Shown piece after piece: positions 1 through 64,000 of a stretch of 64,000 nt of DNA. The notes beneath the pieces were generated by a model. That model saw only the letters and a list, made by a program, of their open reading frames with translations. It had not been told where the DNA came from and did not search any database. Origin of the DNA: Lautropia mirabilis. Its GTDB lineage: Bacteria; Pseudomonadota; Gammaproteobacteria; Burkholderiales; Burkholderiaceae_E. Each line of letters starts with the position of its first letter. The first letter of the stretch is position 1. Where the stretch lies: NCBI RefSeq assembly GCF_900637555.1, contig NZ_LR134378.1, positions 1,126,001 through 1,190,000 on the forward strand, given 5' to 3'. Both the position numbers and the translations under genes were made by a program.

Positions 1-609
1 GAACCGCTGCCTGAAGGGCAGGTGGGCGAGGTGATGATCGCCGACATCCGCAACGTCCAGGCCGGTGATCCCTCCCCGGACGGGCAGGGCACGCTGGCCA
101 TCCAGCGCGGCATCGAGGTGGGCCACGTGTTCTACCTGGGCACCAAGTATTCCCAGGCCATGAACGCCACCTTCATCGACGAGAACGGCCAGTCGAAGCC
201 GCTGGAAATGGGCTGCTACGGCATTGGCGTCACCCGCCTGCTGGGCGCTGCCATCGAGCAGAACCACGACGACAAGGGCATCATCTGGCCGGCGTCCATC
301 GCCCCCTTCGAGGTGGTGGTCTGCCCCATGGGCCTGGAGCGCTCCGAGGCCGTGCGCGAGGCCGTCGACCGGCTGGCTGCCGACCTGCAGGCGGCCGGCA
401 TCCGCTATGTGGTCGATGATCGCAACGAGCGTCCGGGCGTCATGTTTGCCGACTGGGAACTCATCGGCGTGCCACTGCGCATCACCGTGGGCGACCGTGG
501 CCTGAAGGAAGGGCTGCTGGAACTCACCGTGCGGCGCGGCATGGTCACCCACAAGGTCGCCCCGGCCGATGTGCTGGCCGAGGTGCAGAAGCTGCTGCCC
601 ACGCTTTGA
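1..609 (+). CDS. proS: Prolyl-tRNA synthetase, C-terminal part (5' end outside window)
   Basis: Charges tRNA-Pro with proline in the cytoplasm. The open frame runs in from base 1, so only about the last 202 residues are present. Visible class II hallmarks are [11 protein letters not shown] and the motif 3 segment [10 protein letters not shown], where the arginine contacts ATP. These are followed by an anticodon-binding domain ([33 protein letters not shown]) typical of the bacterial long-form enzyme. It ends in TGA at 607-609, which overlaps the TTG start of the next gene, suggesting translational coupling. Identification is secure; the N-terminal catalytic core and the editing insertion are not in view. 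Confidence 0.97.
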
Positions 610-1289
610 TTGTCAGGCACGTTGCTGCAGCGCTGGGGGCAGCGGCGCTGTCGGCTGCCCTTGTCCTGCCCGGCAGCGCCCGGGCGGGCGGCCAGCAGTA
701 CGAGGTGCTGGCCGATGCGGTGCGGGTGGCGCTGGCCAGCGCCATCGATGCCCCGCACGATGCCGAGCCGTTGTGGGAGTCGCGTGCGCAGAAGATCGAG
801 TGGCTCACGCAGATGTCCGACCGGCTGCCGCGTCGCGCCATGCCCGGCTTCGAGGCACGCCAGGCCTTTCTCCTCACCGTGCGCTACGAGGCGCAGCGTG
901 CCGGCCTGGACCCCGAGATGGTGCTGGGCCTCATCCAGGTGGAAAGCGGCTTTCGCCAGTACGCCATCTCGAAGGTGGGCGCGCGTGGCTTCATGCAGGT
1001 GATGCCCTTCTGGACGCGCGTGCTGGGCAACGGCGATGCCGACGCGCTCTTCCGCATGCGCGTCAACATCCGCTATGGCTGCGTCATCCTGCGCCACTAC
1101 CTCGACCTGGAAAACGGCAACCTCTTCATGGCCCTGGGGCGCTACAACGGCAGCCGTGGCCAGTCGGCCTATCCCGATGCGGTCTTTGCGGCCTGGAAGC
1201 GCTGGCGCTTCCAGCCGTCCGACGTCGCTTCTTCGCATCACTCATCCCCGCCAACCGACCGTTCGTCGGCTGCAAGCCCCCTCGATTGA
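606..1289 (+). CDS. Periplasmic lytic transglycosylase (SLT domain)
   Basis: Predicted to cleave the MurNAc-GlcNAc bond of peptidoglycan in the periplasm. The 227-residue protein starts with a signal-peptide-like stretch ([21 protein letters not shown], then ARAGG). An SLT fold follows, with the usual glutamate context [20 protein letters not shown], then FMQVMPFW, and later [16 protein letters not shown]. The Glu of VESGF is the expected catalytic acid. The TTG at 606 is chosen because it overlaps the proS stop codon and puts the signal peptide at the N-terminus. The last 25 residues are Ser/Pro-rich and look disordered. The pairing with proS is seen in other Burkholderiales as far as I recall. 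Confidence 0.9.
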
Positions 1290-1473
1290 CCGCTCGTCGG
1301 CCCGTTCGGGGGGCAGGACCTGCCGTCTGTCGGTGGACATTATTCTTTTTGCTGGGGATGGACGCACCCCGGCCGACGTCGGCCCCCCACCTGTGTGTCT
1401 TCGCCCAATGTATCCCATTCCGGGATGACATGATCACCGCACGACAACCAGGGACCCCCTCCCGGGAGCGAAT

Positions 1474-4400
1474 GTGACGCAGCCCCAGGATCCAGCAGCA
1501 CGACAACGCCAAGGCGCACGCCAACTGGCGTCGTGGGTGCTTTTGCTGATTGCGGTGTCGTACGTGGTCTGGATGTACGCCTACCCGATGGCTTATTCGA
1601 AGCCGGATCAGGTCCTGCCCTACAGGATCCTGGCGTCATCGAAGAACTTCAACGAACTCACTAGCGTGCTGGGTTCACTGCGCGAGCAGGGACCGGCACT
1701 GGATCTGGGCGCCAAGAGCGGCAACGCCAAGACCCTGTGGGTGCTGGCCCGCATCCCCGCCGACACCGTCGAGCGCACGCGCGTGCTGCACATCGCCAAC
1801 CGTTCCGTGCAGAAGGGCGATGCCGTCATCCTGGACGAATTCGGCCAGGCGTTGCTCTACGCGCATTTCAACAACGAGCAGGAGCCCGTCAACGCGGCCC
1901 GTGCACTGCCGGGCTATGCCATCACGCTGCCCGAGCTGCCACTGCCCCTGCCGGCCGGCCACCGCCGCTTCAGCGGTGAACATGACCTGACCGCCGTACT
2001 GCGTCTGGAGCTGTCCATCGCCGGCTCGGCGCTCTCTCTCAACCTGTGGGACGAGACCCGCTTCATCGAGGCACAGCGCCAGATCGAGGCCCAGGGCACG
2101 CTGCTGGGCAGTATCCTGGCGCTGCTGGGGCTGACCGCCTTCGTGGCCGGGCAGCTGATGCACATCCGTGTGGTGCGGCTGCTGGCCTTCTGGCTGGGAT
2201 CACGTGCCGTCTTCCTGATGGTGCGGGGTGGCTACATCCAGTTCTGGCTGGGCAGCTCGGCCTCCAGCGTGGTGGGCATGGGTCTGGAGCAGATGGCCCA
2301 GATGGCCTTCCCCTGTGCCTGCGCCGCCCTCATGTGGGGGCTGATGGAGTCCCGGCTGCAGGGCCACCGCTTCGGCACCTGGCTGCACGGCATGTACATT
2401 GCCACCGGCTTCGCGCTGGCGGTCTCCGGCCTGCTGCCGCCCGACATCTTCCAGACGCTGCTGTACCTGGTGGGCGGTGCCATTGTCGTCACCGTGGTCG
2501 GCATGGTGGTGGTCAACCTCAGCCGCCGCATCTCGGTGATGTCGGTCTGGTACCTGTGCACCCCGTTGCTCGACGGGATGGCGGCTGCCAACACGCTCTT
2601 CTTCCTGCTGGGCATCACCCAGTCGCCGCTGCCCTGGCTGGACCTGCAGTCCACCACGCTGCTGGCCGTGATGAACGCCTCCACCGCCGTCATCGGCTAC
2701 CTGGCGGCCGAGCGTTCGCGCCAGCTGCGCAGCCAGGAAGCCGCCATGACGGCCCTGGGGCGCTACCAGGCCACCTACCGTGCCGTGCCCATCGGCCTGC
2801 TGTCCTTTGATCGTGAAAACCGCATCGAGCGCTACAACGAAGTGGCGGTACGGCTGTTCGATGTGCCGGCTGGCAGCATCGATCCCCATCATGCCCCGGG
2901 TGCACGGGCAGATGCCTCGCCCTTGGCCATCCGGGGCGACAGTGCCTCACTGGATCGTGCCCACGTCGACACGCTCTCCGCCCTCAATGACGCTTTCCCG
3001 CAGGATCTGGCCGAACGCATCCATCAGGAACTGGAGAACTTCGAGGAAGCCGACTTCGTCTGGCGTCTGGAGAAGGTGAGCGGCCATCGCTGGCTGCGCG
3101 TGCAGGCACAGAAGACCGATACCGGTCACGACGTCAGCCTTACCGACATCACGGCGCTCAAGCAGGCCGAACACCACCTCATCCACGAGTCCCAGCACGA
3201 CAGGCTGACCGGCGCGCTGAACCGCCATGGTCTGGAGAAGCGCCTCGAGGCACTGCTGAATGAGCATGAAACGCTGGATCAGGTGTCCCTCTGCTACATC
3301 GACCTGGACCGCTTCAAGGTGCTCAATGACGTGTTCGGGCATCAGGCTGGTGACACGGTGCTGGTGGATGTCGTGCGCCGACTGCGCAGCCGGTTGGGCG
3401 AGCATGCGGAGATTGCCCGCATGGGGGGCGACGAATTCGCCGTGCTGCTCAATGGCAAAGAGCCTCCGCACCGCCTGCTGGCCTATCGTGCCCTGGATGC
3501 CATTGCCGGCCGCCCCTTCGTCATTGCGCCCAAGCGCTTTGCCGTCACTGCCAGCGTGGGCATGAGCCCGGCCCGGCGTGGCCAGACCGGCAGCCAGCTG
3601 ATCGACCGTGCCGACAACGCCTGCCGCGAGGCCAAGCGCAAGGGACGCAACCAGGTCGTCATCTTCCAGGACGGTGAGCAGGAAGGGGAGCGCCAGCGTC
3701 ACCAGGTCGAGATGGAGGTGCTGGACCGCCTGCGCCGGACCAAGGAATTCCGCGATTTCGAGCTGGCCATCCAGCCCGTGGTCGGCCTGGGCGAATCCAA
3801 CCGGCTTGGCGGCGAGATCCTGTTGCGCCATCGCACCCCGGACGGCACCCTGCGTTCACCCGCCGGCCTGATCGAGGCCGCCATCTACCGCGGCGAAATG
3901 GCCACCATCGACCGCTGGGTGCTGAACGAGACCCTGCGCTGGCTGGACAGGAACGAACGCGCCTTCCGTGCCCTGGACTTCATCTCGCTCAACCTGTCGG
4001 CCGAAGCGCTCAGTGACGAAGCCTTCAAGACCTACCTGCTGAGCCAGGTGCGCCGCTACCAGCAGGTCGCTCCCAAGCTGGTCGTCGAGATCAACGAGAC
4101 CGTGGCCATGCAGGACGGCTACATGATGAAGCGCCTGATTGGCGGCCTGCGCCAGCTGGGCGCGCGCGCCGCGCTGGACAACGTGGGGGCTGGCTTCGTG
4201 AACCTGTCGGCCATCGGCGAGATCGGCGTGGCCTATCTGAAGATCGACGGCACCTTCACCGAATCGCTCGTCCACCAGGGTTCCGGTCAGGCCGTGCTGC
4301 GCACCCTCACCGTGCTGGCGCATGAACTGGGCATTGCCAGTGTGGCCAAGTCGGTGCAATCCGACCTGATGCTGCCGGCGCTGGAGCGCATCGGCGTCGA

Positions 4401-4587
4401 CTACGGCCAGGGCCAGGCGCTGGGCGCGCCCATGCCGCTGCCGGAATTCGAGAAGCTGGCCGGCATCGCCGCCGGCGTGGAGCATTCAGAAGCTTTCGTC
4501 CAGCCCCAGGTAACGCCACTGGCCGGGCGGAAGGCGCCCCAGCAGGACGTTGCCCACACGGATGCGCTTGAGCCCCGTCACCGCTAG
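1474..4587 (+). CDS. Membrane-bound PAS-GGDEF-degenerate EAL protein (c-di-GMP signalling)
   Basis: The 1037-residue protein has, in order, an N-terminal TM (about 12-30), a periplasmic domain (about 35-190), a seven-helix 7TMR-DISM-like membrane block (about 205-415), a PAS domain (about 430-560), a GGDEF domain and an EAL domain (about 765-1005). The cyclase signature RMGGDEFAVLL is intact, with DLDRFKVLNDVFGH upstream and no RxxD inhibitory site at the usual distance. The EAL part has lost key residues: the EAL position reads EIL, the DDFG position reads DNVG, and the AEGVE position reads AKSVQ. LEINE-like VEINE and LKID remain. Expected role: diguanylate cyclase with a sensory, non-hydrolytic EAL. 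GTG start with GGGAG upstream. The last 102 bp lie antisense to the next gene. Confidence 0.88.
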   Translation: MTQPQDPAARQRQGARQLASWVLLLIAVSYVVWMYAYPMAYSKPDQVLPYRILASSKNFNELTSVLGSLREQGPALDLGAKSGNAKTLWVLARIPADTVERTRVLHIANRSVQKGDAVILDEFGQALLYAHFNNEQEPVNAARALPGYAITLPELPLPLPAGHRRFSGEHDLTAVLRLELSIAGSALSLNLWDETRFIEAQRQIEAQGTLLGSILALLGLTAFVAGQLMHIRVVRLLAFWLGSRAVFLMVRGGYIQFWLGSSASSVVGMGLEQMAQMAFPCACAALMWGLMESRLQGHRFGTWLHGMYIATGFALAVSGLLPPDIFQTLLYLVGGAIVVTVVGMVVVNLSRRISVMSVWYLCTPLLDGMAAANTLFFLLGITQSPLPWLDLQSTTLLAVMNASTAVIGYLAAERSRQLRSQEAAMTALGRYQATYRAVPIGLLSFDRENRIERYNEVAVRLFDVPAGSIDPHHAPGARADASPLAIRGDSASLDRAHVDTLSALNDAFPQDLAERIHQELENFEEADFVWRLEKVSGHRWLRVQAQKTDTGHDVSLTDITALKQAEHHLIHESQHDRLTGALNRHGLEKRLEALLNEHETLDQVSLCYIDLDRFKVLNDVFGHQAGDTVLVDVVRRLRSRLGEHAEIARMGGDEFAVLLNGKEPPHRLLAYRALDAIAGRPFVIAPKRFAVTASVGMSPARRGQTGSQLIDRADNACREAKRKGRNQVVIFQDGEQEGERQRHQVEMEVLDRLRRTKEFRDFELAIQPVVGLGESNRLGGEILLRHRTPDGTLRSPAGLIEAAIYRGEMATIDRWVLNETLRWLDRNERAFRALDFISLNLSAEALSDEAFKTYLLSQVRRYQQVAPKLVVEINETVAMQDGYMMKRLIGGLRQLGARAALDNVGAGFVNLSAIGEIGVAYLKIDGTFTESLVHQGSGQAVLRTLTVLAHELGIASVAKSVQSDLMLPALERIGVDYGQGQALGAPMPLPEFEKLAGIAAGVEHSEAFVQPQVTPLAGRKAPQQDVAHTDALEPRHR

Positions 4588-5460
4588 ACCCACCAGCTCG
4601 CACATCCGGCGGATCTGACGGTGGCGCCCCTCCTGCAGCACGAAGCGCAGCTGCTCGGGGTTCTCCCAGTCCACCTGCGCCGGCTTCAGCTTGTGCCCGT
4701 CCAGCGAGAGCCCGTGACGCAGGAGCTTCAGCCGATCCGGCGGAAAGGCCGCCTGCACATTGCGCTCGACCTCGCCATAGCGCACCCGCACCAGGTATTC
4801 CTTGGTGGTGCTCGAATCCTCACCGATCAGCTGCCGGGCCACGCGCCCATCCTGCGTCAGCACCAGAAGCCCCACCGAATCGATGTCCAGCCGGCCCGCC
4901 ACCGCCAGCCCGCGCAGCTGGTTGCGCTCGAAACGGCGCGGGTTCGTGTCGCCAGCCCAGCGGCTCTGCGCATCGATCAGCGTCACCGCCGGTCGATAGC
5001 CGTCCTCGGCCTGGCCGCTCACATAACCCACCGGCTTGTTCAGCAGGATCGTCACCTTGTCCTGCTGCCGGGCTCGCGCTGCCTGCCGCACCTCCACCAC
5101 ATCGCCCGGCATCACCTTCTGCCCCATCTCCACCGGCCGGCCGTTGATCCGCACCCAGCCTTGGGAAATCCAGTCATCCGCCTCGCGCCGCGAACACACG
5201 CCCGTGCGCGCCAGATGCTTGTTCAGCCGTTCGCCCTCGGGCGGGATCTCGCTTGATGCCGCGGCCGGGGCACGTCCCTGGGCCTTCTCTTGGGCCTTCT
5301 CACGGGGCTGCAACCGGGGCTGCGTCCGGGGCTGAGCCTGTGACCCGGACTGAGGGTCATTCTTCCGGTTCTGCGGACGCCCCGCGCGGGGGCGCTCCGC
5401 TTCATGGCCTCGGGCATCCTGTGCTCGGCGCCGGGCCGGCACGAGTTTCAATGGCGACAT
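4486..5460 (-). CDS. RsuA/RluB/E/F-family 23S rRNA pseudouridine synthase
   Basis: Isomerises a specific uridine in rRNA to pseudouridine. After an Arg/Gln/Pro-rich, probably disordered N-terminus of about 80 residues comes an S4 RNA-binding domain (RLNKHLARTGVCSRREADDWI, then GWVRINGRPV). The synthase domain follows, with NKPVGYVSG and the catalytic aspartate in VAGRLDIDSVGLLVLTQDG. The C-terminus (GLKRIRVGNVLLGRLPPGQW) is typical of RluB/RluF-type enzymes. I placed the start at the ATG at 5460; in-frame upstream ATGs up to 5559 would add 33 unconserved residues and cannot be excluded. The last 102 nt overlap the convergent GGDEF gene. Subfamily (RluB, RluE or RluF) is not decided. Confidence 0.9.
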   Translation of the reverse strand: MSPLKLVPARRRAQDARGHEAERPRAGRPQNRKNDPQSGSQAQPRTQPRLQPREKAQEKAQGRAPAAASSEIPPEGERLNKHLARTGVCSRREADDWISQGWVRINGRPVEMGQKVMPGDVVEVRQAARARQQDKVTILLNKPVGYVSGQAEDGYRPAVTLIDAQSRWAGDTNPRRFERNQLRGLAVAGRLDIDSVGLLVLTQDGRVARQLIGEDSSTTKEYLVRVRYGEVERNVQAAFPPDRLKLLRHGLSLDGHKLKPAQVDWENPEQLRFVLQEGRHRQIRRMCELVGLAVTGLKRIRVGNVLLGRLPPGQWRYLGLDESF

Positions 5461-5668
5461 CTCTTCGGTATCGGTAACGTTGGGGGAAGGGCTTCGAAAG
5501 CCTGATGGGGGCTGTCCGTATCGTATCCTGTCCAACCATGTCCGCCACATCGGCCTCAATCGTGCCCTCGGCTATGGATTGAGGTATGTCGATGGCTTCC
5601 GTTTCACGCATCTGGGATACATCGGCGCCCAACCGGAAGAATTCGATGGGCGCCGACGGCAGAGGTGA

Positions 5669-6208
5669 TCAGCGCTTGTGCGCAATCACGCGATCCTTGA
5701 TCTTCTCGTACACGCTGGCCGGCACGATCTTCTTGCGCTTGAGCTCATCCTTGCCGGTGTAGGGGCGTCCCTTCACGATGGCCTTGGCGCGTGCCTCGCC
5801 GATGCCGGGCAGTTGCGCAAGTTCCGCTTCGGTCGCGCTGTTCAGGTCCAGCTTGCCGACCGACCCCGCAGCGTTGTCCTTGGCAGCCTCCTCCGTGGCG
5901 CTGGCCTTGCTGGTGGCTTCCTGGGCCTTGTCCTTCTGGCTGGCGGCCTTGTCCTGAAGCTTGCTGCCGTCCTTCTTCAGCGCATCCTTCTTCTCCTTCA
6001 GGGTGGATGTCTTGCTGTCAGCAGCTTCGCTCATCTTGCCGGACAGCGAATCCTTCACTTCCGTCACTTTCTCGCGAGCGCCCGACAGCAGTTCGGACTT
6101 GTCGGCCGCGTGCAGCGACGGTGCACCGAATGTCAGCGCCAGCGCAGCCAGCAGGCCCAGCGCCGGAGTGCGCACCGAGGAGAGGGTGGGTTTCTGGTTC
6201 TTCTTCAT
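5669..6208 (-). CDS. Secreted ComEA-like helix-hairpin-helix protein with coiled-coil Lys/Ala linker
   Basis: The 179-residue protein has a signal peptide (MKKNQKP, then LGLLAALALTFG, ending SLHAADKS). A long charged segment rich in Lys, Ala, Ser, Asp and Glu follows (about residues 35-115), probably helical. The C-terminal domain is a helix-hairpin-helix of ComEA type (KLDLNSATEAELAQLPGIGEARAKAIV). ComEA proteins bind DNA in the periplasm during natural transformation; whether this one does so is inferred from the fold only. Start at 6208 is supported by AGGGAAGA upstream and by the signal peptide; longer in-frame readings to 6586 have no such support. No other competence gene is adjacent. 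Confidence 0.85.
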   Translation of the reverse strand: MKKNQKPTLSSVRTPALGLLAALALTFGAPSLHAADKSELLSGAREKVTEVKDSLSGKMSEAADSKTSTLKEKKDALKKDGSKLQDKAASQKDKAQEATSKASATEEAAKDNAAGSVGKLDLNSATEAELAQLPGIGEARAKAIVKGRPYTGKDELKRKKIVPASVYEKIKDRVIAHKR

Positions 6209-6596
6209 GAATATCTTCCCTGAACATGTATGGTGCCGGTCCCGTGCCGAAGCCGGAACCGACGATGATGCCTTCATCCATGCCGTCACCGTGAATGGCA
6301 CCGCGATGAAGACAGCCGACAGGGTACCAAAACCCGGGCCCTGAATCGCACGGGCGGCAAGCTGATTGGCCGGGAAGACACGCCTGCGGCAGGGGCTTCC
6401 TTGGCATGCCGATGATCTTGTCCCATCCAGTGCCCTGCCGGCTACCATGATGGAGGGCAGATGCGATTTGCATGGATGGCTTCGGGATCGGATGCGTTCC
6501 CAATGTGTCATCGTGTCCGGCCGTGCCAGCCCATACAGGATGCGACTGTCGGTGCTCAGGCCGCCAGCGCCGTGTGGCCCGTACAAGGGGATCCCC
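6209..6596. other. Intergenic stretch without a supported gene
   Basis: 388 bp between the ComEA-like gene start and the LysR remnant. Open frames exist on both strands but have biased, non-protein-like composition and no recognisable motif. It should contain the promoter of the ComEA-like gene. I see no convincing hairpin or sigma-70 pair. Confidence 0.5.
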
Positions 6597-6848
6597 TCAA
6601 TGGGCGGCCGGCTCGCGCGCGTCCTTCAGCATCTCCACCAACGCCCGCAGCGTGACGGATCTCCGGCGGTTCGGGTAGTACAGGCAGAAGCCCTCGATGC
6701 GTGGGCTGAAATCTGTCAGTACCCGTACCAGGCGACCTGCCGTCAGATGCTCCGCCACGAGCTGATCGGCCGAATAGGCCAGCCCCTGTCCGTCAATGGC
6801 AGCGGCGAGGATCAGGCCGGCGTCGTTCATCACCAGGCAGAGCATCCT
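6597..6848 (-). pseudogene. LysR-type transcriptional regulator remnant (C-terminal effector domain only)
   Basis: About 83 codons matching the end of a LysR effector-binding domain: LVMNDAGLILAAAIDGQGLA, then DQLVAEHLTAGRLVRVL and FCLYYPNRRRSVTLRALVEML. A normal LysR regulator has about 300 residues with an N-terminal helix-turn-helix. Here the homology stops abruptly near 6848 and an in-frame stop follows at 6861-6863, so no DNA-binding part exists. The break point coincides with the tail of an SDR gene on the opposite strand, consistent with a deletion that removed the head-to-head intergenic region and both 5' portions. Not expected to make a functional product. Confidence 0.8.
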
Positions 6849-6891
6849 GGTGGATGGCGGCTATACCATCGGCGGCCTGCGCTGGCAGTGA
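6847..6891 (+). pseudogene. Short-chain dehydrogenase/reductase remnant (last 14 codons)
   Basis: In frame from 6847 the plus strand reads LVDGGYTIGGLRWQ and then TGA (6889-6891). The VDGGYT ending is the usual C-terminus of classical SDR enzymes. Nothing upstream in this frame resembles an SDR, because the opposite strand there is the LysR remnant. Divergent LysR/SDR pairs are common, so this tail and the LysR fragment look like the two ends of one such locus joined by a deletion. The motif is short, so confidence is moderate. Confidence 0.6.
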
Positions 6892-7306
6892 GGCGATCGT
6901 CTCCGGACGGCGAGATTCGCGTCCGGGCAGAGCATGAGATATGTCTTGCCTTTTGTATGGCGGTCTTTGCGAGAGCCGGGCTCCGGAAAGGGGATGTACG
7001 GAGCCCAGTTTTCGCTCTTTTGGTGCAAGCTGTACTCCGATCCTCCCACTGAAAGAAAGACCTTGCAGAGGACCATAGAGATGGGGCGATCGTATGTTCC
7101 TACTATTATGCGTAGGTATTGTCGATTAATCCAACATTTGGTTGCGAAGAAACATATCATCGAGGAATTAGCATTCAATTAGTTAGTTTTGTATACAACT
7201 CTTAACATGAAGAAATAGGTTTGTCTTACTGTGTCGCAGTATATGATTTGGTGATGAGATAACATCATGACACTGCTGTCCCATTTGCTTTTTGAGGGGG
7301 AATGCT
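6892..7306. other. AT-rich non-coding block upstream of the sensor/permease/glycerate kinase operon
   Basis: About 415 bp, clearly lower in GC than the flanks from about 6930 to 7290. Short open frames on either strand (for example 6934-7182 plus, 6861-7178 minus) show no family signature and no good ribosome-binding site. It contains a perfect 10-bp palindrome TTGTATACAA at 7189-7198, a possible operator, and a -10-like TATGAT near 7241-7246, about 60 bp ahead of the first gene of the operon. Its base composition suggests foreign origin or a regulatory region, or both. Confidence 0.5.
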
Positions 7307-7708
7307 GTGCTGTCGCGTCTCTTTATCATCATTCTGTTGCTTCTTATTCCTGTCGCTATTGCGCTGCTGTCTCAACAGATAACGCGCACGGTACCTCCGC
7401 CCAAATTGTCTGGCGGCATCATTGAGGTCCCACTGCACGACACGGATGATATGTCTGGCCATGGTGCAGATGCAGTAACCGAAATCGGTCTGCCGGATTC
7501 ATATACACCCCGCACCATCAAGCACAAATACGACATGGGGCCGGATGACGAGGCCAGACGTGTGGATGGCGTCAGAGGCAAGGGAGCGGATGCTCTTCAT
7601 CAGGATGGTATCCACGATGAACGGCAGAATGGCAGCCGCGAGCACAGTATTGCGCCGGAGACTAAAGCTGCGGAGCACCATGGCCATCAAAAAAGGGAGA
7701 CGCCATGA
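7307..7708 (+). CDS. Small single-pass membrane protein of unknown function
   Basis: Starts at GTG 7307, preceded by a strong GAGGGGG site with 6-nt spacing; a TTG at 7292 lies inside that site and is less likely. The 133-residue product begins with a hydrophobic helix (LFIIILLLLIPVAIALL). A hydrophilic, Asp/His/Arg-rich tail without recognised domain follows, including HDTDDMSGHGAD and KAAEHHGHQKR. It ends in an ATGA overlap with the sensor-kinase gene at 7705, so it appears translationally coupled to it. It could be an accessory subunit for the sensor. I do not recognise a family, and the coding call rests on the start site and the overlap. Confidence 0.55.
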   Translation: MLSRLFIIILLLLIPVAIALLSQQITRTVPPPKLSGGIIEVPLHDTDDMSGHGADAVTEIGLPDSYTPRTIKHKYDMGPDDEARRVDGVRGKGADALHQDGIHDERQNGSREHSIAPETKAAEHHGHQKRETP

Positions 7709-9201
7709 AGTCGAATGCTGATGCACGTCCTCTGGCAATGCCTCTCACGGCGCGCTGGCGCGTCGTGGGCTGGATATTGCTGACAGCTGCATTGATGGTT
7801 CTGGCGTTGATCCTGACGGTCCGTTCGATCTTCATTCGGCAGGTGGACCTGGATGCTAATGCAGCCGTCGTCCAGGAGCTGCATGAGTTCAATGCGTTTG
7901 CCCGCGAGGCTGTGGACCCTCGTACGCACGTTGCCTTCCACTCGTTGACCGCGCTGATGGAGCGCTACCTGGAACGTCAGACCCCTGATCGTGGGGAGGC
8001 CTTTATTGGTGTGACACCCGATGAGGTTCTCCTGCTGGATAATGCCTCCAATGATGCAGGCGAGCGACTAGCCGAAAATCCCAAGCGCCTGAGGGCCTTG
8101 TTGACCAGTCCGCAGAGTTCAGGCATCGAGAGCACGCCCGATGGCCCGATGCGCTGGGGCAAGAGTGTCATTCAGGGGCACGGCAAGCGGGGGGTGTTGC
8201 TGGTGACGCAGTTCGTTCAGGCCAATGTCGACAGCGTGCATCGCAACATGCTCGTTCTGTTCGGCGTATCGCTGGCTGGCATGGTGTTGACGGCGTTCAT
8301 CGCTTGGTTGGTAGCCGGGCAGATCCTGGCGCCGGTACGCCGCTTTGCACGATTGTCCGAACGTATCGGCCCGCTTGATCTGTATACACGGCTGCCCGAG
8401 CATGGTAGCAGTGAGCTGACCCGCTTGGCACGCGCGATCAATGGCATGCTGGATCGACTGGAAAGCTCACACCGCGAGCAGAGTCACGTGCTGTACGAGG
8501 TGCAGCAACAGTTGCAGAGGCAACTGCAGGCACTGGTCTCGTTGCGTCAGCTGCTGGTACATGACCCCGAACAGCTGGCTCTGCTGGACAGGCCGGCAGG
8601 CGAGATGCGCCGTCTGGTGCAGGATCTGGAGCTGCTGCTCGAAAGTGCTCGACCGGGGTTTTTGCATTGCTACCCGGTCAGACTGGATGAATTGATCCAG
8701 AAGGCGGTCCGCCAGCAGCGCAATCTGCGACCCGATCGGGACTGGCAGGTGGTGGAGACCGTTGATGCCGAAGCTGAGCTGGACATGCAACGGGTGCTGT
8801 TGGCGTTGCACTATCTGGCCAACAACGCGGCGGACAACACCCAGGTGGGAGACAGGATCGGTCTGGGAGCATCCGTTCGCCGTCAGGCCGACGGTGAGGC
8901 CATGGCTAGTCTCTGGGTCGTCAATCAGGGGGCGCCGCTCAGCCAGGAACAGGCGAGGGCCGTCTTCGAACCGGTGCCGCATCGTCGTGATGAGCTGGAC
9001 GAGGGCCATTTGCACATGGGCATGGGGCTCGCCGTGGTAAAGGCACTGGCGCATGCCCATGACGGGTATGCGTGGGTGGAGTCGGGTACGGAACGTGGGA
9101 CGGTGTTCGGTATCGATGTTCCGATGGCCCGTCCTTCAGAGGGTACCAGTCAGACACTGGTACAGGAATCGGCCATCCAGGCCATGCAGAATGAAAAATG
9201 A
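7705..9201 (+). CDS. Degenerate sensor histidine kinase (HAMP, DHp-like, HATPase)
   Basis: The 498-residue inner-membrane protein has TM1 (about 20-45), a periplasmic sensor region (about 48-180), TM2 (about 183-208), a HAMP-like segment (APVRRFARLSERIG), a helical DHp-like region and an ATPase-like domain. The H-box position reads EQSHVLYEV, so a His is present but the following acidic residue and the conserved Pro are absent. The N-box is recognisable (LHYLANNAADNT). The G1 box reads VVNQGAPLS instead of D-x-G-x-G, while the G2 box is good (HMGMGLAVVKAL). Phosphotransfer is therefore doubtful. It overlaps the permease gene by ATGA. No response regulator gene is adjacent, unlike classical carboxylate sensor pairs. 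Confidence 0.75.
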   Translation: MKSNADARPLAMPLTARWRVVGWILLTAALMVLALILTVRSIFIRQVDLDANAAVVQELHEFNAFAREAVDPRTHVAFHSLTALMERYLERQTPDRGEAFIGVTPDEVLLLDNASNDAGERLAENPKRLRALLTSPQSSGIESTPDGPMRWGKSVIQGHGKRGVLLVTQFVQANVDSVHRNMLVLFGVSLAGMVLTAFIAWLVAGQILAPVRRFARLSERIGPLDLYTRLPEHGSSELTRLARAINGMLDRLESSHREQSHVLYEVQQQLQRQLQALVSLRQLLVHDPEQLALLDRPAGEMRRLVQDLELLLESARPGFLHCYPVRLDELIQKAVRQQRNLRPDRDWQVVETVDAEAELDMQRVLLALHYLANNAADNTQVGDRIGLGASVRRQADGEAMASLWVVNQGAPLSQEQARAVFEPVPHRRDELDEGHLHMGMGLAVVKALAHAHDGYAWVESGTERGTVFGIDVPMARPSEGTSQTLVQESAIQAMQNEK

Positions 9202-10829
9202 CAGCCCATGCCATGACCAAGGCTGAACGGATCAAGAATATGACGACGGACGACTCCGCTCCGGTTTTCTATCGTACCCATTCGTCATTGAATCTGCCGG
9301 ACAGGAGGGAATCCGGGAGCAGACGAACGCTTGAGCCAAGTCTGATGGAGCGAGTGGTACGGCGGTTGCGTGACGATTTCTCTGTGCGGCATCTGGCCGC
9401 CATTGCTGCCGCCATTGGTGTGATGGCACTCGTCGTCTGGTGGGTCAATATTGCCGTGGATGGTGCGGACGAAGCCAAGGCGTTGAGCACGCAGGGCGCA
9501 GTCACCCTTTCGGTCTTTGCCATTGCGGTATGGTTCTGGATCTTCACCGCCATTGATGACACCTATGTCGCGTTGGGGGCGGCAGTCGTGCTGGTGGTGA
9601 TGGGTGTGTTGCCGGAAAAGACGCTCTTCGATTCTCTGGGTGATGACACTGTCTGGCTGTTGCTCGGTTCGTTCGTCATCGCCGCAGGCATCACGGCTTC
9701 CGGGCTTGCCACGAGAGCAGCAGTCTTCATCATTTCTGGGGCACGAGATGTGCGACAGTTGATGCATCTGAGCGGAGCGGCCCTTGTGGCTACAGCTTTT
9801 GCTGTGCCATCGACCTCGGGGCGGGCAGCATTGGCCATGCCGGTGTTCATGGCATTGGCTCCGGTACTGCGCGATCGACCTTCACTGGTTCGGGCGCTGG
9901 CGCTGGCCTTCCCATCTGTCATCCTGCTGTCGGCCGTGGCTTCCTACCTGGGGGCCGGTGCACATCTGATCACCAGTCAGATTCTGGTTGGTCGGGGATA
10001 CCCGGGCTTCTCATTTGCCAATTGGATGCTCTATGGCTTGCCATTGGCGGTGGTGTCCAGTGTGGCATGCGTGGAGCTGGTGCTGGCGCTGTTCACATCA
10101 CGTGAAGATCGTCGTCAGGCGTTGAGCATTTCTGTGAGCGACCTTCAAAGCCACACCAGCATTCCTATCAGTGGCAGGTTCACGCCAGCTCAGGGAAGGG
10201 CCGCTTGGCTGGTGGCTGTGGTCATCGTCCTCTGGTGCATGGAGCCGGTCCATGGCATCCACCCTGCTGTCATTGCCCTGGCTGGCGGGCTGGCCATGAG
10301 TAGCACCAGCTTGGGCGTCGTCAGTCTGGGCAAGGCGCTCAAGTCGGTACCGTGGTCCCTGTTGATCTTCATGGCGGCTACGCTGGCGTTGGGATCGGCG
10401 CTGGCCAGTTCCGGCGCCGCAGCTTGGGCAGCCGAAGGCATGCTTGGGCCCATTCGCAGTGCCGGAAAGGCAGCTTCAGTCACTTTCGTCGTCGTTATCG
10501 TGTTCATTTCCACTGCAGCGCATCTGGTCATTCAGTCACGGTCGGCACGGTCCGCAGTGCTCATTCCTCTGGTGGTATCGCTGGCGCCGGAGGTTGGGGT
10601 CTCCGCGATGGCCGCTGCGTATGCCTCGACGGCGGCTGCAGGTTTCTGTCACACCATGAGCAGTTCGGCCAAACCCATGGCCTTGTTTGCCAGGGTCGAG
10701 GATGCTCCCACCTATTCTGCCCAGGATCTGCTGCGGTTGAGCCTGTGGCTGGCGCCGCTGAGCGCTGCTCTGGTGCTGTTGTTTGCCTTCGTCGTCTGGC
10801 CGCTGAGCGGTATGCCGCTGTTTCGGTGA
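9198..10829 (+). CDS. DASS/SLC13-type anion permease (putative glycerate or dicarboxylate uptake)
   Basis: A 543-residue polytopic membrane protein with about 11-12 hydrophobic segments after a 60-residue cytoplasmic N-terminus. Two repeated halves of the DASS/ion-transporter superfamily are visible, including DDTVWLLLGSFVIAAGI, FAVPSTSGRAALAMPVF and the second-half loop FCHTMSSSAKPMALF. The transporter likely uses Na+ or H+ to import a small organic anion. Position directly before a glycerate kinase gene makes glycerate, or a precursor of it, the best guess. The start at 9198 (ATGA overlap with the sensor gene) is preferred over an in-frame ATG at 9240. Family assignment is firm; substrate is inferred from context. 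Confidence 0.8.
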   Translation: MTAHAMTKAERIKNMTTDDSAPVFYRTHSSLNLPDRRESGSRRTLEPSLMERVVRRLRDDFSVRHLAAIAAAIGVMALVVWWVNIAVDGADEAKALSTQGAVTLSVFAIAVWFWIFTAIDDTYVALGAAVVLVVMGVLPEKTLFDSLGDDTVWLLLGSFVIAAGITASGLATRAAVFIISGARDVRQLMHLSGAALVATAFAVPSTSGRAALAMPVFMALAPVLRDRPSLVRALALAFPSVILLSAVASYLGAGAHLITSQILVGRGYPGFSFANWMLYGLPLAVVSSVACVELVLALFTSREDRRQALSISVSDLQSHTSIPISGRFTPAQGRAAWLVAVVIVLWCMEPVHGIHPAVIALAGGLAMSSTSLGVVSLGKALKSVPWSLLIFMAATLALGSALASSGAAAWAAEGMLGPIRSAGKAASVTFVVVIVFISTAAHLVIQSRSARSAVLIPLVVSLAPEVGVSAMAAAYASTAAAGFCHTMSSSAKPMALFARVEDAPTYSAQDLLRLSLWLAPLSAALVLLFAFVVWPLSGMPLFR

Positions 10830-10880
10830 AAGTGAATGGCAGCAGCCGTTCGTTCGGATCAACCATCAAGGAGGAAGCCA

Positions 10881-12113
10881 ATGTCGATCATCCCCAGGAA
10901 TATCCTTGTGGCTCCAGCTGGGTTCAAGGAGTCGTTGGACGCCGGTACCGTGGCGCGTGCCATTTCGGCAGGCGTGCGGCGCACCATGCCGGGAGCACGT
11001 ATCAAGACCGTTCCGGTGCCTGATGGAGGCGAAGGAACAGCGCATATGCTGGCCGAATCGACAGAGGGACGCCTGGTGCATCGCACCGTTACTGGTCCTG
11101 TAGGACAGCCTGTCGAGTCGCATTTCGCCTTGCTCGGCGGCAAGGCACAAGGGGTGGCTGTGGTGGAAATGGCTGCTGCAGCCGGCCTGCGCCTGGTGCC
11201 GCGAGACATGCGTGATCCTACCCTCACCACGACCCGGGGTGTGGGAGAACTGATACATGCCGCGCTGGAGCATGACATCCACACCATCTTGATTGGTTGT
11301 GGTGACTCCGGCACCAGTGATGGAGGCCTGGGAGCATTGCAGGCTCTGGGTGTGCGCATCGCCGATGCCCAAGGCAGGGAGGTTGGACATGGTGGTCGCT
11401 GTCTGGCGGATGTGGCGACATTGGACATGAGTGGGCTGCCGTCGGCGTTGCGCGATGGAAAGGTAAAGATGGTGATGGCGCTCAACGCACATAACATCCT
11501 GACGGGTGAGCGCGGCGTGGCACGGGTCTTTGGCCCCCAGAAAGGGGCTTCTCCACAGCAGGTGGCCGAACTGGAAAGAGGCTTCGAAAACTGGGCACGC
11601 AAGTTGGCAGAATACGCACTGCCACAGGCACGGGACATCGATTTTGCTCGCGGTGCGGGTACGGGCGCATCGGGTGGTCTGGGTGCAGGGCTGGCTGCCA
11701 TCGGGGCGCAGCTGGTGTCGCGCTTTCAGGCACTTCTGGACTCCGGGCTGGCCGGTTTCGACATGAATGCGCTGCTCAGAGGGGCAGACCTGGTCATCAC
11801 CGCGGAAGGGGCCATCGATTTCCAGACACCCCGTGGCAAGGTTCCTGCCGAGATCGCCCGGCGGGCTGGTGAGCTGGGGGTGCCGGTTGTTGCATTGGCT
11901 GGCACGCTTGGCAAGGGGGCCCAGGATGTCTATGACATCGGCATCGATGCCATCGCGTCGATCGTGCCCATTCCGATGAGTCTTGAGCAGGCCATCGAGG
12001 CGGGTGAGCGGCTGCTGGTGGAGGCCACGGAGCGTCTGATGCGCACCTTGCTGCTGGGAGCGGCCATGACCGTGCGCAGCGCGGATGTCAAGGAGACCGC
12101 TGCGGCGTGGTGA
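10881..12113 (+). CDS. Glycerate 2-kinase (GarK/GlxK family)
   Basis: Phosphorylates D-glycerate with ATP, feeding it into glycolysis as 2-phosphoglycerate. The 410-residue protein shows the family landmarks: LVAPAGFKESLDAGTVARAI at the N-terminus, VPDGGEGTAHMLAE, GCGDSGTSDGGLGALQALGV, FGPQKGAS, GAGTGASGGLGAGL and TAEGAIDFQTPRGKVPAEIA. The start at 10881 has an excellent AAGGAGG site 6 nt upstream; an in-frame ATG at 10836 would bury that site inside the gene. It is the last gene of the small protein/sensor/permease/kinase operon. Length slightly exceeds the usual 380 residues. Confidence 0.92.
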   Translation: MSIIPRNILVAPAGFKESLDAGTVARAISAGVRRTMPGARIKTVPVPDGGEGTAHMLAESTEGRLVHRTVTGPVGQPVESHFALLGGKAQGVAVVEMAAAAGLRLVPRDMRDPTLTTTRGVGELIHAALEHDIHTILIGCGDSGTSDGGLGALQALGVRIADAQGREVGHGGRCLADVATLDMSGLPSALRDGKVKMVMALNAHNILTGERGVARVFGPQKGASPQQVAELERGFENWARKLAEYALPQARDIDFARGAGTGASGGLGAGLAAIGAQLVSRFQALLDSGLAGFDMNALLRGADLVITAEGAIDFQTPRGKVPAEIARRAGELGVPVVALAGTLGKGAQDVYDIGIDAIASIVPIPMSLEQAIEAGERLLVEATERLMRTLLLGAAMTVRSADVKETAAAW

Positions 12114-12158
12114 GCCAATGGGGAGGGCATAGCGCTTTCGGGGAAGGCCCGAGGGATC

Positions 12159-12776
12159 TCACCCTCTCGCCCGGATCGTCCGGAATGTCAGGTTCACGCG
12201 CGGCTGGGTGACGCGCGTGCTTTTCATCAGCGCATGCTGCCAGTGGGTCTGCGTCTGGCCGCGCATCACGATCAGCTGGCCGTGGTGCAGCAGCATCTCG
12301 ACCTTCTGGCGGGTCTGGCGGTGGCGGAACGCAAACTTGCGGGTGGCCCCGAAGCTGACCGAGGCAATCACCGTCTCCGGCCCCAGCTCGGCCTCGTCGT
12401 CGCTGTGCCAGGCCATGCCCTGAGTGCCGTCGTCGTAGCGGTTCAGCAGGCAGGAATTGAAGGAGACCCCCACCCGGGCACTCACCTGGTCGCGCAACGT
12501 CCGTAGGGGAGGGGCCCAGAGGCGTGCCCGATGGTTGACGCCTGAATAGCGGTAGTCGAAGGCTTCGTCGCCATACCACGCCACACGGCGGGCCGTGACG
12601 ATGCGCTTTCCGTAGAGCTGGACCTCGTCATGCTGCCAGGGCACTTCGGCCAGCAGCCAGGCCAGCATCGCATCGGCCTCGGCGGCAAACACCGTGCCAT
12701 GGTCGTTGACGACGCCGTCGCAGGGCAGCAGGTTGATCTGCGGATCGGCCGCGTCTTCAAAGAGGGAAAGCGTCAT
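12159..12776 (-). CDS. AlkB-type 2-oxoglutarate/Fe(II) dioxygenase (alkylated DNA repair)
   Basis: Oxidatively demethylates N1-methyladenine and N3-methylcytosine in nucleic acids. The 205-residue product contains the iron ligands H-x-D (GMAWHSDDEAELGP) and a distal His (THWQHALMKS), with the 2-oxoglutarate-binding RVNLTFR near the end. The NSCLLNRYDDG segment and overall length resemble the ALKBH2/3-like bacterial group more than E. coli AlkB. Start at 12776 (MTLSLFEDAAD) is chosen from homology; longer readings run through the 16-bp tandem repeat upstream. It converges on the glycerate kinase gene with 45 bp between stops. Confidence 0.9.
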   Translation of the reverse strand: MTLSLFEDAADPQINLLPCDGVVNDHGTVFAAEADAMLAWLLAEVPWQHDEVQLYGKRIVTARRVAWYGDEAFDYRYSGVNHRARLWAPPLRTLRDQVSARVGVSFNSCLLNRYDDGTQGMAWHSDDEAELGPETVIASVSFGATRKFAFRHRQTRQKVEMLLHHGQLIVMRGQTQTHWQHALMKSTRVTQPRVNLTFRTIRARG

Positions 12777-12787
12777 GGCGGGCAGAT

Positions 12788-12819
12788 GCTTAGGGTTGCC
12801 CCCGCTTAGGGTTGCCCCC
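12788..12819. repeat. Perfect 16-bp tandem duplication upstream of the AlkB-type gene
   Basis: The unit GCTTAGGGTTGCCCCC occurs twice without interruption (12788-12803 and 12804-12819), starting 12 bp upstream of the AlkB-type start codon. It lies in the 5' leader and may be a replication slippage product. A change in copy number would alter the leader or promoter spacing. Confidence 0.85.
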
Positions 12820-12959
12820 AATGGAATGCCTGCGTGCAAAGCAAGACAATGCAGCCATGCGGTCTAGACCAGCCGGACATGGAGACACCCGGCGGCAGTG
12901 AGAGGAGACCCGGCAAGTACTGCACTAACTGAGCCGGACAAGAAAAGCGACCGCAGAAA

Positions 12960-13020
12960 GAAAAAAGCCCGCACGGATAAGCGTGCGGGCTAATCCACCA
13001 AAGGAGGAGGTGGAGGAGAC
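12960..13020 (-). ncRNA. Candidate small RNA 1: CCUCC loop hairpin plus intrinsic terminator
   Basis: A transcript of about 60 nt is predicted from a sigma-70 promoter (13027-13055) to a strong terminator (12961-12991). Its 5' part reads GUCUCCUCCACC, and a small stem UCCACC/GGUGGA (about 12994-13014) exposes UCCUCCUUU in the loop. CCUCC pairs with Shine-Dalgarno sequences, so the RNA could block translation start sites. The layout (5' CUCCUCC, small hairpin with C-rich loop, GAUUA linker, terminator) recurs in a second element at 13252-13321. It recalls anti-SD small RNA families such as the CcsR RNAs of Rhodobacter and the tandem sibling RNAs of Neisseria; that comparison is from memory. 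No start-to-stop reading frame of note. Confidence 0.65.
12961..12991 (-). terminator. Rho-independent terminator of candidate small RNA 1
   Basis: Perfect 10-bp stem AGCCCGCACG/CGTGCGGGCT (12966-12975 with 12982-12991) and a 6-nt loop, followed on the minus strand by TTTTTT and then CTTTC. It acts on transcripts coming from higher coordinates. Confidence 0.9.
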
Positions 13021-13026
13021 GAATGA

Positions 13027-13055
13027 ATTCTATGCTCTGGCTTCGGTCATTGCAA
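13027..13055 (-). promoter_or_regulatory. Sigma-70 promoter for candidate small RNA 1
   Basis: On the minus strand TTGCAA (13050-13055) is followed by a 17-bp spacer and TAGAAT (13027-13032). Transcription would begin near 13020, at the first bases of the CUCCUCC segment. Upstream at 13076-13095 lies an inverted repeat TATCTTT/AAAGATA (6-nt centre), and at 13114-13129 GAGGCAT/ATGCCTC, either of which could bind a regulator. Confidence 0.7.
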
Positions 13056-13251
13056 GAGGTTTTTGCGCCGTTCCGTATCTTTTATGTTAAAGATAGTCAA
13101 TTTGTGCGCTCAAGAGGCATGAATGCCTCATCCCACGGGCCGGCTGCCCGCCAAGGCAGCAGATTCAGGGGGTCGATTCATCTGAGCCGTGCTATCTGAT
13201 TCGTGCTATCCGACCGCGCCGCGAGTCGTATCCGCCCTTGCGGCGTGGCCT

Positions 13252-13321
13252 ATCAGAAAGCAGCACGCCGACACGCAGGATGTGCGTATCGGCGTGGTGA
13301 TCCCCGAAGGGGGGAGGAGAC
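13252..13321 (-). ncRNA. Candidate small RNA 2: sibling of RNA 1 with CUCCUCCCCCC motif
   Basis: Minus-strand element starting GUCUCCUCC like RNA 1. CCCC-UUC-GGGG forms a short stem, GAUCA follows (GAUUA in RNA 1), then a long near-perfect hairpin: CACGCCGA/TCGGCGTG (13264-13271 with 13289-13296) extended by ACGCA/TGCGT (13273-13277 with 13283-13287) across one mismatch. Downstream comes CTGCTTTCTG, compared with CTTTCTG after RNA 1. The U-tract is weak and no clear -35/-10 pair is visible, so it may be processed from the 3' end of the glycosyltransferase mRNA (13476-14333, same strand). Shared order of elements at about 300 bp distance supports duplication of one RNA gene. Confidence 0.55.
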
Positions 13322-13475
13322 TGCCATAGGCAGACCTTCTGCATGGGCCATGGGCCCCTGCCAAGGGTCGCTTCGGCTTTTGTGTTTCGGCAAACCTGGC
13401 TGAGGCTGTTCGAGGGCAGGCCGGATGCCGGAACGCCCGGCCGTCGTCAGCCTGTTTCGGTCAACCTTCTGTGGG

Positions 13476-14333
13476 TCAGCCTGCCTCGGCGCCCAGCACC
13501 CTCTTTTCCAGCACCCGCAGGATCTCGCTGTCCTGTCGGCTGTCGAACTTGCGGGCAAAGAGCTTGTCCGAGCGCTCCAGACGCTCCCGGTCGGCCAGCG
13601 TGAACACCTTGGGGTGCGATCCTCCGGCGCTCCAGTCCTCTTCATGCAGCAGGCGGTTTTCCACCGTGTCGGCATGGGGAGAGTTCATGATGAAGCTGTG
13701 CGGCAGCACCTCGACGGGGCGGTAGCCATGCCTCAGGGTCTTCACCCAGCGGGGCAGGTGGCTGGATTCGATGAGGTGCTGACAGAAGCTGCGGGTAAGC
13801 GCCATGTAGGGGCGGCCACCCACGTAGCGGGCCTGGCCCAGATGGCGCGACCAGCGGTCAATGCGCAGTTTGGGCACGTTCCAGCCGCTCTTCATGAACG
13901 GGGGCTCCAGCCGGATGCGCTGGATGCGGGCGTAAGGGTCGTTCCAGACCTTCTCGGGCTCCACGATGTCGAGGAAGTTGCGGCCTTCGTTGGCTGCAAA
14001 GAAGGCGCGGATCTCTTCCTGCGACTTCAGCGGAAAGTCCTGGCCGCTGAGGTTGATCAGCACTTCCCAGGGCTCGGGGCGTGCCAGCAGTTCACGGATG
14101 CCGTCCAGCCGGGCCTGCATCAGGCTCCAGGACGCCCAGCGCATGTCGCGCGCCGGGGCAATGAAGACATTGGGGTGCCGACGCACCACGGCTTGCAGGG
14201 CCGGCTCGCTGCCGGTCAGCCCCTTGCTGTCGGGCATGACCAGGTAGACGTTGTCGGGGTGCTGGATGCAGTAGAGCATCTGGGCCAGCTGCTCGGGCTG
14301 CTGGTGGGCAATGATCAGATAGGCAAGACGCAC
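13476..14333 (-). CDS. Core-2/I-branching-like glycosyltransferase (GT14-type)
   Basis: A 285-residue cytosolic-type glycosyltransferase without TM helices. Family features are the N-terminal YLIIAHQQPEQLAQML, DNVYLVMPDSKG, the WASWSLMQARLDGI segment and INLSGQDFPLKSQEEIRAFF. These match bacterial members of the branching-enzyme family, which transfer GlcNAc or xylose-type sugars onto glycans. The acceptor is unknown: no polysaccharide cluster is adjacent, and it may modify surface glycans or glycoproteins. Start ATG at 14333. The two small-RNA candidates lie immediately downstream on the same strand, so the last one might be cut from its mRNA. Confidence 0.8.
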   Translation of the reverse strand: MRLAYLIIAHQQPEQLAQMLYCIQHPDNVYLVMPDSKGLTGSEPALQAVVRRHPNVFIAPARDMRWASWSLMQARLDGIRELLARPEPWEVLINLSGQDFPLKSQEEIRAFFAANEGRNFLDIVEPEKVWNDPYARIQRIRLEPPFMKSGWNVPKLRIDRWSRHLGQARYVGGRPYMALTRSFCQHLIESSHLPRWVKTLRHGYRPVEVLPHSFIMNSPHADTVENRLLHEEDWSAGGSHPKVFTLADRERLERSDKLFARKFDSRQDSEILRVLEKRVLGAEAG

Positions 14334-14666
14334 GGTCGGTCACCCGAATGGAAAGGCTCGGGCCCCGGATGCTGGCCCGCAGGATGAGAGGTTTGGGTCT
14401 TCCTGAAGCGTCCGTGTGCCGGGAAGGGAGGAACTTCCCGGCAGGCAGGCTCAGGGGGCGTTGTGAAACCCCCCAAGCCTTCTGTCCCAATAGGGACAGG
14501 CGGTCACTTCTGCAAGCCATTAGACCGCAATTCTGTGACCAATCTAATGCGATATGTAACCAATCAGCGCGGAACGGTTGCGAATAGCCGCGAATCGGTT
14601 GAATTGTCAGGAAAGGCGATCACCCGGGATGTGCCTGGGTGCGAATGAGCCATATCCCTCAGCCCG
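14334..14666. other. Intergenic region with two perfect hairpins between ffh and the glycosyltransferase gene
   Basis: No gene is supported here. Two perfect inverted repeats are visible. GCCGGGAAG/CTTCCCGGC (14418-14426 with 14434-14442) has the 7-nt loop GGAGGAA on plus, which is UUCCUCC on the minus-strand transcript. CTGTCCC/GGGACAG (14482-14488 with 14493-14499) has a 4-nt loop. Neither is followed by a T-run. On the minus strand both would lie in the 5' leader of the glycosyltransferase mRNA, where they may affect translation or processing. Confidence 0.5.
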
Positions 14667-16058
14667 TCATCGGCCCATCGGGCCGGGGCCGCCCATGCCG
14701 GGCAGGCCGCCGCCGCCCATCATGCCCTTCATGGCACGCATCATCTTGGCCAGGCCGCCTTTCTGCATCTTCTTCATGACGGACTGCATCTGCGAGAACT
14801 GGTTCAGCAGCCGGTTGACATCGTGCACGTGCACGCCTGCGCCCGCGGCGATGCGCCGCTTGCGGGTGGCCTTGATCAGCTCGGGCTTCTCGCGTTCGGC
14901 CGGTGTCATGGCGTGGATGATTCCCTGCATGCGGCGCATGTCGCGCTCGGCCTTGTCCATGTCCTCGGCGCTGGCCTTGCCCTGGATCTCCGCCGGCATC
15001 TTCTCCATCAGCGAGCTGAGCCCGCCCAGCTTCTTCATCTGGCTCAGCTGGGCCAGGAAGTCGTTCAGGTCGAAGCGCGAGCCTTTCTTGAGCTTCTCGG
15101 CCAGTTCCTGCGCCGCGGCGTGGTCCACGTTGGCGTGGGCCTGTTCCACCAGCGCCACGATGTCGCCCATGCCCAGGATGCGGTTGGCCATCCGGTCGGG
15201 GTGGAAGACATCCAGGCCGGTGAGCTTCTCGCCCACCCCCACGAACTTGATGGGCTTGCCGGTGATGGCCTTGACCGACAGGGCCGCACCACCGCGCGAG
15301 TCGCCGTCGAGCTTGGTGAGCACCACGCCCGTGAGCGGCAGCGTGTCATTGAAGGCCTTGGCGGTGTTGACTGCATCCTGACCCTGCATGGCGTCCACCA
15401 CGAACAGCGTCTCAATGGGGTGCAGGGTGTCGTGCAGCAGGCGGATCTCGTCCATCATCGCCTGGTCGATGCCCAGCCGGCCGGCCGTGTCGACGATCAG
15501 CACGTCGTGATAGTGGTTCTTGGCCCAGTCCACTGCGGCACGCGCGATGTCGGCCGGCTTCTGGTCGGGTTGCGACGGGAAGAAGTCCACGCCGGCCTGC
15601 TGGGCCACGGTCTTCAGCTGGTCGATGGCGGCGGGGCGGTACACGTCGCAGGAAACCGTCAGCACCTTCTTCTTGCGGTTCTCGCGCAGCCACTTGGAGA
15701 TTTTGCCCACCGTGGTGGTCTTGCCCGCGCCCTGCAGACCGGCCATCAGGATGATGGCGGGCGGCTGGGCCGCCAGGTCCAGCTCGGCGGTCTCGCCGCC
15801 AATCAGGTCCACCATGGCATTGTGGACGATGCCCACCAGCGCCTGGCCGGGGGTGAGCGACTGCAGCACCTCCTGGCCCAGCGCCTTTTCCTTCACCTGG
15901 GCGATGAAGTCGCGCACCACGGGCAGGGCCACATCGGCTTCAAGCAGCGCGATGCGGATTTCCCGCAACATTTCCTGGGTATTGGCTTCGGTCAGGCGAG
16001 CCTCACCGCGCATGGTCTTCACAATGCGCGCAAGGCGTTGGGAAAGGCTGTCGAACAT
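14667..16058 (-). CDS. ffh: Signal recognition particle GTPase Ffh
   Basis: Binds 4.5S RNA and signal sequences of nascent inner-membrane proteins and delivers them to FtsY. The 463-residue protein has the N domain (MFDSLSQRLARIVKTMRG), the G domain with P-loop GLQGAGKTTT, G3 DTAGRLGID and G4 TKLDGDSRGG, and a Met-rich M domain (FSQMQSVMKKMQKGG) ending in a Gly/Met tail. ATG at 16058 gives the canonical N-terminus; upstream in-frame codons are Arg/Ala-rich leader. Divergent from a CcsA-type gene, an arrangement also found next to ffh in other proteobacteria (ypjD in E. coli). Confidence 0.97.
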   Translation of the reverse strand: MFDSLSQRLARIVKTMRGEARLTEANTQEMLREIRIALLEADVALPVVRDFIAQVKEKALGQEVLQSLTPGQALVGIVHNAMVDLIGGETAELDLAAQPPAIILMAGLQGAGKTTTVGKISKWLRENRKKKVLTVSCDVYRPAAIDQLKTVAQQAGVDFFPSQPDQKPADIARAAVDWAKNHYHDVLIVDTAGRLGIDQAMMDEIRLLHDTLHPIETLFVVDAMQGQDAVNTAKAFNDTLPLTGVVLTKLDGDSRGGAALSVKAITGKPIKFVGVGEKLTGLDVFHPDRMANRILGMGDIVALVEQAHANVDHAAAQELAEKLKKGSRFDLNDFLAQLSQMKKLGGLSSLMEKMPAEIQGKASAEDMDKAERDMRRMQGIIHAMTPAEREKPELIKATRKRRIAAGAGVHVHDVNRLLNQFSQMQSVMKKMQKGGLAKMMRAMKGMMGGGGLPGMGGPGPMGR

Positions 16059-16120
16059 GAGAGACTGGGCCCGAAGGCGGTGGAAAACGTGGCGGGGAGT
16101 GCGCCAGGGGCGGGGCGATG

Positions 16121-16151
16121 TTGCGCGACCGGTGCCCGGGCGGGGTAAACT
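16121..16151 (+). promoter_or_regulatory. Possible promoter giving a nearly leaderless mRNA for the CcsA-type gene
   Basis: TAAACT at 16146-16151 ends 6 nt before the GTG start at 16158; TTGCGC at 16121-16126 lies 19 bp upstream of it. With normal spacing, transcription would start at or next to the start codon. No Shine-Dalgarno sequence is visible in between. Confidence 0.4.
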
Positions 16152-16157
16152 GCGACA

Positions 16158-17105
16158 GTGGGCATTGTACTGACTCTCATCCTCCTGGCGGTCGGACTGT
16201 ATGGTCTGGTGCTGCTGCGTGGCCTGCGCCATGATGCGCAGGGCCCGGCACGTGCCGCAGACGCCGACCCTCCTTCTCGTGCCGCCGGCGCAGGTGCTCC
16301 GGCGGCACGGCCTGCTGCTGCGCCGGCGCCCCGTGGTGTGGCCAGCCCCGCCGTCGGCTGGCGCGGTCTCGATGTCGTGCTGGGGGCCGGGTTGCTGGCC
16401 CATGCGCTGGTGCTCATCTCACCCTGGTGGCGCGTCGACGAGGTCTTTCATTTCGGCTTTGCCTATCTGCTGTCGGCCACGGTCTGGATCGCGCTGCTGC
16501 TCATCTGGCTGGAAAGCCGCCACATGAGTGTGGGGCGCCTGCCTGTGCTGCTGGCGCCGCTGGCCATGGTCGTGGTGGTGCTGCCCGTCTTCTTCCCCGG
16601 TGCCGCATTCCCGCTCGATCGGCAGACGCCGTTCTTCGTGCCGCACCTGGTGGTGGGCACGCTGGCCTACGGCGTGGTCTTTCTGGCCGCGCTGCAGGCG
16701 CTGCTCATGGCGGCGGCCGAGCACCGGCTGCATCCGCGCCGGCAGGACCGCGCTGGTCTCATCACAACACTGCTGGCGCGCGGCCATCAGGCCTTGCCGC
16801 CGCTCATGGTGCTCGAGCGCATCCTCTTCAATGTCATCAGCGTAGCATTCGTGCTGCTGCTGCTCACGACAGTCAGTGGCGGCCTGTTCAGTGAAGAGAT
16901 CTTCGGGCGACCGCTCACGCTGAACCACAAGACCGTGTTCTCGCTGGTGGCCACCATCTTCTTCGGGCTGCTGCTGCTGGGGCGCCGGCTGTGGGGGTGG
17001 CGTGGACGCCTGGCCATCCGGCTCACGCTGGGCGGCTTCATCCTGCTGCTGCTGTCCTACGTGGGCAGCCGTTTCGTGCTGGAAGTGATCCTCAACCGGA
17101 TCTGA
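16158..17105 (+). CDS. CcsA/YpjD-type inner-membrane protein (cytochrome c assembly domain)
   Basis: A 315-residue protein with about eight TM helices. The CcsA/HemX-like domain (about 110-310) carries candidate haem-ligand histidines in VPHLVVGTLAYGVVF and LNHKTVFSLVATIFF. It lacks an obvious WWD haem-handling motif, so a direct role in cytochrome c maturation is uncertain; the E. coli neighbour-of-ffh homologue YpjD also has no firmly established role. An Ala/Pro-rich cytoplasmic linker (about residues 28-60) follows TM1. The GTG start at 16158 sits just after a -10-like element. It begins a run of five plus-strand genes through ampD. Confidence 0.82.
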   Translation: MGIVLTLILLAVGLYGLVLLRGLRHDAQGPARAADADPPSRAAGAGAPAARPAAAPAPRGVASPAVGWRGLDVVLGAGLLAHALVLISPWWRVDEVFHFGFAYLLSATVWIALLLIWLESRHMSVGRLPVLLAPLAMVVVVLPVFFPGAAFPLDRQTPFFVPHLVVGTLAYGVVFLAALQALLMAAAEHRLHPRRQDRAGLITTLLARGHQALPPLMVLERILFNVISVAFVLLLLTTVSGGLFSEEIFGRPLTLNHKTVFSLVATIFFGLLLLGRRLWGWRGRLAIRLTLGGFILLLLSYVGSRFVLEVILNRI

Positions 17106-17124
17106 TCGCCAGGAAGGAATCAAC

Positions 17125-17415
17125 GTGAAAATCATCTTCTGGATGCTGGTGATTGCCGGCGCGATCATGCTCGTGCGGCGCTATGGTGCCCTGGCGGCGG
17201 CCCGTGCCCGGCGCGAAGCCCAGGCTGCGGCCGGCCAGTCGGCCGCAGACGCCGCGCCCGCACGTCCGGCCAGTGCGGACATGATGGTGGCCTGCTCGAT
17301 CTGCGACCTGCACCTGCCGGCTTCCGAGGCCATCTTTGCCCACGGCCGTGTCTATTGCTGTGAAGCGCACCAGGCGCAGGGCAAGGCGGCCCAGAGCGGG
17401 CAGCGCCTGAAATGA
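17125..17415 (+). CDS. PP0621-family small membrane-anchored Cys-rich protein
   Basis: The 96-residue protein has an N-terminal TM helix (IIFWMLVIAGAIMLV), a basic Ala-rich linker, and a C-terminal metal-site-like module MMVACSICDLHLPASEA then VYCCEAHQ. The Cys-x-x-Cys and Cys-Cys-x-x-His pattern could bind zinc. GTG start with AAGGAA upstream. Found ahead of pilS in related Burkholderiales. Function unknown. Confidence 0.8.
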   Translation: MKIIFWMLVIAGAIMLVRRYGALAAARARREAQAAAGQSAADAAPARPASADMMVACSICDLHLPASEAIFAHGRVYCCEAHQAQGKAAQSGQRLK

Positions 17416-17449
17416 CGCCTGCGCAGCGCCGCACGCGGCTGGTTGCGGC

Positions 17450-19231
17450 ATGAACGCATCGACGAATCGGCTGTCGCCGGACCCGGATGAGCTGCCCCTG
17501 CAGCAGGCCGGCACCTTCTGGACCTCGCTGCGCTACCTGGCCGACGGGCGCCTCATCATCGCGCTGCTGCTGCTCATCTACATTCCGGTGCTGGGGCCCG
17601 ACACCCCGGCAGCGCATCCGTTCCAGCGAACGCTCTTCATTGGCCTCACGGCCTTCTACATGGGCTTTGCGGTGCTGAGCTCCATCGCGGTGCGTCGCAT
17701 CCGTCGGGGCTTCTCGCTTCAGCTGTTTGCGCAGATCACCGTGGACGTGCTGGTGCTGGGGCTGATCGTCTATGCCAGCAACGGCCGCAGTGGCCTGGGG
17801 GCGCTGATGATCACCCCGGTGGCGGGCGTGGCCATCCTGTCGGCCACCTTGCCCGCGCTGGCGGTGGCGGCTGCGGCCTCGATGATGCTGCTGGGCGAGA
17901 CCATGCTGCGCTTTTTGCAGCGTGGCGACATGGGCACCACGGCCATCGGCAACGAGCTGATGATCGCCGCCTTCATCAGTGCCACGCTGTTCTTCACGGC
18001 GCTGGTGATCAGCCGCCTGGCACGGCGTCTGGCCATGCAGGAGCGACTGGCCATCCGGCGCGGCGAAGATCTCCGCAACCAGCGCGCCATCCACGCGCTG
18101 GTGGTGGCCGAGCTGGATCAGGGGGTGGTCGTCTTCGATCCGCGGGGCGTGCCGCGCGACATGAACCCGAAGGCGCGGCGTCTGCTGAACCTGCCCATGG
18201 GCGTTCCCTTCACCGAGGCCGATCCCAAGACACTGAAGGCGCTGCGCCAGGTCCTGGAGACGCCCGAGCGCGTGGCGGACCTGCAGATCCGTCGTCGTGA
18301 AGGCACCGTGCGGCTGCGGGCCCGGGTGCTGACCGGTGGCAACATTCCGCCCGACGAGCTTGATGAGACTTCGTACTATCCGGGGGGCGACAACGGGCAG
18401 GGCGGCCGTGCATTGCTGGACCGCGTGGTGCTGCTGGAGGACCTGAAGCGTATCGAGGATCAGGCCCAGCAGCTCAAGCTGGCGTCGATGGGCCGTCTGT
18501 CGGCCTCCATCGCCCACGAGATCCGCAATCCCCTTTCGGCCATTCGCCATGCCGGTGCGCTGCTGGGCGAGCAGGCGAGCACGACAGCCCAGAAGCGCCT
18601 GGCCGACATCATCGAGAAGAATACGATGCGCATCGACCGCATCGTCGAGGATGTGCTGTCGATGGCACGGCGCGGGGCCCTGAGCGAAGTGCTGGACCTG
18701 CGGCATTTCATGGCGCAGTTCATGCCGGAGTTCATGGCCAACGTGAAGGCCGGTGGTGCCGTGGTGGCAGGGCGCGATGGCGGTGAGCGCATCGCGCTGC
18801 GCCATGACAGTCATGCGCCCATCACCTTCGACCCCAATCACCTGCGCCAGATCCTCGTCAACCTGCTGTCCAACGGGCTGCGCCATGCCTCGGACCGTGA
18901 GGGCGCGGTGCTGCTGCTCTGGACGCAGAGTGCGACGGGCGTGCTGCAGCTGTGGGTTCTGGATGATGGCCCGGGCATTCCCGAAGATCGGCGCGAGCAT
19001 CTGTTCGAACCGTTCTTCACGACCGAGACGCGGGGAACGGGGCTGGGTCTGCACCTGACGCAGGAGCTGTGCACGGCCAATGGCGCCACCATCCGTTATG
19101 AATCCTCTGCGCTGTTGGGTGAGGACATCCGGCAGCGCTACGGGGCGGGTTTCGTGATCACGCCCCAGCAGCGACAGGTTGCGGAAGCAGGCCCTGTCGC
19201 GGCACCTTCGAGAATGGAGAGCGATGAATGA
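17450..19231 (+). CDS. pilS: PilS-type sensor histidine kinase
   Basis: Senses a membrane signal and phosphorylates PilR to control type IV pilin transcription. The 593-residue protein has an N-terminal block of about six TM helices (about 38-190), a PAS-like domain (about 210-330) and an intact kinase core: H-box SIAHEIRNPLSAIRHAG, N-box LVNLLSNGLRHAS, G1 VLDDGPGIPEDR, F-box LFEPFFTTE and G2 RGTGLGLHL. ATG start at 17450. The stop overlaps the pilR start (ATGA at 19228-19231), as usual for this pair. Confidence 0.93.
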   Translation: MNASTNRLSPDPDELPLQQAGTFWTSLRYLADGRLIIALLLLIYIPVLGPDTPAAHPFQRTLFIGLTAFYMGFAVLSSIAVRRIRRGFSLQLFAQITVDVLVLGLIVYASNGRSGLGALMITPVAGVAILSATLPALAVAAAASMMLLGETMLRFLQRGDMGTTAIGNELMIAAFISATLFFTALVISRLARRLAMQERLAIRRGEDLRNQRAIHALVVAELDQGVVVFDPRGVPRDMNPKARRLLNLPMGVPFTEADPKTLKALRQVLETPERVADLQIRRREGTVRLRARVLTGGNIPPDELDETSYYPGGDNGQGGRALLDRVVLLEDLKRIEDQAQQLKLASMGRLSASIAHEIRNPLSAIRHAGALLGEQASTTAQKRLADIIEKNTMRIDRIVEDVLSMARRGALSEVLDLRHFMAQFMPEFMANVKAGGAVVAGRDGGERIALRHDSHAPITFDPNHLRQILVNLLSNGLRHASDREGAVLLLWTQSATGVLQLWVLDDGPGIPEDRREHLFEPFFTTETRGTGLGLHLTQELCTANGATIRYESSALLGEDIRQRYGAGFVITPQQRQVAEAGPVAAPSRMESDE

Positions 19232-20811
19232 AAGTCACCGCCGACGACGATAACCGTCTGCCCCCCGGCCGGACGCCCCGGGTGCTGGTGGTGGACGACG
19301 AGGAAAGCCTGCGCGAGCTGCTGGAGCTGACGCTGGTGGGCATGGGGCTGGATGTGGACGTGGCCGAGGACCTGTCCACGGCACGTGCAATGCTGGAGCG
19401 CTACCGCTATTCGCTCTGCCTGACCGACATGCGCCTGCCCGACGGCAACGGCCTGGATCTGGTGCGGCTCATCAACAGCCAGTGGCGCGACACGCCGGTG
19501 GCGGTCATCACGGCCTACGCCAGTGCGGAGAACGCCGTGGCGGCGCTGAAGGCAGGGGCCTTCGATTATCTGAACAAGCCGGTGGGGCTGGATGCACTGC
19601 GGGCGCTGGTGCGTTCGGCCCTGAAGCTCTCGGATACTCCTGCCACGAAGAATCCGGTCGCGCCACCGACGGCGCAGCCCGGGGGCAAGTCCACCCGCCT
19701 GCTGGGCACGTCGCCCGCCATCGATGCGGTGCGCGCTTCCATCGCGCGCATGGCGCGCAGCATGGCGCCCGTGCACGTCACGGGTGAGTCCGGTTCCGGC
19801 AAGGAGCTGGCGGCTCGGCTCATCCATCAGTTGAGCGGCCGTGCCGAAGGGCCTTTCATCGCCGTGAACTGCGGCGCCATCCCCGAGAACCTGATGGAGT
19901 CGGAGTTCTTCGGCTACCGCAAGGGGGCGTTCACGGGGGCGGATTCCGATCGCATCGGCTTCTTCATGGCGGCCAATGGCGGCACGCTGTTCCTGGATGA
20001 GGTGGCCGACCTGCCGCTGGCCATGCAGGTGAAGCTGCTGCGTGCCATCCAGGAAAAGCGCATCCGCAAGGTGGGGGCGGTGACGGAAGAAGCGGTGGAT
20101 GTGCGCATCGTCAGCGCCACCCACCAGAACCTGGCGCAGTGCGTGGCACAGGGACGGTTCCGGCAGGACCTTTTCTACCGGCTCAACGTGATCGAGCTGC
20201 GCATGCCGGCGCTGCGCGAGCGGCAGGAGGACGTGGGCGTGCTGGCCGATGCCATCCTGCAGCGGCTGGCACAGCGCAGCGGTCTGGAGGGCGTTCCGCA
20301 GCTCTCCAGCATGGCGCTGCGCTACCTGCAGAGCTATCCGTTTCCGGGCAACGTGCGCGAGCTGGAGAACATCCTGGAACGGGCGCTGGCGTTTTCCGAT
20401 GGTCGTGTGATCAACGTCGAGGACCTGGGGCTGCGCCCTATCGTGACCGACGAGAAGGAACGTGAGCTGGATGACTCCCTGCATCAGGGGCTGGCTGCCC
20501 CGGGAGGGATGCGTCCGGGTCAGGGGACATTGGCCGCTGTACCCTGGAGTGCAGGGCAGGGGGCATCGGTGTCCGATGCTGCTGCCGACGAAGGGCAGGG
20601 CACGTCGTCGATGCCAGCCGCCAGCGAACCGCGCGGCTGGAAGCTGATTGATGGGGTGCCCACCTCACTGCCCGATTATCTGGACCAGGTGGAGCGTGAT
20701 GCCATCCTGCTGGCGCTGGAGCGTACCGGCCAGAATCGTACGGCGGCGGCGCGGTTGCTGGGCATCACGTTCCGTGCATTGCGTTATCGGCTGCAGCGGC
20801 TGGGCATCTGA
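19228..20811 (+). CDS. pilR: PilR-type sigma-54-dependent response regulator
   Basis: Activates sigma-54 promoters, classically pilA. The 527-residue protein has a receiver domain (acidic pocket DDEESLREL, phosphoacceptor Asp in CLTDMRLPDGNG, Lys in YLNKPV). The AAA+ domain has Walker A GESGSGKELAARL, the sigma-54-contact GAFTGAD, Walker B GGTLFLDEVADLPL and the FRQDLFYRLNV segment. A Fis-type helix-turn-helix ends the protein (GQNRTAAARLLGITFRALRY). A low-complexity insert of about 60 residues, rich in Gly, Ala and Ser (about 415-480), separates the AAA+ domain from the DNA-binding domain. No pilA gene lies in the window. Confidence 0.94.
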   Translation: MKVTADDDNRLPPGRTPRVLVVDDEESLRELLELTLVGMGLDVDVAEDLSTARAMLERYRYSLCLTDMRLPDGNGLDLVRLINSQWRDTPVAVITAYASAENAVAALKAGAFDYLNKPVGLDALRALVRSALKLSDTPATKNPVAPPTAQPGGKSTRLLGTSPAIDAVRASIARMARSMAPVHVTGESGSGKELAARLIHQLSGRAEGPFIAVNCGAIPENLMESEFFGYRKGAFTGADSDRIGFFMAANGGTLFLDEVADLPLAMQVKLLRAIQEKRIRKVGAVTEEAVDVRIVSATHQNLAQCVAQGRFRQDLFYRLNVIELRMPALRERQEDVGVLADAILQRLAQRSGLEGVPQLSSMALRYLQSYPFPGNVRELENILERALAFSDGRVINVEDLGLRPIVTDEKERELDDSLHQGLAAPGGMRPGQGTLAAVPWSAGQGASVSDAAADEGQGTSSMPAASEPRGWKLIDGVPTSLPDYLDQVERDAILLALERTGQNRTAAARLLGITFRALRYRLQRLGI

Positions 20812-21380
20812 TGGACACCGGAACGCCCTGGCTGTCGAACATGAAGGTGATCGACAGCCCCAACCATGATGCGAGGCCCGAGGGCATCGTTATCGATACG
20901 GTCATCCTCCATTACATCAGCCTGCCGCCCGAGCATTTCACGGGTGACGCGGTGGAGGCCCTGTTCACCAATCGTCTGGATGTCACGGCGCATCCGTACT
21001 TTGCAGGGCTGGCTGGTGTGCGGGTGTCGTCGCATTTCTTCCTGCGCCGGCATGGCGAGCTGGTGCAGTTCGTTCATCCGGATCTGCGCGCCTGGCATGC
21101 CGGCGTGTCGCGCTTGCTGGATCGGGAACGCTGCAACGATTTTTCCATCGGCATCGAACTGGAAGGTAGCAGTCAGCGTCCGTTCACCGAAAGCCAGTAC
21201 CGCCGTCTGGAGAAGCTTCTGGATGCCCTGTTCCAGGCCTATCCCATTCGCTACATTGCCGGGCACAGTGATGTGGCACCCGGACGCAAGGAAGATCCCG
21301 GCCCCTGGTTCCAGTGGTCCCGGTTGAAGTCGCTGCTGGATGCACATGGTGTGGTGCGTCCTTTTCCGGAAGGCTGCTGA
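20811..21380 (+). CDS. ampD: 1,6-anhydro-N-acetylmuramyl-L-alanine amidase AmpD
   Basis: Cleaves the stem peptide from anhydromuropeptides in the cytoplasm during cell-wall recycling. The 189-residue protein contains the zinc ligands in TVILHYISLPP (His) and the AGHSDVAPGRKEDPG motif (His and Asp). Also visible are VSSHFFLRRHGELVQFV, RAWHAGVSR and SIGIELEGSSQRPFTE, all AmpD hallmarks. The start ATG overlaps the pilR TGA (TGATG). With the lytic transglycosylase and Mpl it makes a recycling set in this window. Confidence 0.95.
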   Translation: MDTGTPWLSNMKVIDSPNHDARPEGIVIDTVILHYISLPPEHFTGDAVEALFTNRLDVTAHPYFAGLAGVRVSSHFFLRRHGELVQFVHPDLRAWHAGVSRLLDRERCNDFSIGIELEGSSQRPFTESQYRRLEKLLDALFQAYPIRYIAGHSDVAPGRKEDPGPWFQWSRLKSLLDAHGVVRPFPEGC

Positions 21381-21913
21381 TGCGCTGATGTGTGTGCTGC
21401 TGGCATGGCGTGGGTGGTGTAGAACGCCTGTTTCCCGTTCTTCCATCACGCCGGGTGAAGACCTGGATGCCATGGCGGCTGCACGCATGATTCGCGGCGA
21501 AACCCGTGCACGAAACATGGGTGATGCTTGAAATGCAGGCGGTGTGAAATGCTCATGACGCGCCGTCACTGCCATTTGCATCCTGTTCTTTGCGCCCTGT
21601 TTTCCAGCGTGCCAGTCCCGAACGCTTCAAGTTTGCGTGATGCTTTCAGGGGGCAGAAGTCCGGCGTCTGTCGAGCGGATATCGATTGTCACTGTGCAGT
21701 GCTGCTGCAATACAGGGGGTGCGCAGAAACCGTTTATCTGCTGCCCCCTGAAAAACGCGAAAAAACCTTCGGTATTCTTCTTGGTGCGATTGCAACACGC
21801 ATATTGCTCACGTTATGATCGGGCCGTCAGAAATTGCCCTCGGTTGGTGGTGCATGGCGTGCAATCGGTGCAGACATTGATCGCCAATCGAATTTCCCTG
21901 CTTAGGAGTGACT
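21381..21913. other. 533-bp intergenic region upstream of the histone-like gene
   Basis: No convincing gene. A plus-strand frame at 21528-21818 lacks a ribosome-binding site and motifs. A 10-bp inverted repeat CAGGGGGCAG/CTGCCCCCTG at 21647-21656 and 21741-21750 spans 104 bp and is followed by AAAAACGCGAAAAAA. It could close a long stem in an RNA or mark a regulatory site. The promoter of the next gene lies at 21790-21819. Confidence 0.55.
21790..21819 (+). promoter_or_regulatory. Sigma-70 promoter of the histone H1-like gene
   Basis: TTGCAA (21790-21795), 18-bp spacer, TATGAT (21814-21819). Predicted start near 21826 gives a leader of about 89 nt, with AGGAG 6 nt before the ATG at 21915. 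Near-consensus elements suggest strong expression. Confidence 0.7.
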
Positions 21914-21914
21914 G

Positions 21915-23111
21915 ATGGCAACAACCACCAAGAAGACGGCGGTAGCCAAGAAGACCGTCGGCCGTGCCGCAACGGCCACGCGCAGCACGAAGGCTGCTGC
22001 TGCAACCACAACCCGTCGTGCCACCGCGACGCGTGCATCGGCCCCTGCGGCTGTTGCGGCAACAACGACGGCAACTCGCGGACGTCGCAAGGCTGCTGAG
22101 ACGGTGGCGGAACCCGTGGTTCGTCGTGGTCGCAAGACAAAGGCGGAAGTGGAAGCTGCGGTACTGACGACGACGCCCGCACGTCGTGGCCGCAAGCCGA
22201 AGGCCGAGGTGGAAGCGGTCGTTGCTGCGCCGGTCCGTCGTGGCCGCAAGTCCAAGGTGGAAGTTGAAGCTGCCGTGCTGACGACCACGCCCGCACGTCG
22301 TGGCCGCAAGGCGAAAGCCGAAGTGGAGGCGGTGGTTGCCGCCCCCGCCCGTCGTGGTCGCAAGGCGAAGGTGGAAGAAGCCGCAGCTGCGGTTGCTGCT
22401 CCTGCACGTCGTGGCCGCAAGGCGAAGGTGGAAGAAGCCGCGCCGGTGGTTGCAGTGCCGGCCCGTCGTGGTCGCAAGCCGAAGGCGGAAGCCACTGCAC
22501 CGGTGGTTGCAGCGCCCGCCCGTCGCGGTCGTAAGGCGAAGGTGGAAGAAGCCGCGCCGGTGGTTGCAGCGCCTGCCCGTCGCGGTCGCAAGCCGAAGGC
22601 GGAAGCCGCTGCACCGGTGGTTGCCGCGCCGGCCCGTCGCGGTCGCAAGTCGAAGGTGGAAGAAGCCGCGCCGGTGGTTGCTGCGCCTGCCCGTCGCGGT
22701 CGCAAGCCGAAGGTGGAAGCCGCTGCACCGGTGGTTGCCGCGCCGGCCCGTCGCGGTCGCAAGGCGAAGGTGGAAGAAGCCGCGCCGGTGGTTGCTGCGC
22801 CTGCTCGTCGCGGTCGCAAGCCGAAGGCGGAAGCCGCTGCGCCGGTGGTTGCCGCGCCCGCACGTCGTGGTCGCAAGGTGAAGGTGGAGGAAGCCGCGCC
22901 GGTGGTTGCCGCGCCCGCACGCCGCGGTCGCAAGGCGAAGGTGGAAGAAGCCGCGCCGGTGGTTGCCGCGCCGGCCCGTCGCGGTCGCAAGGCGAAGGCG
23001 GAAGCTGCTGCACCGGTGGCAGCAGCGCCTGCTCGTCGCGGTCGCAAGCCGAAGGCCGATGCGCCGGCAGCCCAGGCTGCCTGGCCGTTCCCGGTGGGTC
23101 GTCGCCCCTGA
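21915..23111 (+). CDS. Histone H1-like DNA-binding protein built of RRGRK repeats
   Basis: A 398-residue, very basic, low-complexity protein expected to bind nucleoid DNA. The first 65 residues are Thr/Ala/Lys-rich, like eukaryotic H1 tails. Seventeen copies of RRGRK then follow at about 19-residue spacing, each in PARRGRK(A/P/S/V)K(V/A)E context and separated by EEAAPVVAA or EAAAPVVAA. PK and AK versions alternate, so the true unit in the middle is a pair of about 38 residues. RGRK resembles the core of an AT-hook. The protein ends in WPFPVGRRP. No other domain is present. Similar Lys/Ala/Pro-repeat proteins (AlgP, bacterial H1-like proteins) are known; repeat number often varies between strains. 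Confidence 0.85.
   Translation: MATTTKKTAVAKKTVGRAATATRSTKAAAATTTRRATATRASAPAAVAATTTATRGRRKAAETVAEPVVRRGRKTKAEVEAAVLTTTPARRGRKPKAEVEAVVAAPVRRGRKSKVEVEAAVLTTTPARRGRKAKAEVEAVVAAPARRGRKAKVEEAAAAVAAPARRGRKAKVEEAAPVVAVPARRGRKPKAEATAPVVAAPARRGRKAKVEEAAPVVAAPARRGRKPKAEAAAPVVAAPARRGRKSKVEEAAPVVAAPARRGRKPKVEAAAPVVAAPARRGRKAKVEEAAPVVAAPARRGRKPKAEAAAPVVAAPARRGRKVKVEEAAPVVAAPARRGRKAKVEEAAPVVAAPARRGRKAKAEAAAPVAAAPARRGRKPKADAPAAQAAWPFPVGRRP
22122..23063 (+). repeat. Tandem coding repeat, 17 RRGRK units
   Basis: DNA repeats of about 57 bp, often pairing as 114-bp units. Adjacent units in 22500-22980 differ at only a few bases, so copy-number change by slippage or recombination is likely. The opposite strand is open in other frames only because of this repeat structure. 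Confidence 0.9.
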
Positions 23112-23150
23112 TGACAGGCGCTTTCTGATCCAGGACGCTTGAAAGCGTTA

Positions 23151-23191
23151 CGACAGCCGCTTCGGGTCACCCGGGCGGCTGTCGGCGTTTT
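23151..23191 (+). terminator. Rho-independent terminator of the histone H1-like gene
   Basis: Perfect stem CGACAGCCGC/GCGGCTGTCG (23151-23160 with 23175-23184), with further pairing in the loop (CGGGT/ACCCG), followed by GCGTTTT. It lies 40 bp after the stop codon. Confidence 0.85.
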
Positions 23192-23368
23192 GGGGGATGG
23201 TATTCTGTCGGGCGTTGATCTTTCCGCGCGTGTTGCGGTGAGAGGGCTTGCCCCGGGGCTGCAGCCTTTCACGCGCAGCCCGGCATGTTTCATGTTGGCC
23301 GCATGCGGCGCTTTCCTGCGCAGCACCAGAGCGGCAGATCATTTTTCGATTGTGCTTGGAGGACCGGA

Positions 23369-23932
23369 ATGCAGTCGATTCTCTGGATGCTGATACAGAC
23401 GCTGGCCTCGCTGCTGGCCAGTGCCTGTCTGTTGCGGGCCTATGCGCGCTGGCAGGGGATGTCGCCGTTTGGCAATCCGCTGGTGGGCTTTGCCCATGCG
23501 CTCACGCAGTGGCTGGTGCGCCCGCTAGGCATGGTGCTGAAGCCTTCCGGGCGGCTGGACTGGCCCAGCATCGTGGCAGCCCTGGTGCTGGGGCTGGTCA
23601 CGTCGCTGGCGTTTGCCGTGCTGCTGGGGGTGCCCGGCATGGCAAACCCGGTCTATGTGGTGCTGCTGGGCGTGCTGTGGGCTGTGCGCTGGGCGCTGTA
23701 CCTGGCCATGCTGCTGATCATTGCCTCGGCAGTGCTGTCGCTGATCAATCCGCAGGCACCGCTGGCCTGGCCGCTGGCAGCACTCACTGCCCCGCTGCTG
23801 AAACCCTTCCGGCGGGTGCTTCCGATGGTGGGGCAGTTCGATCTCACGCCACTGGTGGCGCTTCTGGTGATCCAGGTGGTGCTGGTGCTGGTTGACCCCA
23901 CCGTGGTGCTGGCGCTTCTGGGCGGCCACTGA
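23369..23932 (+). CDS. YggT-family integral membrane protein
   Basis: A 187-residue membrane protein made of two YggT repeats: LIQTLASLLASACLLRAYARW followed by NPLVGFAHALTQWLVRPLGM, and a second half YLAMLLIIASAVLSLINP with PLLKPFRRVLP and an FDLTPLVALLVIQ ending. Family members are linked to K+ homeostasis or osmotic tolerance in some bacteria, but the biochemical role is unclear. Start at 23369 has GGAGG 6 nt upstream; an in-frame ATG at 23285 is rejected because the extra 28 residues lack hydrophobic or conserved content. Confidence 0.88.
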   Translation: MQSILWMLIQTLASLLASACLLRAYARWQGMSPFGNPLVGFAHALTQWLVRPLGMVLKPSGRLDWPSIVAALVLGLVTSLAFAVLLGVPGMANPVYVVLLGVLWAVRWALYLAMLLIIASAVLSLINPQAPLAWPLAALTAPLLKPFRRVLPMVGQFDLTPLVALLVIQVVLVLVDPTVVLALLGGH

Positions 23933-23988
23933 GTCACCACGGGGTTGTCACGGGGCCGGCGAAGGTTGCCGGCCCGTTTCGTTTCTGA

Positions 23989-24936
23989 TTACCAGGGCCG
24001 GCTGCCGTAGGCGGCGGCAAAGCGATCGGCGATGTCGTCGCGCGAGGGGCGGTGGTTCTGCGGGCCGGCTGCCTCGATCTTGATGGCGCCCATGATGCTG
24101 CCCATGCGTGCGGACTTGCCCCAGTCCCAGCCCTGCGAAAGGCCATACAGCAGTCCGGCACGATAGGCGTCGCCGCAGCCGGTGGGGTCCACCGCCTGGC
24201 TGATGGGGGTGGGCTTGATGGTCTCGATCTGGCCTGCCTGATAGAGGCGCGAGCCGTCGCCGCCCAGGGTGACGATCATCGTGCCGGCGGCCTCGGCGGC
24301 TTCTGCTTCAGTCCAGCCGGTCTTGTTGCACAGCATGCCGAACTCGTAGTCGTTCAGCGTGAGCGCGGTGGCCTGTTTCACGATGGCTTTCAGCTCGTCG
24401 CCGTTGAACAGGGGCATGCCCTGGCCCGGATCGAAGATGAAGGGGATCTTCGCATCGGCAAACTGCTGGGCGTGTTCGACCATGGCCTGCTTGCCATCGG
24501 GCGAAACGATGCCCCAGCTGACTTCGGATGCCGGGAAGGCATCGATGCGGGCGCGATGGGCCTCGTTCATGGCCCCCGGGTGGAAGGCGGCAATCTGGTT
24601 GGCCGCCATGTCGGTGGTGATGAAGGCCTGCGGCGTGAAGTACTCGGGCAGCACCAGCAGCTGGCGGGTGTCGATGCCCCGCTTCTTCAGCTGCTCGACG
24701 TATCCGGCACCGTCGGCGCCCACGGCAGCCACGATGGCCGGATGGCCGCCCAGCAGGGTCAGGTTGTAGGCGATGTTGGCTGCGCAGCCGCCCGATTCAC
24801 GCTTGAGCTGGGGGGTCAGCATCGAGACGTTGATCTGGTGGACGCGCTCGGGAAGGATGTGGTCCTTGAAGTAGCCGTCAAAGACCATGATGGTGTCGAA
24901 GGCGACGGAGCCGCTGATCAGAACGTATCGGGACAT
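23989..24936 (-). CDS. PfkB/ribokinase-family carbohydrate or nucleoside kinase
   Basis: A 315-residue soluble kinase. The PfkB signatures are the glycine pair region KRESGGCAANIAYNLTLLGG (substrate binding) and DPTGCGDAYRAGLLYGL, where the Asp is the catalytic base and GCGD forms the anion hole. LTLNDYEFGMLC and IVTLGGDGSRLY are also typical. Beta-proteobacterial orthologues are annotated as carbohydrate or adenosine kinase; substrate cannot be set here. It is the last minus-strand gene of the series aroQ-accB-accC-prmA-DUF3426-pfkB, 105 bp after the DUF3426 gene. Confidence 0.88.
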   Translation of the reverse strand: MSRYVLISGSVAFDTIMVFDGYFKDHILPERVHQINVSMLTPQLKRESGGCAANIAYNLTLLGGHPAIVAAVGADGAGYVEQLKKRGIDTRQLLVLPEYFTPQAFITTDMAANQIAAFHPGAMNEAHRARIDAFPASEVSWGIVSPDGKQAMVEHAQQFADAKIPFIFDPGQGMPLFNGDELKAIVKQATALTLNDYEFGMLCNKTGWTEAEAAEAAGTMIVTLGGDGSRLYQAGQIETIKPTPISQAVDPTGCGDAYRAGLLYGLSQGWDWGKSARMGSIMGAIKIEAAGPQNHRPSRDDIADRFAAAYGSRPW

Positions 24937-25041
24937 GGTGTGCCTGTGGGAATGGGCCGGCGTGCCGGCAGGAAATCAGGAGGAGACCCGAGCCGGCCAG
25001 GCCCGCGGAAAGCAAAGGCGTGGCCGGCAGGGCGTGAGGGA

Positions 25042-26418
25042 TCAGGGATAGAAGAGCGCCACGGAATAGCCGGCCAGGTTCAGGTCGGAGGTTTCCAGCA
25101 GCAGGTCGATGGGCTGTTCGCTATTAGGCGGCATGCCAGCGGCCTGGGCCCGGGGGTTTTCCAGGTATTGGCTGGGCAGCAGCACCTTGCGTACCACCAC
25201 GGCGTTGGAGGGGCCGGTGAGGGTGAGTTCCATAGCCGGCCAGCGGGTGGGCAGCTTGCTGCGGTTGCGCAGGATGGCCGTCATGCGGGTCTTGCCGGGC
25301 TGGCGGGTGTTGCGCAGCTCGAAGGACTCGATGGACAGGGCGCCCAGGCTCATGGGGGGCTTGATGTCCTGCCCGGTGAGCAGGCTGGCCGTACTGGCCA
25401 CGGGCCGCAGGAAGGGCAGGTGGTAGGCGATCTCGGTGCGATAGACGGACACCAGCTGCACGGCAGCCAGGACCGAGAGGCCAATGGCCAGGTACCGCCG
25501 CCGGGCAGGCGTGAGCCAGCCGACGAGGGTGCGTTGGCCGCTGTGGGCACTGCTGTCCGCACCATGGCGGCGGCTGCGACGACTGTGGCCGGTACGGCTG
25601 CCGGTGCGGCTGTCGGATGCACCGCTGTAGTCGGCGCCGTGGCGGCTGCTTCCCTTGTCGTCATCGCCATCGGCGTGCCGAGGCTTGTGCTGACGCCAGA
25701 TGCGGTTGGCTTCGTCGATGAGGGCGCCGGCCGCCTGGGTATCGGGGTCGATGGCGTTTGGCTGGGGCGCCGTGTTGCCCGAACGCAGCGAGGCGGGCAG
25801 CTGGATGTTGTCGTCGGCAGTCTGGCCGGGCAGCGGCTCTTCGCTGTCGGAGAGGAAGAAGACCGTCTTCAGGTCGTCTTCTTCCTGGGTGACGGCGGGG
25901 CGGGGCGCCGGCGCGGCACGCGGGGCTTCGCTGCCATTTCGTCCCGCGCGATTGTCACGGTTGCGATTGCGGCCCCGACGCCGGCCCCTGTCGTTGGAGG
26001 GGCGCCGGGTGCTGGTGTCGTCCGGGGCGTCCTGGTCGTCGGACGCAGGGACTTCGGCAGACGGGCTGTCGGCTGCGCCGGTATCTGTCCCGGTATCGAC
26101 GGACGTGAGCGTGTCCGTGTCCGGGTCGTCGTCAGCCACGGGGGCGGTGTGCGCAGGCGACGCGTCGGCGCTTGGCCGGGGTGTGCTGTTGGCCGGGGCC
26201 GTGGGCGCGGGCGCGGACGGCTGCGCGGTGATGGTGGGCGCGGCCAGCGCGTCGGGCTGGCTGGTGTCCTCGTCCCGATCGACATAGCGCAGGTGCTCGA
26301 CGCCCGAGAAGACGTGCTGGCAGACTCCGCAGCGGACCAGGCCGCGCCGCAGCTTGAGCTGATCAGGGACGACCTTGAAGCTGGTCTTGCATTGCGGACA
26401 AGTGGTTGCGAGCGCCAT
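25042..26418 (-). CDS. MJ0042 zinc-ribbon and DUF3426 membrane protein
   Basis: The 458-residue protein begins with a zinc ribbon (TTCPQCKTSFKVVPDQL, then VRCGVCQHVFSG), two CxxC knuckles of the MJ0042 type. A long disordered linker follows (about 50-300) rich in Asp, Pro and Ala and then Arg (RRRGRNRNRDNRAGRNG). A TM helix (YLAIGLSVLAAVQLVSVY) precedes a C-terminal DUF3426 domain (SLGALSIESFELRN, then LRNRSKLPTRWPAMELTLTG, ending SGYSVALFYP-like LAGYSVALFYP). Position after prmA is conserved in Burkholderiales. Role unknown; the Arg-rich linker hints at RNA or acidic-surface contact. Confidence 0.87.
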   Translation of the reverse strand: MALATTCPQCKTSFKVVPDQLKLRRGLVRCGVCQHVFSGVEHLRYVDRDEDTSQPDALAAPTITAQPSAPAPTAPANSTPRPSADASPAHTAPVADDDPDTDTLTSVDTGTDTGAADSPSAEVPASDDQDAPDDTSTRRPSNDRGRRRGRNRNRDNRAGRNGSEAPRAAPAPRPAVTQEEDDLKTVFFLSDSEEPLPGQTADDNIQLPASLRSGNTAPQPNAIDPDTQAAGALIDEANRIWRQHKPRHADGDDDKGSSRHGADYSGASDSRTGSRTGHSRRSRRHGADSSAHSGQRTLVGWLTPARRRYLAIGLSVLAAVQLVSVYRTEIAYHLPFLRPVASTASLLTGQDIKPPMSLGALSIESFELRNTRQPGKTRMTAILRNRSKLPTRWPAMELTLTGPSNAVVVRKVLLPSQYLENPRAQAAGMPPNSEQPIDLLLETSDLNLAGYSVALFYP

Positions 26419-26656
26419 GTCGCTATCTTACCGTCTGGAAGATGGTGAGGAAAAAGCAGGGTGACGCCGGCGCAGGAAGGGCGTGCCGGCAACCTGGGGC
26501 AGCAGGGCGGCCACGGTGGGGCGGAACGGGTCTGAAGATAGGGGCGCTCCGGCGGGGTGTGCTGCCTGCCGGGCGCGAAGATCGCATATTGTGCGGACCG
26601 GCGCAAATGGACGCGGTGTCAGGGCGACGGGGTGTCTGGTTTTCCGTCGCACGGGA

Positions 26657-27622
26657 TCAGCGCCGTCCGCTCAGGCAGGCCCAGCCGTCGCGGGTGCGCC
26701 AGGCCTGCACGTTCAGGGCCGGGTCGTAGCACGAGGCCACTTCGTCGATCTGCCGCTCCAGCACGCCGGACAGCACCAGTCGTCCCCCCGGAGCCACCAG
26801 ACTGGACAGGATGGGGGCCAGCAGCTTGAGCGGAGTGGACAGGATGTTGGCGATGACGAGATCGGCCGGTGGCGGCAGCGGCGCGTCACCGCCCAGGGCG
26901 GTGACTTCCACGCGGTTGATGCGGGCATTTTCGGCCGTGCTGAGCACGGCCTGGGGGTCGATGTCGATGCCGATGACTTCGGCCGCGCCCAGTCGGGCAG
27001 CGGCAATGGCCAGGATGCCCGAGCCGCAGCCGTAGTCGATGACGCGCAGGCCGCGCGGGTCATGTTCGTCCAGCCATTCCAGGCACAGGCGCGTGGTGGG
27101 ATGGCTGCCGGTGCCGAAGGCCAGGCCCGGATCGATGATGAGCGCCTCGCGGTCGCCCGCCTGGGTTTCGGCAGCGTGCCAGCTGGGCAGGATCAGCAGG
27201 CGCTGACCCACCGGAATCGGGTCGAACTGGGCCTGGGTGAGGCGCACCCAGTCCTGGTCGTCCACACGGCGGGTGCCCACGATGGAGGGCAGGGGCTTTT
27301 CTAGGCTGTCGGCGGCTTCCTGCAGCACGGCCAGATTCGCCGGGGCCGGAGTCTGACACGCGTCGGCGTCTTCATCCGTGGCGTCCAGCAGCACGGCCAG
27401 CCGGGTTCGCTTCCAGCCGAAGGTCTGGGGCAGGTAGCCCGCACCGGTGCCGGGCAGGCCCGGGGGAACGGGCTCGCCGAACAGGGGCTGCTCGTCGGGC
27501 GAGTCGGCGTCGGCGTCTTCGGCCTGGACCGACAGGGCCCCGGCTTCCAGCAGGGCGTCCGCCCAGTCTTCGGCCTCGGCCTTGTCGACTTCGAGGGTGA
27601 TTTCGATCCAGGACTGGCTCAT
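26657..27622 (-). CDS. prmA: Ribosomal protein L11 methyltransferase PrmA
   Basis: Trimethylates lysines of ribosomal protein L11 using S-adenosylmethionine. The 321-residue protein shows MSQSWIEITLEVDKAEAEDW at the N-terminal substrate-recognition domain, IDPGLAFGTGSHPTTRLCL, the SAM-binding loop VIDYGCGSGILAIAAARLGA and the IANILSTPL motif. It lies 24 bp downstream of accC on the same strand, the usual order in the family Burkholderiaceae, and is probably cotranscribed. Confidence 0.96.
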   Translation of the reverse strand: MSQSWIEITLEVDKAEAEDWADALLEAGALSVQAEDADADSPDEQPLFGEPVPPGLPGTGAGYLPQTFGWKRTRLAVLLDATDEDADACQTPAPANLAVLQEAADSLEKPLPSIVGTRRVDDQDWVRLTQAQFDPIPVGQRLLILPSWHAAETQAGDREALIIDPGLAFGTGSHPTTRLCLEWLDEHDPRGLRVIDYGCGSGILAIAAARLGAAEVIGIDIDPQAVLSTAENARINRVEVTALGGDAPLPPPADLVIANILSTPLKLLAPILSSLVAPGGRLVLSGVLERQIDEVASCYDPALNVQAWRTRDGWACLSGRR

Positions 27623-27646
27623 GGGATGCTCAGTGCGTCGGGACGT

Positions 27647-29002
27647 TCAGGACGGTCGCTTGGTTTCGGCCAGCAGCTTTTCCAGATAGTGGATGGAGGT
27701 GCCGCCTTCGTTGAAGCGCTTGTCTTCCATCAGGTCACGGTGCAGGGCAATGTTGGTGTTGATGCCCTCGACCACCATCTCGGAGAGTGCGATCTTCATG
27801 CGCTGGATGGCCTGGTGGCGGGTGTCGCCATAGCAGATCACCTTGCCGATCATCGAGTCGTAGAACGGCGGCACGAAGTAGTTGTTGTAGACGTGGGAGT
27901 CGACACGCACGCCCGGGCCGCCCGGCGTGTGCCAGTTGGTGATGCGACCGGCCGAGGGGGTGAACTTGTACGGGTCCTCGGCGTTGATCCGGCACTCGAT
28001 GGCATGGCCCTTGATGGTCACGTCGTCCTGCGTGAGGCGCAGCTTCTCGCCGGCGGCGATTCGGATCTGCTCCTGCACCAGGTCCACGCCGGTGATCCAC
28101 TCGGTGACGGGGTGCTCGACCTGCAGGCGGGTGTTCATCTCGATGAAGAAGAACTCGCCGTTCTCGTAGAGGAACTCGAAGGTGCCCGCACCACGATAGC
28201 CGATGGACTTGCAGGCCTCGACGCAGCGCATGCCGATCTTGTGGATGAGTTCGCGCGACACGCCCGGTGCCGGTGCTTCCTCGATGACCTTCTGGTGACG
28301 GCGCTGCATGGAGCAGTCGCGTTCGCCCAGGTAGATGGCGTTGCCGTGCTCGTCGGCCAGCACCTGGATCTCGATGTGGCGCGGGTTCTCGAGGTAGCGC
28401 TCCATGTAGACGGAGCCGTTGTTGAAGGCGGCCTGCGCTTCGCTGCGCGTGGTGGCCACCGAGCCTAGCAGCGAGGCTTCGTCGTGCACGACGCGCATGC
28501 CGCGTCCGCCGCCGCCGCCGGCTGCCTTGATGATGACCGGGTAGCCCACCTTGCGGGCGATCTCGACGATCTCCTTCGGGTCATCGGGCAGGGCGCCGTC
28601 CGAGCCGGGCACCACGGGCACGCCGGCCTGCTTCATGGCGTCCTTGGCCGAGACCTTGTCGCCCATCAGGCGGATGGAGGCGGCGCGGGGGCCGATGAAG
28701 ACGAAGCCGCTGCGCTCGACCTGCTCGGCAAAGTCGGCGTTTTCCGACAGGAAGCCGTAGCCGGGGTGGATGGCCCCGGCGTCGGTCAGTTCGGCGGCGC
28801 TGATGATGGCCGGAATGTGCAGGTAGCTGTTGCGCGAAGGCGGCGGTCCGATGCAGACCGACTCGTCAGCCAGTCGGACGTACTTGGCCTCGGTGTCGGC
28901 CTCGGAGTGGACGACCACCGTGCGGATGCCCATTTCGCGGCAGGCACGCTGGATGCGCAGGGCGATTTCGCCCCGGTTGGCGATGAGGATCTTCTCGAAC
29001 AT
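27647..29002 (-). CDS. accC: Acetyl-CoA carboxylase, biotin carboxylase subunit AccC
   Basis: Carboxylates the biotin of AccB with ATP and bicarbonate, the first step of fatty acid synthesis. The 451-residue protein has the N-terminal [19 protein letters not shown], the ATP-grasp glycine loop [17 protein letters not shown], the [14 protein letters not shown] segment and the metal/active-site stretch [17 protein letters not shown]. The ATG at 29002 gives the canonical start; upstream codons (to 29101) overlap accB out of frame and are not conserved. It follows accB by 19 bp. Confidence 0.97.
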
Positions 29003-29021
29003 GCTGGGCACCCGCGGCGGA

Positions 29022-29492
29022 TTACTCGATGACGAAGAGCGGCTGGCCGTATTCGATGGGCTGACCGTTCTCGACCAGGATCTCGACCACCGTGCCGGCA
29101 AATTCCGACTCGATCTCGTTCATCAGCTTCATGGCTTCGATGATGCAGAGCGTGTCGCCCACCTTGACGGTGCTGCCGACGGTGACGAACGGATCCGCTT
29201 CGGGGTTGGGGGCGCGGTACAGCGTGCCCACCATCGGCGACTTGACCGTCTTGCCGCGCGACGGAGCCGGAGCGGCGGCCTGCTGGGCCGGAGCGGCTGC
29301 AGCCGGGGCCTGTGCAGCGGCCGCAGGCTGGCTGGCCGGAATCTGTACGACCTGGGCGACGGGCGCCGGTTGGGCCGACGGCGGCGGTGCCTTGACGATG
29401 CGGACCCGACCCTCGGCTTCGGTGATTTCCAGTTCGGAAATGCTGGACTCGGCAACGAGATCGATCAAGGTTTTCAGTTTGCGCAAATCCAT
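29022..29492 (-). CDS. accB: Biotin carboxyl carrier protein AccB
   Basis: Carries biotin for acetyl-CoA carboxylase. The 156-residue protein has the N-terminal [16 protein letters not shown], a mobile Ala/Pro/Gln-rich linker (about 45-85), and a biotinyl domain with [20 protein letters not shown] and the biotinylation site EAMKLMNEI (Lys). Start at 29492 matches family N-termini; an in-frame ATG at 29528 adds 12 residues and is disfavoured. It forms the accBC pair, with aroQ 200 bp upstream. Confidence 0.97.
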
Positions 29493-29692
29493 GCTGCTTG
29501 TCCCTGATGAATGATGGAGTTGGCCCACACGGGCCGGTTGGCTGTGAAGGAATCCGGCCCGGATGCCAAGGGCACTCGGACCGGCGGATCGGGAAATCGG
29601 GCGCCTGGCAGGGCGCCTGGCCGGCGAAAGCGAAGGGCTGCAGGGCTGCCGCGTCTCGCCCAGCGGGAAGATATCAGGATGACGGCTCCCCT

Positions 29693-30199
29693 TCAGGCAG
29701 AGGCCCCGGGAGCAGCTAAGTCTCCCGGTGGGGGTTCGTCCAGCAGACCCAGCCGGTGCAGTGCGAAGCGCAGCGCGGCCTCGTAGCCATGGGCGCCCAT
29801 GCCCACCACGGTGGCCTCGGCCAGGTCGGAAAAATAGGAATGGTGGCGGAAGCTCTCGCGTCGGTGGACGTTGGACAGGTGCACCTCGACGAAGGGGATG
29901 GCCACCGCAGCCAGGGCGTCGCGCATGGCGACGCTGGTATGCGTGTAGGCAGCGGGGTTGATGATGATGAACGCGGTTCCGTCGGTACGGGCGGCCTGGA
30001 TGCGGTCGACCAGTGCGCCTTCGTGGTTGCTCTGGAAATGGTCGAAGGCAGCCCCATGCCGGCGGGCCAGGTGGGCCAGCCGGGCATTGATGTCGGCCAG
30101 CGTGGTGTGGCCGTAGACCTCGGGTTCACGAGTGCCCAGCAGGTTCAGATTGGGGCCGTGAATGATCAGGAGGCCATTTTTGGAGCCAGATACGTTCAA
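29693..30199 (-). CDS. aroQ: Type II 3-dehydroquinate dehydratase
   Basis: Dehydrates 3-dehydroquinate in the shikimate pathway. The 168-residue protein has [21 protein letters not shown] at the N-terminus, with the active-site Arg and Tyr lid, [31 protein letters not shown] and [21 protein letters not shown], all type II hallmarks. The ending [10 protein letters not shown] is an unconserved tail. It sits 12 bp after the TlpA-like gene and ahead of accBC, as in many Burkholderiales. AroE later in the window serves the same pathway. Confidence 0.96.
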
Positions 30200-30211
30200 G
30201 ATCGTGGATGC

Positions 30212-30784
30212 TCAACGCAGTTCGCCGGATTTTAGCATCGAACGAAGCGCTTCGACATCCACCGTGCCGCTGTGACGCCACTGGATCTGGCCTTTTGCGT
30301 CCAGAACCACGGTAAATGGCAGGCCGCCGCGCTCGTTGCCCCACTGGCGCGACAGATTCAGGGCGTTGTAGCCGGCCAGCACCAGCGGGAAATCGATGCC
30401 GGGGTTCTTCGCGGTGAACTTCTTCACGTTGCCGTCGGTGTCGGCGGCAATGCCGAGGAAGGCCGCCTGATCACCCATTTCGCGGGCCAGCGCCGCCAGA
30501 TCGGGCATCTCGCGGATGCAGGGCGGGCACCAGGTGGCCCAGAAGTTGATCACCACGGGCTTGCCCTTGAGCGTGGCCACGTCCAGCGCCGAGCCGTCGG
30601 GGGCCGGGAACTTCTTCTGAGCCAGCTGATCCAGGGGTGTGGCACCCGTGCTGGCAGCCTGGGCCGGCTGCTCGCCGTCCGGGGCGCTGGCCATGGCCGG
30701 GCTCGTCAGGGACAGGGAAAGACCCAGCAGCAGGGCGGGCAGCAGGGGGCGCAGGGAGGGGGGGGTGAAGCGATGCAGGATCAT
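30212..30784 (-). CDS. TlpA-family periplasmic thiol-disulfide oxidoreductase
   Basis: The 190-residue protein has a signal sequence (PLLPALLLGLSLSLTSPAMAS) and a thioredoxin fold with active site WATWCPPCIREMP inside GKPVVINFWATWCPPC. The C-terminal GLPFTVVLDAKGQI contains the cis-proline. Such proteins reduce or oxidise exported cysteines, sometimes for cytochrome c assembly. The start overlaps the preceding gene's stop (30781-30784), so the two are coupled. Partner unknown. Confidence 0.9.
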   Translation of the reverse strand: MILHRFTPPSLRPLLPALLLGLSLSLTSPAMASAPDGEQPAQAASTGATPLDQLAQKKFPAPDGSALDVATLKGKPVVINFWATWCPPCIREMPDLAALAREMGDQAAFLGIAADTDGNVKKFTAKNPGIDFPLVLAGYNALNLSRQWGNERGGLPFTVVLDAKGQIQWRHSGTVDVEALRSMLKSGELR

Positions 30785-31452
30785 GGCAGAGGACTTGTGG
30801 CAGAAGAAGTGGGAAGAAGGGGTTCGGGCGCGGGCTCGTCCATCAGCCGGCGCAGGGCGGCCAGATCGCCTCGTTCGGCGCCCTGGGCGCGCTTGAGGGC
30901 GCCGCGCAGGTCGTCATGCCGGTAGACCGAGATCATCACCGGCAGGCCGTGGCCGTCATGAAAGACCAGGGCGGGGACGTCCTCGCCCCGGCCCGAGAAA
31001 TGGGCGACCTCCACCACGTCGTAATCGACGCCGGCATCCAGCAGCAGGAATTCCAGTTCCTTGGCCTCGTCGGTGAAGCACTGGATGTGCAGCACGGCGT
31101 GGGTGGTGACCACGCCCTTCCAGGCAGCACCTACTATATAAGGGTGGTGCTCGGCCAGGCGCTCCAGCCACACCACGGCTGCCTGGCGATATTCCTGCAC
31201 CCGGGCAGCGTGCTGCGGGTCGAAAAGGTCCAGATGTTCGCGCAGCGCCCGGTCGATCTCCTCGTTGGTGGGGACTAGGCCGGCCGGTGGCGTGGTGCCG
31301 GCAAAGGCACGGCGCAACGCCTTCTGCTTGGCGCTCTGATAGTCCAGACCGCCGTCGGCAATCAGTCGGGCCGCCTGGTCGGCAACCTCGGCGCGCAGGT
31401 CGGAGTGGGCGTCGCTGGGCAGCGGCGCGGTGGATGGATCGGTCATCGGCAT
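30781..31452 (-). CDS. Conserved hypothetical protein of Burkholderiales, upstream of tlpA
   Basis: A 223-residue soluble protein. Conserved-looking core: DQAARLIADGGLDYQSAKQKAL, EEIDRALREHLDLF, LAEHHPYIVGAAWKGVVTTHAVLHIQCFTDEAKELEFLLLDAG split over residues 95-145, and ISVYRHDDLRGALKRAQGA near the end. The middle part, with an alternating hydrophobic HIQCF strand and the acidic EAKELE helix, resembles minimal nucleotidyltransferase-like folds, but this is an impression. I placed the start at 31452 (MPMTDPS); 31446 is equally possible, and longer readings to 31584 are not family-like. It is divergent from mpl and coupled to the TlpA gene. Confidence 0.75.
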   Translation of the reverse strand: MPMTDPSTAPLPSDAHSDLRAEVADQAARLIADGGLDYQSAKQKALRRAFAGTTPPAGLVPTNEEIDRALREHLDLFDPQHAARVQEYRQAAVVWLERLAEHHPYIVGAAWKGVVTTHAVLHIQCFTDEAKELEFLLLDAGVDYDVVEVAHFSGRGEDVPALVFHDGHGLPVMISVYRHDDLRGALKRAQGAERGDLAALRRLMDEPAPEPLLPTSSATSPLP

Positions 31453-31732
31453 GAAAAAGGGCAGGGCATGCTGCCGCGGGCAGGTCTGAAGCTTCGGGAT
31501 GCCTTCAGGGCACGGCGTGCAGTCCGTTGCGGTGTGGTTGTTGCCCGGGCTCCTGCTGCACACAACGTGCGCGGGCTGCAACAAGTTTACCGGGATGGCG
31601 ACCGGTCAGCCGGCTTGCCCTTCCGGGCGGCGTCACGGTGGTCCGGGTGGCACGGATCCGGCCCATGTCGCCGCAGCGGCACAGCAGCGACCGCCAGGCC
31701 GGTCGTCGTGTCATCGGGGAGGTGGCTGCCGC

Positions 31733-31738
31733 TAGAAT
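31733..31738 (+). promoter_or_regulatory. -10 element placed for a nearly leaderless mpl mRNA
   Basis: TAGAAT ends 6 nt before the mpl ATG at 31745, with no Shine-Dalgarno sequence between. A start of transcription at the normal distance would fall on or next to the ATG. The -35 is weak (TGTCAT-like at about 18 bp). Confidence 0.45.
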
Positions 31739-31744
31739 CGTCGG

Positions 31745-33130
31745 ATGCACATACATATTCTTGGTATTTGCGGCACCTTCATGGGTGGGGTGGCCGCCAT
31801 TGCCCGCGAGGCGGGCTTCAAGGTCACCGGCTGCGACGCCAACGTCTACCCGCCGATGAGCGATCAGCTGCGCGCGCTGGGCATCGACCTGATCGAGGGC
31901 TGGGATCCGTCCCAGCTGTCGCTCAAGCCCGATGTCTGGGTGGTGGGCAACGTGGTGCGGCGGGGCAATCCGCTGATGGAAGCCATTCTGGATGCCGGGC
32001 TGCCCTACGTCTCGGGGCCGCAGTGGCTGGCCGAGCAGGTGCTGGTCGGGCGCTGGGTGATGGGCGTGGCCGGCACGCACGGCAAGACCACCACCGCGTC
32101 GCTGCTGGCCTGGATCCTTCAGGCTGCCGGGCGCGAGCCGGGCTTCCTGATCGGTGGTGTACCGGGCAACTTCCCGGTCTCGGCGCGTCTGGGGCGCAAG
32201 CCCTATTTCGTCATCGAGGCCGATGAATACGACACGGCCTTCTTCGACAAGCGTTCCAAGTTCGTGCATTACCGGCCGCGTACCGCCGTGCTCAACAACC
32301 TGGAGTACGACCACGCCGACATCTTCCCGGATCTGGGGGCCATCGAGACCCAGTTCCATCATCTGGTGCGCACCGTGCCCGGGCAGGGGCGGATCATCTG
32401 GCCGTCGGACTCCGAGGCGCTGCAGCGGGTGCTGGCCCGTGGCTGCTGGAGCCAGACCGAGGCCCTGGGCGCTGGCGGCTGGCACGCCAGCGACGTGACC
32501 GAGGAGGCCGATGCCACCGTGTTCACGCTCTGGCGCGGCGATGTCGAGCAGGGGCGCGTGCGCCTGCCGCTGGCCGGCGAGCACAACCGGGCCAATGCCA
32601 TTGCCGCCATCGTGGCGGCCGAGCACATCGGCATCACGCCGACCGAGTCCATCGAGGCGCTGGCGGCCTTCCAGGGGGTGCGGCGGCGGCTGGAAGTGCG
32701 TGGCACCGTCGGTGGCGTCACCGTCATCGACGACTTCGCGCACCATCCCACGGCCATTGCCACCACCATTGCCGGGCTGCGGGCCCGCATGCAGGCGGGC
32801 AGCCATCCTGGCGGGCGCCTGCTGGCCGTGCTGGAGCCGCGTTCCAACACCATGCGTACCGGCACGCTGAAGGCCCAGCTGCCCGGCAGCCTCCAGGACG
32901 CCGACCTGGTGTTCTGCTATGCCGGCGGCATCGACTGGGATGCCCAGGCCGCCCTGGCTCCGCTGGGCGAGCGCGTGGCCGTCTTCCGCGACATGCTGGC
33001 CCTGGAGGCCGCCATCCTGGCGGCCGCCCGTCCGGGCGACCAGGTGCTGGTGATGAGCAACGGCGGCTTTGGCGGCATTCACGGCCGCCTGCTGGCCGGA
33101 CTGGCCTCGCGGGAAGGCAACGGGAAGTAA
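31745..33130 (+). CDS. mpl: UDP-N-acetylmuramate:L-alanyl-gamma-D-glutamyl-meso-diaminopimelate ligase
   Basis: Reattaches recycled tripeptide to UDP-MurNAc, completing the recycling path that AmpD feeds. The 461-residue Mur ligase starts MHIHILGICGTFMGGVAAIA. It has the ATP loop VAGTHGKTTTASLLAWIL, the substrate segment LIGGVPGNFPVSARLG, the metal-site VIEADEYDTAFFDKRSKFVHYRP, the LAGEHNRANAIAAI motif and C-terminal DDFAHHPTAI. The pattern EADEYD plus GVPGNF is characteristic of Mpl rather than MurC. Start supported by perfect family N-terminus. Confidence 0.96.
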   Translation: MHIHILGICGTFMGGVAAIAREAGFKVTGCDANVYPPMSDQLRALGIDLIEGWDPSQLSLKPDVWVVGNVVRRGNPLMEAILDAGLPYVSGPQWLAEQVLVGRWVMGVAGTHGKTTTASLLAWILQAAGREPGFLIGGVPGNFPVSARLGRKPYFVIEADEYDTAFFDKRSKFVHYRPRTAVLNNLEYDHADIFPDLGAIETQFHHLVRTVPGQGRIIWPSDSEALQRVLARGCWSQTEALGAGGWHASDVTEEADATVFTLWRGDVEQGRVRLPLAGEHNRANAIAAIVAAEHIGITPTESIEALAAFQGVRRRLEVRGTVGGVTVIDDFAHHPTAIATTIAGLRARMQAGSHPGGRLLAVLEPRSNTMRTGTLKAQLPGSLQDADLVFCYAGGIDWDAQAALAPLGERVAVFRDMLALEAAILAAARPGDQVLVMSNGGFGGIHGRLLAGLASREGNGK

Positions 33131-33511
33131 CAGGCGCAACGAAGAGGCGCGGCTCCATCCGCCTTCCGGCGCCGTCCGTCGGTCCGTCTGCACGGAGGGC
33201 GTCAGGGCAGCGATCATGTTCCGTCGGACCCGGGAAGGGCTCGGACGGATCCCCGAAGGTGCAGCGCCGATCGTTGCACCGGTTCCGGGGGCGGTCTGAC
33301 CTTTCCCTGCCTGGCTCTTTCCTGAAAGGGCCGGGGGGCACGCCCGTATAATGGCCGGTTGTCTTCACCATGCAACACTGTGCAGGCACCGGGACAAGGC
33401 CCCGTCAGGGCCCTGGTCTGCGGCGGCCGGGCATTTCCCTGCTGCCACCGCACCGGTCATTTTTCCCTGCATCTTCCCAAACGGCGGACCGCCCCCCAGA
33501 TTATCCCGTCA
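33131..33511. other. 381-bp region with the promoter of the RNB ribonuclease gene
   Basis: No gene is supported; an in-frame extension of the ribonuclease reading frame back to 33359 has unlikely composition. A perfect TATAAT lies at 33347-33352 with no good -35 at 16-18 bp. Transcription from it would begin near 33359 and give a leader of about 150 nt. No riboswitch or terminator pattern is recognised. Confidence 0.5.
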
Positions 33512-35500
33512 ATGAGCCAAAACTACCTGTTATTCGAGGAGGCCGGTCAGTTCAAGACGGGCACCATCCTGCAGGACACCGGTACCAGCCTGCAGGTGGA
33601 ACTCACCACCGGCAAGCGCGTCAAGGTCAAGCAGGCCAACGTCATGCTGCGCTTTGCATCGCCCGGCCCCGCAGAGATGCTGGCCGAGGCCCTGCAGGAG
33701 GCCGAGAACATCGACATCGATTTCCTGTGGGAAGTGGCCCCGCAGGAAGAGTTCGACTACCAGCTGCTGGTGGCCGAGTACTACGGTGAAAATCCCAGCG
33801 TCGTGCAGCAGACCGCCATGCTGATGCGCCTGCACGGCATGCCGGTGTACTTCTACCGCAAGGGGCGTGGCCGCTATCGCCCGGCCCAGCCCGACACCCT
33901 CAAGGCCGCGCTGGCCGCCATCGAGCGCAAGCGCCTGCAGGAAGAGGAAATCCAGCGGCTGGCCGCCGAGCTGGAAGCCGGTCAGCTGCCGGCGCTCATC
34001 GCCGGCCAGGTGCCCGACCTGCTGGTGGCCGCCGACCGTCAGTCGGTGGGCTGGCGTGCGCTGGATCTGGCCTGCCAGCAGACCGGTCTGTCGCCCGAGC
34101 GGCTGCTGCTGAAGGTGGGGGCGCTGCCCAGCGCGCGCGCCGTTCACGAACAGCGCTTCCTGCGTTCGCATTTCCCGACGGGGACCGATTTCCCGGCGGC
34201 GCTGTCGCAGTATCAGCCGCCGGTGCTCGACCATCTGCCCGAAAGCCCGGTCGAGGCCTTTTCCATCGATGACTCCAGCACCACCGAGATCGACGACTGC
34301 CTGTCCGTGCAGTGGCTGGACGACGGCATGGCGCGCATTGGCGTGCACATTGCCGCCCCGGCGCTGGGCATCCGCCCCGGCGATGGCGTGGACCAGGTCG
34401 CGCGCGAGCGCATGACCACCGTCTACAGTCCCGGTGAGAAGATCACCATGCTGCCCGACGCCGTGGTGCGCAGCTTCTCGCTGGACGAGGGGCATGTGCG
34501 TCCGGCGCTGTCGCTGTACCTGGACATCAACATCGAGACGCTGCAGGTCGCCAACGAATTCAGTCAGGTGGACCGCATCCGTGTGGCGCGCAACATCCGC
34601 CACGACGAACTGGAGCCCTTCGACACCGAGGCGCAGCTGGACTGGCAGCCTGTACCCGGCGAGGAAGATCCGCTGGCCGGGCTGCCCTATGCCGACGCCT
34701 TCCGGCTGCTGTGGCGCTTCACGCAGGTGCTGTCGGCCGAGCGTGACAAGGTGCGTGGTCGCCCTGAAGTCCGCTCGCGCGTCGACTTCACCTTCCGCAT
34801 TGACGGCGAGCATGTCGAGATCATCCCGCGCCGTCGTGATGCACCCTTTGACCGCATCGTGGCCGAGATGGCCATCCTGGCCAACTCGCGCTGGGGCCGG
34901 CTGCTGGCCGATCACGCCGTCTCGGGCCTGTACCGTTCGCAGAGCTTTGGCCGCGTGAAGATGTCCACCCACCCGGCCATCCACCAGGGCCTGGGTGTGC
35001 CCCAGTACGCCTGGAGCACCTCGCCGCTGCGCCGCTACGTCGACCTCATCAACCAGATGCAGCTGGTGGCCGTGCTGGAGGCGGAAGTCCCGCCATTCAC
35101 CATGAATGACACATCGCTGTATGCAATTGTGTCTGCTTTCGAGGCGCGCTATGGCACGGTGGGCGAATATCAGCAGACAATGGAGCGCTACTGGTGCCTG
35201 CGCTGGGTCGCGCAGCAGCCCGAACAACGCTTCCCGGCCGTGGCCATCCGCGACGAGACGGTGCGTCTGGCTGCTGCCCCCCTGTACTTCCAGGTGACTG
35301 GCCTGCCGCCCATGAGCGCAGGTCAGCCCCTGCTGGTGGACCTGCTGGACTGGGACGAGCTGGACCTGACCGTCCAGGCCCGTGCCGTGCGGCTGGTCGC
35401 CGATCCCCATGACTCCGACCCTGTGGGGGCGGAGGCAACGCCGGCGCCCGGGACTGAAGACCCCGGGCTGGCACCCTCGGATTCGATCGATACGGAGTGA
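33512..35500 (+). CDS. RNB-domain (RNase II-like) exoribonuclease
   Basis: A 662-residue 3'-5' exoribonuclease. The RNB catalytic region is recognisable: the Asp cluster SIDDSSTTEIDDCLSVQWL, GVHIAAPALGI, ERMTTVYSPGEKITMLPDAV, SFSLDEGHVRPALSLYLDI, IVAEMAILANSRWGRLL and the RNA-clamp WSTSPLRRYVDLINQMQLV. The N-terminal part (1-230) is a divergent, beta-proteobacterial-type region. Start at ATG 33512 (MSQNYLLFEEAGQF). It lies 9 bp before the tonB-like gene. Whether it is RNase II proper or the related RNB class common in Burkholderiales is unclear. Confidence 0.9.
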   Translation: MSQNYLLFEEAGQFKTGTILQDTGTSLQVELTTGKRVKVKQANVMLRFASPGPAEMLAEALQEAENIDIDFLWEVAPQEEFDYQLLVAEYYGENPSVVQQTAMLMRLHGMPVYFYRKGRGRYRPAQPDTLKAALAAIERKRLQEEEIQRLAAELEAGQLPALIAGQVPDLLVAADRQSVGWRALDLACQQTGLSPERLLLKVGALPSARAVHEQRFLRSHFPTGTDFPAALSQYQPPVLDHLPESPVEAFSIDDSSTTEIDDCLSVQWLDDGMARIGVHIAAPALGIRPGDGVDQVARERMTTVYSPGEKITMLPDAVVRSFSLDEGHVRPALSLYLDINIETLQVANEFSQVDRIRVARNIRHDELEPFDTEAQLDWQPVPGEEDPLAGLPYADAFRLLWRFTQVLSAERDKVRGRPEVRSRVDFTFRIDGEHVEIIPRRRDAPFDRIVAEMAILANSRWGRLLADHAVSGLYRSQSFGRVKMSTHPAIHQGLGVPQYAWSTSPLRRYVDLINQMQLVAVLEAEVPPFTMNDTSLYAIVSAFEARYGTVGEYQQTMERYWCLRWVAQQPEQRFPAVAIRDETVRLAAAPLYFQVTGLPPMSAGQPLLVDLLDWDELDLTVQARAVRLVADPHDSDPVGAEATPAPGTEDPGLAPSDSIDTE

Positions 35501-35509
35501 TTTCTGCAA

Positions 35510-36379
35510 ATGGCCGCTGCTACGCCATGGGCCCGCGCCTTCAACCGGATGGACCCGCTCACTGTCGGCATCGTCGTGTCGCTGGTGGCGCACGCCGTCA
35601 TGCTGGCCATCCGCTTCTCGGCGGCTGATCCCAATCGCTTCCTGCCCGCCGAGTCGCAGCTGGAGGTGGTGCTGCTCAATGCCTCCACCCGCGCCAAGCC
35701 CGTCAATGCCGAAGTGCTGGCGCAGGTGAACATGGAAGCCGGTGGTGACCGTGACCAGGGCAGGGCGCGTTCCCCGCTGCCTGCCTCGGAGCAGGCCCGT
35801 GACGGCGAGACCATGGAGCAGCAGCAGGCCCGCATTCGCCAGCTGGAAGCCGAGCAGCAGCGCCTGCTGGCCCTGAACAACCAGAACGAGCCCACCCCGC
35901 AGGCCGAGCCGCAGCAGTCGCAGGACGCCAATGGCGGCGAGCAGGAAGAGCTGCAGCGGCAGATCGCCCGCATGCAGGCGCAGATCGACCGCCAGCTGGA
36001 AGACTACGCCCGCCGGCCCAAGCGCCTCACCTATGGCGTCAACGCCACCGGCGTCAACTACGCCCGCTACGTCAGCGCCTGGGCTGACCGCATCGAGAAG
36101 ATCGGCACCGAGCGCTTCCCCGAGGAAGCCCGGGGCAAGATGTACGACTCGCTCACCGTCACCGTCGAGGTGGACAAGTACGGCAACGTCGTCGACGTGC
36201 TGATCAACAAGAAGTCCCGCTACGACGTGCTCAACCGCAAGGTGAAGGAAATCGTGCTGGCCGGTGCCCCCTACGACAAGTTCACGCCCGAGATGCGTAA
36301 GGACGGCGACATCCTGCAGATCGTCCGTACCTGGACCTTCACCAACGGCAGCCTGCAGACGAAGTCGGCCAAGCGGTGA
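35510..36379 (+). CDS. TonB-like energy-transduction protein
   Basis: The 289-residue protein has a cytoplasmic N-terminus, a TM anchor (VGIVVSLVAHAVMLAIRF), and a Gln/Glu-rich coiled-coil linker (about 100-175, EQQQARIRQLEAEQQRL and ELQRQIARMQAQIDRQLED) instead of the usual Pro/Lys-rich one. A C-terminal TonB domain follows (YARYVSAWADRIEKIGTERFP, LTVTVEVDKYGNVVDVLI, EIVLAGAPYDKF). Energises outer-membrane receptors with ExbB/ExbD, which are not nearby. The stop overlaps the aroE start (TGATG). Confidence 0.88.
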   Translation: MAAATPWARAFNRMDPLTVGIVVSLVAHAVMLAIRFSAADPNRFLPAESQLEVVLLNASTRAKPVNAEVLAQVNMEAGGDRDQGRARSPLPASEQARDGETMEQQQARIRQLEAEQQRLLALNNQNEPTPQAEPQQSQDANGGEQEELQRQIARMQAQIDRQLEDYARRPKRLTYGVNATGVNYARYVSAWADRIEKIGTERFPEEARGKMYDSLTVTVEVDKYGNVVDVLINKKSRYDVLNRKVKEIVLAGAPYDKFTPEMRKDGDILQIVRTWTFTNGSLQTKSAKR

Positions 36380-37239
36380 TGCCGATGGTTTCAGGACCTG
36401 ACCGTTACCTGGTGGTGGGCAACCCCATTGCCCACAGCCGCTCGCCCGAGATCCACGCCGCCTTCGCGGCCCAGACCGGCCAGCATATCCTTTACGAACG
36501 GCGCCTGATCGAGACCGATCCGCCCGAGGCCTTTGCCGCGGCCATGCGGCACTTCTTCCAGGACGAAGGAGGGCGGGGCGCCAACGTCACGCTGCCCTTC
36601 AAGGAAGCGGCCTTCCGCCTTGCCGACGAGCGCAGTCCGCGTGCCGAGGCCGCGGGTGCCGCCAACACGCTCTGCTTCATCGAAGGCCGGATCATCGCCG
36701 ACAACACCGATGGCGCCGGCCTGGTCGATGACATCCAGCGGCGACTGGGCGTGTCGCTGCAGGGGTTGCGGGTGACGGTGCTGGGCGCCGGGGGCGCAGC
36801 CCGGGGCCTGATGCTGCCGCTGGCCCAGGCCGGCGTGGCCCGGCTGGTGGTGGCCAACCGCACGCTGGCCCGCGCGCAGGCGCTGGCCGCCGACATCGAC
36901 CCCCATCTTGAGGCGCAGGCACTGCCCGTCCGGGTGGAGCCCGTGGCGCTGGCCGATGCACCGGCAGCCGACGTGCTCATCAATGCCACATCCGCCGGCC
37001 TGCATGGCGACGGCCCCACGCTGCCGGCACGGCTGTTCGAGGGCTGTCGTCTGGCCTACGACTGCATCTATGCCGACCGACCCACGCCCTTCATGCAGCA
37101 GGCCATGGCGGCCGGGGTGCCGCAGGTCAGCGACGGCCTGGGCATGCTGGTCGGCCAGGCCGCCGAAAGCTTCCGCCTGTGGCGCGGCATCCGGCCTGAT
37201 GTCGTCCCCGTGCTGGAAGCACTGCGCACGGCACGCTGA
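36379..37239 (+). CDS. aroE: Shikimate dehydrogenase
   Basis: NADPH-dependent reduction of 3-dehydroshikimate to shikimate. The 286-residue protein has the shikimate-binding VVGNPIAHSRSPEIHAAFA, the catalytic Lys in GANVTLPFKEAAF, ADNTDGAGLVDDI, the nucleotide loop VLGAGGAARGLM with ANRTLARAQALA, and the C-terminal GLGMLVGQAAESFRLWRG. ATG at 36379 overlaps the tonB stop; GTG 36376 is also possible. Second shikimate gene of the window after aroQ. Confidence 0.95.
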   Translation: MPMVSGPDRYLVVGNPIAHSRSPEIHAAFAAQTGQHILYERRLIETDPPEAFAAAMRHFFQDEGGRGANVTLPFKEAAFRLADERSPRAEAAGAANTLCFIEGRIIADNTDGAGLVDDIQRRLGVSLQGLRVTVLGAGGAARGLMLPLAQAGVARLVVANRTLARAQALAADIDPHLEAQALPVRVEPVALADAPAADVLINATSAGLHGDGPTLPARLFEGCRLAYDCIYADRPTPFMQQAMAAGVPQVSDGLGMLVGQAAESFRLWRGIRPDVVPVLEALRTAR

Positions 37240-37516
37240 TTGCGCTAACATCGCGGATTGCGTGCTGAAAGCTTGGGTGGCGCAACACCTGCAGGCTGCC
37301 AGCCGGGACCATGGACTGCGCCGTCGTTCGGGCCGCGCGCTTCGGCCCGGTTTCTGCATTCCCTGACCCTGTCGTCCAAGGTTGCGGGCTGTCTGCCAGC
37401 CCACGCACGCTTCAAGCCTGGCCACCCCCATGCCTGTGGCCTTTCCCTGCCTGCCACCGTCCGGACCTGCCTGCCTCCTCCCCCGACGACGGCGGCTGCT
37501 CGCCTGAGCCCGTGCC

Positions 37517-39595
37517 ATGAATACCTCCCCTGTCGATCCCCGTTCGGCCGCATCGTCCGTGCCCGAAGAGACCGCAGCCGACACGAGCCTGTCCTCTCAT
37601 CCTGACCTGGCGGAATCCGTCCTGTCGGCCTCGGAGGCAGCTGAAGCACCGGAAGCATCGGAAGAAGCCACCGCAGCCGCCCAGACCAGTGTTCTCCCGC
37701 GCGACGCTGAAGACGCGCAGCATGCGCTGGCCGAAGTGCAGCTGCTGCTGGAGCGCCACGCCTTTGCGCAGGAAACGGCCCGCCACTACGCCGAAACCGT
37801 GCGCCAAGCGGCGCAGGAGCCCGACGACGACGAGGAGGATGCCGCGTCCCACGACAGGACACATGCCCATGGCGAGGCAGCGCATGACGCGTCTGTCGAG
37901 GGGCGGCACGCGTCGGATGCGGACGCCGGCGCGTCTGCAGCCACGTCGCAGGATGACCCGGCGGGAGGCCATCTCACCGAGCAGGGGCGGCACGCGGAAA
38001 GCGGGCAGCGGGATGCCCATCATCAACCGATCCGCCATCACGTCCATTCGGGGCAGCACAGCGCCCTGGCGGCCGTCGGCATGGGGCCGTCCACGGGGGT
38101 ACTGAAGTCTGCCGACGTCCGGGTGAAGGCCGCCGCCGGGTTGATGGGAGACGTGGCGACGAAGGCCGACAGTGGGACCCGGCCGGAGGCCGAGCGGAAA
38201 GGGGACGCTGCCGCGGAGGGCGATGACATCTCGACGCCCGAGTCCGGATCGACATTGGAGACGGCATCGAAGGTCGCGGCGCGTCCGGACGAGTCTCCCT
38301 ACCTTGCCCAGTTGCGCGAGCGTCTGGCCAAGCTGCACCCGGCCGATATTGCCTACGTGCTGGAAGCGCTGCCACCGGAAGAGCGGAAGCTGGTCTGGGA
38401 TTCGGTCAAGCGCGAAGCCGATGGCGCCGTGCTGCTGGAGGTTTCCGAGCCGGTTCTGGAAGACCTGATCGACCTGATGACCGAGGACGAGCTGGTCTCG
38501 GCGGTCAAGGAACTGGACGCCGACGACGTGGCCGACCTGGTCGAGTATCTGCCGCCGGCGGTGGTGGAGAAGATCCAGCGTGAGCTGACCCCCGAGGAGC
38601 GCGAGCAGCTGCGTGCCGCCATGTCCTACCCCGAGGATTCGGTGGGCGGACGCATGGACTTCGAGTTCGTGCGCGTGCGTGAGGACGTGACGCTGGAAGT
38701 GGTGCTGCGCTATCTGCGCCGCTTCGACGAGCTACCCCAGCATACCGACCAGGTGTTCGTGGTGGATCGTAACGGCATGCTGACGGGCAGCCTGTCCATC
38801 GAGCAGGTGCTGCTCAACGAGCCGGACACCGAAGTCTCGGCCGTCATGCACCGCGACATCCTGTCGTTGGACGTGGACGACGACGTGGGCGATGCCGCCC
38901 AGGCCTTCGAGCGTTATGACCTGATTTCCGCGCCGGTTGTCGACACCCACCACAAGCTCATCGGTCGACTCACCATCGACGAGGTGGTGGATGTCATCCG
39001 TGAAGAAAGCGAGACCGACGCCCTGAACCAGGCCGGTCTGCAGGAAGAGGAAGACCTTTTCGGCTCCGTCTGGCAGTCAGCCCGCAACCGCTGGCTGTGG
39101 CTGGCCGTCAACCTGGTCACCGCCTTCCTGGCTTCGCGCGTCATCGGGCTGTTCGACGAAACCATCGAACGGATCGTGGCCCTGGCCACCCTGATGCCCA
39201 TCGTGGCCGGTCTGGCCGGAAACTCCGGCAACCAGACCATGGCGCTGATGATCCGCTCGCTGGCCCAGGGGCAGATCAACGGCGGCAACTTCGGCCGCAT
39301 CCTGCGCAAGGAACTGACCGTCGCACTGCTTAACGGCATGGTCTGGGGCAGCGTGGCGGGCCTGGCCACCTGGCTGCTCTACCACGACACCGACGCTGCC
39401 CGCCTGCTGGGCATCGCCATGGGCGTAGCCATCGTCCTCAACCTGCTCATTGGCGCCACCCTGGGCGTGGCGGTGCCCTTCACCCTGAACAGGCTGGGCC
39501 GCGATCCCGCCCTGGGCTCGTCCGTGCTGCTGACCTTCTCCACCGACGGCCTGGGCTTCCTGATCTTCCTGGGGCTGGCGACGATGCTGTTCTGA
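37517..39595 (+). CDS. mgtE: MgtE-type Mg2+ channel with large His/Asp-rich insertion
   Basis: A 692-residue magnesium transporter; usual length is near 450-490. After a 60-residue acidic Ser/Ala N-terminus comes a helical segment (ALAEVQLLLERHAFAQETAR). About 160 inserted low-complexity residues (about 98-260) with repeated His clusters follow (HDRTHAHGEAAHD, DAHHQPIRHHVHSGQHS). The normal MgtE N domain resumes at LRERLAKLHPADIAYVLEAL. Two CBS domains follow (EDSVGGRMDFEF, MHRDILSLDVDDDVGDA). The five-helix channel contains GNSGNQTMALMIRSLAQGQI, the ion-pore signature. ATG at 37517. The insert could sense or buffer divalent metals, or simply be a flexible linker. Confidence 0.92.
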   Translation: MNTSPVDPRSAASSVPEETAADTSLSSHPDLAESVLSASEAAEAPEASEEATAAAQTSVLPRDAEDAQHALAEVQLLLERHAFAQETARHYAETVRQAAQEPDDDEEDAASHDRTHAHGEAAHDASVEGRHASDADAGASAATSQDDPAGGHLTEQGRHAESGQRDAHHQPIRHHVHSGQHSALAAVGMGPSTGVLKSADVRVKAAAGLMGDVATKADSGTRPEAERKGDAAAEGDDISTPESGSTLETASKVAARPDESPYLAQLRERLAKLHPADIAYVLEALPPEERKLVWDSVKREADGAVLLEVSEPVLEDLIDLMTEDELVSAVKELDADDVADLVEYLPPAVVEKIQRELTPEEREQLRAAMSYPEDSVGGRMDFEFVRVREDVTLEVVLRYLRRFDELPQHTDQVFVVDRNGMLTGSLSIEQVLLNEPDTEVSAVMHRDILSLDVDDDVGDAAQAFERYDLISAPVVDTHHKLIGRLTIDEVVDVIREESETDALNQAGLQEEEDLFGSVWQSARNRWLWLAVNLVTAFLASRVIGLFDETIERIVALATLMPIVAGLAGNSGNQTMALMIRSLAQGQINGGNFGRILRKELTVALLNGMVWGSVAGLATWLLYHDTDAARLLGIAMGVAIVLNLLIGATLGVAVPFTLNRLGRDPALGSSVLLTFSTDGLGFLIFLGLATMLF

Positions 39596-39600
39596 CGGGC

Positions 39601-40164
39601 TCAGCGCCCGTACATCACCGTGATGCTGGAGGCGCCCAGGGCGTGGGCCTGGGCCACGAAGCCGACCAGCGCCGGCGTCGAATCGGCCGTCACGCCCGGC
39701 AGCTCGGCCACCTTCAGGGCCGTCAGCGTGATCACATAGCGATGCGCCCGGCCCGTGGGCGGGCAGGCGCCCATGTAGCCCGGCTTGCCCGCGTCGGTGC
39801 GCGTCTGCAGGGCTCCTGCAGGCAGCTTCGTGTCGCCCACGCTGATCCCGGCCGGCAGTCGGTCCACCTTGGCCGGAATGTTGGCCACCACCCAGTGCGT
39901 CCAGCCGATGCCGCCGGTGGGGGCATCCGGATCATGCATGGTGAGCAGGAAGCTCCGGGTGCCCACGGGGGCATTCTTCCAGGACAGTGCCGGTGACTGG
40001 TTGTTTCCCGTGCAGCCAAAGCCGTACTCGGCGCTCAGCAGCTGCTTGCGGGTGAAGCTGCCGTTCTGCAGGTCATCGGCCTGCAGCGTGAAGGAGCCGG
40101 CGGCCGACGCCGTGCCCGTCAGGGCAAGCAGCGCGGTGGCCAGCAGGATCTGTTTCTTCATCAT
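39601..40164 (-). CDS. Periplasmic PEBP-family protein (YbhB/YbcL type)
   Basis: A 187-residue protein with signal peptide (ILLATALLALTGTASAAGS) and the phosphatidylethanolamine-binding fold: NQSPALSWKNAPVGTRSFLLTMHDPDAPTG with the DPDAP ligand-binding motif, GWTHWVVANIP, and CPPTGRAHRYVITLTALKV. Bacterial homologues are of unclear function; some inhibit proteases or kinases. It is convergent with mgtE (5 bp between stops) and lies 7 bp after moaC, so it is likely cotranscribed with it. Confidence 0.9.
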   Translation of the reverse strand: MMKKQILLATALLALTGTASAAGSFTLQADDLQNGSFTRKQLLSAEYGFGCTGNNQSPALSWKNAPVGTRSFLLTMHDPDAPTGGIGWTHWVVANIPAKVDRLPAGISVGDTKLPAGALQTRTDAGKPGYMGACPPTGRAHRYVITLTALKVAELPGVTADSTPALVGFVAQAHALGASSITVMYGR

Positions 40165-40171
40165 GGTTCTC

Positions 40172-40645
40172 TCAATCGCTGTGCCAGTCCGACTTCCCGC
40201 CGCGCTTTTCCAGCAGCCGGACGCCTTCCATCACCATGCCACGGTCCACGGCCTTGCACATGTCGTAGATGGTCAGCAGACCCACCTGCACCGCCGTCAG
40301 CGCCTCCATCTCCACCCCGGTGCGGCCCGTGCATTCGGCCGTCACCTCGCAGCGCACGCGGCTGCCGGCCTCGTCCAGGGTGAACTCGGCCGCTACGCGT
40401 GACAGCGCGATGGGATGGCACAGCGGGATGAGGTCGGACGTGCGTTTGGCCGCCATGATGGCCGCCAGTCGGGCCACACCCAGCACGTCGCCCTTGGCGG
40501 CACTTCCTTCCCGGATGCGCGCCAGCGTGGCCGGCTGCATGCGGATCCAGCCCTCGGCCACGGCCGTGCGGCGGGTTTCGGCCTTGCCGCCCACATCCAC
40601 CATGTGGGCCTGCCCCTGGGCGTCGAAATGCGTCAGATCGTTCAT
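40172..40645 (-). CDS. moaC: Cyclic pyranopterin monophosphate synthase MoaC
   Basis: Second step of molybdenum cofactor synthesis. The 157-residue protein contains [29 protein letters not shown] split at the usual catalytic segment, [31 protein letters not shown] and the end [13 protein letters not shown]. Start at 40645 ([18 protein letters not shown]) gives the family N-terminus; the reading frame extends back to 40750 without support. Divergent from the M48 protease gene. No other moa gene is visible. Confidence 0.96.
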
Positions 40646-40781
40646 CGTGCCATCATAGCAGGAGGAAGGCTCCCTCCTGTCGTCGCAGGGGCGGGGCCGG
40701 ACGTTGGAAGACCGTAGCACGCCATGGCGCGGGGCCATCTGGAGCCCCATCCAGGCAATCCGAACACGAGAGAATCTGTCG

Positions 40782-42395
40782 ATGAGGCATCACGAGCCGG
40801 AACAGACCGGGCGCCTGGGGGCTGGCAACGGCGCAGCCGAAGGCTGGGTACACGCGGCACGGCCCGCCGGGCCTGCAGCGCTGCCCGCCAGGCCTGCAGG
40901 GCCCGTGACACGCGCATTCCGCCGTCTGGGCCGGGCAGGGCTGCTGGGCCTGGCGCTGACCATGGCCATGCCGGCATCGCTCCATGCTCAGATCGAACGC
41001 CTGCCCGACCTGGGCTCGGCCGACAGTGACGAACTGTCCAACCCGGCCGAGCGCCGCCTGGGCGAATCGGTGATGCGCCAGCTGCGTTCCGACGGCACCG
41101 TTTACGACGATGCCGAGATGAACGACTTCATCAACCGCTTCGGCAGCCGGCTCACTGGCACCGAACCGGCACGTGGCCAGCCGTTCCTGTTCTTCATCGT
41201 GCGCGACGACAGCATCAACGCCTTCGCCCTGCCGGGCGGGTTTATCGGTGTGCACACGGGCCTGCTGGCCGTGGCTGGCAGCGAATCCGAGCTGGCCAGC
41301 GTGCTGGGGCACGAGATGGGGCACGTCACTCAGCACCACATTGCCCGCATGCTGAAGAACCAGAAGCAGGCCAGCATGCTGGCCATGGCCGGCATGGTGC
41401 TGGGGGCACTGGCCATCCGTAACAATCCGGATGCCGGCATGGGGGCCATCACGCTGGGCGAGAGCATGGCCACGCGCTCCCTGCTCTCGTTCTCGCGCGA
41501 TGCTGAGCGCGAGGCCGACCGCATCGGCCTGCAGGTGATGCGCGAGGCCGGCTTCGACGTGAACGGCGCGCCCGTCTTCTTCGGCCGCCTGCAGCAGCAG
41601 AACCGTTTCAACGAAGGCGGCGACACCACGGCCTACCTGCGCACCCACCCGGTCACGGCCGAGCGCATCAACGACCTGAAGCTGCGCATCCAGCAGCTGG
41701 CCGCTACGGCCAGACCGCCGGCCGATTCCGTGGATTTCCAGCTGATGCGGGCACGGGCACGCGCCGTCAGTGCCGACAGCGTGGACAAGCAGACCGAGGT
41801 GCGCCGCCATTTCGAGGCGCAGCTCAAGACCGAGGAAGGCAAGAAGGATCCGTCCGCCTGGTTCGGCCTTGCCAATGTGGCCTACATGCGGCACGACGCC
41901 CTGGCCACCGAACAGGCCCTGACGCAGACCGAGAAGCTGCTCGACAAGCCGCATCCATACGTCGTGCGGCTGCGCATTGCCAATCTGCTGGCGGCCGGCA
42001 AGGTGGCCGATGCCGAGCAGGCTTCGGCCGCGGCAGCCAAGGATTTCCCCGGCGCCCGGGCGCTGGTGCGCCAGCGCGCCGAAGTGCTCAACGCCGCGAA
42101 GAAGTGGGATGAGTCCATTGCGCTGCTGCGCAATGAAACGCGCCTGTACAAGAGCGACGCCGAACTGTGGCGCATGCTGGGCGAGGCCTATCTGGCCAAG
42201 GGCGAGAAGGGCATGTCGCACCTGGCGGCGGCCGAAGGCTACCTGGCGCTGGGCTACAACCAGCCGGCCATCGAGCAGCTCCGGCTGGCGCGCAACGCCG
42301 GCGACCTGGATTTCTACAACGGTTCCATCGCCGATGCCAAGCTGCGCGAAGCCGAAGCGGCCTGGATGCAGGAGCAGGGCGAGGAGCGCCGCTGA
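40782..42395 (+). CDS. Exported M48 metalloprotease with TPR-like C-terminus (BepA/YfgC type)
   Basis: The 537-residue periplasmic zinc protease is related to BepA, which helps outer-membrane protein assembly and quality control. The N-terminus carries an Ala/Arg-rich extension and then a signal-like helix ([19 protein letters not shown]). The protease core has [18 protein letters not shown], the zinc site [14 protein letters not shown] and the third ligand region [17 protein letters not shown]-like helices follow (about 330-530). Start at ATG 40782 is chosen over in-frame 40704, which would overlap moaC's promoter. The cleavage site near HAQ fits export. Confidence 0.88.
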
Positions 42396-42401
42396 ACCCG
42401 T

Positions 42402-44054
42402 TCAGGGGCGGGTCAACACTGCCCCCGACCACGGCCCCAGCACCAGCGCACCGCGCCGGATCTCGGCCCCGGTCAGGCCGCTGCCCTCATCGATGAGGCC
42501 GTCGGCCCAGCCACGCGGCAGCGGCAGTCGTGCCTTCTTGCCACTGAAGTTGAAGACGCACAGCAGTGCATCGTCGTCCAGCCGGCGCTCGTAGCCGAGC
42601 AGCTGCGGATCGGCGGGCAGGAGCTTCAGCCGCCCCTTCAGCAGGGCCGGATGCGTCTTGCGCCAGGCCAGCAGGTTCCGGTAGAAGTTCAGCATCGAAT
42701 CCGGATTGCGCGTCTGCTGGTCCACGGCCAGTTCGCGGTGCTCGGGCGGAATGGGCAGCCAGGTCTTCGGCGCATCCGAGAACCCGGCGCTGGTACCACG
42801 CTTCTTCCACGGGAAGGGCGTTCGGCAGCCGTCGCGTCCCTTGAACTCGGGCCACATGCGAATGCCGTAGGGATCCTGCAATTGCTCGAAGCTCAGCTCG
42901 ACTTCAGGCAGGCCCAGCTCGTCGCCCTGGTAGATGCAGGGGCTGCCGCGCAGCGTCATCTGCATGGCCGCCGCCAGCCGGGCGACTGCCTCACCTCCCT
43001 GCTGCCCACCCCAGCGGGTGCGGATGCGCGGGCAGTCATGATTGGAAATGGCCCATGACGGCCAGCCGTCCTTCACGATGCGGCCAAACTTGCCGAACAC
43101 CTGATGCAGGTACTCGGCCGAGTGGTGCTCGTGCAGCAGATCGAAGCTGTAGGCCATGTGCAGCTTGTCGCCATCGGCCGTGTACTGGGCAATCACCTCC
43201 AGCGCATTGTCGGCCCCCACTTCGCCCACCGTGGTGGTGTCGGGGAACTGGTCCAGCAGCGCGCGCAGCCGCTTCAGGAACGCCAGGTTCTCGGGCTGGG
43301 TCTTGTCGTACAGGTGGCGCTGCCAGGTGTAGGGGTTGACCCGATCCGCCTCCGGAATTGCCTTGCCTCGACGGGACTGGGGCGGGTTGTCGTGCAGCGT
43401 CTGACTGTGGAAGTAGAAATTGACGGTATCCAGCCGGAAACCGTCCACACCCAGCTCCAGCCAGAAGCGCATGTCGGCCAGCAGTGCATCCTGCACCTTG
43501 CGGTTGTGGAAGTTCAGGTCTGGCTGACTGGGCAGGAAGTTGTGCAGGTAATACTGCATCCGCCGCGTGTCCCAGCGCCAGGCACTGCCGCCAAAGATGG
43601 ACTGCCAGTTATTGGGGGGCGAACCATCCGGCTTGGCATCGGCCCACACGTACCAGTCGGATTTCGGATTCTTGCGGCTCTGACGGCTTTCGATGAACCA
43701 GGGGTGTTCATCGGAAGTGTGCGACAGCACCTGGTCGATGATCACCTTCAGACCCAGCGCATGTGCACGGTCCACCAGCGTGCGGAAATCGTCCAGTGTC
43801 CCGAAGATCGGATCGACCGCCCGGTAGTCCGAGACGTCGTAGCCGAAGTCGTGCATCGGGCTCTTGAAGAAGGGCGACAGCCAGATGGCATCCACGCCCA
43901 GTGCCTTCACGTAGTCCAGCCGCTGCGTGATGCCGTTCAGGTCGCCCACGCCGTCGCCGTGGCTGTCCTGAAAGCTGCGCGGATAGATCTGGTAGATCAC
44001 GCCGCCGCGCCACCATTCGTTGTTGGGCGCCTTGCGGGGTCTGCGGGTCGTCAT
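42402..44054 (-). CDS. GH13 alpha-glucosidase / oligo-1,6-glucosidase-like enzyme
   Basis: A 550-residue cytoplasmic enzyme hydrolysing alpha-linked glucosides (maltose, isomaltose, sucrose or trehalulose-type sugars). The (beta/alpha)8 barrel motifs are IYQIYPRSFQDSHGDGVGDL (N-terminus), DQVLSHTSDEHPWF (region I), GFRLDTVNFY (nucleophile Asp, region II), VGEVGAD (acid/base Glu, region III) and ISNHDCPRIRTRW (region IV). A C-terminal beta domain follows. The start overlaps the stop of the upstream sugar-binding-protein gene (ATGA at 44051-44054), linking uptake and hydrolysis. Exact substrate unresolved. Confidence 0.9.
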   Translation of the reverse strand: MTTRRPRKAPNNEWWRGGVIYQIYPRSFQDSHGDGVGDLNGITQRLDYVKALGVDAIWLSPFFKSPMHDFGYDVSDYRAVDPIFGTLDDFRTLVDRAHALGLKVIIDQVLSHTSDEHPWFIESRQSRKNPKSDWYVWADAKPDGSPPNNWQSIFGGSAWRWDTRRMQYYLHNFLPSQPDLNFHNRKVQDALLADMRFWLELGVDGFRLDTVNFYFHSQTLHDNPPQSRRGKAIPEADRVNPYTWQRHLYDKTQPENLAFLKRLRALLDQFPDTTTVGEVGADNALEVIAQYTADGDKLHMAYSFDLLHEHHSAEYLHQVFGKFGRIVKDGWPSWAISNHDCPRIRTRWGGQQGGEAVARLAAAMQMTLRGSPCIYQGDELGLPEVELSFEQLQDPYGIRMWPEFKGRDGCRTPFPWKKRGTSAGFSDAPKTWLPIPPEHRELAVDQQTRNPDSMLNFYRNLLAWRKTHPALLKGRLKLLPADPQLLGYERRLDDDALLCVFNFSGKKARLPLPRGWADGLIDEGSGLTGAEIRRGALVLGPWSGAVLTRP

Positions 44055-45346
44055 GGTTCAGCCCTCTCTTGCCATTGCTCTTTCTTCACCTCTCCCAGCC
44101 GTTCCTGCAGCTTCTTCACGGCCTCGGCACCCTTGGCACGGCCGTTCAGCACGTCATGCACCGTGCTCCAGAAGGCCTGGCTGACGGCGTCGTACTTGGG
44201 GCCGGTGATACTGGATGGTCGGGATACGGCGTTGGGCAGCACGTCATACAGCGTGCCGAAGAACGGGTTGGCGGCCAGCACTTCCTTGTCCTTGTACAGG
44301 GCAGGGTAGGTGGGGTTGTAGGCCCCCTCGATGGCACGACGCTTCTGCACCTTCTCGCTGGTCAGATACATCACCAGATCGGCGGCTTCTTCAGGGTGCT
44401 TCGTGTACTTGGACACGGCCAGCTGCCAGCCACCCAGGGTGGCGGTGCTGCCGTTCTCGCCGGCGGGCAGCGGGGCCACGCCCACCTTGTCCTTCACGCG
44501 GCTGTTGGCACCCTGAACCAGCGCCCAGGCATAGGGCCAGTTGCGCATGAAGGCGGCCTTGCCGTTCTGGAAGAGGTTGCGTGCATCTTCTTCGCCCTGG
44601 CCAAGCACGCCCTGGGGCGAGAGGGTGCCGACCCAGCCGGCGGCCCGATCCAGAGCGTGGGCGGCCTTCTCGTTGTCGATGGTGATCTCGCCGGCCTCGT
44701 TGACGATGGTGCCGCCGCCCTGGCTGTGCACCCATTCCAGCGCGTCACAGGTCAGGCCCTCATCGGGGCGGCCCTGCCAGACGAACCCCTGAAAATCCTC
44801 CCGGCCAGCCTTGCGCTCACCTTCCTGAATGGTGGCAGCTGCCTTGGCGAACTCATCCCAGGTGGTGGGGGTGGACAGTTCGTATTTTTCCAGCAGGTCC
44901 TTGCGGTAGTAGAGCAGCCCCACTGCGGTGAACCAGGGCATGGCCACCAGGCGGCCTTGCACGGTGTTGTTGGCGATGATGGCAGGAAAATGCTTCTTCA
45001 CCTCGTCCTTGGCATAAGGCGTGAGGTCCAGCAGATGCTGGCCGATGATGCCGGGCCAGACCACGTCCACCATCACCACGTCCACGTCGGATGAGCCGGC
45101 CGCGAACATCTTCTGGTAAAGGCCCAGGGTCTCGGTGCTGGATACGGGAACGGACAGCAGCCTGACCTGATTGCCCGTCTTGCGTGCCCATTGGTCGGAC
45201 GCATGCTTGCAGGAGTCATAGTCCTGCCCGACGGAACCACATGCAATGGTGAGGGTGGTTTCGGCCTGGGCGAAGCCGGCTCCGGTGGCAAGAAGAGCGC
45301 CGGCCAGCAGCGTGTGGGTGAAGCGTCGGGTCATGGTCATTCGCAC
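44051..45346 (-). CDS. ABC-transporter sugar-binding protein (ThuE/MalE-like)
   Basis: The 431-residue periplasmic solute-binding protein of family 1 has a signal peptide (FTHTLLAGALLATGAGFAQAE) and a two-lobed fold with VDVVMVDVVWPGIIGQHLLDL, MPWFTAVGLLYYRKDLLEKY, PTTWDEFAKAAATIQ and FMRNWPYAWALVQG. The last of these is typical of trehalose/maltose binders of the ThuE group. Permease and ATPase genes are not adjacent: downstream is only the glucosidase gene, and upstream a toxin gene 86 bp away. The transporter core must be encoded elsewhere or be lost. Confidence 0.88.
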   Translation of the reverse strand: MRMTMTRRFTHTLLAGALLATGAGFAQAETTLTIACGSVGQDYDSCKHASDQWARKTGNQVRLLSVPVSSTETLGLYQKMFAAGSSDVDVVMVDVVWPGIIGQHLLDLTPYAKDEVKKHFPAIIANNTVQGRLVAMPWFTAVGLLYYRKDLLEKYELSTPTTWDEFAKAAATIQEGERKAGREDFQGFVWQGRPDEGLTCDALEWVHSQGGGTIVNEAGEITIDNEKAAHALDRAAGWVGTLSPQGVLGQGEEDARNLFQNGKAAFMRNWPYAWALVQGANSRVKDKVGVAPLPAGENGSTATLGGWQLAVSKYTKHPEEAADLVMYLTSEKVQKRRAIEGAYNPTYPALYKDKEVLAANPFFGTLYDVLPNAVSRPSSITGPKYDAVSQAFWSTVHDVLNGRAKGAEAVKKLQERLGEVKKEQWQERAEP

Positions 45347-45432
45347 GGATGATGGACATCACCGACGATCATAGCCCGGAACATGGCCACCGTGGGGCAG
45401 GCAGGAAGGCCAGAGATCGTGTTCAGTCGGCT

Positions 45433-45717
45433 CTACAGCCGTCGTGCCGCTTTCTGATAGACCTCCATACGCTCACGCTTTCCCACGGCGATGACTTGGA
45501 CGATGATCTTCTCGTCTTGTACCTGATAGACCAGACGATAGCCACTGCTGCGAAGCTTGATCTTGTAGCAGTCGGCCATGCCGATAAGGCGGGCGCTGGG
45601 CACCTTCGGGTTTTGCAGTCGCTCCTCAAGTTTGTCGAGAAACTGATTGGCGATGTTTGCCCCCAGTTTCCTGAACTCCTTCAGGGCTTGGGGGTTGAAG
45701 GTGAGCTGATACTTCAT
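45433..45717 (-). CDS. RelE/ParE-superfamily toxin
   Basis: The 94-residue protein has a RelE fold pattern: YQLTFNPQALKEFRKLG at the start, a KLEERLQNP helix, then YKIKLRSSGYRLVYQVQDEKIIVQVIAVGKRER. The Lys/Arg-rich strand segment carries the residues RelE toxins use to cut mRNA on the ribosome. The start overlaps the antitoxin stop (45714-45717), the classical antitoxin-first order. Likely functional. Confidence 0.9.
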   Translation of the reverse strand: MKYQLTFNPQALKEFRKLGANIANQFLDKLEERLQNPKVPSARLIGMADCYKIKLRSSGYRLVYQVQDEKIIVQVIAVGKRERMEVYQKAARRL

Positions 45718-45968
45718 CGACGCAGCGACTCCAGCTCCACGGGAATGGGCTCCTCGTGCTGGCGCTCTTCCACGATTCTGGTCAGCTCGGCATCTTCGGC
45801 CAGCTCCATGAAGTACTCATAGAGTTCGGGCGATACGCAATAGAAGGCTGGTTTGTCCTTGTCCAGGATAGCGATGGCGTGTCCATCAGCAGCGCTGAAA
45901 GTTTCCAGAGGGGCCTCTTTCAGCTCGGCAAGGCTGGCGACGGTATCGGTCAGGATCAGGCTGGGCAT
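45714..45968 (-). CDS. Phd/YefM-type antitoxin paired with RelE-like toxin
   Basis: The 84-residue protein has a Phd-like N-terminal DNA-binding half (TDTVASLAELKEAP, GHAIAILDKDKPAFYCVSPELYEYFME) and an acidic C-terminal tail (ERQHEEPIPVELESLRR) that would wrap the toxin. Start at ATG 45968. It likely represses its own promoter with the toxin as co-repressor. The upstream gap to the SnoaL-like gene is only 23 bp, so transcription may also come from that gene. Confidence 0.87.
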   Translation of the reverse strand: MPSLILTDTVASLAELKEAPLETFSAADGHAIAILDKDKPAFYCVSPELYEYFMELAEDAELTRIVEERQHEEPIPVELESLRR

Positions 45969-45991
45969 GGCGTCATCCCAAGAAGAGAGGG

Positions 45992-46429
45992 TCAGTGCAG
46001 CTGTGTCGGTGCAGGGGTGCTGAGTTCGATCTCGTCGCCGGCCTGCGAGGCGTGGTGCAGCATCAGCTGCCAGCCGTGCGGGGTGCGAAGGAACACGTTG
46101 GTGGCGTAGGCCAGGAAGCGCTGCGGCGCTTCGTCGGGCGGATTGAAGTCGAACTGCTCGATGACGTGATGCACCGAGACGGTGGCTGTCTCGAAGGACT
46201 GCAATTCGTGGCAGGTCACGCGCACGCCGCCCTGCGCAAAGACTTCCTCGTGCGTGTCGCGGATGGCATCCAGCCCCGAGAGGCGCTCGCCCGAGGGCAG
46301 GATGCACAACACCGAATCGTCATCGACCCAGATGGCCATCAGCACGTCCAGATCGGCATCGACCAGGGCCTGGTAATAGGTCTCCTGGGCGTGGGAGGCG
46401 CTTTGGTGAAGGATGGCGTCTGGGGTCAT
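45992..46429 (-). CDS. SnoaL/NTF2-like protein (YybH type)
   Basis: The 145-residue NTF2-like fold protein has ETYYQALVDADLDVLMAIWVDDDSV, then CILPSGERLSGLDAIRDT, VTCHELQSFETATVSVHHVIEQ and the terminal HGWQLMLHHAS. Such cone-shaped folds act as enzymes or ligand binders; no catalytic set can be assigned. Start at 46429 (MTPDAILHQSAS). It is 55 bp after the zinc-finger gene on the same strand and may be part of the ilvE-zinc-finger unit. Confidence 0.82.
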   Translation of the reverse strand: MTPDAILHQSASHAQETYYQALVDADLDVLMAIWVDDDSVLCILPSGERLSGLDAIRDTHEEVFAQGGVRVTCHELQSFETATVSVHHVIEQFDFNPPDEAPQRFLAYATNVFLRTPHGWQLMLHHASQAGDEIELSTPAPTQLH

Positions 46430-46484
46430 GGGGCAGGCAGGGAGGAAAGAGAGACGGCGCGGCGTGCCGGGCAAGGGAGGCCGT

Positions 46485-46688
46485 TCAATGTCCGTGGGGC
46501 AGCTTCACGCCCGGCTTGAGCCGGTACAGCGTGCTGCAGTACGGACATCGGGCCTGGCCCTCGTGGGTCACGTCCAGATAGACGCGCGGATGCTGGCTCC
46601 ACAGCGTCATCTTGGGATTGGGGCAGAAGACCGGCAGGTCGGAGGCGTCCAGCTCGACGGCCGTGTTCTGGGTGGGCGACTGGCTCAT
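46485..46688 (-). CDS. Small CHCC zinc-finger protein
   Basis: The 67-residue protein has a CHCC-type zinc site: DLPVFCPNPKMTLWSQHPRV supplies Cys and His, and ARCPYCSTLYRL the two last Cys. The fold is related to the NDUFS6 zinc finger. Start at ATG 46688 (MSQSPTQNTAVELDA). In Burkholderiales the gene commonly follows ilvE; here the gap is 237 bp and contains a perfect hairpin. Role unknown, possibly in a redox or metal-related process. Confidence 0.87.
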   Translation of the reverse strand: MSQSPTQNTAVELDASDLPVFCPNPKMTLWSQHPRVYLDVTHEGQARCPYCSTLYRLKPGVKLPHGH

Positions 46689-46781
46689 GGGGCACCGAAA
46701 CGGAAGATGGTTCGACGAAGGGAACGAAAGGGAAGGGGCCGCTGGGCTGGCCACACCGATGCGGGTACGTCCTGCATGTGG

Positions 46782-46809
46782 CATGCCCGCACGGCGGGGT
46801 GCGGGCATG
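46782..46809. other. Perfect 11-bp hairpin between ilvE and the zinc-finger gene
   Basis: CATGCCCGCAC/GTGCGGGCATG (46782-46792 with 46799-46809), loop of 6 G/C bases. There is no T-run on either side, so it is not a standard terminator. In an ilvE-zinc-finger mRNA it would be an intercistronic stem that could stabilise the upstream part. Confidence 0.6.
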
Positions 46810-46925
46810 TCAGGGGGCGAAGAGGCCGACGGTGTGGCTGGCCACGCCCTGCATGGCAGGGCGCAGCGCCTTCCTCATGCTACGCCGTCCGGCAACGGAG
46901 GGCGCAGCTTTCTTCGGAGGCGGGC

Positions 46926-47852
46926 TCAGGCATTCACCGGCTGCAGCCAGTGGCGATAGGCCGGATCCTTGCCTTTGACGACATCGAAGAAGGCGGTCTG
47001 CAGTTTCGTGGTGATGGGGCCGCGCGTGCCCTCGCCGATGACGCGGTTGTCCAGCTCGCGGATGGGCGTGACCTCGGCCGCGGTCCCGGTGAAGAAGGCT
47101 TCGTCGGCACAGTACACCTCGTCGCGGGTGATGCGCTTCTCACGGGCCTCGATGCCCAGGTTGCGGGCAATGGTGAGGATGGAGTCGCGGGTGATGCCGT
47201 CCAGGCAGGAGGCCAGGTCAGGCGTGTAGAGCTTGCCCTGCTTCACGATGAACAGGTTCTCGCCCGAGCCTTCCGAGACGTAGCCTTCGGTGTCCAGCAG
47301 CATGGCTTCGTCGTAGCCGTCGGCCAGGGCCTCGTTGTTGGCCAGGATGGAGTTGATGTAGTGGCCGCCGGCCTTGGCACGCACCATCGAGACGTTGACG
47401 TGATGGCGGGTGTAGGAAGAGGTCTTGACGCGGATGCCCTTGTTGATGCCGTCCTCGCCCAGGTAGGCGCCCCACGGCCAGGCGGCGATCATGACGTGAA
47501 CCTTCACACCGCGGGGCGAGACGCCCAGCTTGTCGTCACCCAGCCAGATGAGCGGGCGCAGGTAGCAGCTCTTGAGGCCGTTCTCGCGCACGACGGCCTT
47601 CTGGGCCTCTTCCAGCGTGGCGGCGTCGAAAGGCACCTTCATCTGGAAGATCTTGGCGGAGTTGAGCAGGCGCCGGGTGTGCTCGGGCAGGCGGAAGATG
47701 GCGGTGCCCAGCTCGGTGTCGTAGGCGCGCACGCCCTCGAAGACGCTCAGCCCGTAGTGCAGGCTGTGGCTGAGCACGTGGATCTTCGCATCCCGCCAGT
47801 CGATGAGCTGGCCATCGAACCAGATCTTCCCATCACGATCCGACATTGACAT
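46926..47852 (-). CDS. ilvE: Branched-chain amino-acid aminotransferase
   Basis: Transaminates Val, Leu and Ile or their keto acids with PLP. The 308-residue class IV aminotransferase has IWFDGQLIDWRDAKIHVLSHSLHYGLSVFEGVRAY (two pieces), the Schiff-base Lys in MVRAKAGGHYINSILANNEAL, GYVSEGSGENLFIVKQG and FFTGTAAEVTPIRELDNRVIG. Start at 47852 with GGAG upstream. It probably heads a minus-strand unit running into the zinc-finger gene; the glnE gene ends 212 bp upstream. Confidence 0.95.
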   Translation of the reverse strand: MSMSDRDGKIWFDGQLIDWRDAKIHVLSHSLHYGLSVFEGVRAYDTELGTAIFRLPEHTRRLLNSAKIFQMKVPFDAATLEEAQKAVVRENGLKSCYLRPLIWLGDDKLGVSPRGVKVHVMIAAWPWGAYLGEDGINKGIRVKTSSYTRHHVNVSMVRAKAGGHYINSILANNEALADGYDEAMLLDTEGYVSEGSGENLFIVKQGKLYTPDLASCLDGITRDSILTIARNLGIEAREKRITRDEVYCADEAFFTGTAAEVTPIRELDNRVIGEGTRGPITTKLQTAFFDVVKGKDPAYRHWLQPVNA

Positions 47853-48064
47853 GATTGTTTATCTCCAGGACAGGGCGGGGCGGGCAAGGTGCCGGCACGG
47901 GACGGTGGCCGGCCGGGCTGCCCCATGGGCAACCCCCTCCATCGGCCAGGCGGTCCGGATGCTCCCTTCTGCTCCCTTCGCACTGCGCGTTCATTGAACA
48001 ATAGGGGGCAACCATTCTAGCAGTGGGTCATCGTTGCGCACACGCCCCGTGTCGGGCAGGCCCC

Positions 48065-50881
48065 TCAACTGAACAGGTGCTGCCACAGCGCCTTCACGGC
48101 GCCGGCCTCGACGGCCACGGTGGCCGGTGGCACGCGGGCACGCTCGGCGTCGTTCAGGCGGATCTCGTGCTGCAGGCGCCGGTAGCGGCGGTAGGCATCG
48201 CCCACGGCCTTGCCGGCCTCGGGCGGGATCAGCCCGGCGCTGGCCGCGCGGCGTAGCAGCTCGATGTTGCCCTTGTTCTCGATCAGCGCCGGGTGCTGGT
48301 GACTGTGGGCCAGCACCAGGTACTGCACCATGAACTCGATGTCCACCATGCCGCCCGCATCGTGCTTCAGGTCGAAGAGGCCCGTGTTGTTGGGGTGGCC
48401 GTCGTGCATCTTCTGGCGCATCGACAGGATCTCCGCGCGTAGCGCGGCCTCGTCGCGCGGACGGGCCAGGATGTCGGCACGCAGTGTCTCGAAGGCGCTG
48501 CCGATGGTCGGACTGCCGGCGGCGTAGCGCGCCCGGGTCAGTGCCTGGTGCTCCCACACCCAGGCCGATTCGGTCTGGTAGACCCGGAAGGCGTTCTGGC
48601 TGGACACCAGCAGACCGGCGTTGCCGTTGGGGCGCAGGCGCAGGTCCACCTCGAAGAGTGTGCCGGCGGCGGTGCGCGTCTGCAGCCAGCCGGCCATGCG
48701 CTGTGCCAGCTGGGCATAGATGCGCGGGGCGTCCTCGTGCGGGTCGTCGTAGAGGAACACCAGGTCCAGGTCGGACGAATAGCCCAGCTCCTTGCCACCC
48801 AGCCGGCCGTAGGCAATGACGGCAAACTGCGGGTCGGGTCGGTGGCGGCGCGGCAGGTTGGCCCAGCAGCGCTCCAGCGTCACTTCCAGCACGGCGTCGG
48901 CCAGTGCGCTCAGGTGGTCGCTCAGCACCTCCACCGTCAGGCGCTTTTCCAGGTCCTGCCCCAGCAGGCGGAACACGGCGCCATGGTGGGCCTCGCGCAT
49001 CGCGTCCATCTGGCGTTCGATGTCGGGGGCGGGGCGGCCGTCGTCATCCAGCACGCCGGCCAGCACGGTGGCATCCAGCTGCTCGCGCAGTTCCTGCGTC
49101 CAGTGCGGGATGTCCAGCGGCTCCAGCAGCTGGCCGTTGGCCAGTTCGTCGATGACCACCGGGTGGCTGCGCAGGTAATCGCTGGCCCAGCGCGCCTGCG
49201 CCATCATCCGCAGCAGGTGCAGGAAGGCGCCGGGGTGCTGGATCAGCATGTCCAGGTACACCGAGCGCCCGGCAATGGATTCCAGGAAGTCGCACAGCCG
49301 TCCGATCAGGGCCGTGGGGCCGCAGCTCTCGGGACCGGGCTGGAAGTGCAGGGCCTGGCCCAGCAGGTGCTCCACCTTCTGCTGCGACGTGTCGCGTGCC
49401 TTGCGGTAGGCGCGCGATTCGCGCAGGGCCTCGATGCGCCGCTGGCTTTCGGGGTCATGGGCGGCAGGGGACTGCGCTGCCGGTTCGGCCTCGGCGGGCG
49501 GGGCATCGGTGCTTTCGGGGGCGGGGGCAGGGGCTTCCGCCGGGGAAGCCGACGGGCTGGTGGCCACACCGGAAGCCTGCGCGGCCGTGTTTTCCGGGGC
49601 GGCCTCGAAGCCCGTCATCCGCGACGGGGCCAGCAGTTCGTCGAAGACCCGGGCCACATGGTTGCGGGCATCGTTCAGCCGGGCGTCGAACTCGCTGGCG
49701 CTCATGCCCAGCATGGCGGCGATGGCGGCGTGCTGGGCGGCATCGTCCGACAGCCAGTGGGTCTGGGCATCTTCCTGATATTGCAGCGCGTGCTCGGTGC
49801 GACGCAGCAGCCGCCAGGCCGAGAGCAGCTGCTCCACGTCGGACTCGTCCAGCAGGCGGCGACGTGCCAGCCGCTGCAGGGCCTTCGGGGTGCTGCGCTC
49901 GCGCAGGGACGGATCCTGCCCGCCACGCACGATCTGGAACATCTGGGCACAGAACTCGATCTCGCGGATGCCGCCACGGCCCAGTTTCACGTCGAAACCG
50001 GCGTTGTCGCTGCGGGCGCGTCGGCTCTCGGTCTTGCCGGCCTCGGTGCGGATCATGTCGTGCAGCTTGGCCAGCGCGGTGAACGCCGGAAAATCCAGGT
50101 AGGGACGGAACACGAAGGGCACCACCTGCTGCATCAGCTGCTGTTCGTCGCCGCGCGTGCTGTCGAAGGGGGCCAGGCCCGTGTGGGCAATCACCCGACC
50201 CTTGAGCCAGGCAAAGCGCTCCCATTCGCGCCCCTGCTCGTGGAAATAGCTGCCCAGGGCCGGCAGGGTGGCGATCAGCGGGCCCACGTCGCCGTAGGGC
50301 CGCAACCGCGTGTCCACGCGGAAGACGAAGCCGTCGGCCGTGACGTTGGAGAGCAGCTGGCCCAGCCGGCGGGCAATGCGCTCCAGGTAGCGCGGTTCCT
50401 CGCCTGCGTCGCGTGCCACGTAGATCAGGTCGATGTCGGACGAGACGTTCAGTTCGCCGCCGCCCAGCTTGCCCATGCCCACCACCAGCATGTCCTGCGG
50501 ACGGCCGCGGCTGTCCAGCAGGGTGCGCCCCTGTTCCTGCAGCTCGGTGGCGGCCACCTGCAGGGCATGGCGCACGGAGACCTCGGCCCAGTGGGTGATG
50601 GCGCCCAGCACTTCTTCCAGCGGGGCCTCGCCGCGCACGTCGCGCTCGATGAGGGCCATCATCAGCAGGTTGCGGAAGCGCCGCAGGGCGACTTCGGGGG
50701 GCTGCCCCAGCATCTGGTGGCGCACCCAGGCCTCGTCGATGGCCACGGGGGTGAGCGGGATGCCGATGAGGGCGTCCAGGCTGGAGAGGCCGCCTTCGGT
50801 GCGGGTGCCGATGGCCTGCAGGTTGCGGCGGAAGAAGGCGCTGTGGCGGTCGGCGGCGTAGTGGGTCATGGGGATGGGCAT
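48065..50881 (-). CDS. glnE: Bifunctional glutamine synthetase adenylyltransferase/deadenylase
   Basis: Adenylylates and deadenylylates glutamine synthetase in response to PII and glutamine. The 938-residue protein has two nucleotidyltransferase halves. The N-terminal one has VVGMGKLGGGELNVSSDIDL and the C-terminal one YGRLGGKELGYSSDLDLVFLY, each with the DxD pair. Typical GlnE segments such as RRFRNLLMMALIERD and GRGGIREIEFCAQMFQIVRGG are also present. A Pro/Ala/Glu-rich linker of about 70 residues (coded near 49420-49600) separates the halves and is longer than in E. coli. Start 50881 or 50869 (MTHYAAD); either gives a normal size. Confidence 0.95.
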   Translation of the reverse strand: MPIPMTHYAADRHSAFFRRNLQAIGTRTEGGLSSLDALIGIPLTPVAIDEAWVRHQMLGQPPEVALRRFRNLLMMALIERDVRGEAPLEEVLGAITHWAEVSVRHALQVAATELQEQGRTLLDSRGRPQDMLVVGMGKLGGGELNVSSDIDLIYVARDAGEEPRYLERIARRLGQLLSNVTADGFVFRVDTRLRPYGDVGPLIATLPALGSYFHEQGREWERFAWLKGRVIAHTGLAPFDSTRGDEQQLMQQVVPFVFRPYLDFPAFTALAKLHDMIRTEAGKTESRRARSDNAGFDVKLGRGGIREIEFCAQMFQIVRGGQDPSLRERSTPKALQRLARRRLLDESDVEQLLSAWRLLRRTEHALQYQEDAQTHWLSDDAAQHAAIAAMLGMSASEFDARLNDARNHVARVFDELLAPSRMTGFEAAPENTAAQASGVATSPSASPAEAPAPAPESTDAPPAEAEPAAQSPAAHDPESQRRIEALRESRAYRKARDTSQQKVEHLLGQALHFQPGPESCGPTALIGRLCDFLESIAGRSVYLDMLIQHPGAFLHLLRMMAQARWASDYLRSHPVVIDELANGQLLEPLDIPHWTQELREQLDATVLAGVLDDDGRPAPDIERQMDAMREAHHGAVFRLLGQDLEKRLTVEVLSDHLSALADAVLEVTLERCWANLPRRHRPDPQFAVIAYGRLGGKELGYSSDLDLVFLYDDPHEDAPRIYAQLAQRMAGWLQTRTAAGTLFEVDLRLRPNGNAGLLVSSQNAFRVYQTESAWVWEHQALTRARYAAGSPTIGSAFETLRADILARPRDEAALRAEILSMRQKMHDGHPNNTGLFDLKHDAGGMVDIEFMVQYLVLAHSHQHPALIENKGNIELLRRAASAGLIPPEAGKAVGDAYRRYRRLQHEIRLNDAERARVPPATVAVEAGAVKALWQHLFS

Positions 50882-51004
50882 CGGCTCATTCAACGCATGC
50901 AAGCGTAGCACTACGAGGGGGCTGGGGACATACCCGTACCGGGGCGAGGGGATGCAGGGGTGGGTGTTACCCTTGCGCGGACATGAGAATCTGGAGTCGG
51001 GAGC

Positions 51005-52108
51005 GTGATTCGATCGATCGAGGGGCTGCGTGGCGTGGCTGCGCTGATGGTGGTGTTCTTTCATGCCTTTGTGCTGGCGCGCTGGGGTGGGGCGCCGGCG
51101 CAATGGGGGCTGGTGCAGAATGCCTGGCTGTTCGTCGATCTGTTCTTCGTGATCAGCGGGGCCATCATGGCCATGGTGTATGGCCAGCGGCTGCAGGATG
51201 GCAGGCAGGTGCGGGCGTTCTTCATCAAGCGCTTCTTCCGGCTGTATCCGCTGCATCTGGTCACGACGCTCACGGCCATCGGGGCGGTGATCGTGGTGCA
51301 GGGCGCCAAGTGGGCGGCGGCGCAGGCGGGCATCCAGCTGGGGGGGGAGCAGCCCTTTGCGGTGGAGTTCTTCAAGCTGTCGTATTTCCTGCTGGAGCTG
51401 GTGATGCTGCAGGGCGTGGGCATCATGACCGAGGCGCTGCACAACTACCCGTCATGGTCACTGTCGGTGGAGTTCTGGCTGTATCTGGCCTTTGCGGTGC
51501 TGTTCTTCTTCGTGCGCAGTACCCGGGCGCGGGTCTGGGCAAGCGTGGCCATCGTGGTGCTGTGCCTGGATCATTTCCTGCGGGTGTTCTCGGGGCTGGG
51601 GCCGCAGGTGCTGGCGCCGGATGTCCATGGCATGCCGCGCGGGCTGCTCAGCTTCTTCATCGGCGTGCTGGTCTGGTATGGCTGGCAGGCGGTGCAGCCC
51701 CGTCTGCGCAACCTGTCGTCACCCGTGCTGGGCGCGTGTCAGCTGGTGCTGGCCGTGCTGTCGCTGGCGCTCATCGACATGCGCGCGGATCTGGGGGCCT
51801 GGGTGTATGCCATTCCCTTCGTGTTCGGCCTGTGGGTGTGGTCGCTGCTGCCGGATCGCGGCATGGTGGCGGCCTTGCTGCAGACGCGACCGCTGCAGTG
51901 GCTGGGCGTGCACAGCTATTCCATCTATCTGGTGCACGTCACGGTGCTCACCTTCTTCGACTGGCCGGGCCGCAAGTTCGGCGAGCCGCTGAAATACGCC
52001 GTGGTGGCGGTGTTCGTGCTGGCGGTGCTACTGGCGGCGCGCTGCACCTACCGCTGGATCGAGGTGCCATGGCGGGACCACGGCAAGCGCCTGGCGGGGC
52101 GGGGGTAG
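51005..52108 (+). CDS. Acyltransferase-3 family membrane protein (OafA-like)
   Basis: A 367-residue protein with about ten TM helices. It begins IRSIEGLRGVAALMVVFFHAF, the family signature with the catalytic His, then LFVDLFFVISGAIMAMVYGQRL, RAFFIKRFFRLYPLHLV, PSWSLSVEFWLYLAF and LGVHSYSIYLVHVTVL. Members O-acylate surface glycans or lipids. GTG start at 51005 with GGGAG upstream. Its 3' end (HGKRLAGRG and stop) forms one copy of a direct repeat whose second copy lies beyond the higBA cassette, so this terminus marks an insertion point. Confidence 0.9.
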   Translation: MIRSIEGLRGVAALMVVFFHAFVLARWGGAPAQWGLVQNAWLFVDLFFVISGAIMAMVYGQRLQDGRQVRAFFIKRFFRLYPLHLVTTLTAIGAVIVVQGAKWAAAQAGIQLGGEQPFAVEFFKLSYFLLELVMLQGVGIMTEALHNYPSWSLSVEFWLYLAFAVLFFFVRSTRARVWASVAIVVLCLDHFLRVFSGLGPQVLAPDVHGMPRGLLSFFIGVLVWYGWQAVQPRLRNLSSPVLGACQLVLAVLSLALIDMRADLGAWVYAIPFVFGLWVWSLLPDRGMVAALLQTRPLQWLGVHSYSIYLVHVTVLTFFDWPGRKFGEPLKYAVVAVFVLAVLLAARCTYRWIEVPWRDHGKRLAGRG

Positions 52109-52110
52109 GC
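52079..52110 (+). repeat. Direct repeat, copy 1 (3' end of the acyltransferase gene)
   Basis: CACGGCAAGCG and CTGGCGGGGCGGGGGTAGG are contiguous here apart from one C and include the stop codon TAG (52106-52108). A matching copy is at 52757-52802. Similarity continues weakly for about 15 bp beyond. The two copies bracket higBA. Confidence 0.8.
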
Positions 52111-52122
52111 TGCGGCGGGGGC

Positions 52123-52413
52123 TCAGGTGGAGATGGGGGTGATGTCGGCCAGCGTGGCTGCCAGGGTGTCCTTGGCCATTTCCATTTCATGGTCGAGTTG
52201 CAGCCCGGTCCAGAAGCCGTCTGACGTGCCGAAGAAGCGCGAAAGCCGAAGGCCGGTATCGACGCTGATGCCGCGTGTGCCCGCCACGATCTCGCCGATG
52301 CGGCGCTGAGGGACGTGGATTTCCTTGGCAAGCCGATACTGGCTGATGCCCATGGGCTTGAGAAACTCTTCCTGGAGAATTTCGCCGGGGTGAGGATAAG
52401 GAACCGTACGCAT
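52123..52413 (-). CDS. higA: HigA-type antitoxin (XRE-family)
   Basis: The 96-residue protein has the HigA pattern PHPGEILQEEFLKPMGISQYRLAKEIHVPQRRIGEIVAGTRGIS over residues 7-52, including the helix-turn-helix, followed by GLRLSRFFGTSDGFWTGLQLDHEM. Binds and neutralises HigB and represses the operon. Start at 52413. It follows the toxin gene by 11 bp: toxin-first order, typical of higBA. Confidence 0.92.
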   Translation of the reverse strand: MRTVPYPHPGEILQEEFLKPMGISQYRLAKEIHVPQRRIGEIVAGTRGISVDTGLRLSRFFGTSDGFWTGLQLDHEMEMAKDTLAATLADITPIST

Positions 52414-52424
52414 GCGGAAGCCTC

Positions 52425-52706
52425 TCAATGATAGTCGGTGATCTCGACGGCAATGGCGTCCGTGCCCAGCCACGAGAAGCAGATGCGCCATTGATCGTTG
52501 ATGCGGATGCTGTACTGGCCGTGGCGATCTCCCTTGAGGAGTTCCAGCCGGTTGCCAGGCGGAATGCGCAGGTCGTCAAGTCTGCCGGCTCTGTGCAGCA
52601 TGGCCAGCTTGCGCATGGCAACCTTTTCTATGCTGACCCATCGGGCCACCCGGTGGCCGGCAAACAGGGCTTGGGTATCGCTGCATCTGAATGATTGAAT
52701 GGCCAT
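52425..52706 (-). CDS. higB: HigB-type toxin (RelE superfamily, host-inhibition type)
   Basis: The 93-residue protein has IQSFRCSDTQALFAGHRVARW, AMRKLAMLHRAGRLDDLRIPPGNRLE and the HigB ending QYSIRINDQWRICFSWLGTDAIAVEITDYH split over residues 64-93; Arg and His of this segment are used in ribosome-dependent mRNA cutting. ATG start at 52706 is 6 nt after a -10 element, so the mRNA may be leaderless. Intact, so likely functional. Confidence 0.93.
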   Translation of the reverse strand: MAIQSFRCSDTQALFAGHRVARWVSIEKVAMRKLAMLHRAGRLDDLRIPPGNRLELLKGDRHGQYSIRINDQWRICFSWLGTDAIAVEITDYH

Positions 52707-52712
52707 CCCGTC

Positions 52713-52749
52713 ATGCTAACGACTGGCGATAGTATCGTCAAGCGTTAGC
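52713..52749 (-). promoter_or_regulatory. higBA promoter overlapped by an inverted-repeat operator
   Basis: On the minus strand TTGACG (52736-52741), 17-bp spacer, TAGCAT (52713-52718), then 6 nt to the higB ATG. GCTAACG and CGTTAGC (52715-52721 and 52743-52749) form an inverted repeat around the promoter and overlap both hexamers, which suits repression by the HigA-HigB complex. Confidence 0.8.
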
Positions 52750-52756
52750 ATTGGGG

Positions 52757-52802
52757 CACGGCAAGCGGCAAGCGGCAAGCGGCTGGCGGGGCGGGGGTAG
52801 GT
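52757..52802 (+). repeat. Direct repeat, copy 2 (beyond higBA)
   Basis: Contains CACGGCAAGCG and CTGGCGGGGCGGGGGTAGG like copy 1, but with GGCAAGC triplicated in between (52760-52782). It lies directly after the operator side of higBA and 46 bp before the stop of the next gene. Confidence 0.8.
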
Positions 52803-52847
52803 CGCGGCAGGGGCGTCTCCGTGCCCCCGCCGGGTGCTGGCGTGCCG

Positions 52848-55800
52848 TCAGGCCAGCGGCGGATGCTGGCCCAGCGGGTCGTGCAGCAGCGGGTCGGTGC
52901 CGTGCCAGAGGTTGCCCAGGGTGGACGGCAGTGCCCTGGTGGCCGTGTCGCTTCCGGCCGAGGGCGTGCCCGGCAGCAGCTCTGCGGCGTCCAGCGTCTC
53001 GGCGGCTTCACGGTGGCCCGACGTGCCTGCCGAGCGGCCGGTGATGTTGGGCTTGCTGAAGGTGGGGCTGCCGTCTTCGGCCTCGGCAATGGTGATGGTG
53101 AAGCGTTCGTGGCCGACGTCCGGATCGCGGGCGTCCCTGGCAAGGTGGCCCAGCTTCGTACGGTTCCCCGGCAGGGAAGGGTTCTTGCCTGAGCCGTCTT
53201 CCACTTCCTGACCCTGCACCTCCACCAGCGTGATGACACCGCCGTGGTTCTTGCTGCTGTCCCAGCCCAGGTGAGCCTGGTTCAGTTCCGAGCCGACGAT
53301 GATCTGCCCTTCCTCGACCTGGCCGGAGAAGTCGGGGTCGTGCTCGCTCTCCAGCTTCAGCGGCTGGCGGTAGTTGTCGTACTCGATGATGAAACCCTTG
53401 GCGCCACTGCCGGCGTCGTGTGCGACGTTGCCCTGGTTGATGTAGTGGTAGCGGGTCGAGATGTCGGGGCCGCTGTTGAACAGGCTGGTCTTGATGAAAC
53501 CTCTTTCTGCAGCATCGTCGATGGACAGCAGCTTGCCGCCCATGTCCTGGGCGCGCTGCTGCGCGTCCGCCAGGCTGATGCCATCCGCCTGGATGACCTC
53601 GTAGGCGGTCGGTCCCGACTGGCCTCCGTCGGGCAGGGGGCGTCCGGCCAGATCCCAGTTCATCACGCGTTTGGCATTGGGAGATTCATACGCCTCGATA
53701 CTTATGACCTTGAAGAACCTGCCGTCCAGACTGGAGTCCGGACTATGGCTATTGCTGCTGATGATGCTCTTGTCCAGCCCGGTGATGGCGTTGGGAGCCA
53801 CGACGGGTTTGGTGGGAGTACCCGCCGCCTGCGGCTGCTCGTCGATGGTGATGGTGCGAACCATTTCCTGGCCGCTGTCGTCCACGAAGGGGCGTCCGTT
53901 CTTGTCCAGCGGTTTGAAGATGAAGCGGCCGCCATCGGTCTTGCTGGCATCCCAGGTCAGCCGGGCGAACTCTGCGGCATCGATGGTCTCGCCTTCGGTG
54001 ATCTGACGGGCGCCGGAGCCATCGGTACCGTTGGCCAGTTGCAGCGGCGAGTGGCTGGTGTCGCGGTCGTTGGGCTGTTCAATGCGAGTGATCTCGATGC
54101 GGGCTGGGGCACGGCTGTCTTCGGTCCCCCGGATTTCGTCCAGATGGTTCTTGCCAATCTCCAGAACCTGCTGGAACGCGGCGCGCAGCGTTGAGGCATT
54201 TTGAGCATAGGCCGGTCCCTGAACGCCTTCCTCGACGGAGATGGTTCGGGTGAGGGTGGAGGTGCTGCCAGGGTTGGCAGGGTTGGTGGTCAGGATGGAC
54301 TTTCCGTCCGCACCGATCATCGAGAAGGTGAACGAGCCGCCGGAGTTTGCATCCGAGCGCCATACCAGCTTGTCCAGGTCACTGGCCTGGATCCGGCTGC
54401 CTTTGGAGACCGGGTCAAGTTGGCCATGACCACGGTCGATGGCCAGCGCGGACGTGCCAGGGGCAGTATCGTCCTTCTCGTAGATAGTGGTGATCTGGAT
54501 GGCAGTGGGCTCCCGCGAGGGATCGGTACCAGCCAGCAGGGTCCTGTCCAGTGTCAGGGGACGGTTGTAGGGGGTGAAGGCACTGGGCGTGTTCGTGGCG
54601 TAGACAGGGGCCGCCGGCGATTCGATGACGGTCATCGTCTGTTCGGCGGAGCCGGCAATCTCGATGCCGTCCTTGTCGAGGGCCACGAACCGGAATGTGC
54701 CGCCCTCGTTGTGGGCTGTGTCCCAGCGGATATTGCTGTAGCGGCCGAATTTAATTTCACTGCCCACGGAAAGTGGGGTGCGGTGGCCGGCATCCCAGCT
54801 GTAGAGGGCCGCGTGCTCGGTCGCCGACGGATTCTTTTCGTCGATGTGGGTGATGCGGATGGCGGCAGGACGCTGTTTCTGGGGCGTGTTGTGGCCGTTG
54901 TAGGCCATTCCGTTGTTGAAGGCAGCCGATCCGTCATGGGCTGCGTAGGCCGTCTGATACTGCAGGCTGATGGCGTTCCAGACCGGAGGCAGCGGCGATT
55001 CATGCACGGTGACGGTACGCGGTGCGCTACCCTCAATGGCAAACCGTTCGGCGTCGTGCGCCGTGAAGGTGAAGCGGCCCCCATCGTTGCTGCTGGTATC
55101 CCAGTGCACCTTGTCGAAATCCTCGGCACGGATGGTGGCGCCTGCCTGTACGGCTTCCTTGACCCCGCCTTCGCGCTGGATGTAGAGCGGGGCGGGGTTC
55201 ACGCCATTGTCTGCCTCGATCTGGTTGATGGTGACGAATGCCGGCTTGCGGGCGGGGTCGTTGCCCTCGAAGACGCTGGCATCAATCTGGCGCACCTGAT
55301 CATGTGCCACCACCTGCAGGGCCCGGCCGGAATAGTCCGGAGCCTTCGGTGACTCGTGCACCGAGATGGTCTGTGCATCGGAGCCCAGAATGGGATTCCG
55401 GTTGGCATCCAGCGCCACGAAGCGGAAGCTGCCACCATCATTGTGGGCGGTGTTCCAGCTGAGCTTGCCAAAGTCTGCGGCGCTGATGACATCGCCTTGC
55501 TGCACGGCCGTGGGGGTGCCGCCGTCGGCCTCCCGCTGCAGGGCAGCGCCCGTGCCGTCGCCATCCTTGGCGTCGATGCTCTCGATGCGGATAAAGGCCG
55601 GGGCCTTGCCGGGCGTGTTGCCGGCAAACAGTTCCTGGCCGAGGGCGCGCGTCTGGTCGTGCGCCACCGTCAACGGATTGCGCACGCCAGGGTAGTCCGG
55701 TGCTGCCGGAGATTCGTAGACGCTGACGGTCTGTGCGGTGGCACCCAGAATGGGCTTCTGGTTGGCATCCAGCGGCATGAAGCTGAAGTTGCCGCCGTTG

Positions 55801-58800
55801 TTGTGGGCGGTGTTCCAGCTGAGCTTGCCAAAGTCTGCGGCGCTGATGACATCGCCTTGCTGAACGGCCGTGGGTGCGGCGGGACCGGCCCCATCATCAT
55901 CCCGTTGCAGGGCGGTGCCGGTGCCGTCGCCATCCAGGGGCGTGATGCTCTCGATGCGGACGAAGGCCGGGGCCTTGTTGGCGGTGTTGCCGGCAAACAG
56001 GTCCTGACCCAGCGCCAGCGTCTGGTCGTGTGCAGCCGACAGCGGGTCGCGCGTGCTGGGGTAGTCCGGCACCGCGGGGGATTCGCTCACCGTGATGGTC
56101 TGTGAATCAGCCCCCAGAATGGGTTTCCGGTTGGCGTCCAGCGCCACGAAGCGGAAGCTGCCACCGTCGTTGTGGGCGGTATTCCAGCTGAGCTTGCCGA
56201 AGTCTGCCGCGCTGATGACATCGCCTTCCGAGACGGCCGTGGGCGCGCCGGGGCCGGCACCATCATCATCCCGTTGCAGGGCAGTGCCTGTGCCGTCACC
56301 ATCCTTGGCGGTGATCTTTTCGATGCGGATGAAGGCAGGTGCCTTGCTGGATGCGCTGCCGACGAACAGTTCCTGGCCGAAGGTCAGAGTCTGGTCGTGC
56401 GCGACGGCCAGCGGGCTGCGTGCGCTGGGGTATTCCGGCGCGGCAGGGGATTCGTAGACGCTGATGGTCTGCGGCTGAACGCCCACGTAGGGCTGTCCGG
56501 TGCCGTCCAGGGGCACAAAGCGGAAGCTGCCGCCTTCGTTGCCCACGGTGTTCCAGGTCAGCTTGCTGAAGTTTTCGGCCGTGATGGTCTGGCCGACCGT
56601 GATGGGCGTGGGCGTACCGTCGCCCAGCAGTTGCAGGGACGGGCTTGCACCGTCATGGCTGCTGGGCTCAATGGCCTCGATGCGGATGGCAGCCGGCTTG
56701 TAGTCCTGGTTCGTGCCGGCAAAGGTGCTTTCCGGGAAGGTGGCCGTCTGCTCGTGGGCCACGGCGCGAATGACCGGTTCAGCCGGATAAACTGGGGAGG
56801 TAGGAGATTCGTGCACCGTGATGGTCTGTTCCGGTGCCCCCAGAATGGGCTTCTGGTTGGCGTCCAGTGCCACGAAGCGGAAGCTGCCGCCGTCATTGTG
56901 GGCGGTGTTCCAGCTGAGCTTGCCGAAGTCTGCCGCGCTGATGACATCGCCTTCCGAGACGGCCGTCGGGGCACCGGGACCATCGCCGTCGGCGTCCCGC
57001 TGCAGGGCAGCGCCTGCGCCGGTGTCACCCTGGAGGGTGATCTTCTCGATGCGGATGAAGGATGGTGCCTTGTCGGCAGCGTTGCCGGCAAACAGTTCCT
57101 GACCCAGCGTCAGCGTCTGGTCGTGTGCGACCGACAGCGGTTCACGCGCGGCGGGATAGTCCGGAGCAGCCGGGGATTCGCTGACCGTGATGGTTTGTGC
57201 GGAGGCGCCCAGAATGGGCTTCTGGCTGGCATCCAGCGGCACGAAGCGGAAGCTGCCGCCGTCATTGTGGGCGGTGTTCCAGCTGAGCTTGCCGAAGTCT
57301 GCCGCGCTGATGACATCGCCTTCCGAGACGGCCGTCGGGGCACCGGGACCATCGCCGTCGGCGTCCCGCTGCAGGGCAGCGCCTGCGCCGGTGTCACCCT
57401 GGAGGGTGATCTTCTCGATGCGGATGAAGGATGGTGCCTTGTCGGCAGCGTTGCCGGCAAACAGTTCCTGACCCAGCGTCAGCGTCTGGTCGTGTGCGAC
57501 CGACAGCGGTTCACGCGCGGCGGGATAGTCCGGAGCAGCCGGGGATTCGCTGACCGTGATGGTTTGTGCGGAGGCGCCCAGAATGGGCTTCTGGCTGGCA
57601 TCCAGCGGCACGAAGCGGAAGCTGCCGCCGTCGTTGTGGGCGCTGTTCCAGCTGAGCTTGCCGAAGTCTGCGGCGCTGATGACATCGCCTTCCGACACGG
57701 CCGTGGGCGCGTCGGGACCATCGCCGTCGGCGTCTCGCTGCAGGGCCGCGCCCGCGCCGGTGTCACCATTGGGGGTGATCTTCTCGATGCGGATGAAGGA
57801 TGGAGCCTTGTCGGCAGCATTGCCGGCGAACAGTTCCTGGCCAAGCGCCAGCGTCTGGTCGTGTGCCACGGCCAGGGGTTCGCGTGCGGTTGGGTAGTCC
57901 GGAGCAGCCGGGGATTCGCTGACCGTGATGGTTTGTGCGGAGGCGCCCAGAATGGGCTTCTGGCTGGCATCCAGCGGCACGAAGCGGAAGCTGCCGCCGT
58001 CGTTGTGGGCGGCGTTCCAGCTCAGTTTGCCAAAGTCTGCGGCGCTGATGACATCGCCTTCTGAGACAGCCGTTGGGGCACCGGGGCCATCGCCGTCGGC
58101 ATCCCGCTGCAGGGCTGCGCCCGAGCCGGTGTCACCCTGGGGGGTGATCTTCTCGATGCGAATGAAGGATGGGGCCTTGTCGGCCGTGTTGCCGGCAAAC
58201 AGTTCCTGACCCAGCGTCAGCGTCTGGTCGTGTGCCACCGCCAGCGGGTCACGCGCGCTGGCGTAGTCCGGCACCGCGGGGGATTCGTAGACGTTGACGG
58301 TCTGCGGCTGGACGCCGTCATAGGGCTGGCGCTCGCTGTCCAGCGGCACGAAGCGGAAGCTGCCGCCGTCGTTGTCGGCGCTGTTCCAGACCAGACGGCC
58401 GAAATCTGCGGCGGCAATTTCCTGGTTCTCGGCAACAGGGGTCAGCGATCCGTCGTCGGCGCGCAGATGCAGCGCGGCCGATCCGGCGCGGGCGCCCTTG
58501 GCCTCGATGCCTTCAATGCGCACGTAAGACGGGGCATGTTCGGCATCCTTGCCGGTGAACGTGCTGGCGCGCAGCTCCACCGCCTCGTTGTGACGGGCCG
58601 CACGGGTCACGGGGGCGTCGTCATAGCTGGGCGCAACGGGACGCGGTGAGGGTGCAGGAGCCGGTTCGGGAGCAGGCTGTGGGGCCGGTTGTGGAGCGGG
58701 CTGCGGGGCAGGCGCAGGTGACGGTTCCGGCGCAGGAGCAGGTTGTGGCGCCGGTTGCGGAGCGGGTTCCGGCGCGGGTTCCGGCGCGGGTTCCGGCGCG

Positions 58801-59666
58801 GGCTCAGGAGCCGGGGCCGGCTCGGGCGTCGGGACAGGCGAAGGAACGGGCGCAGGCTGCGGCGTGGGCGCAGGTGATGGTTCCGGTGCAGGGGCAGGTT
58901 GCGGCGCCGGTTGCGGAGCGGGTTCCGGCGCGGGCTCAGGTGCCGGGGCCGGCTCGGGAGTCGGGACAGGTGAAGGAACGGGCGCAGGCTGCGGTGCAGG
59001 CGCGGGCGAGGGTTCCGGCGCAGGAGCAGGTTGTGGTGCGGGTTGTGGAGCAGGTTCCGGCGCCGGCTCGGGCGCCGGTGCGGGCGTGGGCACGGGGGCC
59101 GGCTGCGGAGCAGGGGAGGGCCGAAGGTTCTGGGAAAGCTCGTTGGCGTGCCGGTTGGCCTGGCTGATGGGGCCTTCGCCCCGGGATGCGGTGGCTGTCA
59201 GCACGCCCAGTGCGGCGGCACCGCCCGCCAGCGCCATCGGGCTGAAGGCGAACGCGCCCGGCGTGACGGCCAGACCGGATGCCGCCGGTGCGGCTGCCTG
59301 AACGCCTGCCACGTGGGCCGCCTGTGCTGCACCGTTGACGCTGGCAGCACCGGCAGCCTCACCCGTGGCTTCGACCGCGCCCAGCGTGGCGGTGGCATCG
59401 CCTGCTGCAGCGCCGGCGGCGCCGTCCGTGGGCAGCCAGGCGGCACGGCGGGCGCCTTCCTGTTGCACCACGGCTTCCTGGTAGTCGCCCAGAGGGCCGT
59501 ATTCGCGCTCCAGGGTCTGCATCATGCTGTCATCGGCTGCCTGCATGTTCCGGCTGGCGGGTGACGTGACCTGTGTCTTCGCACCCGCTGCGGATGCAGG
59601 GTTCGTCTGTGCCCGCAGCGGGGCCGACGTGTTTGCAGAGGCAGAGGAGGGTTGCAGGGTGTTCAT
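52848..59666 (-). CDS. Giant repeat protein with C-type-lectin-like module (putative adhesin 1)
   Basis: 2272 residues, start ATG 59666 (MNTLQPSSASANTS). Order: an Ala-rich N-terminal region with a hydrophobic Gly/Ala stretch (about 140-162), a Pro-Ala-Glu/Gln linker (about 182-345), thirteen tandem modules of about 115-125 residues, one module with a C-type-lectin-like insert (about 1930-2190), and a short tail. Each module reads FIRIEKI, then GDVISAADFGKLSWN, NDGGSFRFVPLD and QTITVSESP, which matches the cadherin-like repeats of large type I-secreted adhesins. No Sec signal peptide and no RTX nonapeptides are visible. The neighbouring gene encodes a relative. Surface adhesion is inferred. 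Confidence 0.8.
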   Translation of the reverse strand: MNTLQPSSASANTSAPLRAQTNPASAAGAKTQVTSPASRNMQAADDSMMQTLEREYGPLGDYQEAVVQQEGARRAAWLPTDGAAGAAAGDATATLGAVEATGEAAGAASVNGAAQAAHVAGVQAAAPAASGLAVTPGAFAFSPMALAGGAAALGVLTATASRGEGPISQANRHANELSQNLRPSPAPQPAPVPTPAPAPEPAPEPAPQPAPQPAPAPEPSPAPAPQPAPVPSPVPTPEPAPAPEPAPEPAPQPAPQPAPAPEPSPAPTPQPAPVPSPVPTPEPAPAPEPAPEPAPEPAPEPAPQPAPQPAPAPEPSPAPAPQPAPQPAPQPAPEPAPAPSPRPVAPSYDDAPVTRAARHNEAVELRASTFTGKDAEHAPSYVRIEGIEAKGARAGSAALHLRADDGSLTPVAENQEIAAADFGRLVWNSADNDGGSFRFVPLDSERQPYDGVQPQTVNVYESPAVPDYASARDPLAVAHDQTLTLGQELFAGNTADKAPSFIRIEKITPQGDTGSGAALQRDADGDGPGAPTAVSEGDVISAADFGKLSWNAAHNDGGSFRFVPLDASQKPILGASAQTITVSESPAAPDYPTAREPLAVAHDQTLALGQELFAGNAADKAPSFIRIEKITPNGDTGAGAALQRDADGDGPDAPTAVSEGDVISAADFGKLSWNSAHNDGGSFRFVPLDASQKPILGASAQTITVSESPAAPDYPAAREPLSVAHDQTLTLGQELFAGNAADKAPSFIRIEKITLQGDTGAGAALQRDADGDGPGAPTAVSEGDVISAADFGKLSWNTAHNDGGSFRFVPLDASQKPILGASAQTITVSESPAAPDYPAAREPLSVAHDQTLTLGQELFAGNAADKAPSFIRIEKITLQGDTGAGAALQRDADGDGPGAPTAVSEGDVISAADFGKLSWNTAHNDGGSFRFVALDANQKPILGAPEQTITVHESPTSPVYPAEPVIRAVAHEQTATFPESTFAGTNQDYKPAAIRIEAIEPSSHDGASPSLQLLGDGTPTPITVGQTITAENFSKLTWNTVGNEGGSFRFVPLDGTGQPYVGVQPQTISVYESPAAPEYPSARSPLAVAHDQTLTFGQELFVGSASSKAPAFIRIEKITAKDGDGTGTALQRDDDGAGPGAPTAVSEGDVISAADFGKLSWNTAHNDGGSFRFVALDANRKPILGADSQTITVSESPAVPDYPSTRDPLSAAHDQTLALGQDLFAGNTANKAPAFVRIESITPLDGDGTGTALQRDDDGAGPAAPTAVQQGDVISAADFGKLSWNTAHNNGGNFSFMPLDANQKPILGATAQTVSVYESPAAPDYPGVRNPLTVAHDQTRALGQELFAGNTPGKAPAFIRIESIDAKDGDGTGAALQREADGGTPTAVQQGDVISAADFGKLSWNTAHNDGGSFRFVALDANRNPILGSDAQTISVHESPKAPDYSGRALQVVAHDQVRQIDASVFEGNDPARKPAFVTINQIEADNGVNPAPLYIQREGGVKEAVQAGATIRAEDFDKVHWDTSSNDGGRFTFTAHDAERFAIEGSAPRTVTVHESPLPPVWNAISLQYQTAYAAHDGSAAFNNGMAYNGHNTPQKQRPAAIRITHIDEKNPSATEHAALYSWDAGHRTPLSVGSEIKFGRYSNIRWDTAHNEGGTFRFVALDKDGIEIAGSAEQTMTVIESPAAPVYATNTPSAFTPYNRPLTLDRTLLAGTDPSREPTAIQITTIYEKDDTAPGTSALAIDRGHGQLDPVSKGSRIQASDLDKLVWRSDANSGGSFTFSMIGADGKSILTTNPANPGSTSTLTRTISVEEGVQGPAYAQNASTLRAAFQQVLEIGKNHLDEIRGTEDSRAPARIEITRIEQPNDRDTSHSPLQLANGTDGSGARQITEGETIDAAEFARLTWDASKTDGGRFIFKPLDKNGRPFVDDSGQEMVRTITIDEQPQAAGTPTKPVVAPNAITGLDKSIISSNSHSPDSSLDGRFFKVISIEAYESPNAKRVMNWDLAGRPLPDGGQSGPTAYEVIQADGISLADAQQRAQDMGGKLLSIDDAAERGFIKTSLFNSGPDISTRYHYINQGNVAHDAGSGAKGFIIEYDNYRQPLKLESEHDPDFSGQVEEGQIIVGSELNQAHLGWDSSKNHGGVITLVEVQGQEVEDGSGKNPSLPGNRTKLGHLARDARDPDVGHERFTITIAEAEDGSPTFSKPNITGRSAGTSGHREAAETLDAAELLPGTPSAGSDTATRALPSTLGNLWHGTDPLLHDPLGQHPPLA
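53370..53612 (-). other. C-type-lectin-like insert in adhesin 1
   Basis: The segment AYEVIQADGISLADAQQRAQDMGGKLLSIDDAAERGFI, coded here in two parts, up to GAKGFIIEYDNYRQPL has the start and end strands of bacterial C-type-lectin-like domains (A-x-Y-x-V, GG-x-L-x-x-I, F-x-x-E-Y). It sits between the RFFKVISIEAYE strand and the VEEGQIIVGSELNQAHLGWD half of a repeat module. The central W-G region is shorter than in adhesin 2. Confidence 0.6.
55190..58640 (-). repeat. Tandem 123-residue coding repeats of adhesin 1
   Basis: Units recur at 369 bp in the most conserved part (for example 57181, 57550 and 57919). The block 56871-57263 is identical by eye to 57240-57632 (393 bp, more than one unit). 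Outer units are more divergent and vary in length. Confidence 0.9.
58640..59130 (-). repeat. Pro-Ala-Glu/Gln linker repeat of adhesin 1
   Basis: About 165 codons of alternating AP with E, Q, S, T or V (PAPEPAPEPAPQPAPQPAP pattern). Longer blocks are duplicated, for example PSPVPTPEPAPAPEPAPEPAP occurs twice. A rigid extended spacer, as found between anchor and adhesive domains of surface proteins; length is likely variable. Confidence 0.85.
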
Positions 59667-59860
59667 AGGCCAACCAGAGAATGAGGCATGAGATGCTCGA
59701 ACCTGAATCTTGGTACGCACCGCGAGGCAGCAGCACCGGCAGCGCATGGACGGCTTCCGGGGGCCGCCGGGTGTGCGGCAAATGTGGGTTTTTCGGTAAG
59801 CGGATACCGTTTCTGACAGACAGTCGACACCCGCAGAAGAGCGGCGTGCCAATGTCGGCG

Positions 59861-59904
59861 CATGAAAAGCGAAGGGGCCGCTTCCCTTGCGGAAAGCGGC
59901 CCCT
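59861..59904 (-). terminator. Terminator after adhesin 2
   Basis: Perfect 11-bp stem AGGGGCCGCTT/AAGCGGCCCCT (59873-59883 with 59894-59904), 10-nt loop, followed on the minus strand by CGCTTTTC. It lies about 115 bp after the adhesin 2 stop codon and about 195 bp ahead of the adhesin 1 start, so the two genes seem to be separate transcription units. Confidence 0.7.
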
Positions 59905-60019
59905 GGAGGCTGGTGCAACCCAGTGTTGCAGCTGCACGGAAAGGTCCCGTCGTGCCGGCGGACCGGCGGGGCCGTCACCCGATGCTGCCGGATGACGGTG
60001 ACGGGCCTTCAGGCTGCCA

Positions 60020-63000
60020 TCAGATCAGCGGGTTGATCTGGTTGTGCAGGTCGTCCAGCAGGTTGCTGCTGGGCTCGGCCGGGGTGTAGGCGGCCAGCGA
60101 CTTGGCGCTGATCGTGAGCGGGCCTTGACCTTCCGAAGCACCGAACAGCGACTGGGGGTTGATGGCCAGGGGCGCATCCTTCTCGGTCACCGTGACGGTG
60201 TGCACCACGCTGGAGTCGATGGGCTTCATGTCACCGTCCAGAGCGGTGAACTTGAAGGAACCGCCTCCGTTGTGGGACGCATCCCAGCGCAGGTTTTCGA
60301 ACTGCGCAGCACTGAGGACCGTGTTCTCCGGATGAGAATCGTCCACCTTCAGGTCCTGCGCGTGATCACCCACCAGGTGCAGTACGCGATGATCGCCCGC
60401 CTCTGCATTGCTCGGAGAGATCTCCGTGATGCGGATGAACATCGGTGCCTTCGCGGCATCAGATCCATCGAACATGGCCTTGCCGAACGTGGCGTCACCG
60501 TTATGTTCGGCTTCGGCACTGAAGGTCGTGCCCGAATAATTCGGCTGCTCGGCGGCTTCCTTGACCGTGAAGGTCTGCGTCTGCGCGCCGGCGATTTCCT
60601 GGTGATCGGACGTGACCGGAACGAACTGGACCTTGTAGGTGCCGCTGCCGTGGTCGACGGAGGCATCCCACTGAACCTTGCTGAAATCGGCCTTGTCGAT
60701 GAACTGACCTGCCGTCAGGTTGCGGGCAGAGCCCCCGTCACCCAGCGTCATGATGTTGGCGTGCGTGTTCTCACCATCCGGGCCTTGGACGGAGACGATT
60801 TTCACCGCATCCGGGGCCTTTTCGGCGTCCGTGCCTGCAAACGGGCTGGTCTGCGAGTCCTTGGTCAGCGCGCCCTTGAGAGCATCGTGCGCCACATCGA
60901 ACTTCACGGCTTCAGTCGGGTACACACCCAGCTTCGGCTCGGCATTCACCACCGGGGCAGGTGCCTCGTTGATGGTGATGGTCTGCTCGGTAGCACCTTG
61001 CAGTGCATCGCCGTTAGCCTGAACCGGCGTGAACTTGAAGGTGCCACCTTCGCCCTTGGAGGCGTCCCAGGTCACCTTGTCGAAGTCCGCTGCCTTGATC
61101 AGTGCGCCGTCGGTAATGACGTTGCCATCGACCTTGAGCGCGCCTGCAGCAAAGCCAGTGGCCTTGACAGCCTCGGGCTTGTTGGCTGAGTTCGTGCCTT
61201 CGAAGACTTCCTTGCCGATCTTGGCATTGGTTTCGTCGTGAGCGACGTTGACGGACTTGTTGGCTTCGTAGGAGGGCGCAGCCTTGACCGGAGGCTGAGC
61301 AGGCTGGTTGACGGCGCCGCCCGTCTGAGCCTCGGGAGTACCAGCAGGTTGGCTGGGGGCGTCACTGGGCTGGCCGCCGGGGGCAACAGGCTTGCCGCTC
61401 GGGCTGCCAGCTTGAGGGTCGGAGCCAGCAGGTTTGCTGGGGGGAGTCTGACCCTGGGACTGGGAACCTGCATCCTGGGTGGTGCCACCGGCCTTGGAGT
61501 CGGAGCCACCTTCCTGGGGCTTGGAGCCGCCTTGAGCACCGGCACCACCCGTCGAGCCACCCGCTGCAGCGCCCTGGCCGCCGGGGTTGCCGTTACCCTT
61601 GTTGGCGTCGCTACCAGTCGTGCTGTTTTGCGGGGTGTCGGCTTTGTGATTGCCGCCATCCGTGCCATGCTCGCCACCTTTCGGCGGATCGCCAGCCTTG
61701 TTGCTGCCCTCTCCAGCTTTCTGATCGCCTTTCGGCCCTTCGCCGCCGGTCGGAGCCTTGTTGTCCTGAACCTCGGGCGTGCCGGCGCCACCCTGCTGCT
61801 GGTTCTGAGCCGGGTTGGAGGCCGGGGCCGACGGGTGCGTGATGGTGGCCGATTCGGACACGGTCAGGGTCTTCTCTTCGGCACCTTCCACCTTGGCGGC
61901 ATTGGCTTCGTTGCTCTGCACGGCCACGTAGGTGATCTTGCCACCCATGTTGTGGTCGCCGTTCCAGACCAGCTTGTCGAAGTCGGCCTTGTTGATGATC
62001 GTGCCGTCCACGACCGGCTTGCCTTCCAGGGTCAGCGGGGCCTTGTAGTTCTCGATCTCGATGACGAAGCGGCTCAGCTTCTCGCCGGAGAAATCGTAGG
62101 CCTTGTAGCCCTTGGGCAGGTCGGTGCCATTGCCGTTGCGGATGATGGCGTCAGCGTTGGCGACGGCACCTGCGGTGCTGTCCTTGCCCAGCCAGGCGCC
62201 GTTCTTGGCAAGCTGTCCGTTCAGGACATCCTGTTGCGCAGCCTTGGCAGTGTCACCCTTAGCTTCAGCAACGCTTTCATCGCTGTCATACTCGCCCAGC
62301 GAGCCGAACAGCTTCTGGCCAATGAACTGGGCTTCTTCGGCGCTGTCGATGGTCAGCAGCTTGCCGCCGCGTACCTTGGCCATTTCTTCGGCCTGAGCGC
62401 GGGTGATGGGCTCTTTGGTGCTGATGACCTCGTAGGCGGTGGTGGACACGGTCTTGACCGGAGCAGGGGCATCCGGAGCCTTGCCGGTGACCTTGCTGGT
62501 GGTCTCGACCTCGCGGAAGATGCGCGTGCCAGCCTCACCTTCGGACGTGTCGACCCTGACGATCTTGATGAACTCGACGTTCTTGCCTTCGCCAGCCGCC
62601 TTCTCGAACGCGGTGGCGACGTTGGCCAGCTTGGTCTCGCCGTTGGCGGCAACCTGCGGTGCCTCAGCCGTACCTTGAGCCGTGGCCGGCAGTTCCTGCT
62701 TGGCAGGCTGCTGGTCGCTGTTCTGGGTGTCCTGGCCGGTCTTGTCAGCTTGCGGGACGTCGTTGGCGGGTTTGACCTCCGTGCCGCCCTGCGCCGGCTT
62801 GTCCTGGGCGCTCGGATTGGCCGGCGTGGTCATCGGGTGCTTGACGTCGGCCGATTCGGACAGCGCCATCGTGCCTTCCTTGGCGTCGGCGACGGGCTTG
62901 GCCGTGGCGGCATCATTGCTGTCGACGGCCTGATAGGTGATCTTGCCGGCCTTGTTCAGGTCGGCGTTCCAGGCCAGCTTGGCGGCGTCGGCCTTGTTGA

Positions 63001-64000
63001 TGATCTGGCCTTCGACCACGGGCTTGCCGTCCAGCAGCAGCGGCGACTTGTAGCCTTCATATTCGATGACGAACTTGCTGAGCGTGGTGCCTGCAGCTTC
63101 GTAGAGCTTCATGGCACCAGAGCCGTCTGCGTTGTTGCCGTTGCGGATGACGGCGTTGGCCTTGGCATCGGCGCCCTCAGTGGCGTTCTTGCCCAGCCAG
63201 GCACCGTTGGAAGCCAGTTGGCCATCCAGGACTTTCTGTTGAGCAGCCTTGTCGCTTTCACCTCTTGCTGCTGCTTCGGCAAGGGACTTGTCGCCGTCAT
63301 ACTCACCCAGGGCGCCGAACAGATTCTTGTCCAGCCAGGCCTTTTCTTCGGCGGTGTCGATGGACATCAGCTTGCCGCCCAGCTTGGCGGCCATCGTCTG
63401 GGCTTCTGCCAGAGTGATGGGCTTGCCAGCGTCGATGACTTCATAGGCACGGCTGTTGTCGCTGTCGACGGCACGAGCTTCAGCGTCCTTGGCGTTTTCG
63501 GCGCTGAGGATGCGGCTGATCTTGATGTACTCAGCTTTGCCACCATTGGCACCAGCGGTCTCGAAGAGGTCAGCAAACTTGGTCAGGTTGGTGACACCAT
63601 CCGCGGCAACCTTCGGTTCTGCCGCAGTGCCTGCAGCCGTGGCGGGCTTGGTGAGATCCTCGACCGGGGTGGGGTCAACCTTGGGCTGATCGGCCGGTTT
63701 CGAATCGGCCTGCTTGGCAGGCTCTTCTTCCTTGGCCGGTTCGGTAGGCTTGGCACCTTCGGCAGGCTTGTTGGTGCCTTCGGCCGGCTTGGTGTCCTGG
63801 GCAGGCTGCTCGGCGGCCGGGGTAGCTGGCTTCTGGCTGCCCTGGTTCTGAGCGGCTTGCTGGTTGTTGTTCTGGGCGATCGGCTGGCTGCTGGAGCCAC
63901 CGCTGCTGCCACCGCCGGCTGCGGCGGCCACGGCAACAACGCCCACCACGCCGGCACCAATGGCCAGCGGGCTGATGGCGGCGGCGGTACCGGCGGCGCC
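60020..64000 (-). CDS. Giant repeat protein with two C-type-lectin-like modules (putative adhesin 2, 5' end outside window)
   Basis: The frame is open through base 64000, leaving 1326 residues. Order: hydrophobic Gly/Ala stretch (AISPLAIGAGVVGVVAVAAAAGGG) like the anchor-adjacent part of large type I-secreted adhesins; a Lys/Pro/Glu-rich linker; two modules each holding a C-type-lectin-like insert; a Gly/Ser/Pro/Lys-rich linker (coded near 61270-61830); three plain cadherin-like modules; and a tail ending NLLDDLHNQINPLI. Module hallmarks are IKISRI, GQIINKADAAKLAWN, GKITYQAVDSND and LSESA. It is clearly homologous to adhesin 1. The start is not in view. Confidence 0.8.
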   Translation of the reverse strand, partial: GAAGTAAAISPLAIGAGVVGVVAVAAAAGGGSSGGSSSQPIAQNNNQQAAQNQGSQKPATPAAEQPAQDTKPAEGTNKPAEGAKPTEPAKEEEPAKQADSKPADQPKVDPTPVEDLTKPATAAGTAAEPKVAADGVTNLTKFADLFETAGANGGKAEYIKISRILSAENAKDAEARAVDSDNSRAYEVIDAGKPITLAEAQTMAAKLGGKLMSIDTAEEKAWLDKNLFGALGEYDGDKSLAEAAARGESDKAAQQKVLDGQLASNGAWLGKNATEGADAKANAVIRNGNNADGSGAMKLYEAAGTTLSKFVIEYEGYKSPLLLDGKPVVEGQIINKADAAKLAWNADLNKAGKITYQAVDSNDAATAKPVADAKEGTMALSESADVKHPMTTPANPSAQDKPAQGGTEVKPANDVPQADKTGQDTQNSDQQPAKQELPATAQGTAEAPQVAANGETKLANVATAFEKAAGEGKNVEFIKIVRVDTSEGEAGTRIFREVETTSKVTGKAPDAPAPVKTVSTTAYEVISTKEPITRAQAEEMAKVRGGKLLTIDSAEEAQFIGQKLFGSLGEYDSDESVAEAKGDTAKAAQQDVLNGQLAKNGAWLGKDSTAGAVANADAIIRNGNGTDLPKGYKAYDFSGEKLSRFVIEIENYKAPLTLEGKPVVDGTIINKADFDKLVWNGDHNMGGKITYVAVQSNEANAAKVEGAEEKTLTVSESATITHPSAPASNPAQNQQQGGAGTPEVQDNKAPTGGEGPKGDQKAGEGSNKAGDPPKGGEHGTDGGNHKADTPQNSTTGSDANKGNGNPGGQGAAAGGSTGGAGAQGGSKPQEGGSDSKAGGTTQDAGSQSQGQTPPSKPAGSDPQAGSPSGKPVAPGGQPSDAPSQPAGTPEAQTGGAVNQPAQPPVKAAPSYEANKSVNVAHDETNAKIGKEVFEGTNSANKPEAVKATGFAAGALKVDGNVITDGALIKAADFDKVTWDASKGEGGTFKFTPVQANGDALQGATEQTITINEAPAPVVNAEPKLGVYPTEAVKFDVAHDALKGALTKDSQTSPFAGTDAEKAPDAVKIVSVQGPDGENTHANIMTLGDGGSARNLTAGQFIDKADFSKVQWDASVDHGSGTYKVQFVPVTSDHQEIAGAQTQTFTVKEAAEQPNYSGTTFSAEAEHNGDATFGKAMFDGSDAAKAPMFIRITEISPSNAEAGDHRVLHLVGDHAQDLKVDDSHPENTVLSAAQFENLRWDASHNGGGSFKFTALDGDMKPIDSSVVHTVTVTEKDAPLAINPQSLFGASEGQGPLTISAKSLAAYTPAEPSSNLLDDLHNQINPLI
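62045..62440 (-). other. C-type-lectin-like insert 2 of adhesin 2
   Basis: From AYEVISTKEPITRAQAEEMA, then GGKLLTIDSAEEAQFIGQKLF, LAKNGAWLGKDSTAG, to RFVIEIENYKAPL. The pattern fits the C-type-lectin-like fold (GG-x-L-x-x-I-D-x-x-E-E, W-L-G, F-V-I-E). Disulphide cysteines are absent, as is common in bacterial members. Confidence 0.7.
63050..63448 (-). other. C-type-lectin-like insert 1 of adhesin 2
   Basis: From AYEVIDAGKPITLAEAQTMA, then GGKLMSIDTAEEKAWLDKNLF, LASNGAWLGKNATEG, to KFVIEYEGYKSPL. Very close to insert 2, so the two arose by duplication. It is flanked by the two halves of one repeat module. Confidence 0.7.

Follow-up and report, generated by a model that had tools for sequence, protein, structure and literature searches.

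An RF02278 small RNA of Lautropia and a predicted PhaR operator core at the promoters of its relatives

RNA 1, the small RNA studied here, is of an already catalogued kind, being a member of Rfam family RF02278, and it is highly probable that it acts in trans by blocking ribosome-binding sites, that its relatives are controlled by PhaR through an operator that has decayed here, and that the neighbouring element, RNA 2, is not its sibling. Both elements lie in the window, i.e. the whole 64-kb stretch of Lautropia mirabilis DNA analysed (Table 1), and all letters quoted for them in a previous sequence-only reading were found on the minus strand. RNA 1 itself being catalogued, what matters is the operator core at RF02278 promoters. 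In the mechanism we propose, RNA 1 would be made from its own sigma-70 promoter, starting at or next to GUCUCC and ending at an intrinsic terminator; its 5′ tail and CU-rich loop UCCUCCUUU would pair with purine-rich ribosome-binding sites, probably with Hfq, and translation of the paired uptake and catabolic genes would be lowered. In relatives, the -35 box would lie inside a PhaR operator, and the RNA would rise during carbon storage, when PHB granules titrate PhaR; in this genome, the decayed operator would leave the promoter probably constitutive or otherwise controlled, and RNA 2 would be a hairpin behind the glycosyltransferase gene.

Table 1. Features of the RNA 1 locus in window coordinates
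Feature	Position	Strand	Basis
AlkB-like 2OG-Fe(II) oxygenase gene, downstream of RNA 1	12159..12839	-	Pfam PF13532
RNA 1, RF02278 small RNA; predicted to start at or beside 13020	12960..13020	-	Rfam
Terminator hairpin, followed by T-run	12966..12991	-	predicted fold, covarying stem pairs
First hairpin, stem UCCACC/GGUGGA and loop UCCUCCUUU at 13000-13008; second of two predicted pairing sites	12994..13014	-	predicted fold, conserved
Unpaired 5′ tail (GUCUCC); first of two predicted pairing sites	13015..13020	-	predicted fold
Predicted promoter TTGCAA-17-TAGAAT	13027..13055	-	sigma-70-like site search
Candidate PhaR operator core, decayed (TGCAATGAC), overlapping the -35 box	13046..13054	-	7 of 9 core positions
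RNA 2 candidate; likelier a hairpin close to the 3′ end of the glycosyltransferase mRNA	13257..13321	-	fold, custom model
Core-2/I-branching glycosyltransferase gene, upstream of RNA 1	13476..14333	-	Pfam PF02485

RNA 1 scored 60.4 bits against the RF02278 model (cut-off 50) in a full-length match at 12960-13021; the family is entered as 'Betaproteobacteria toxic sRNA', also called 'double-hairpin RNA'. The sequence-only reading had rightly placed an anti-Shine-Dalgarno small RNA in a Burkholderiales genome; its suggestion that the RNA was possibly undescribed has to be given up, members having been studied in Burkholderia cenocepacia, Herbaspirillum and Bordetella. RNA 1 is 61 nt long and consists of GUCUCCUCC, a 6-bp stem (UCCACC/GGUGGA) closed by the loop, a GAUUA linker, a 10-bp terminator hairpin and a T-run. 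Its fold had a z of -7.3 and none of the shuffles folded as well; the signal is far beyond chance. Alignment of 18 homologues revealed that the letters of the tail and of the first stem are nearly invariant and that the terminator stem covaries, with GUCUCC, which corresponds to Site 1 in Bordetella S17, invariant throughout. The promoter and terminator claimed for RNA 1 were also recovered, since TTGCAA-17-TAGAAT was the sole sigma-70-like site within the 1.3 kb searched and the 10-bp hairpin is followed by a T-run.

RNA 1 and its promoter were kept in all nine Lautropia genomes searched, and hfq was present in each of them. The RNA was near-identical in the eight other genomes, the remaining spacer DNA being unalignable; in the promoters of these eight congeners, TTGCA and its spacing to the -10 hexamer were constant, and the hexamer was mostly TATAAT, with TAGAAT or TATTAT in some. 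The glycosyltransferase gene, the RNA region and the AlkB-like oxygenase gene are all on the minus strand; by tblastn, the first adjoins RNA 1 in eight of the nine Lautropia loci, and the alkB gene is also downstream of RNA 1 in L. dentalis. When the latter species (loci L069 and L079) was compared with window positions 10836-12839, the RNA was found beside one alkB gene (71% identical), and the glycerate-kinase-like neighbour (98%) was located at another place, where it adjoins a match (89%) to the C-terminal 133 residues of alkB; as judged from these alignments, the arrangement is a rearrangement adjoining RNA 1.

A covariance-model search of Burkholderiales genomes for the layout, which had been put forward as a check, detected RF02278 in 71 of the 74 genomes from the taxonomic family, with 68 of them above the cut-off, and in 55 of the 120 genomes sampled from the order. 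Throughout these genomes, pairs of copies less than 1 kb apart occurred only in G031, where a tandem pair, ~310 bp apart, was found among eight copies. A subtype, many members of which carry GTCTCCTCCTCCAC (L201, L211, L212, L215, L216, L220-L228), was without the PhaR operator core described below and was located 24-87 nt past the stop codon of a small gene whose product ends in ...DPRVxAxxxAAxARxEW..., as if released from its 3′ UTR. A viral contig (IMGVR_UViG_3300045107_000843, locus L297) contained an RF02278-like RNA near one end of the viral sequence available, which may be host flank; carriage by phages was rejected, as only one of the 27 pattern matches in viral contigs had the full hairpin.

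When promoters were compared, the relatives showed the pattern TTGC(A/G)N(T/C)GCA in the -35 region. We examined upstream DNA from 173 distinct RF02278 loci (98 from the taxonomic family and 75 from the rest of the order), which are related, so that core counts are not independent events. The core TGCRNYGCA was present within 110 nt upstream, mostly exactly at the -35 box, in 67 of the 98 loci of the taxonomic family (shuffle mean 2.1, maximum 8), and was found over the same distance in 29 of the 75 others (shuffle mean 1.75, maximum 7); its density was 0.52 per 100 bp within 110 nt versus 0.016 in the DNA flanking these loci. The core started at -35/-34 in 40 loci, and another 27 had it at -63 to -59; in these 27, a leader and a more distant promoter precede the RNA, and the cores are therefore again at a -35 box. 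One or the other position was occupied in 61 of the 98 loci, compared to a mean of 0.25 and a maximum of 3 in 300 sets of dinucleotide shuffles. At least one RF02278 copy with the core was found in each of the 16 genera of the taxonomic family, and in a search at 20-25 nt, the best -10-like hexamer started 22 nt past the core start in 63 of 69 loci of the taxonomic family. With copies trailing a small gene and copies of the GTCTCCTCCTCC form set aside (15 flagged by script, L195 wrongly, and L030, L037, L200, L202, L206, L218 and L219 by eye), TGCN3GCA was found upstream of every locus of the taxonomic family outside Lautropia.

Other arrangements were seen elsewhere in the order. Twelve RF02278 loci from other families (L156, L167, L240, L250, L253, L255, L256, L259, L271, L273, L275 and L276) had instead an inverted repeat, TTAGANAATNCTAA, at -45 to -56, which is perhaps the site of another regulator. 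Genomes G031 and G128, both from one other family, had seven to eight RF02278 copies each, including one tandem pair, and at several of their loci (L155, L235, L236, L241, L263 and L277) a TGCRNYGC core was located over the -10 box, not the -35 box.

PhaR is the candidate reader of this core. The PhaR/PhbF operator TG[N]TGC[N]3GCAA is supported by footprinting in Herbaspirillum (PMC3206438). In Ralstonia eutropha, the PhaR site is YTKNTGCRNYGCANMAR, a copy of which lies next to the -35 box of phaP1, and PhaR represses until PHA granules sequester the protein (PMC12849132); in S. meliloti, TTGCATTGCACA-like PhaR sites have been described, and the promoter of MmgR, a small RNA, has a site as well (PMC12542648). 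The mapped promoter of B. pertussis S17, with a -35 box of TTGCAT and a 17-bp spacer, is compatible with the core. We found phaR in 67 of the 74 genomes of the taxonomic family, including the window's own, and at least one core upstream of each of the seven phasin loci recovered in Lautropia; no core was found upstream of the Lautropia phaR genes, which were checked beside the phasin loci. Since PHB granules titrate the repressor away, the RF02278 RNAs with a predicted PhaR operator are probably storage-responsive, like the PhaR-repressed rhizobial MmgR. It is likely, in our judgement, that the Burkholderiales RF02278 RNAs form a standing part of the PhaR regulon, in which PHB granules would free the -35 boxes and the RNAs would lower uptake and catabolic genes, control of the window's copy being weakened or lost.

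It is unlikely that TGCRNYGCA at these promoters is read by a regulator other than PhaR or reflects a promoter preference only. PhaR binding to RF02278 promoters is a prediction, the core is short and its upstream half, TTGC, is usable as a -35 box; however, among 48 promoters chosen for TTGC alone, 39 kept the second half, GCA, although it is located in the spacer, and information dropped to near zero beyond it, indicating that the core is more than a -35 box. Agreement with footprinted PhbF and tested PhaR sites, and presence of the same core before the recovered Lautropia phasin genes, also argue for PhaR. This link was not found in the texts on double-hairpin RNAs, S17 and PhaR or by full-text searches, and as most subscription papers were outside these searches, its novelty is not certain; the upstream motif reported in 2017 for the Burkholderia RNAs, which three of the four B. 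cenocepacia members share, may be the same as the PhaR core.

In the window itself, the core TGCAATGAC has four mismatches to the 17-nt consensus, and about half of random 110-nt window stretches reach the same level of match. With 7 of 9 core positions retained, PhaR control of the window RNA may be lost, and the promoter is predicted to be no longer strongly governed by PhaR. Among the nine Lautropia genomes, the core was intact in two, retained 8 of 9 positions in four and 7 of 9 in two, and was most decayed, with 5 of 9, in G002, a 99% complete genome in which neither a PhaR nor a phasin match was found; five other genomes of the taxonomic family without a PhaR match keep the core, their assemblies being incomplete or fragmented. 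From this graded decay and the state of G002, the genus seems to be losing PhaR control of the RNA. In two Lautropia loci with an 8-of-9 core at -35 (L021 and L022), a second, intact core was noticed ~190 nt upstream of the RNA.

The sequence-only reading had regarded RNA 1 and RNA 2 as tandem siblings, as in Neisseria, in which case RNA 2 would be a diverged copy or be processed from the glycosyltransferase 3′ UTR. The parts are present, namely GUCUCCUCC, CCCC/GGGG, GAUCA and a perfect 14-bp hairpin; their order is that of RNA 1, GUCUCCUCC is identical, the fold is strong (z = -6.4), and the shared 9-mer GTCTCCTCC is somewhat unusual, as it occurs only three times on the minus strand in 64 kb. 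RNA 2 was also the second-best match in the window to a custom model of the 18 homologues, with 15.9 bits (E = 0.012) versus 68.5 bits for RNA 1, RF02278 copies within 3′ UTRs do occur in the taxonomic family, and G031, from another family, has a real tandem pair. However, RNA 2 had no match to RF02278 even at E ≤ 10, fell under every family cut-off and is devoid of the CUCCUCC loop seen in RF02278 members; a search for sigma-70-like sites found no promoter for it, and its hairpin is followed by CTGCTTTCTG, with no proper T-run. The expected conservation in related genomes, which held for RNA 1 (9/9 Lautropia), failed for RNA 2, as it was absent from the equivalent spacer in the eight congeners; in three of these, other long inverted repeats, read by eye, occupy the same spacer, where the terminator of the glycosyltransferase gene is expected. 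Sibling status is thus borderline and without conservation, and true tandem siblings are improbable; given the lack of an RF02278 match, the borderline model score and the missing promoter, T-run and conservation, it is likelier that RNA 2 is a hairpin close to the 3′ end of the glycosyltransferase mRNA. A search for RNA 2 as a repeat gave no second copy of the 91-nt stretch in its genome.

For the function of RNA 1, pairing with ribosome-binding sites and metabolic effects are known from other species, and the biochemistry of PhaR comes likewise from published work. RF02278 members were described as 'toxic small RNAs' of B. cenocepacia, inhibiting E. coli when cloned, and were later renamed double-hairpin RNAs; their predicted pairing partners are ribosome-binding sites in carbon and amino-acid genes (PMC5688073), and their levels rise in glucose medium, starvation and biofilms (Sass et al. 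2017, PMC5688073). Herbaspirillum has four members (PMC7011215), and Bordetella S17 depends on Hfq and acts as a direct repressor of a sigma-54 activator (PMC11722255). By analogy with these members, the most likely role of RNA 1 is to reduce initiation of translation on chosen mRNAs. A search of the nine Lautropia genomes for targets by near-perfect complementarity gave few matches, at most one per genome, which counts against this role, and the 16S tail of this genome was not found within the 7-kb stretch examined. A broad growth brake acting on many ribosome-binding sites with no chosen target set, for which the toxicity of cloned members, the growth defect caused by ncS27 overexpression and the CCUCC in the RNA 1 loop (the core of the 16S anti-Shine-Dalgarno) could speak, is hardly to be expected, as ncS27 slows growth on some carbon sources but not on others (PMC10987360) and S17 changed a defined gene set with no similar toxicity in E. 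coli.

Among known systems, ncS03, ncS05, ncS27 and ncS62 of Burkholderia share with RNA 1 two hairpins, two CU-rich unpaired sites and an intrinsic terminator; they differ in number, with three to five copies per genome, explicitly not in tandem (PMC5688073), versus one over the cut-off in this genome. S17 of B. pertussis resembles RNA 1 in its 5′ region, its two pairing sites and its promoter, but S17 arises by processing of a longer transcript, RNA 1 begins directly beside its own promoter, and the neighbouring genes differ. The proposed likeness to Neisseria stands as a resemblance: NmsRa/NmsRb (NgncR_162/163) have the same CU-rich double-hairpin layout and metabolic targets, but they form a tandem pair, and RNA 1 reached only 35 bits on the NmsRb model (cut-off 52); tandem homologous copies of this type were not found in the window, RNA 2 being unconserved and unmatched by RF02278. 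No CcsR model was among the Rfam matches at E ≤ 10, and Rfam may have none. A parallel in wiring would be MmgR of Sinorhizobium, repressed by PhaR (AniA), a short regulatory RNA with a PhaR site, such as is predicted at most RF02278 promoters of the taxonomic family. It belongs to a different, alphaproteobacterial RNA family (RF00519; RNA 1 scored 19.1 bits, cut-off 41), and its promoter has a PhaR site, whereas the window's own has a decayed core. If the proposed link is true, the PhaR-MmgR wiring of alphaproteobacteria would have been rebuilt around another family of RNAs. Switching by PhaR at the -35 box would directly answer the question left by Sass et al. 2017, who stated the regulator of double-hairpin RNA accumulation as unknown (PMC5688073), and would connect a widespread RNA family that blocks ribosome-binding sites with carbon storage, a link that also has practical interest where bioplastics are produced.
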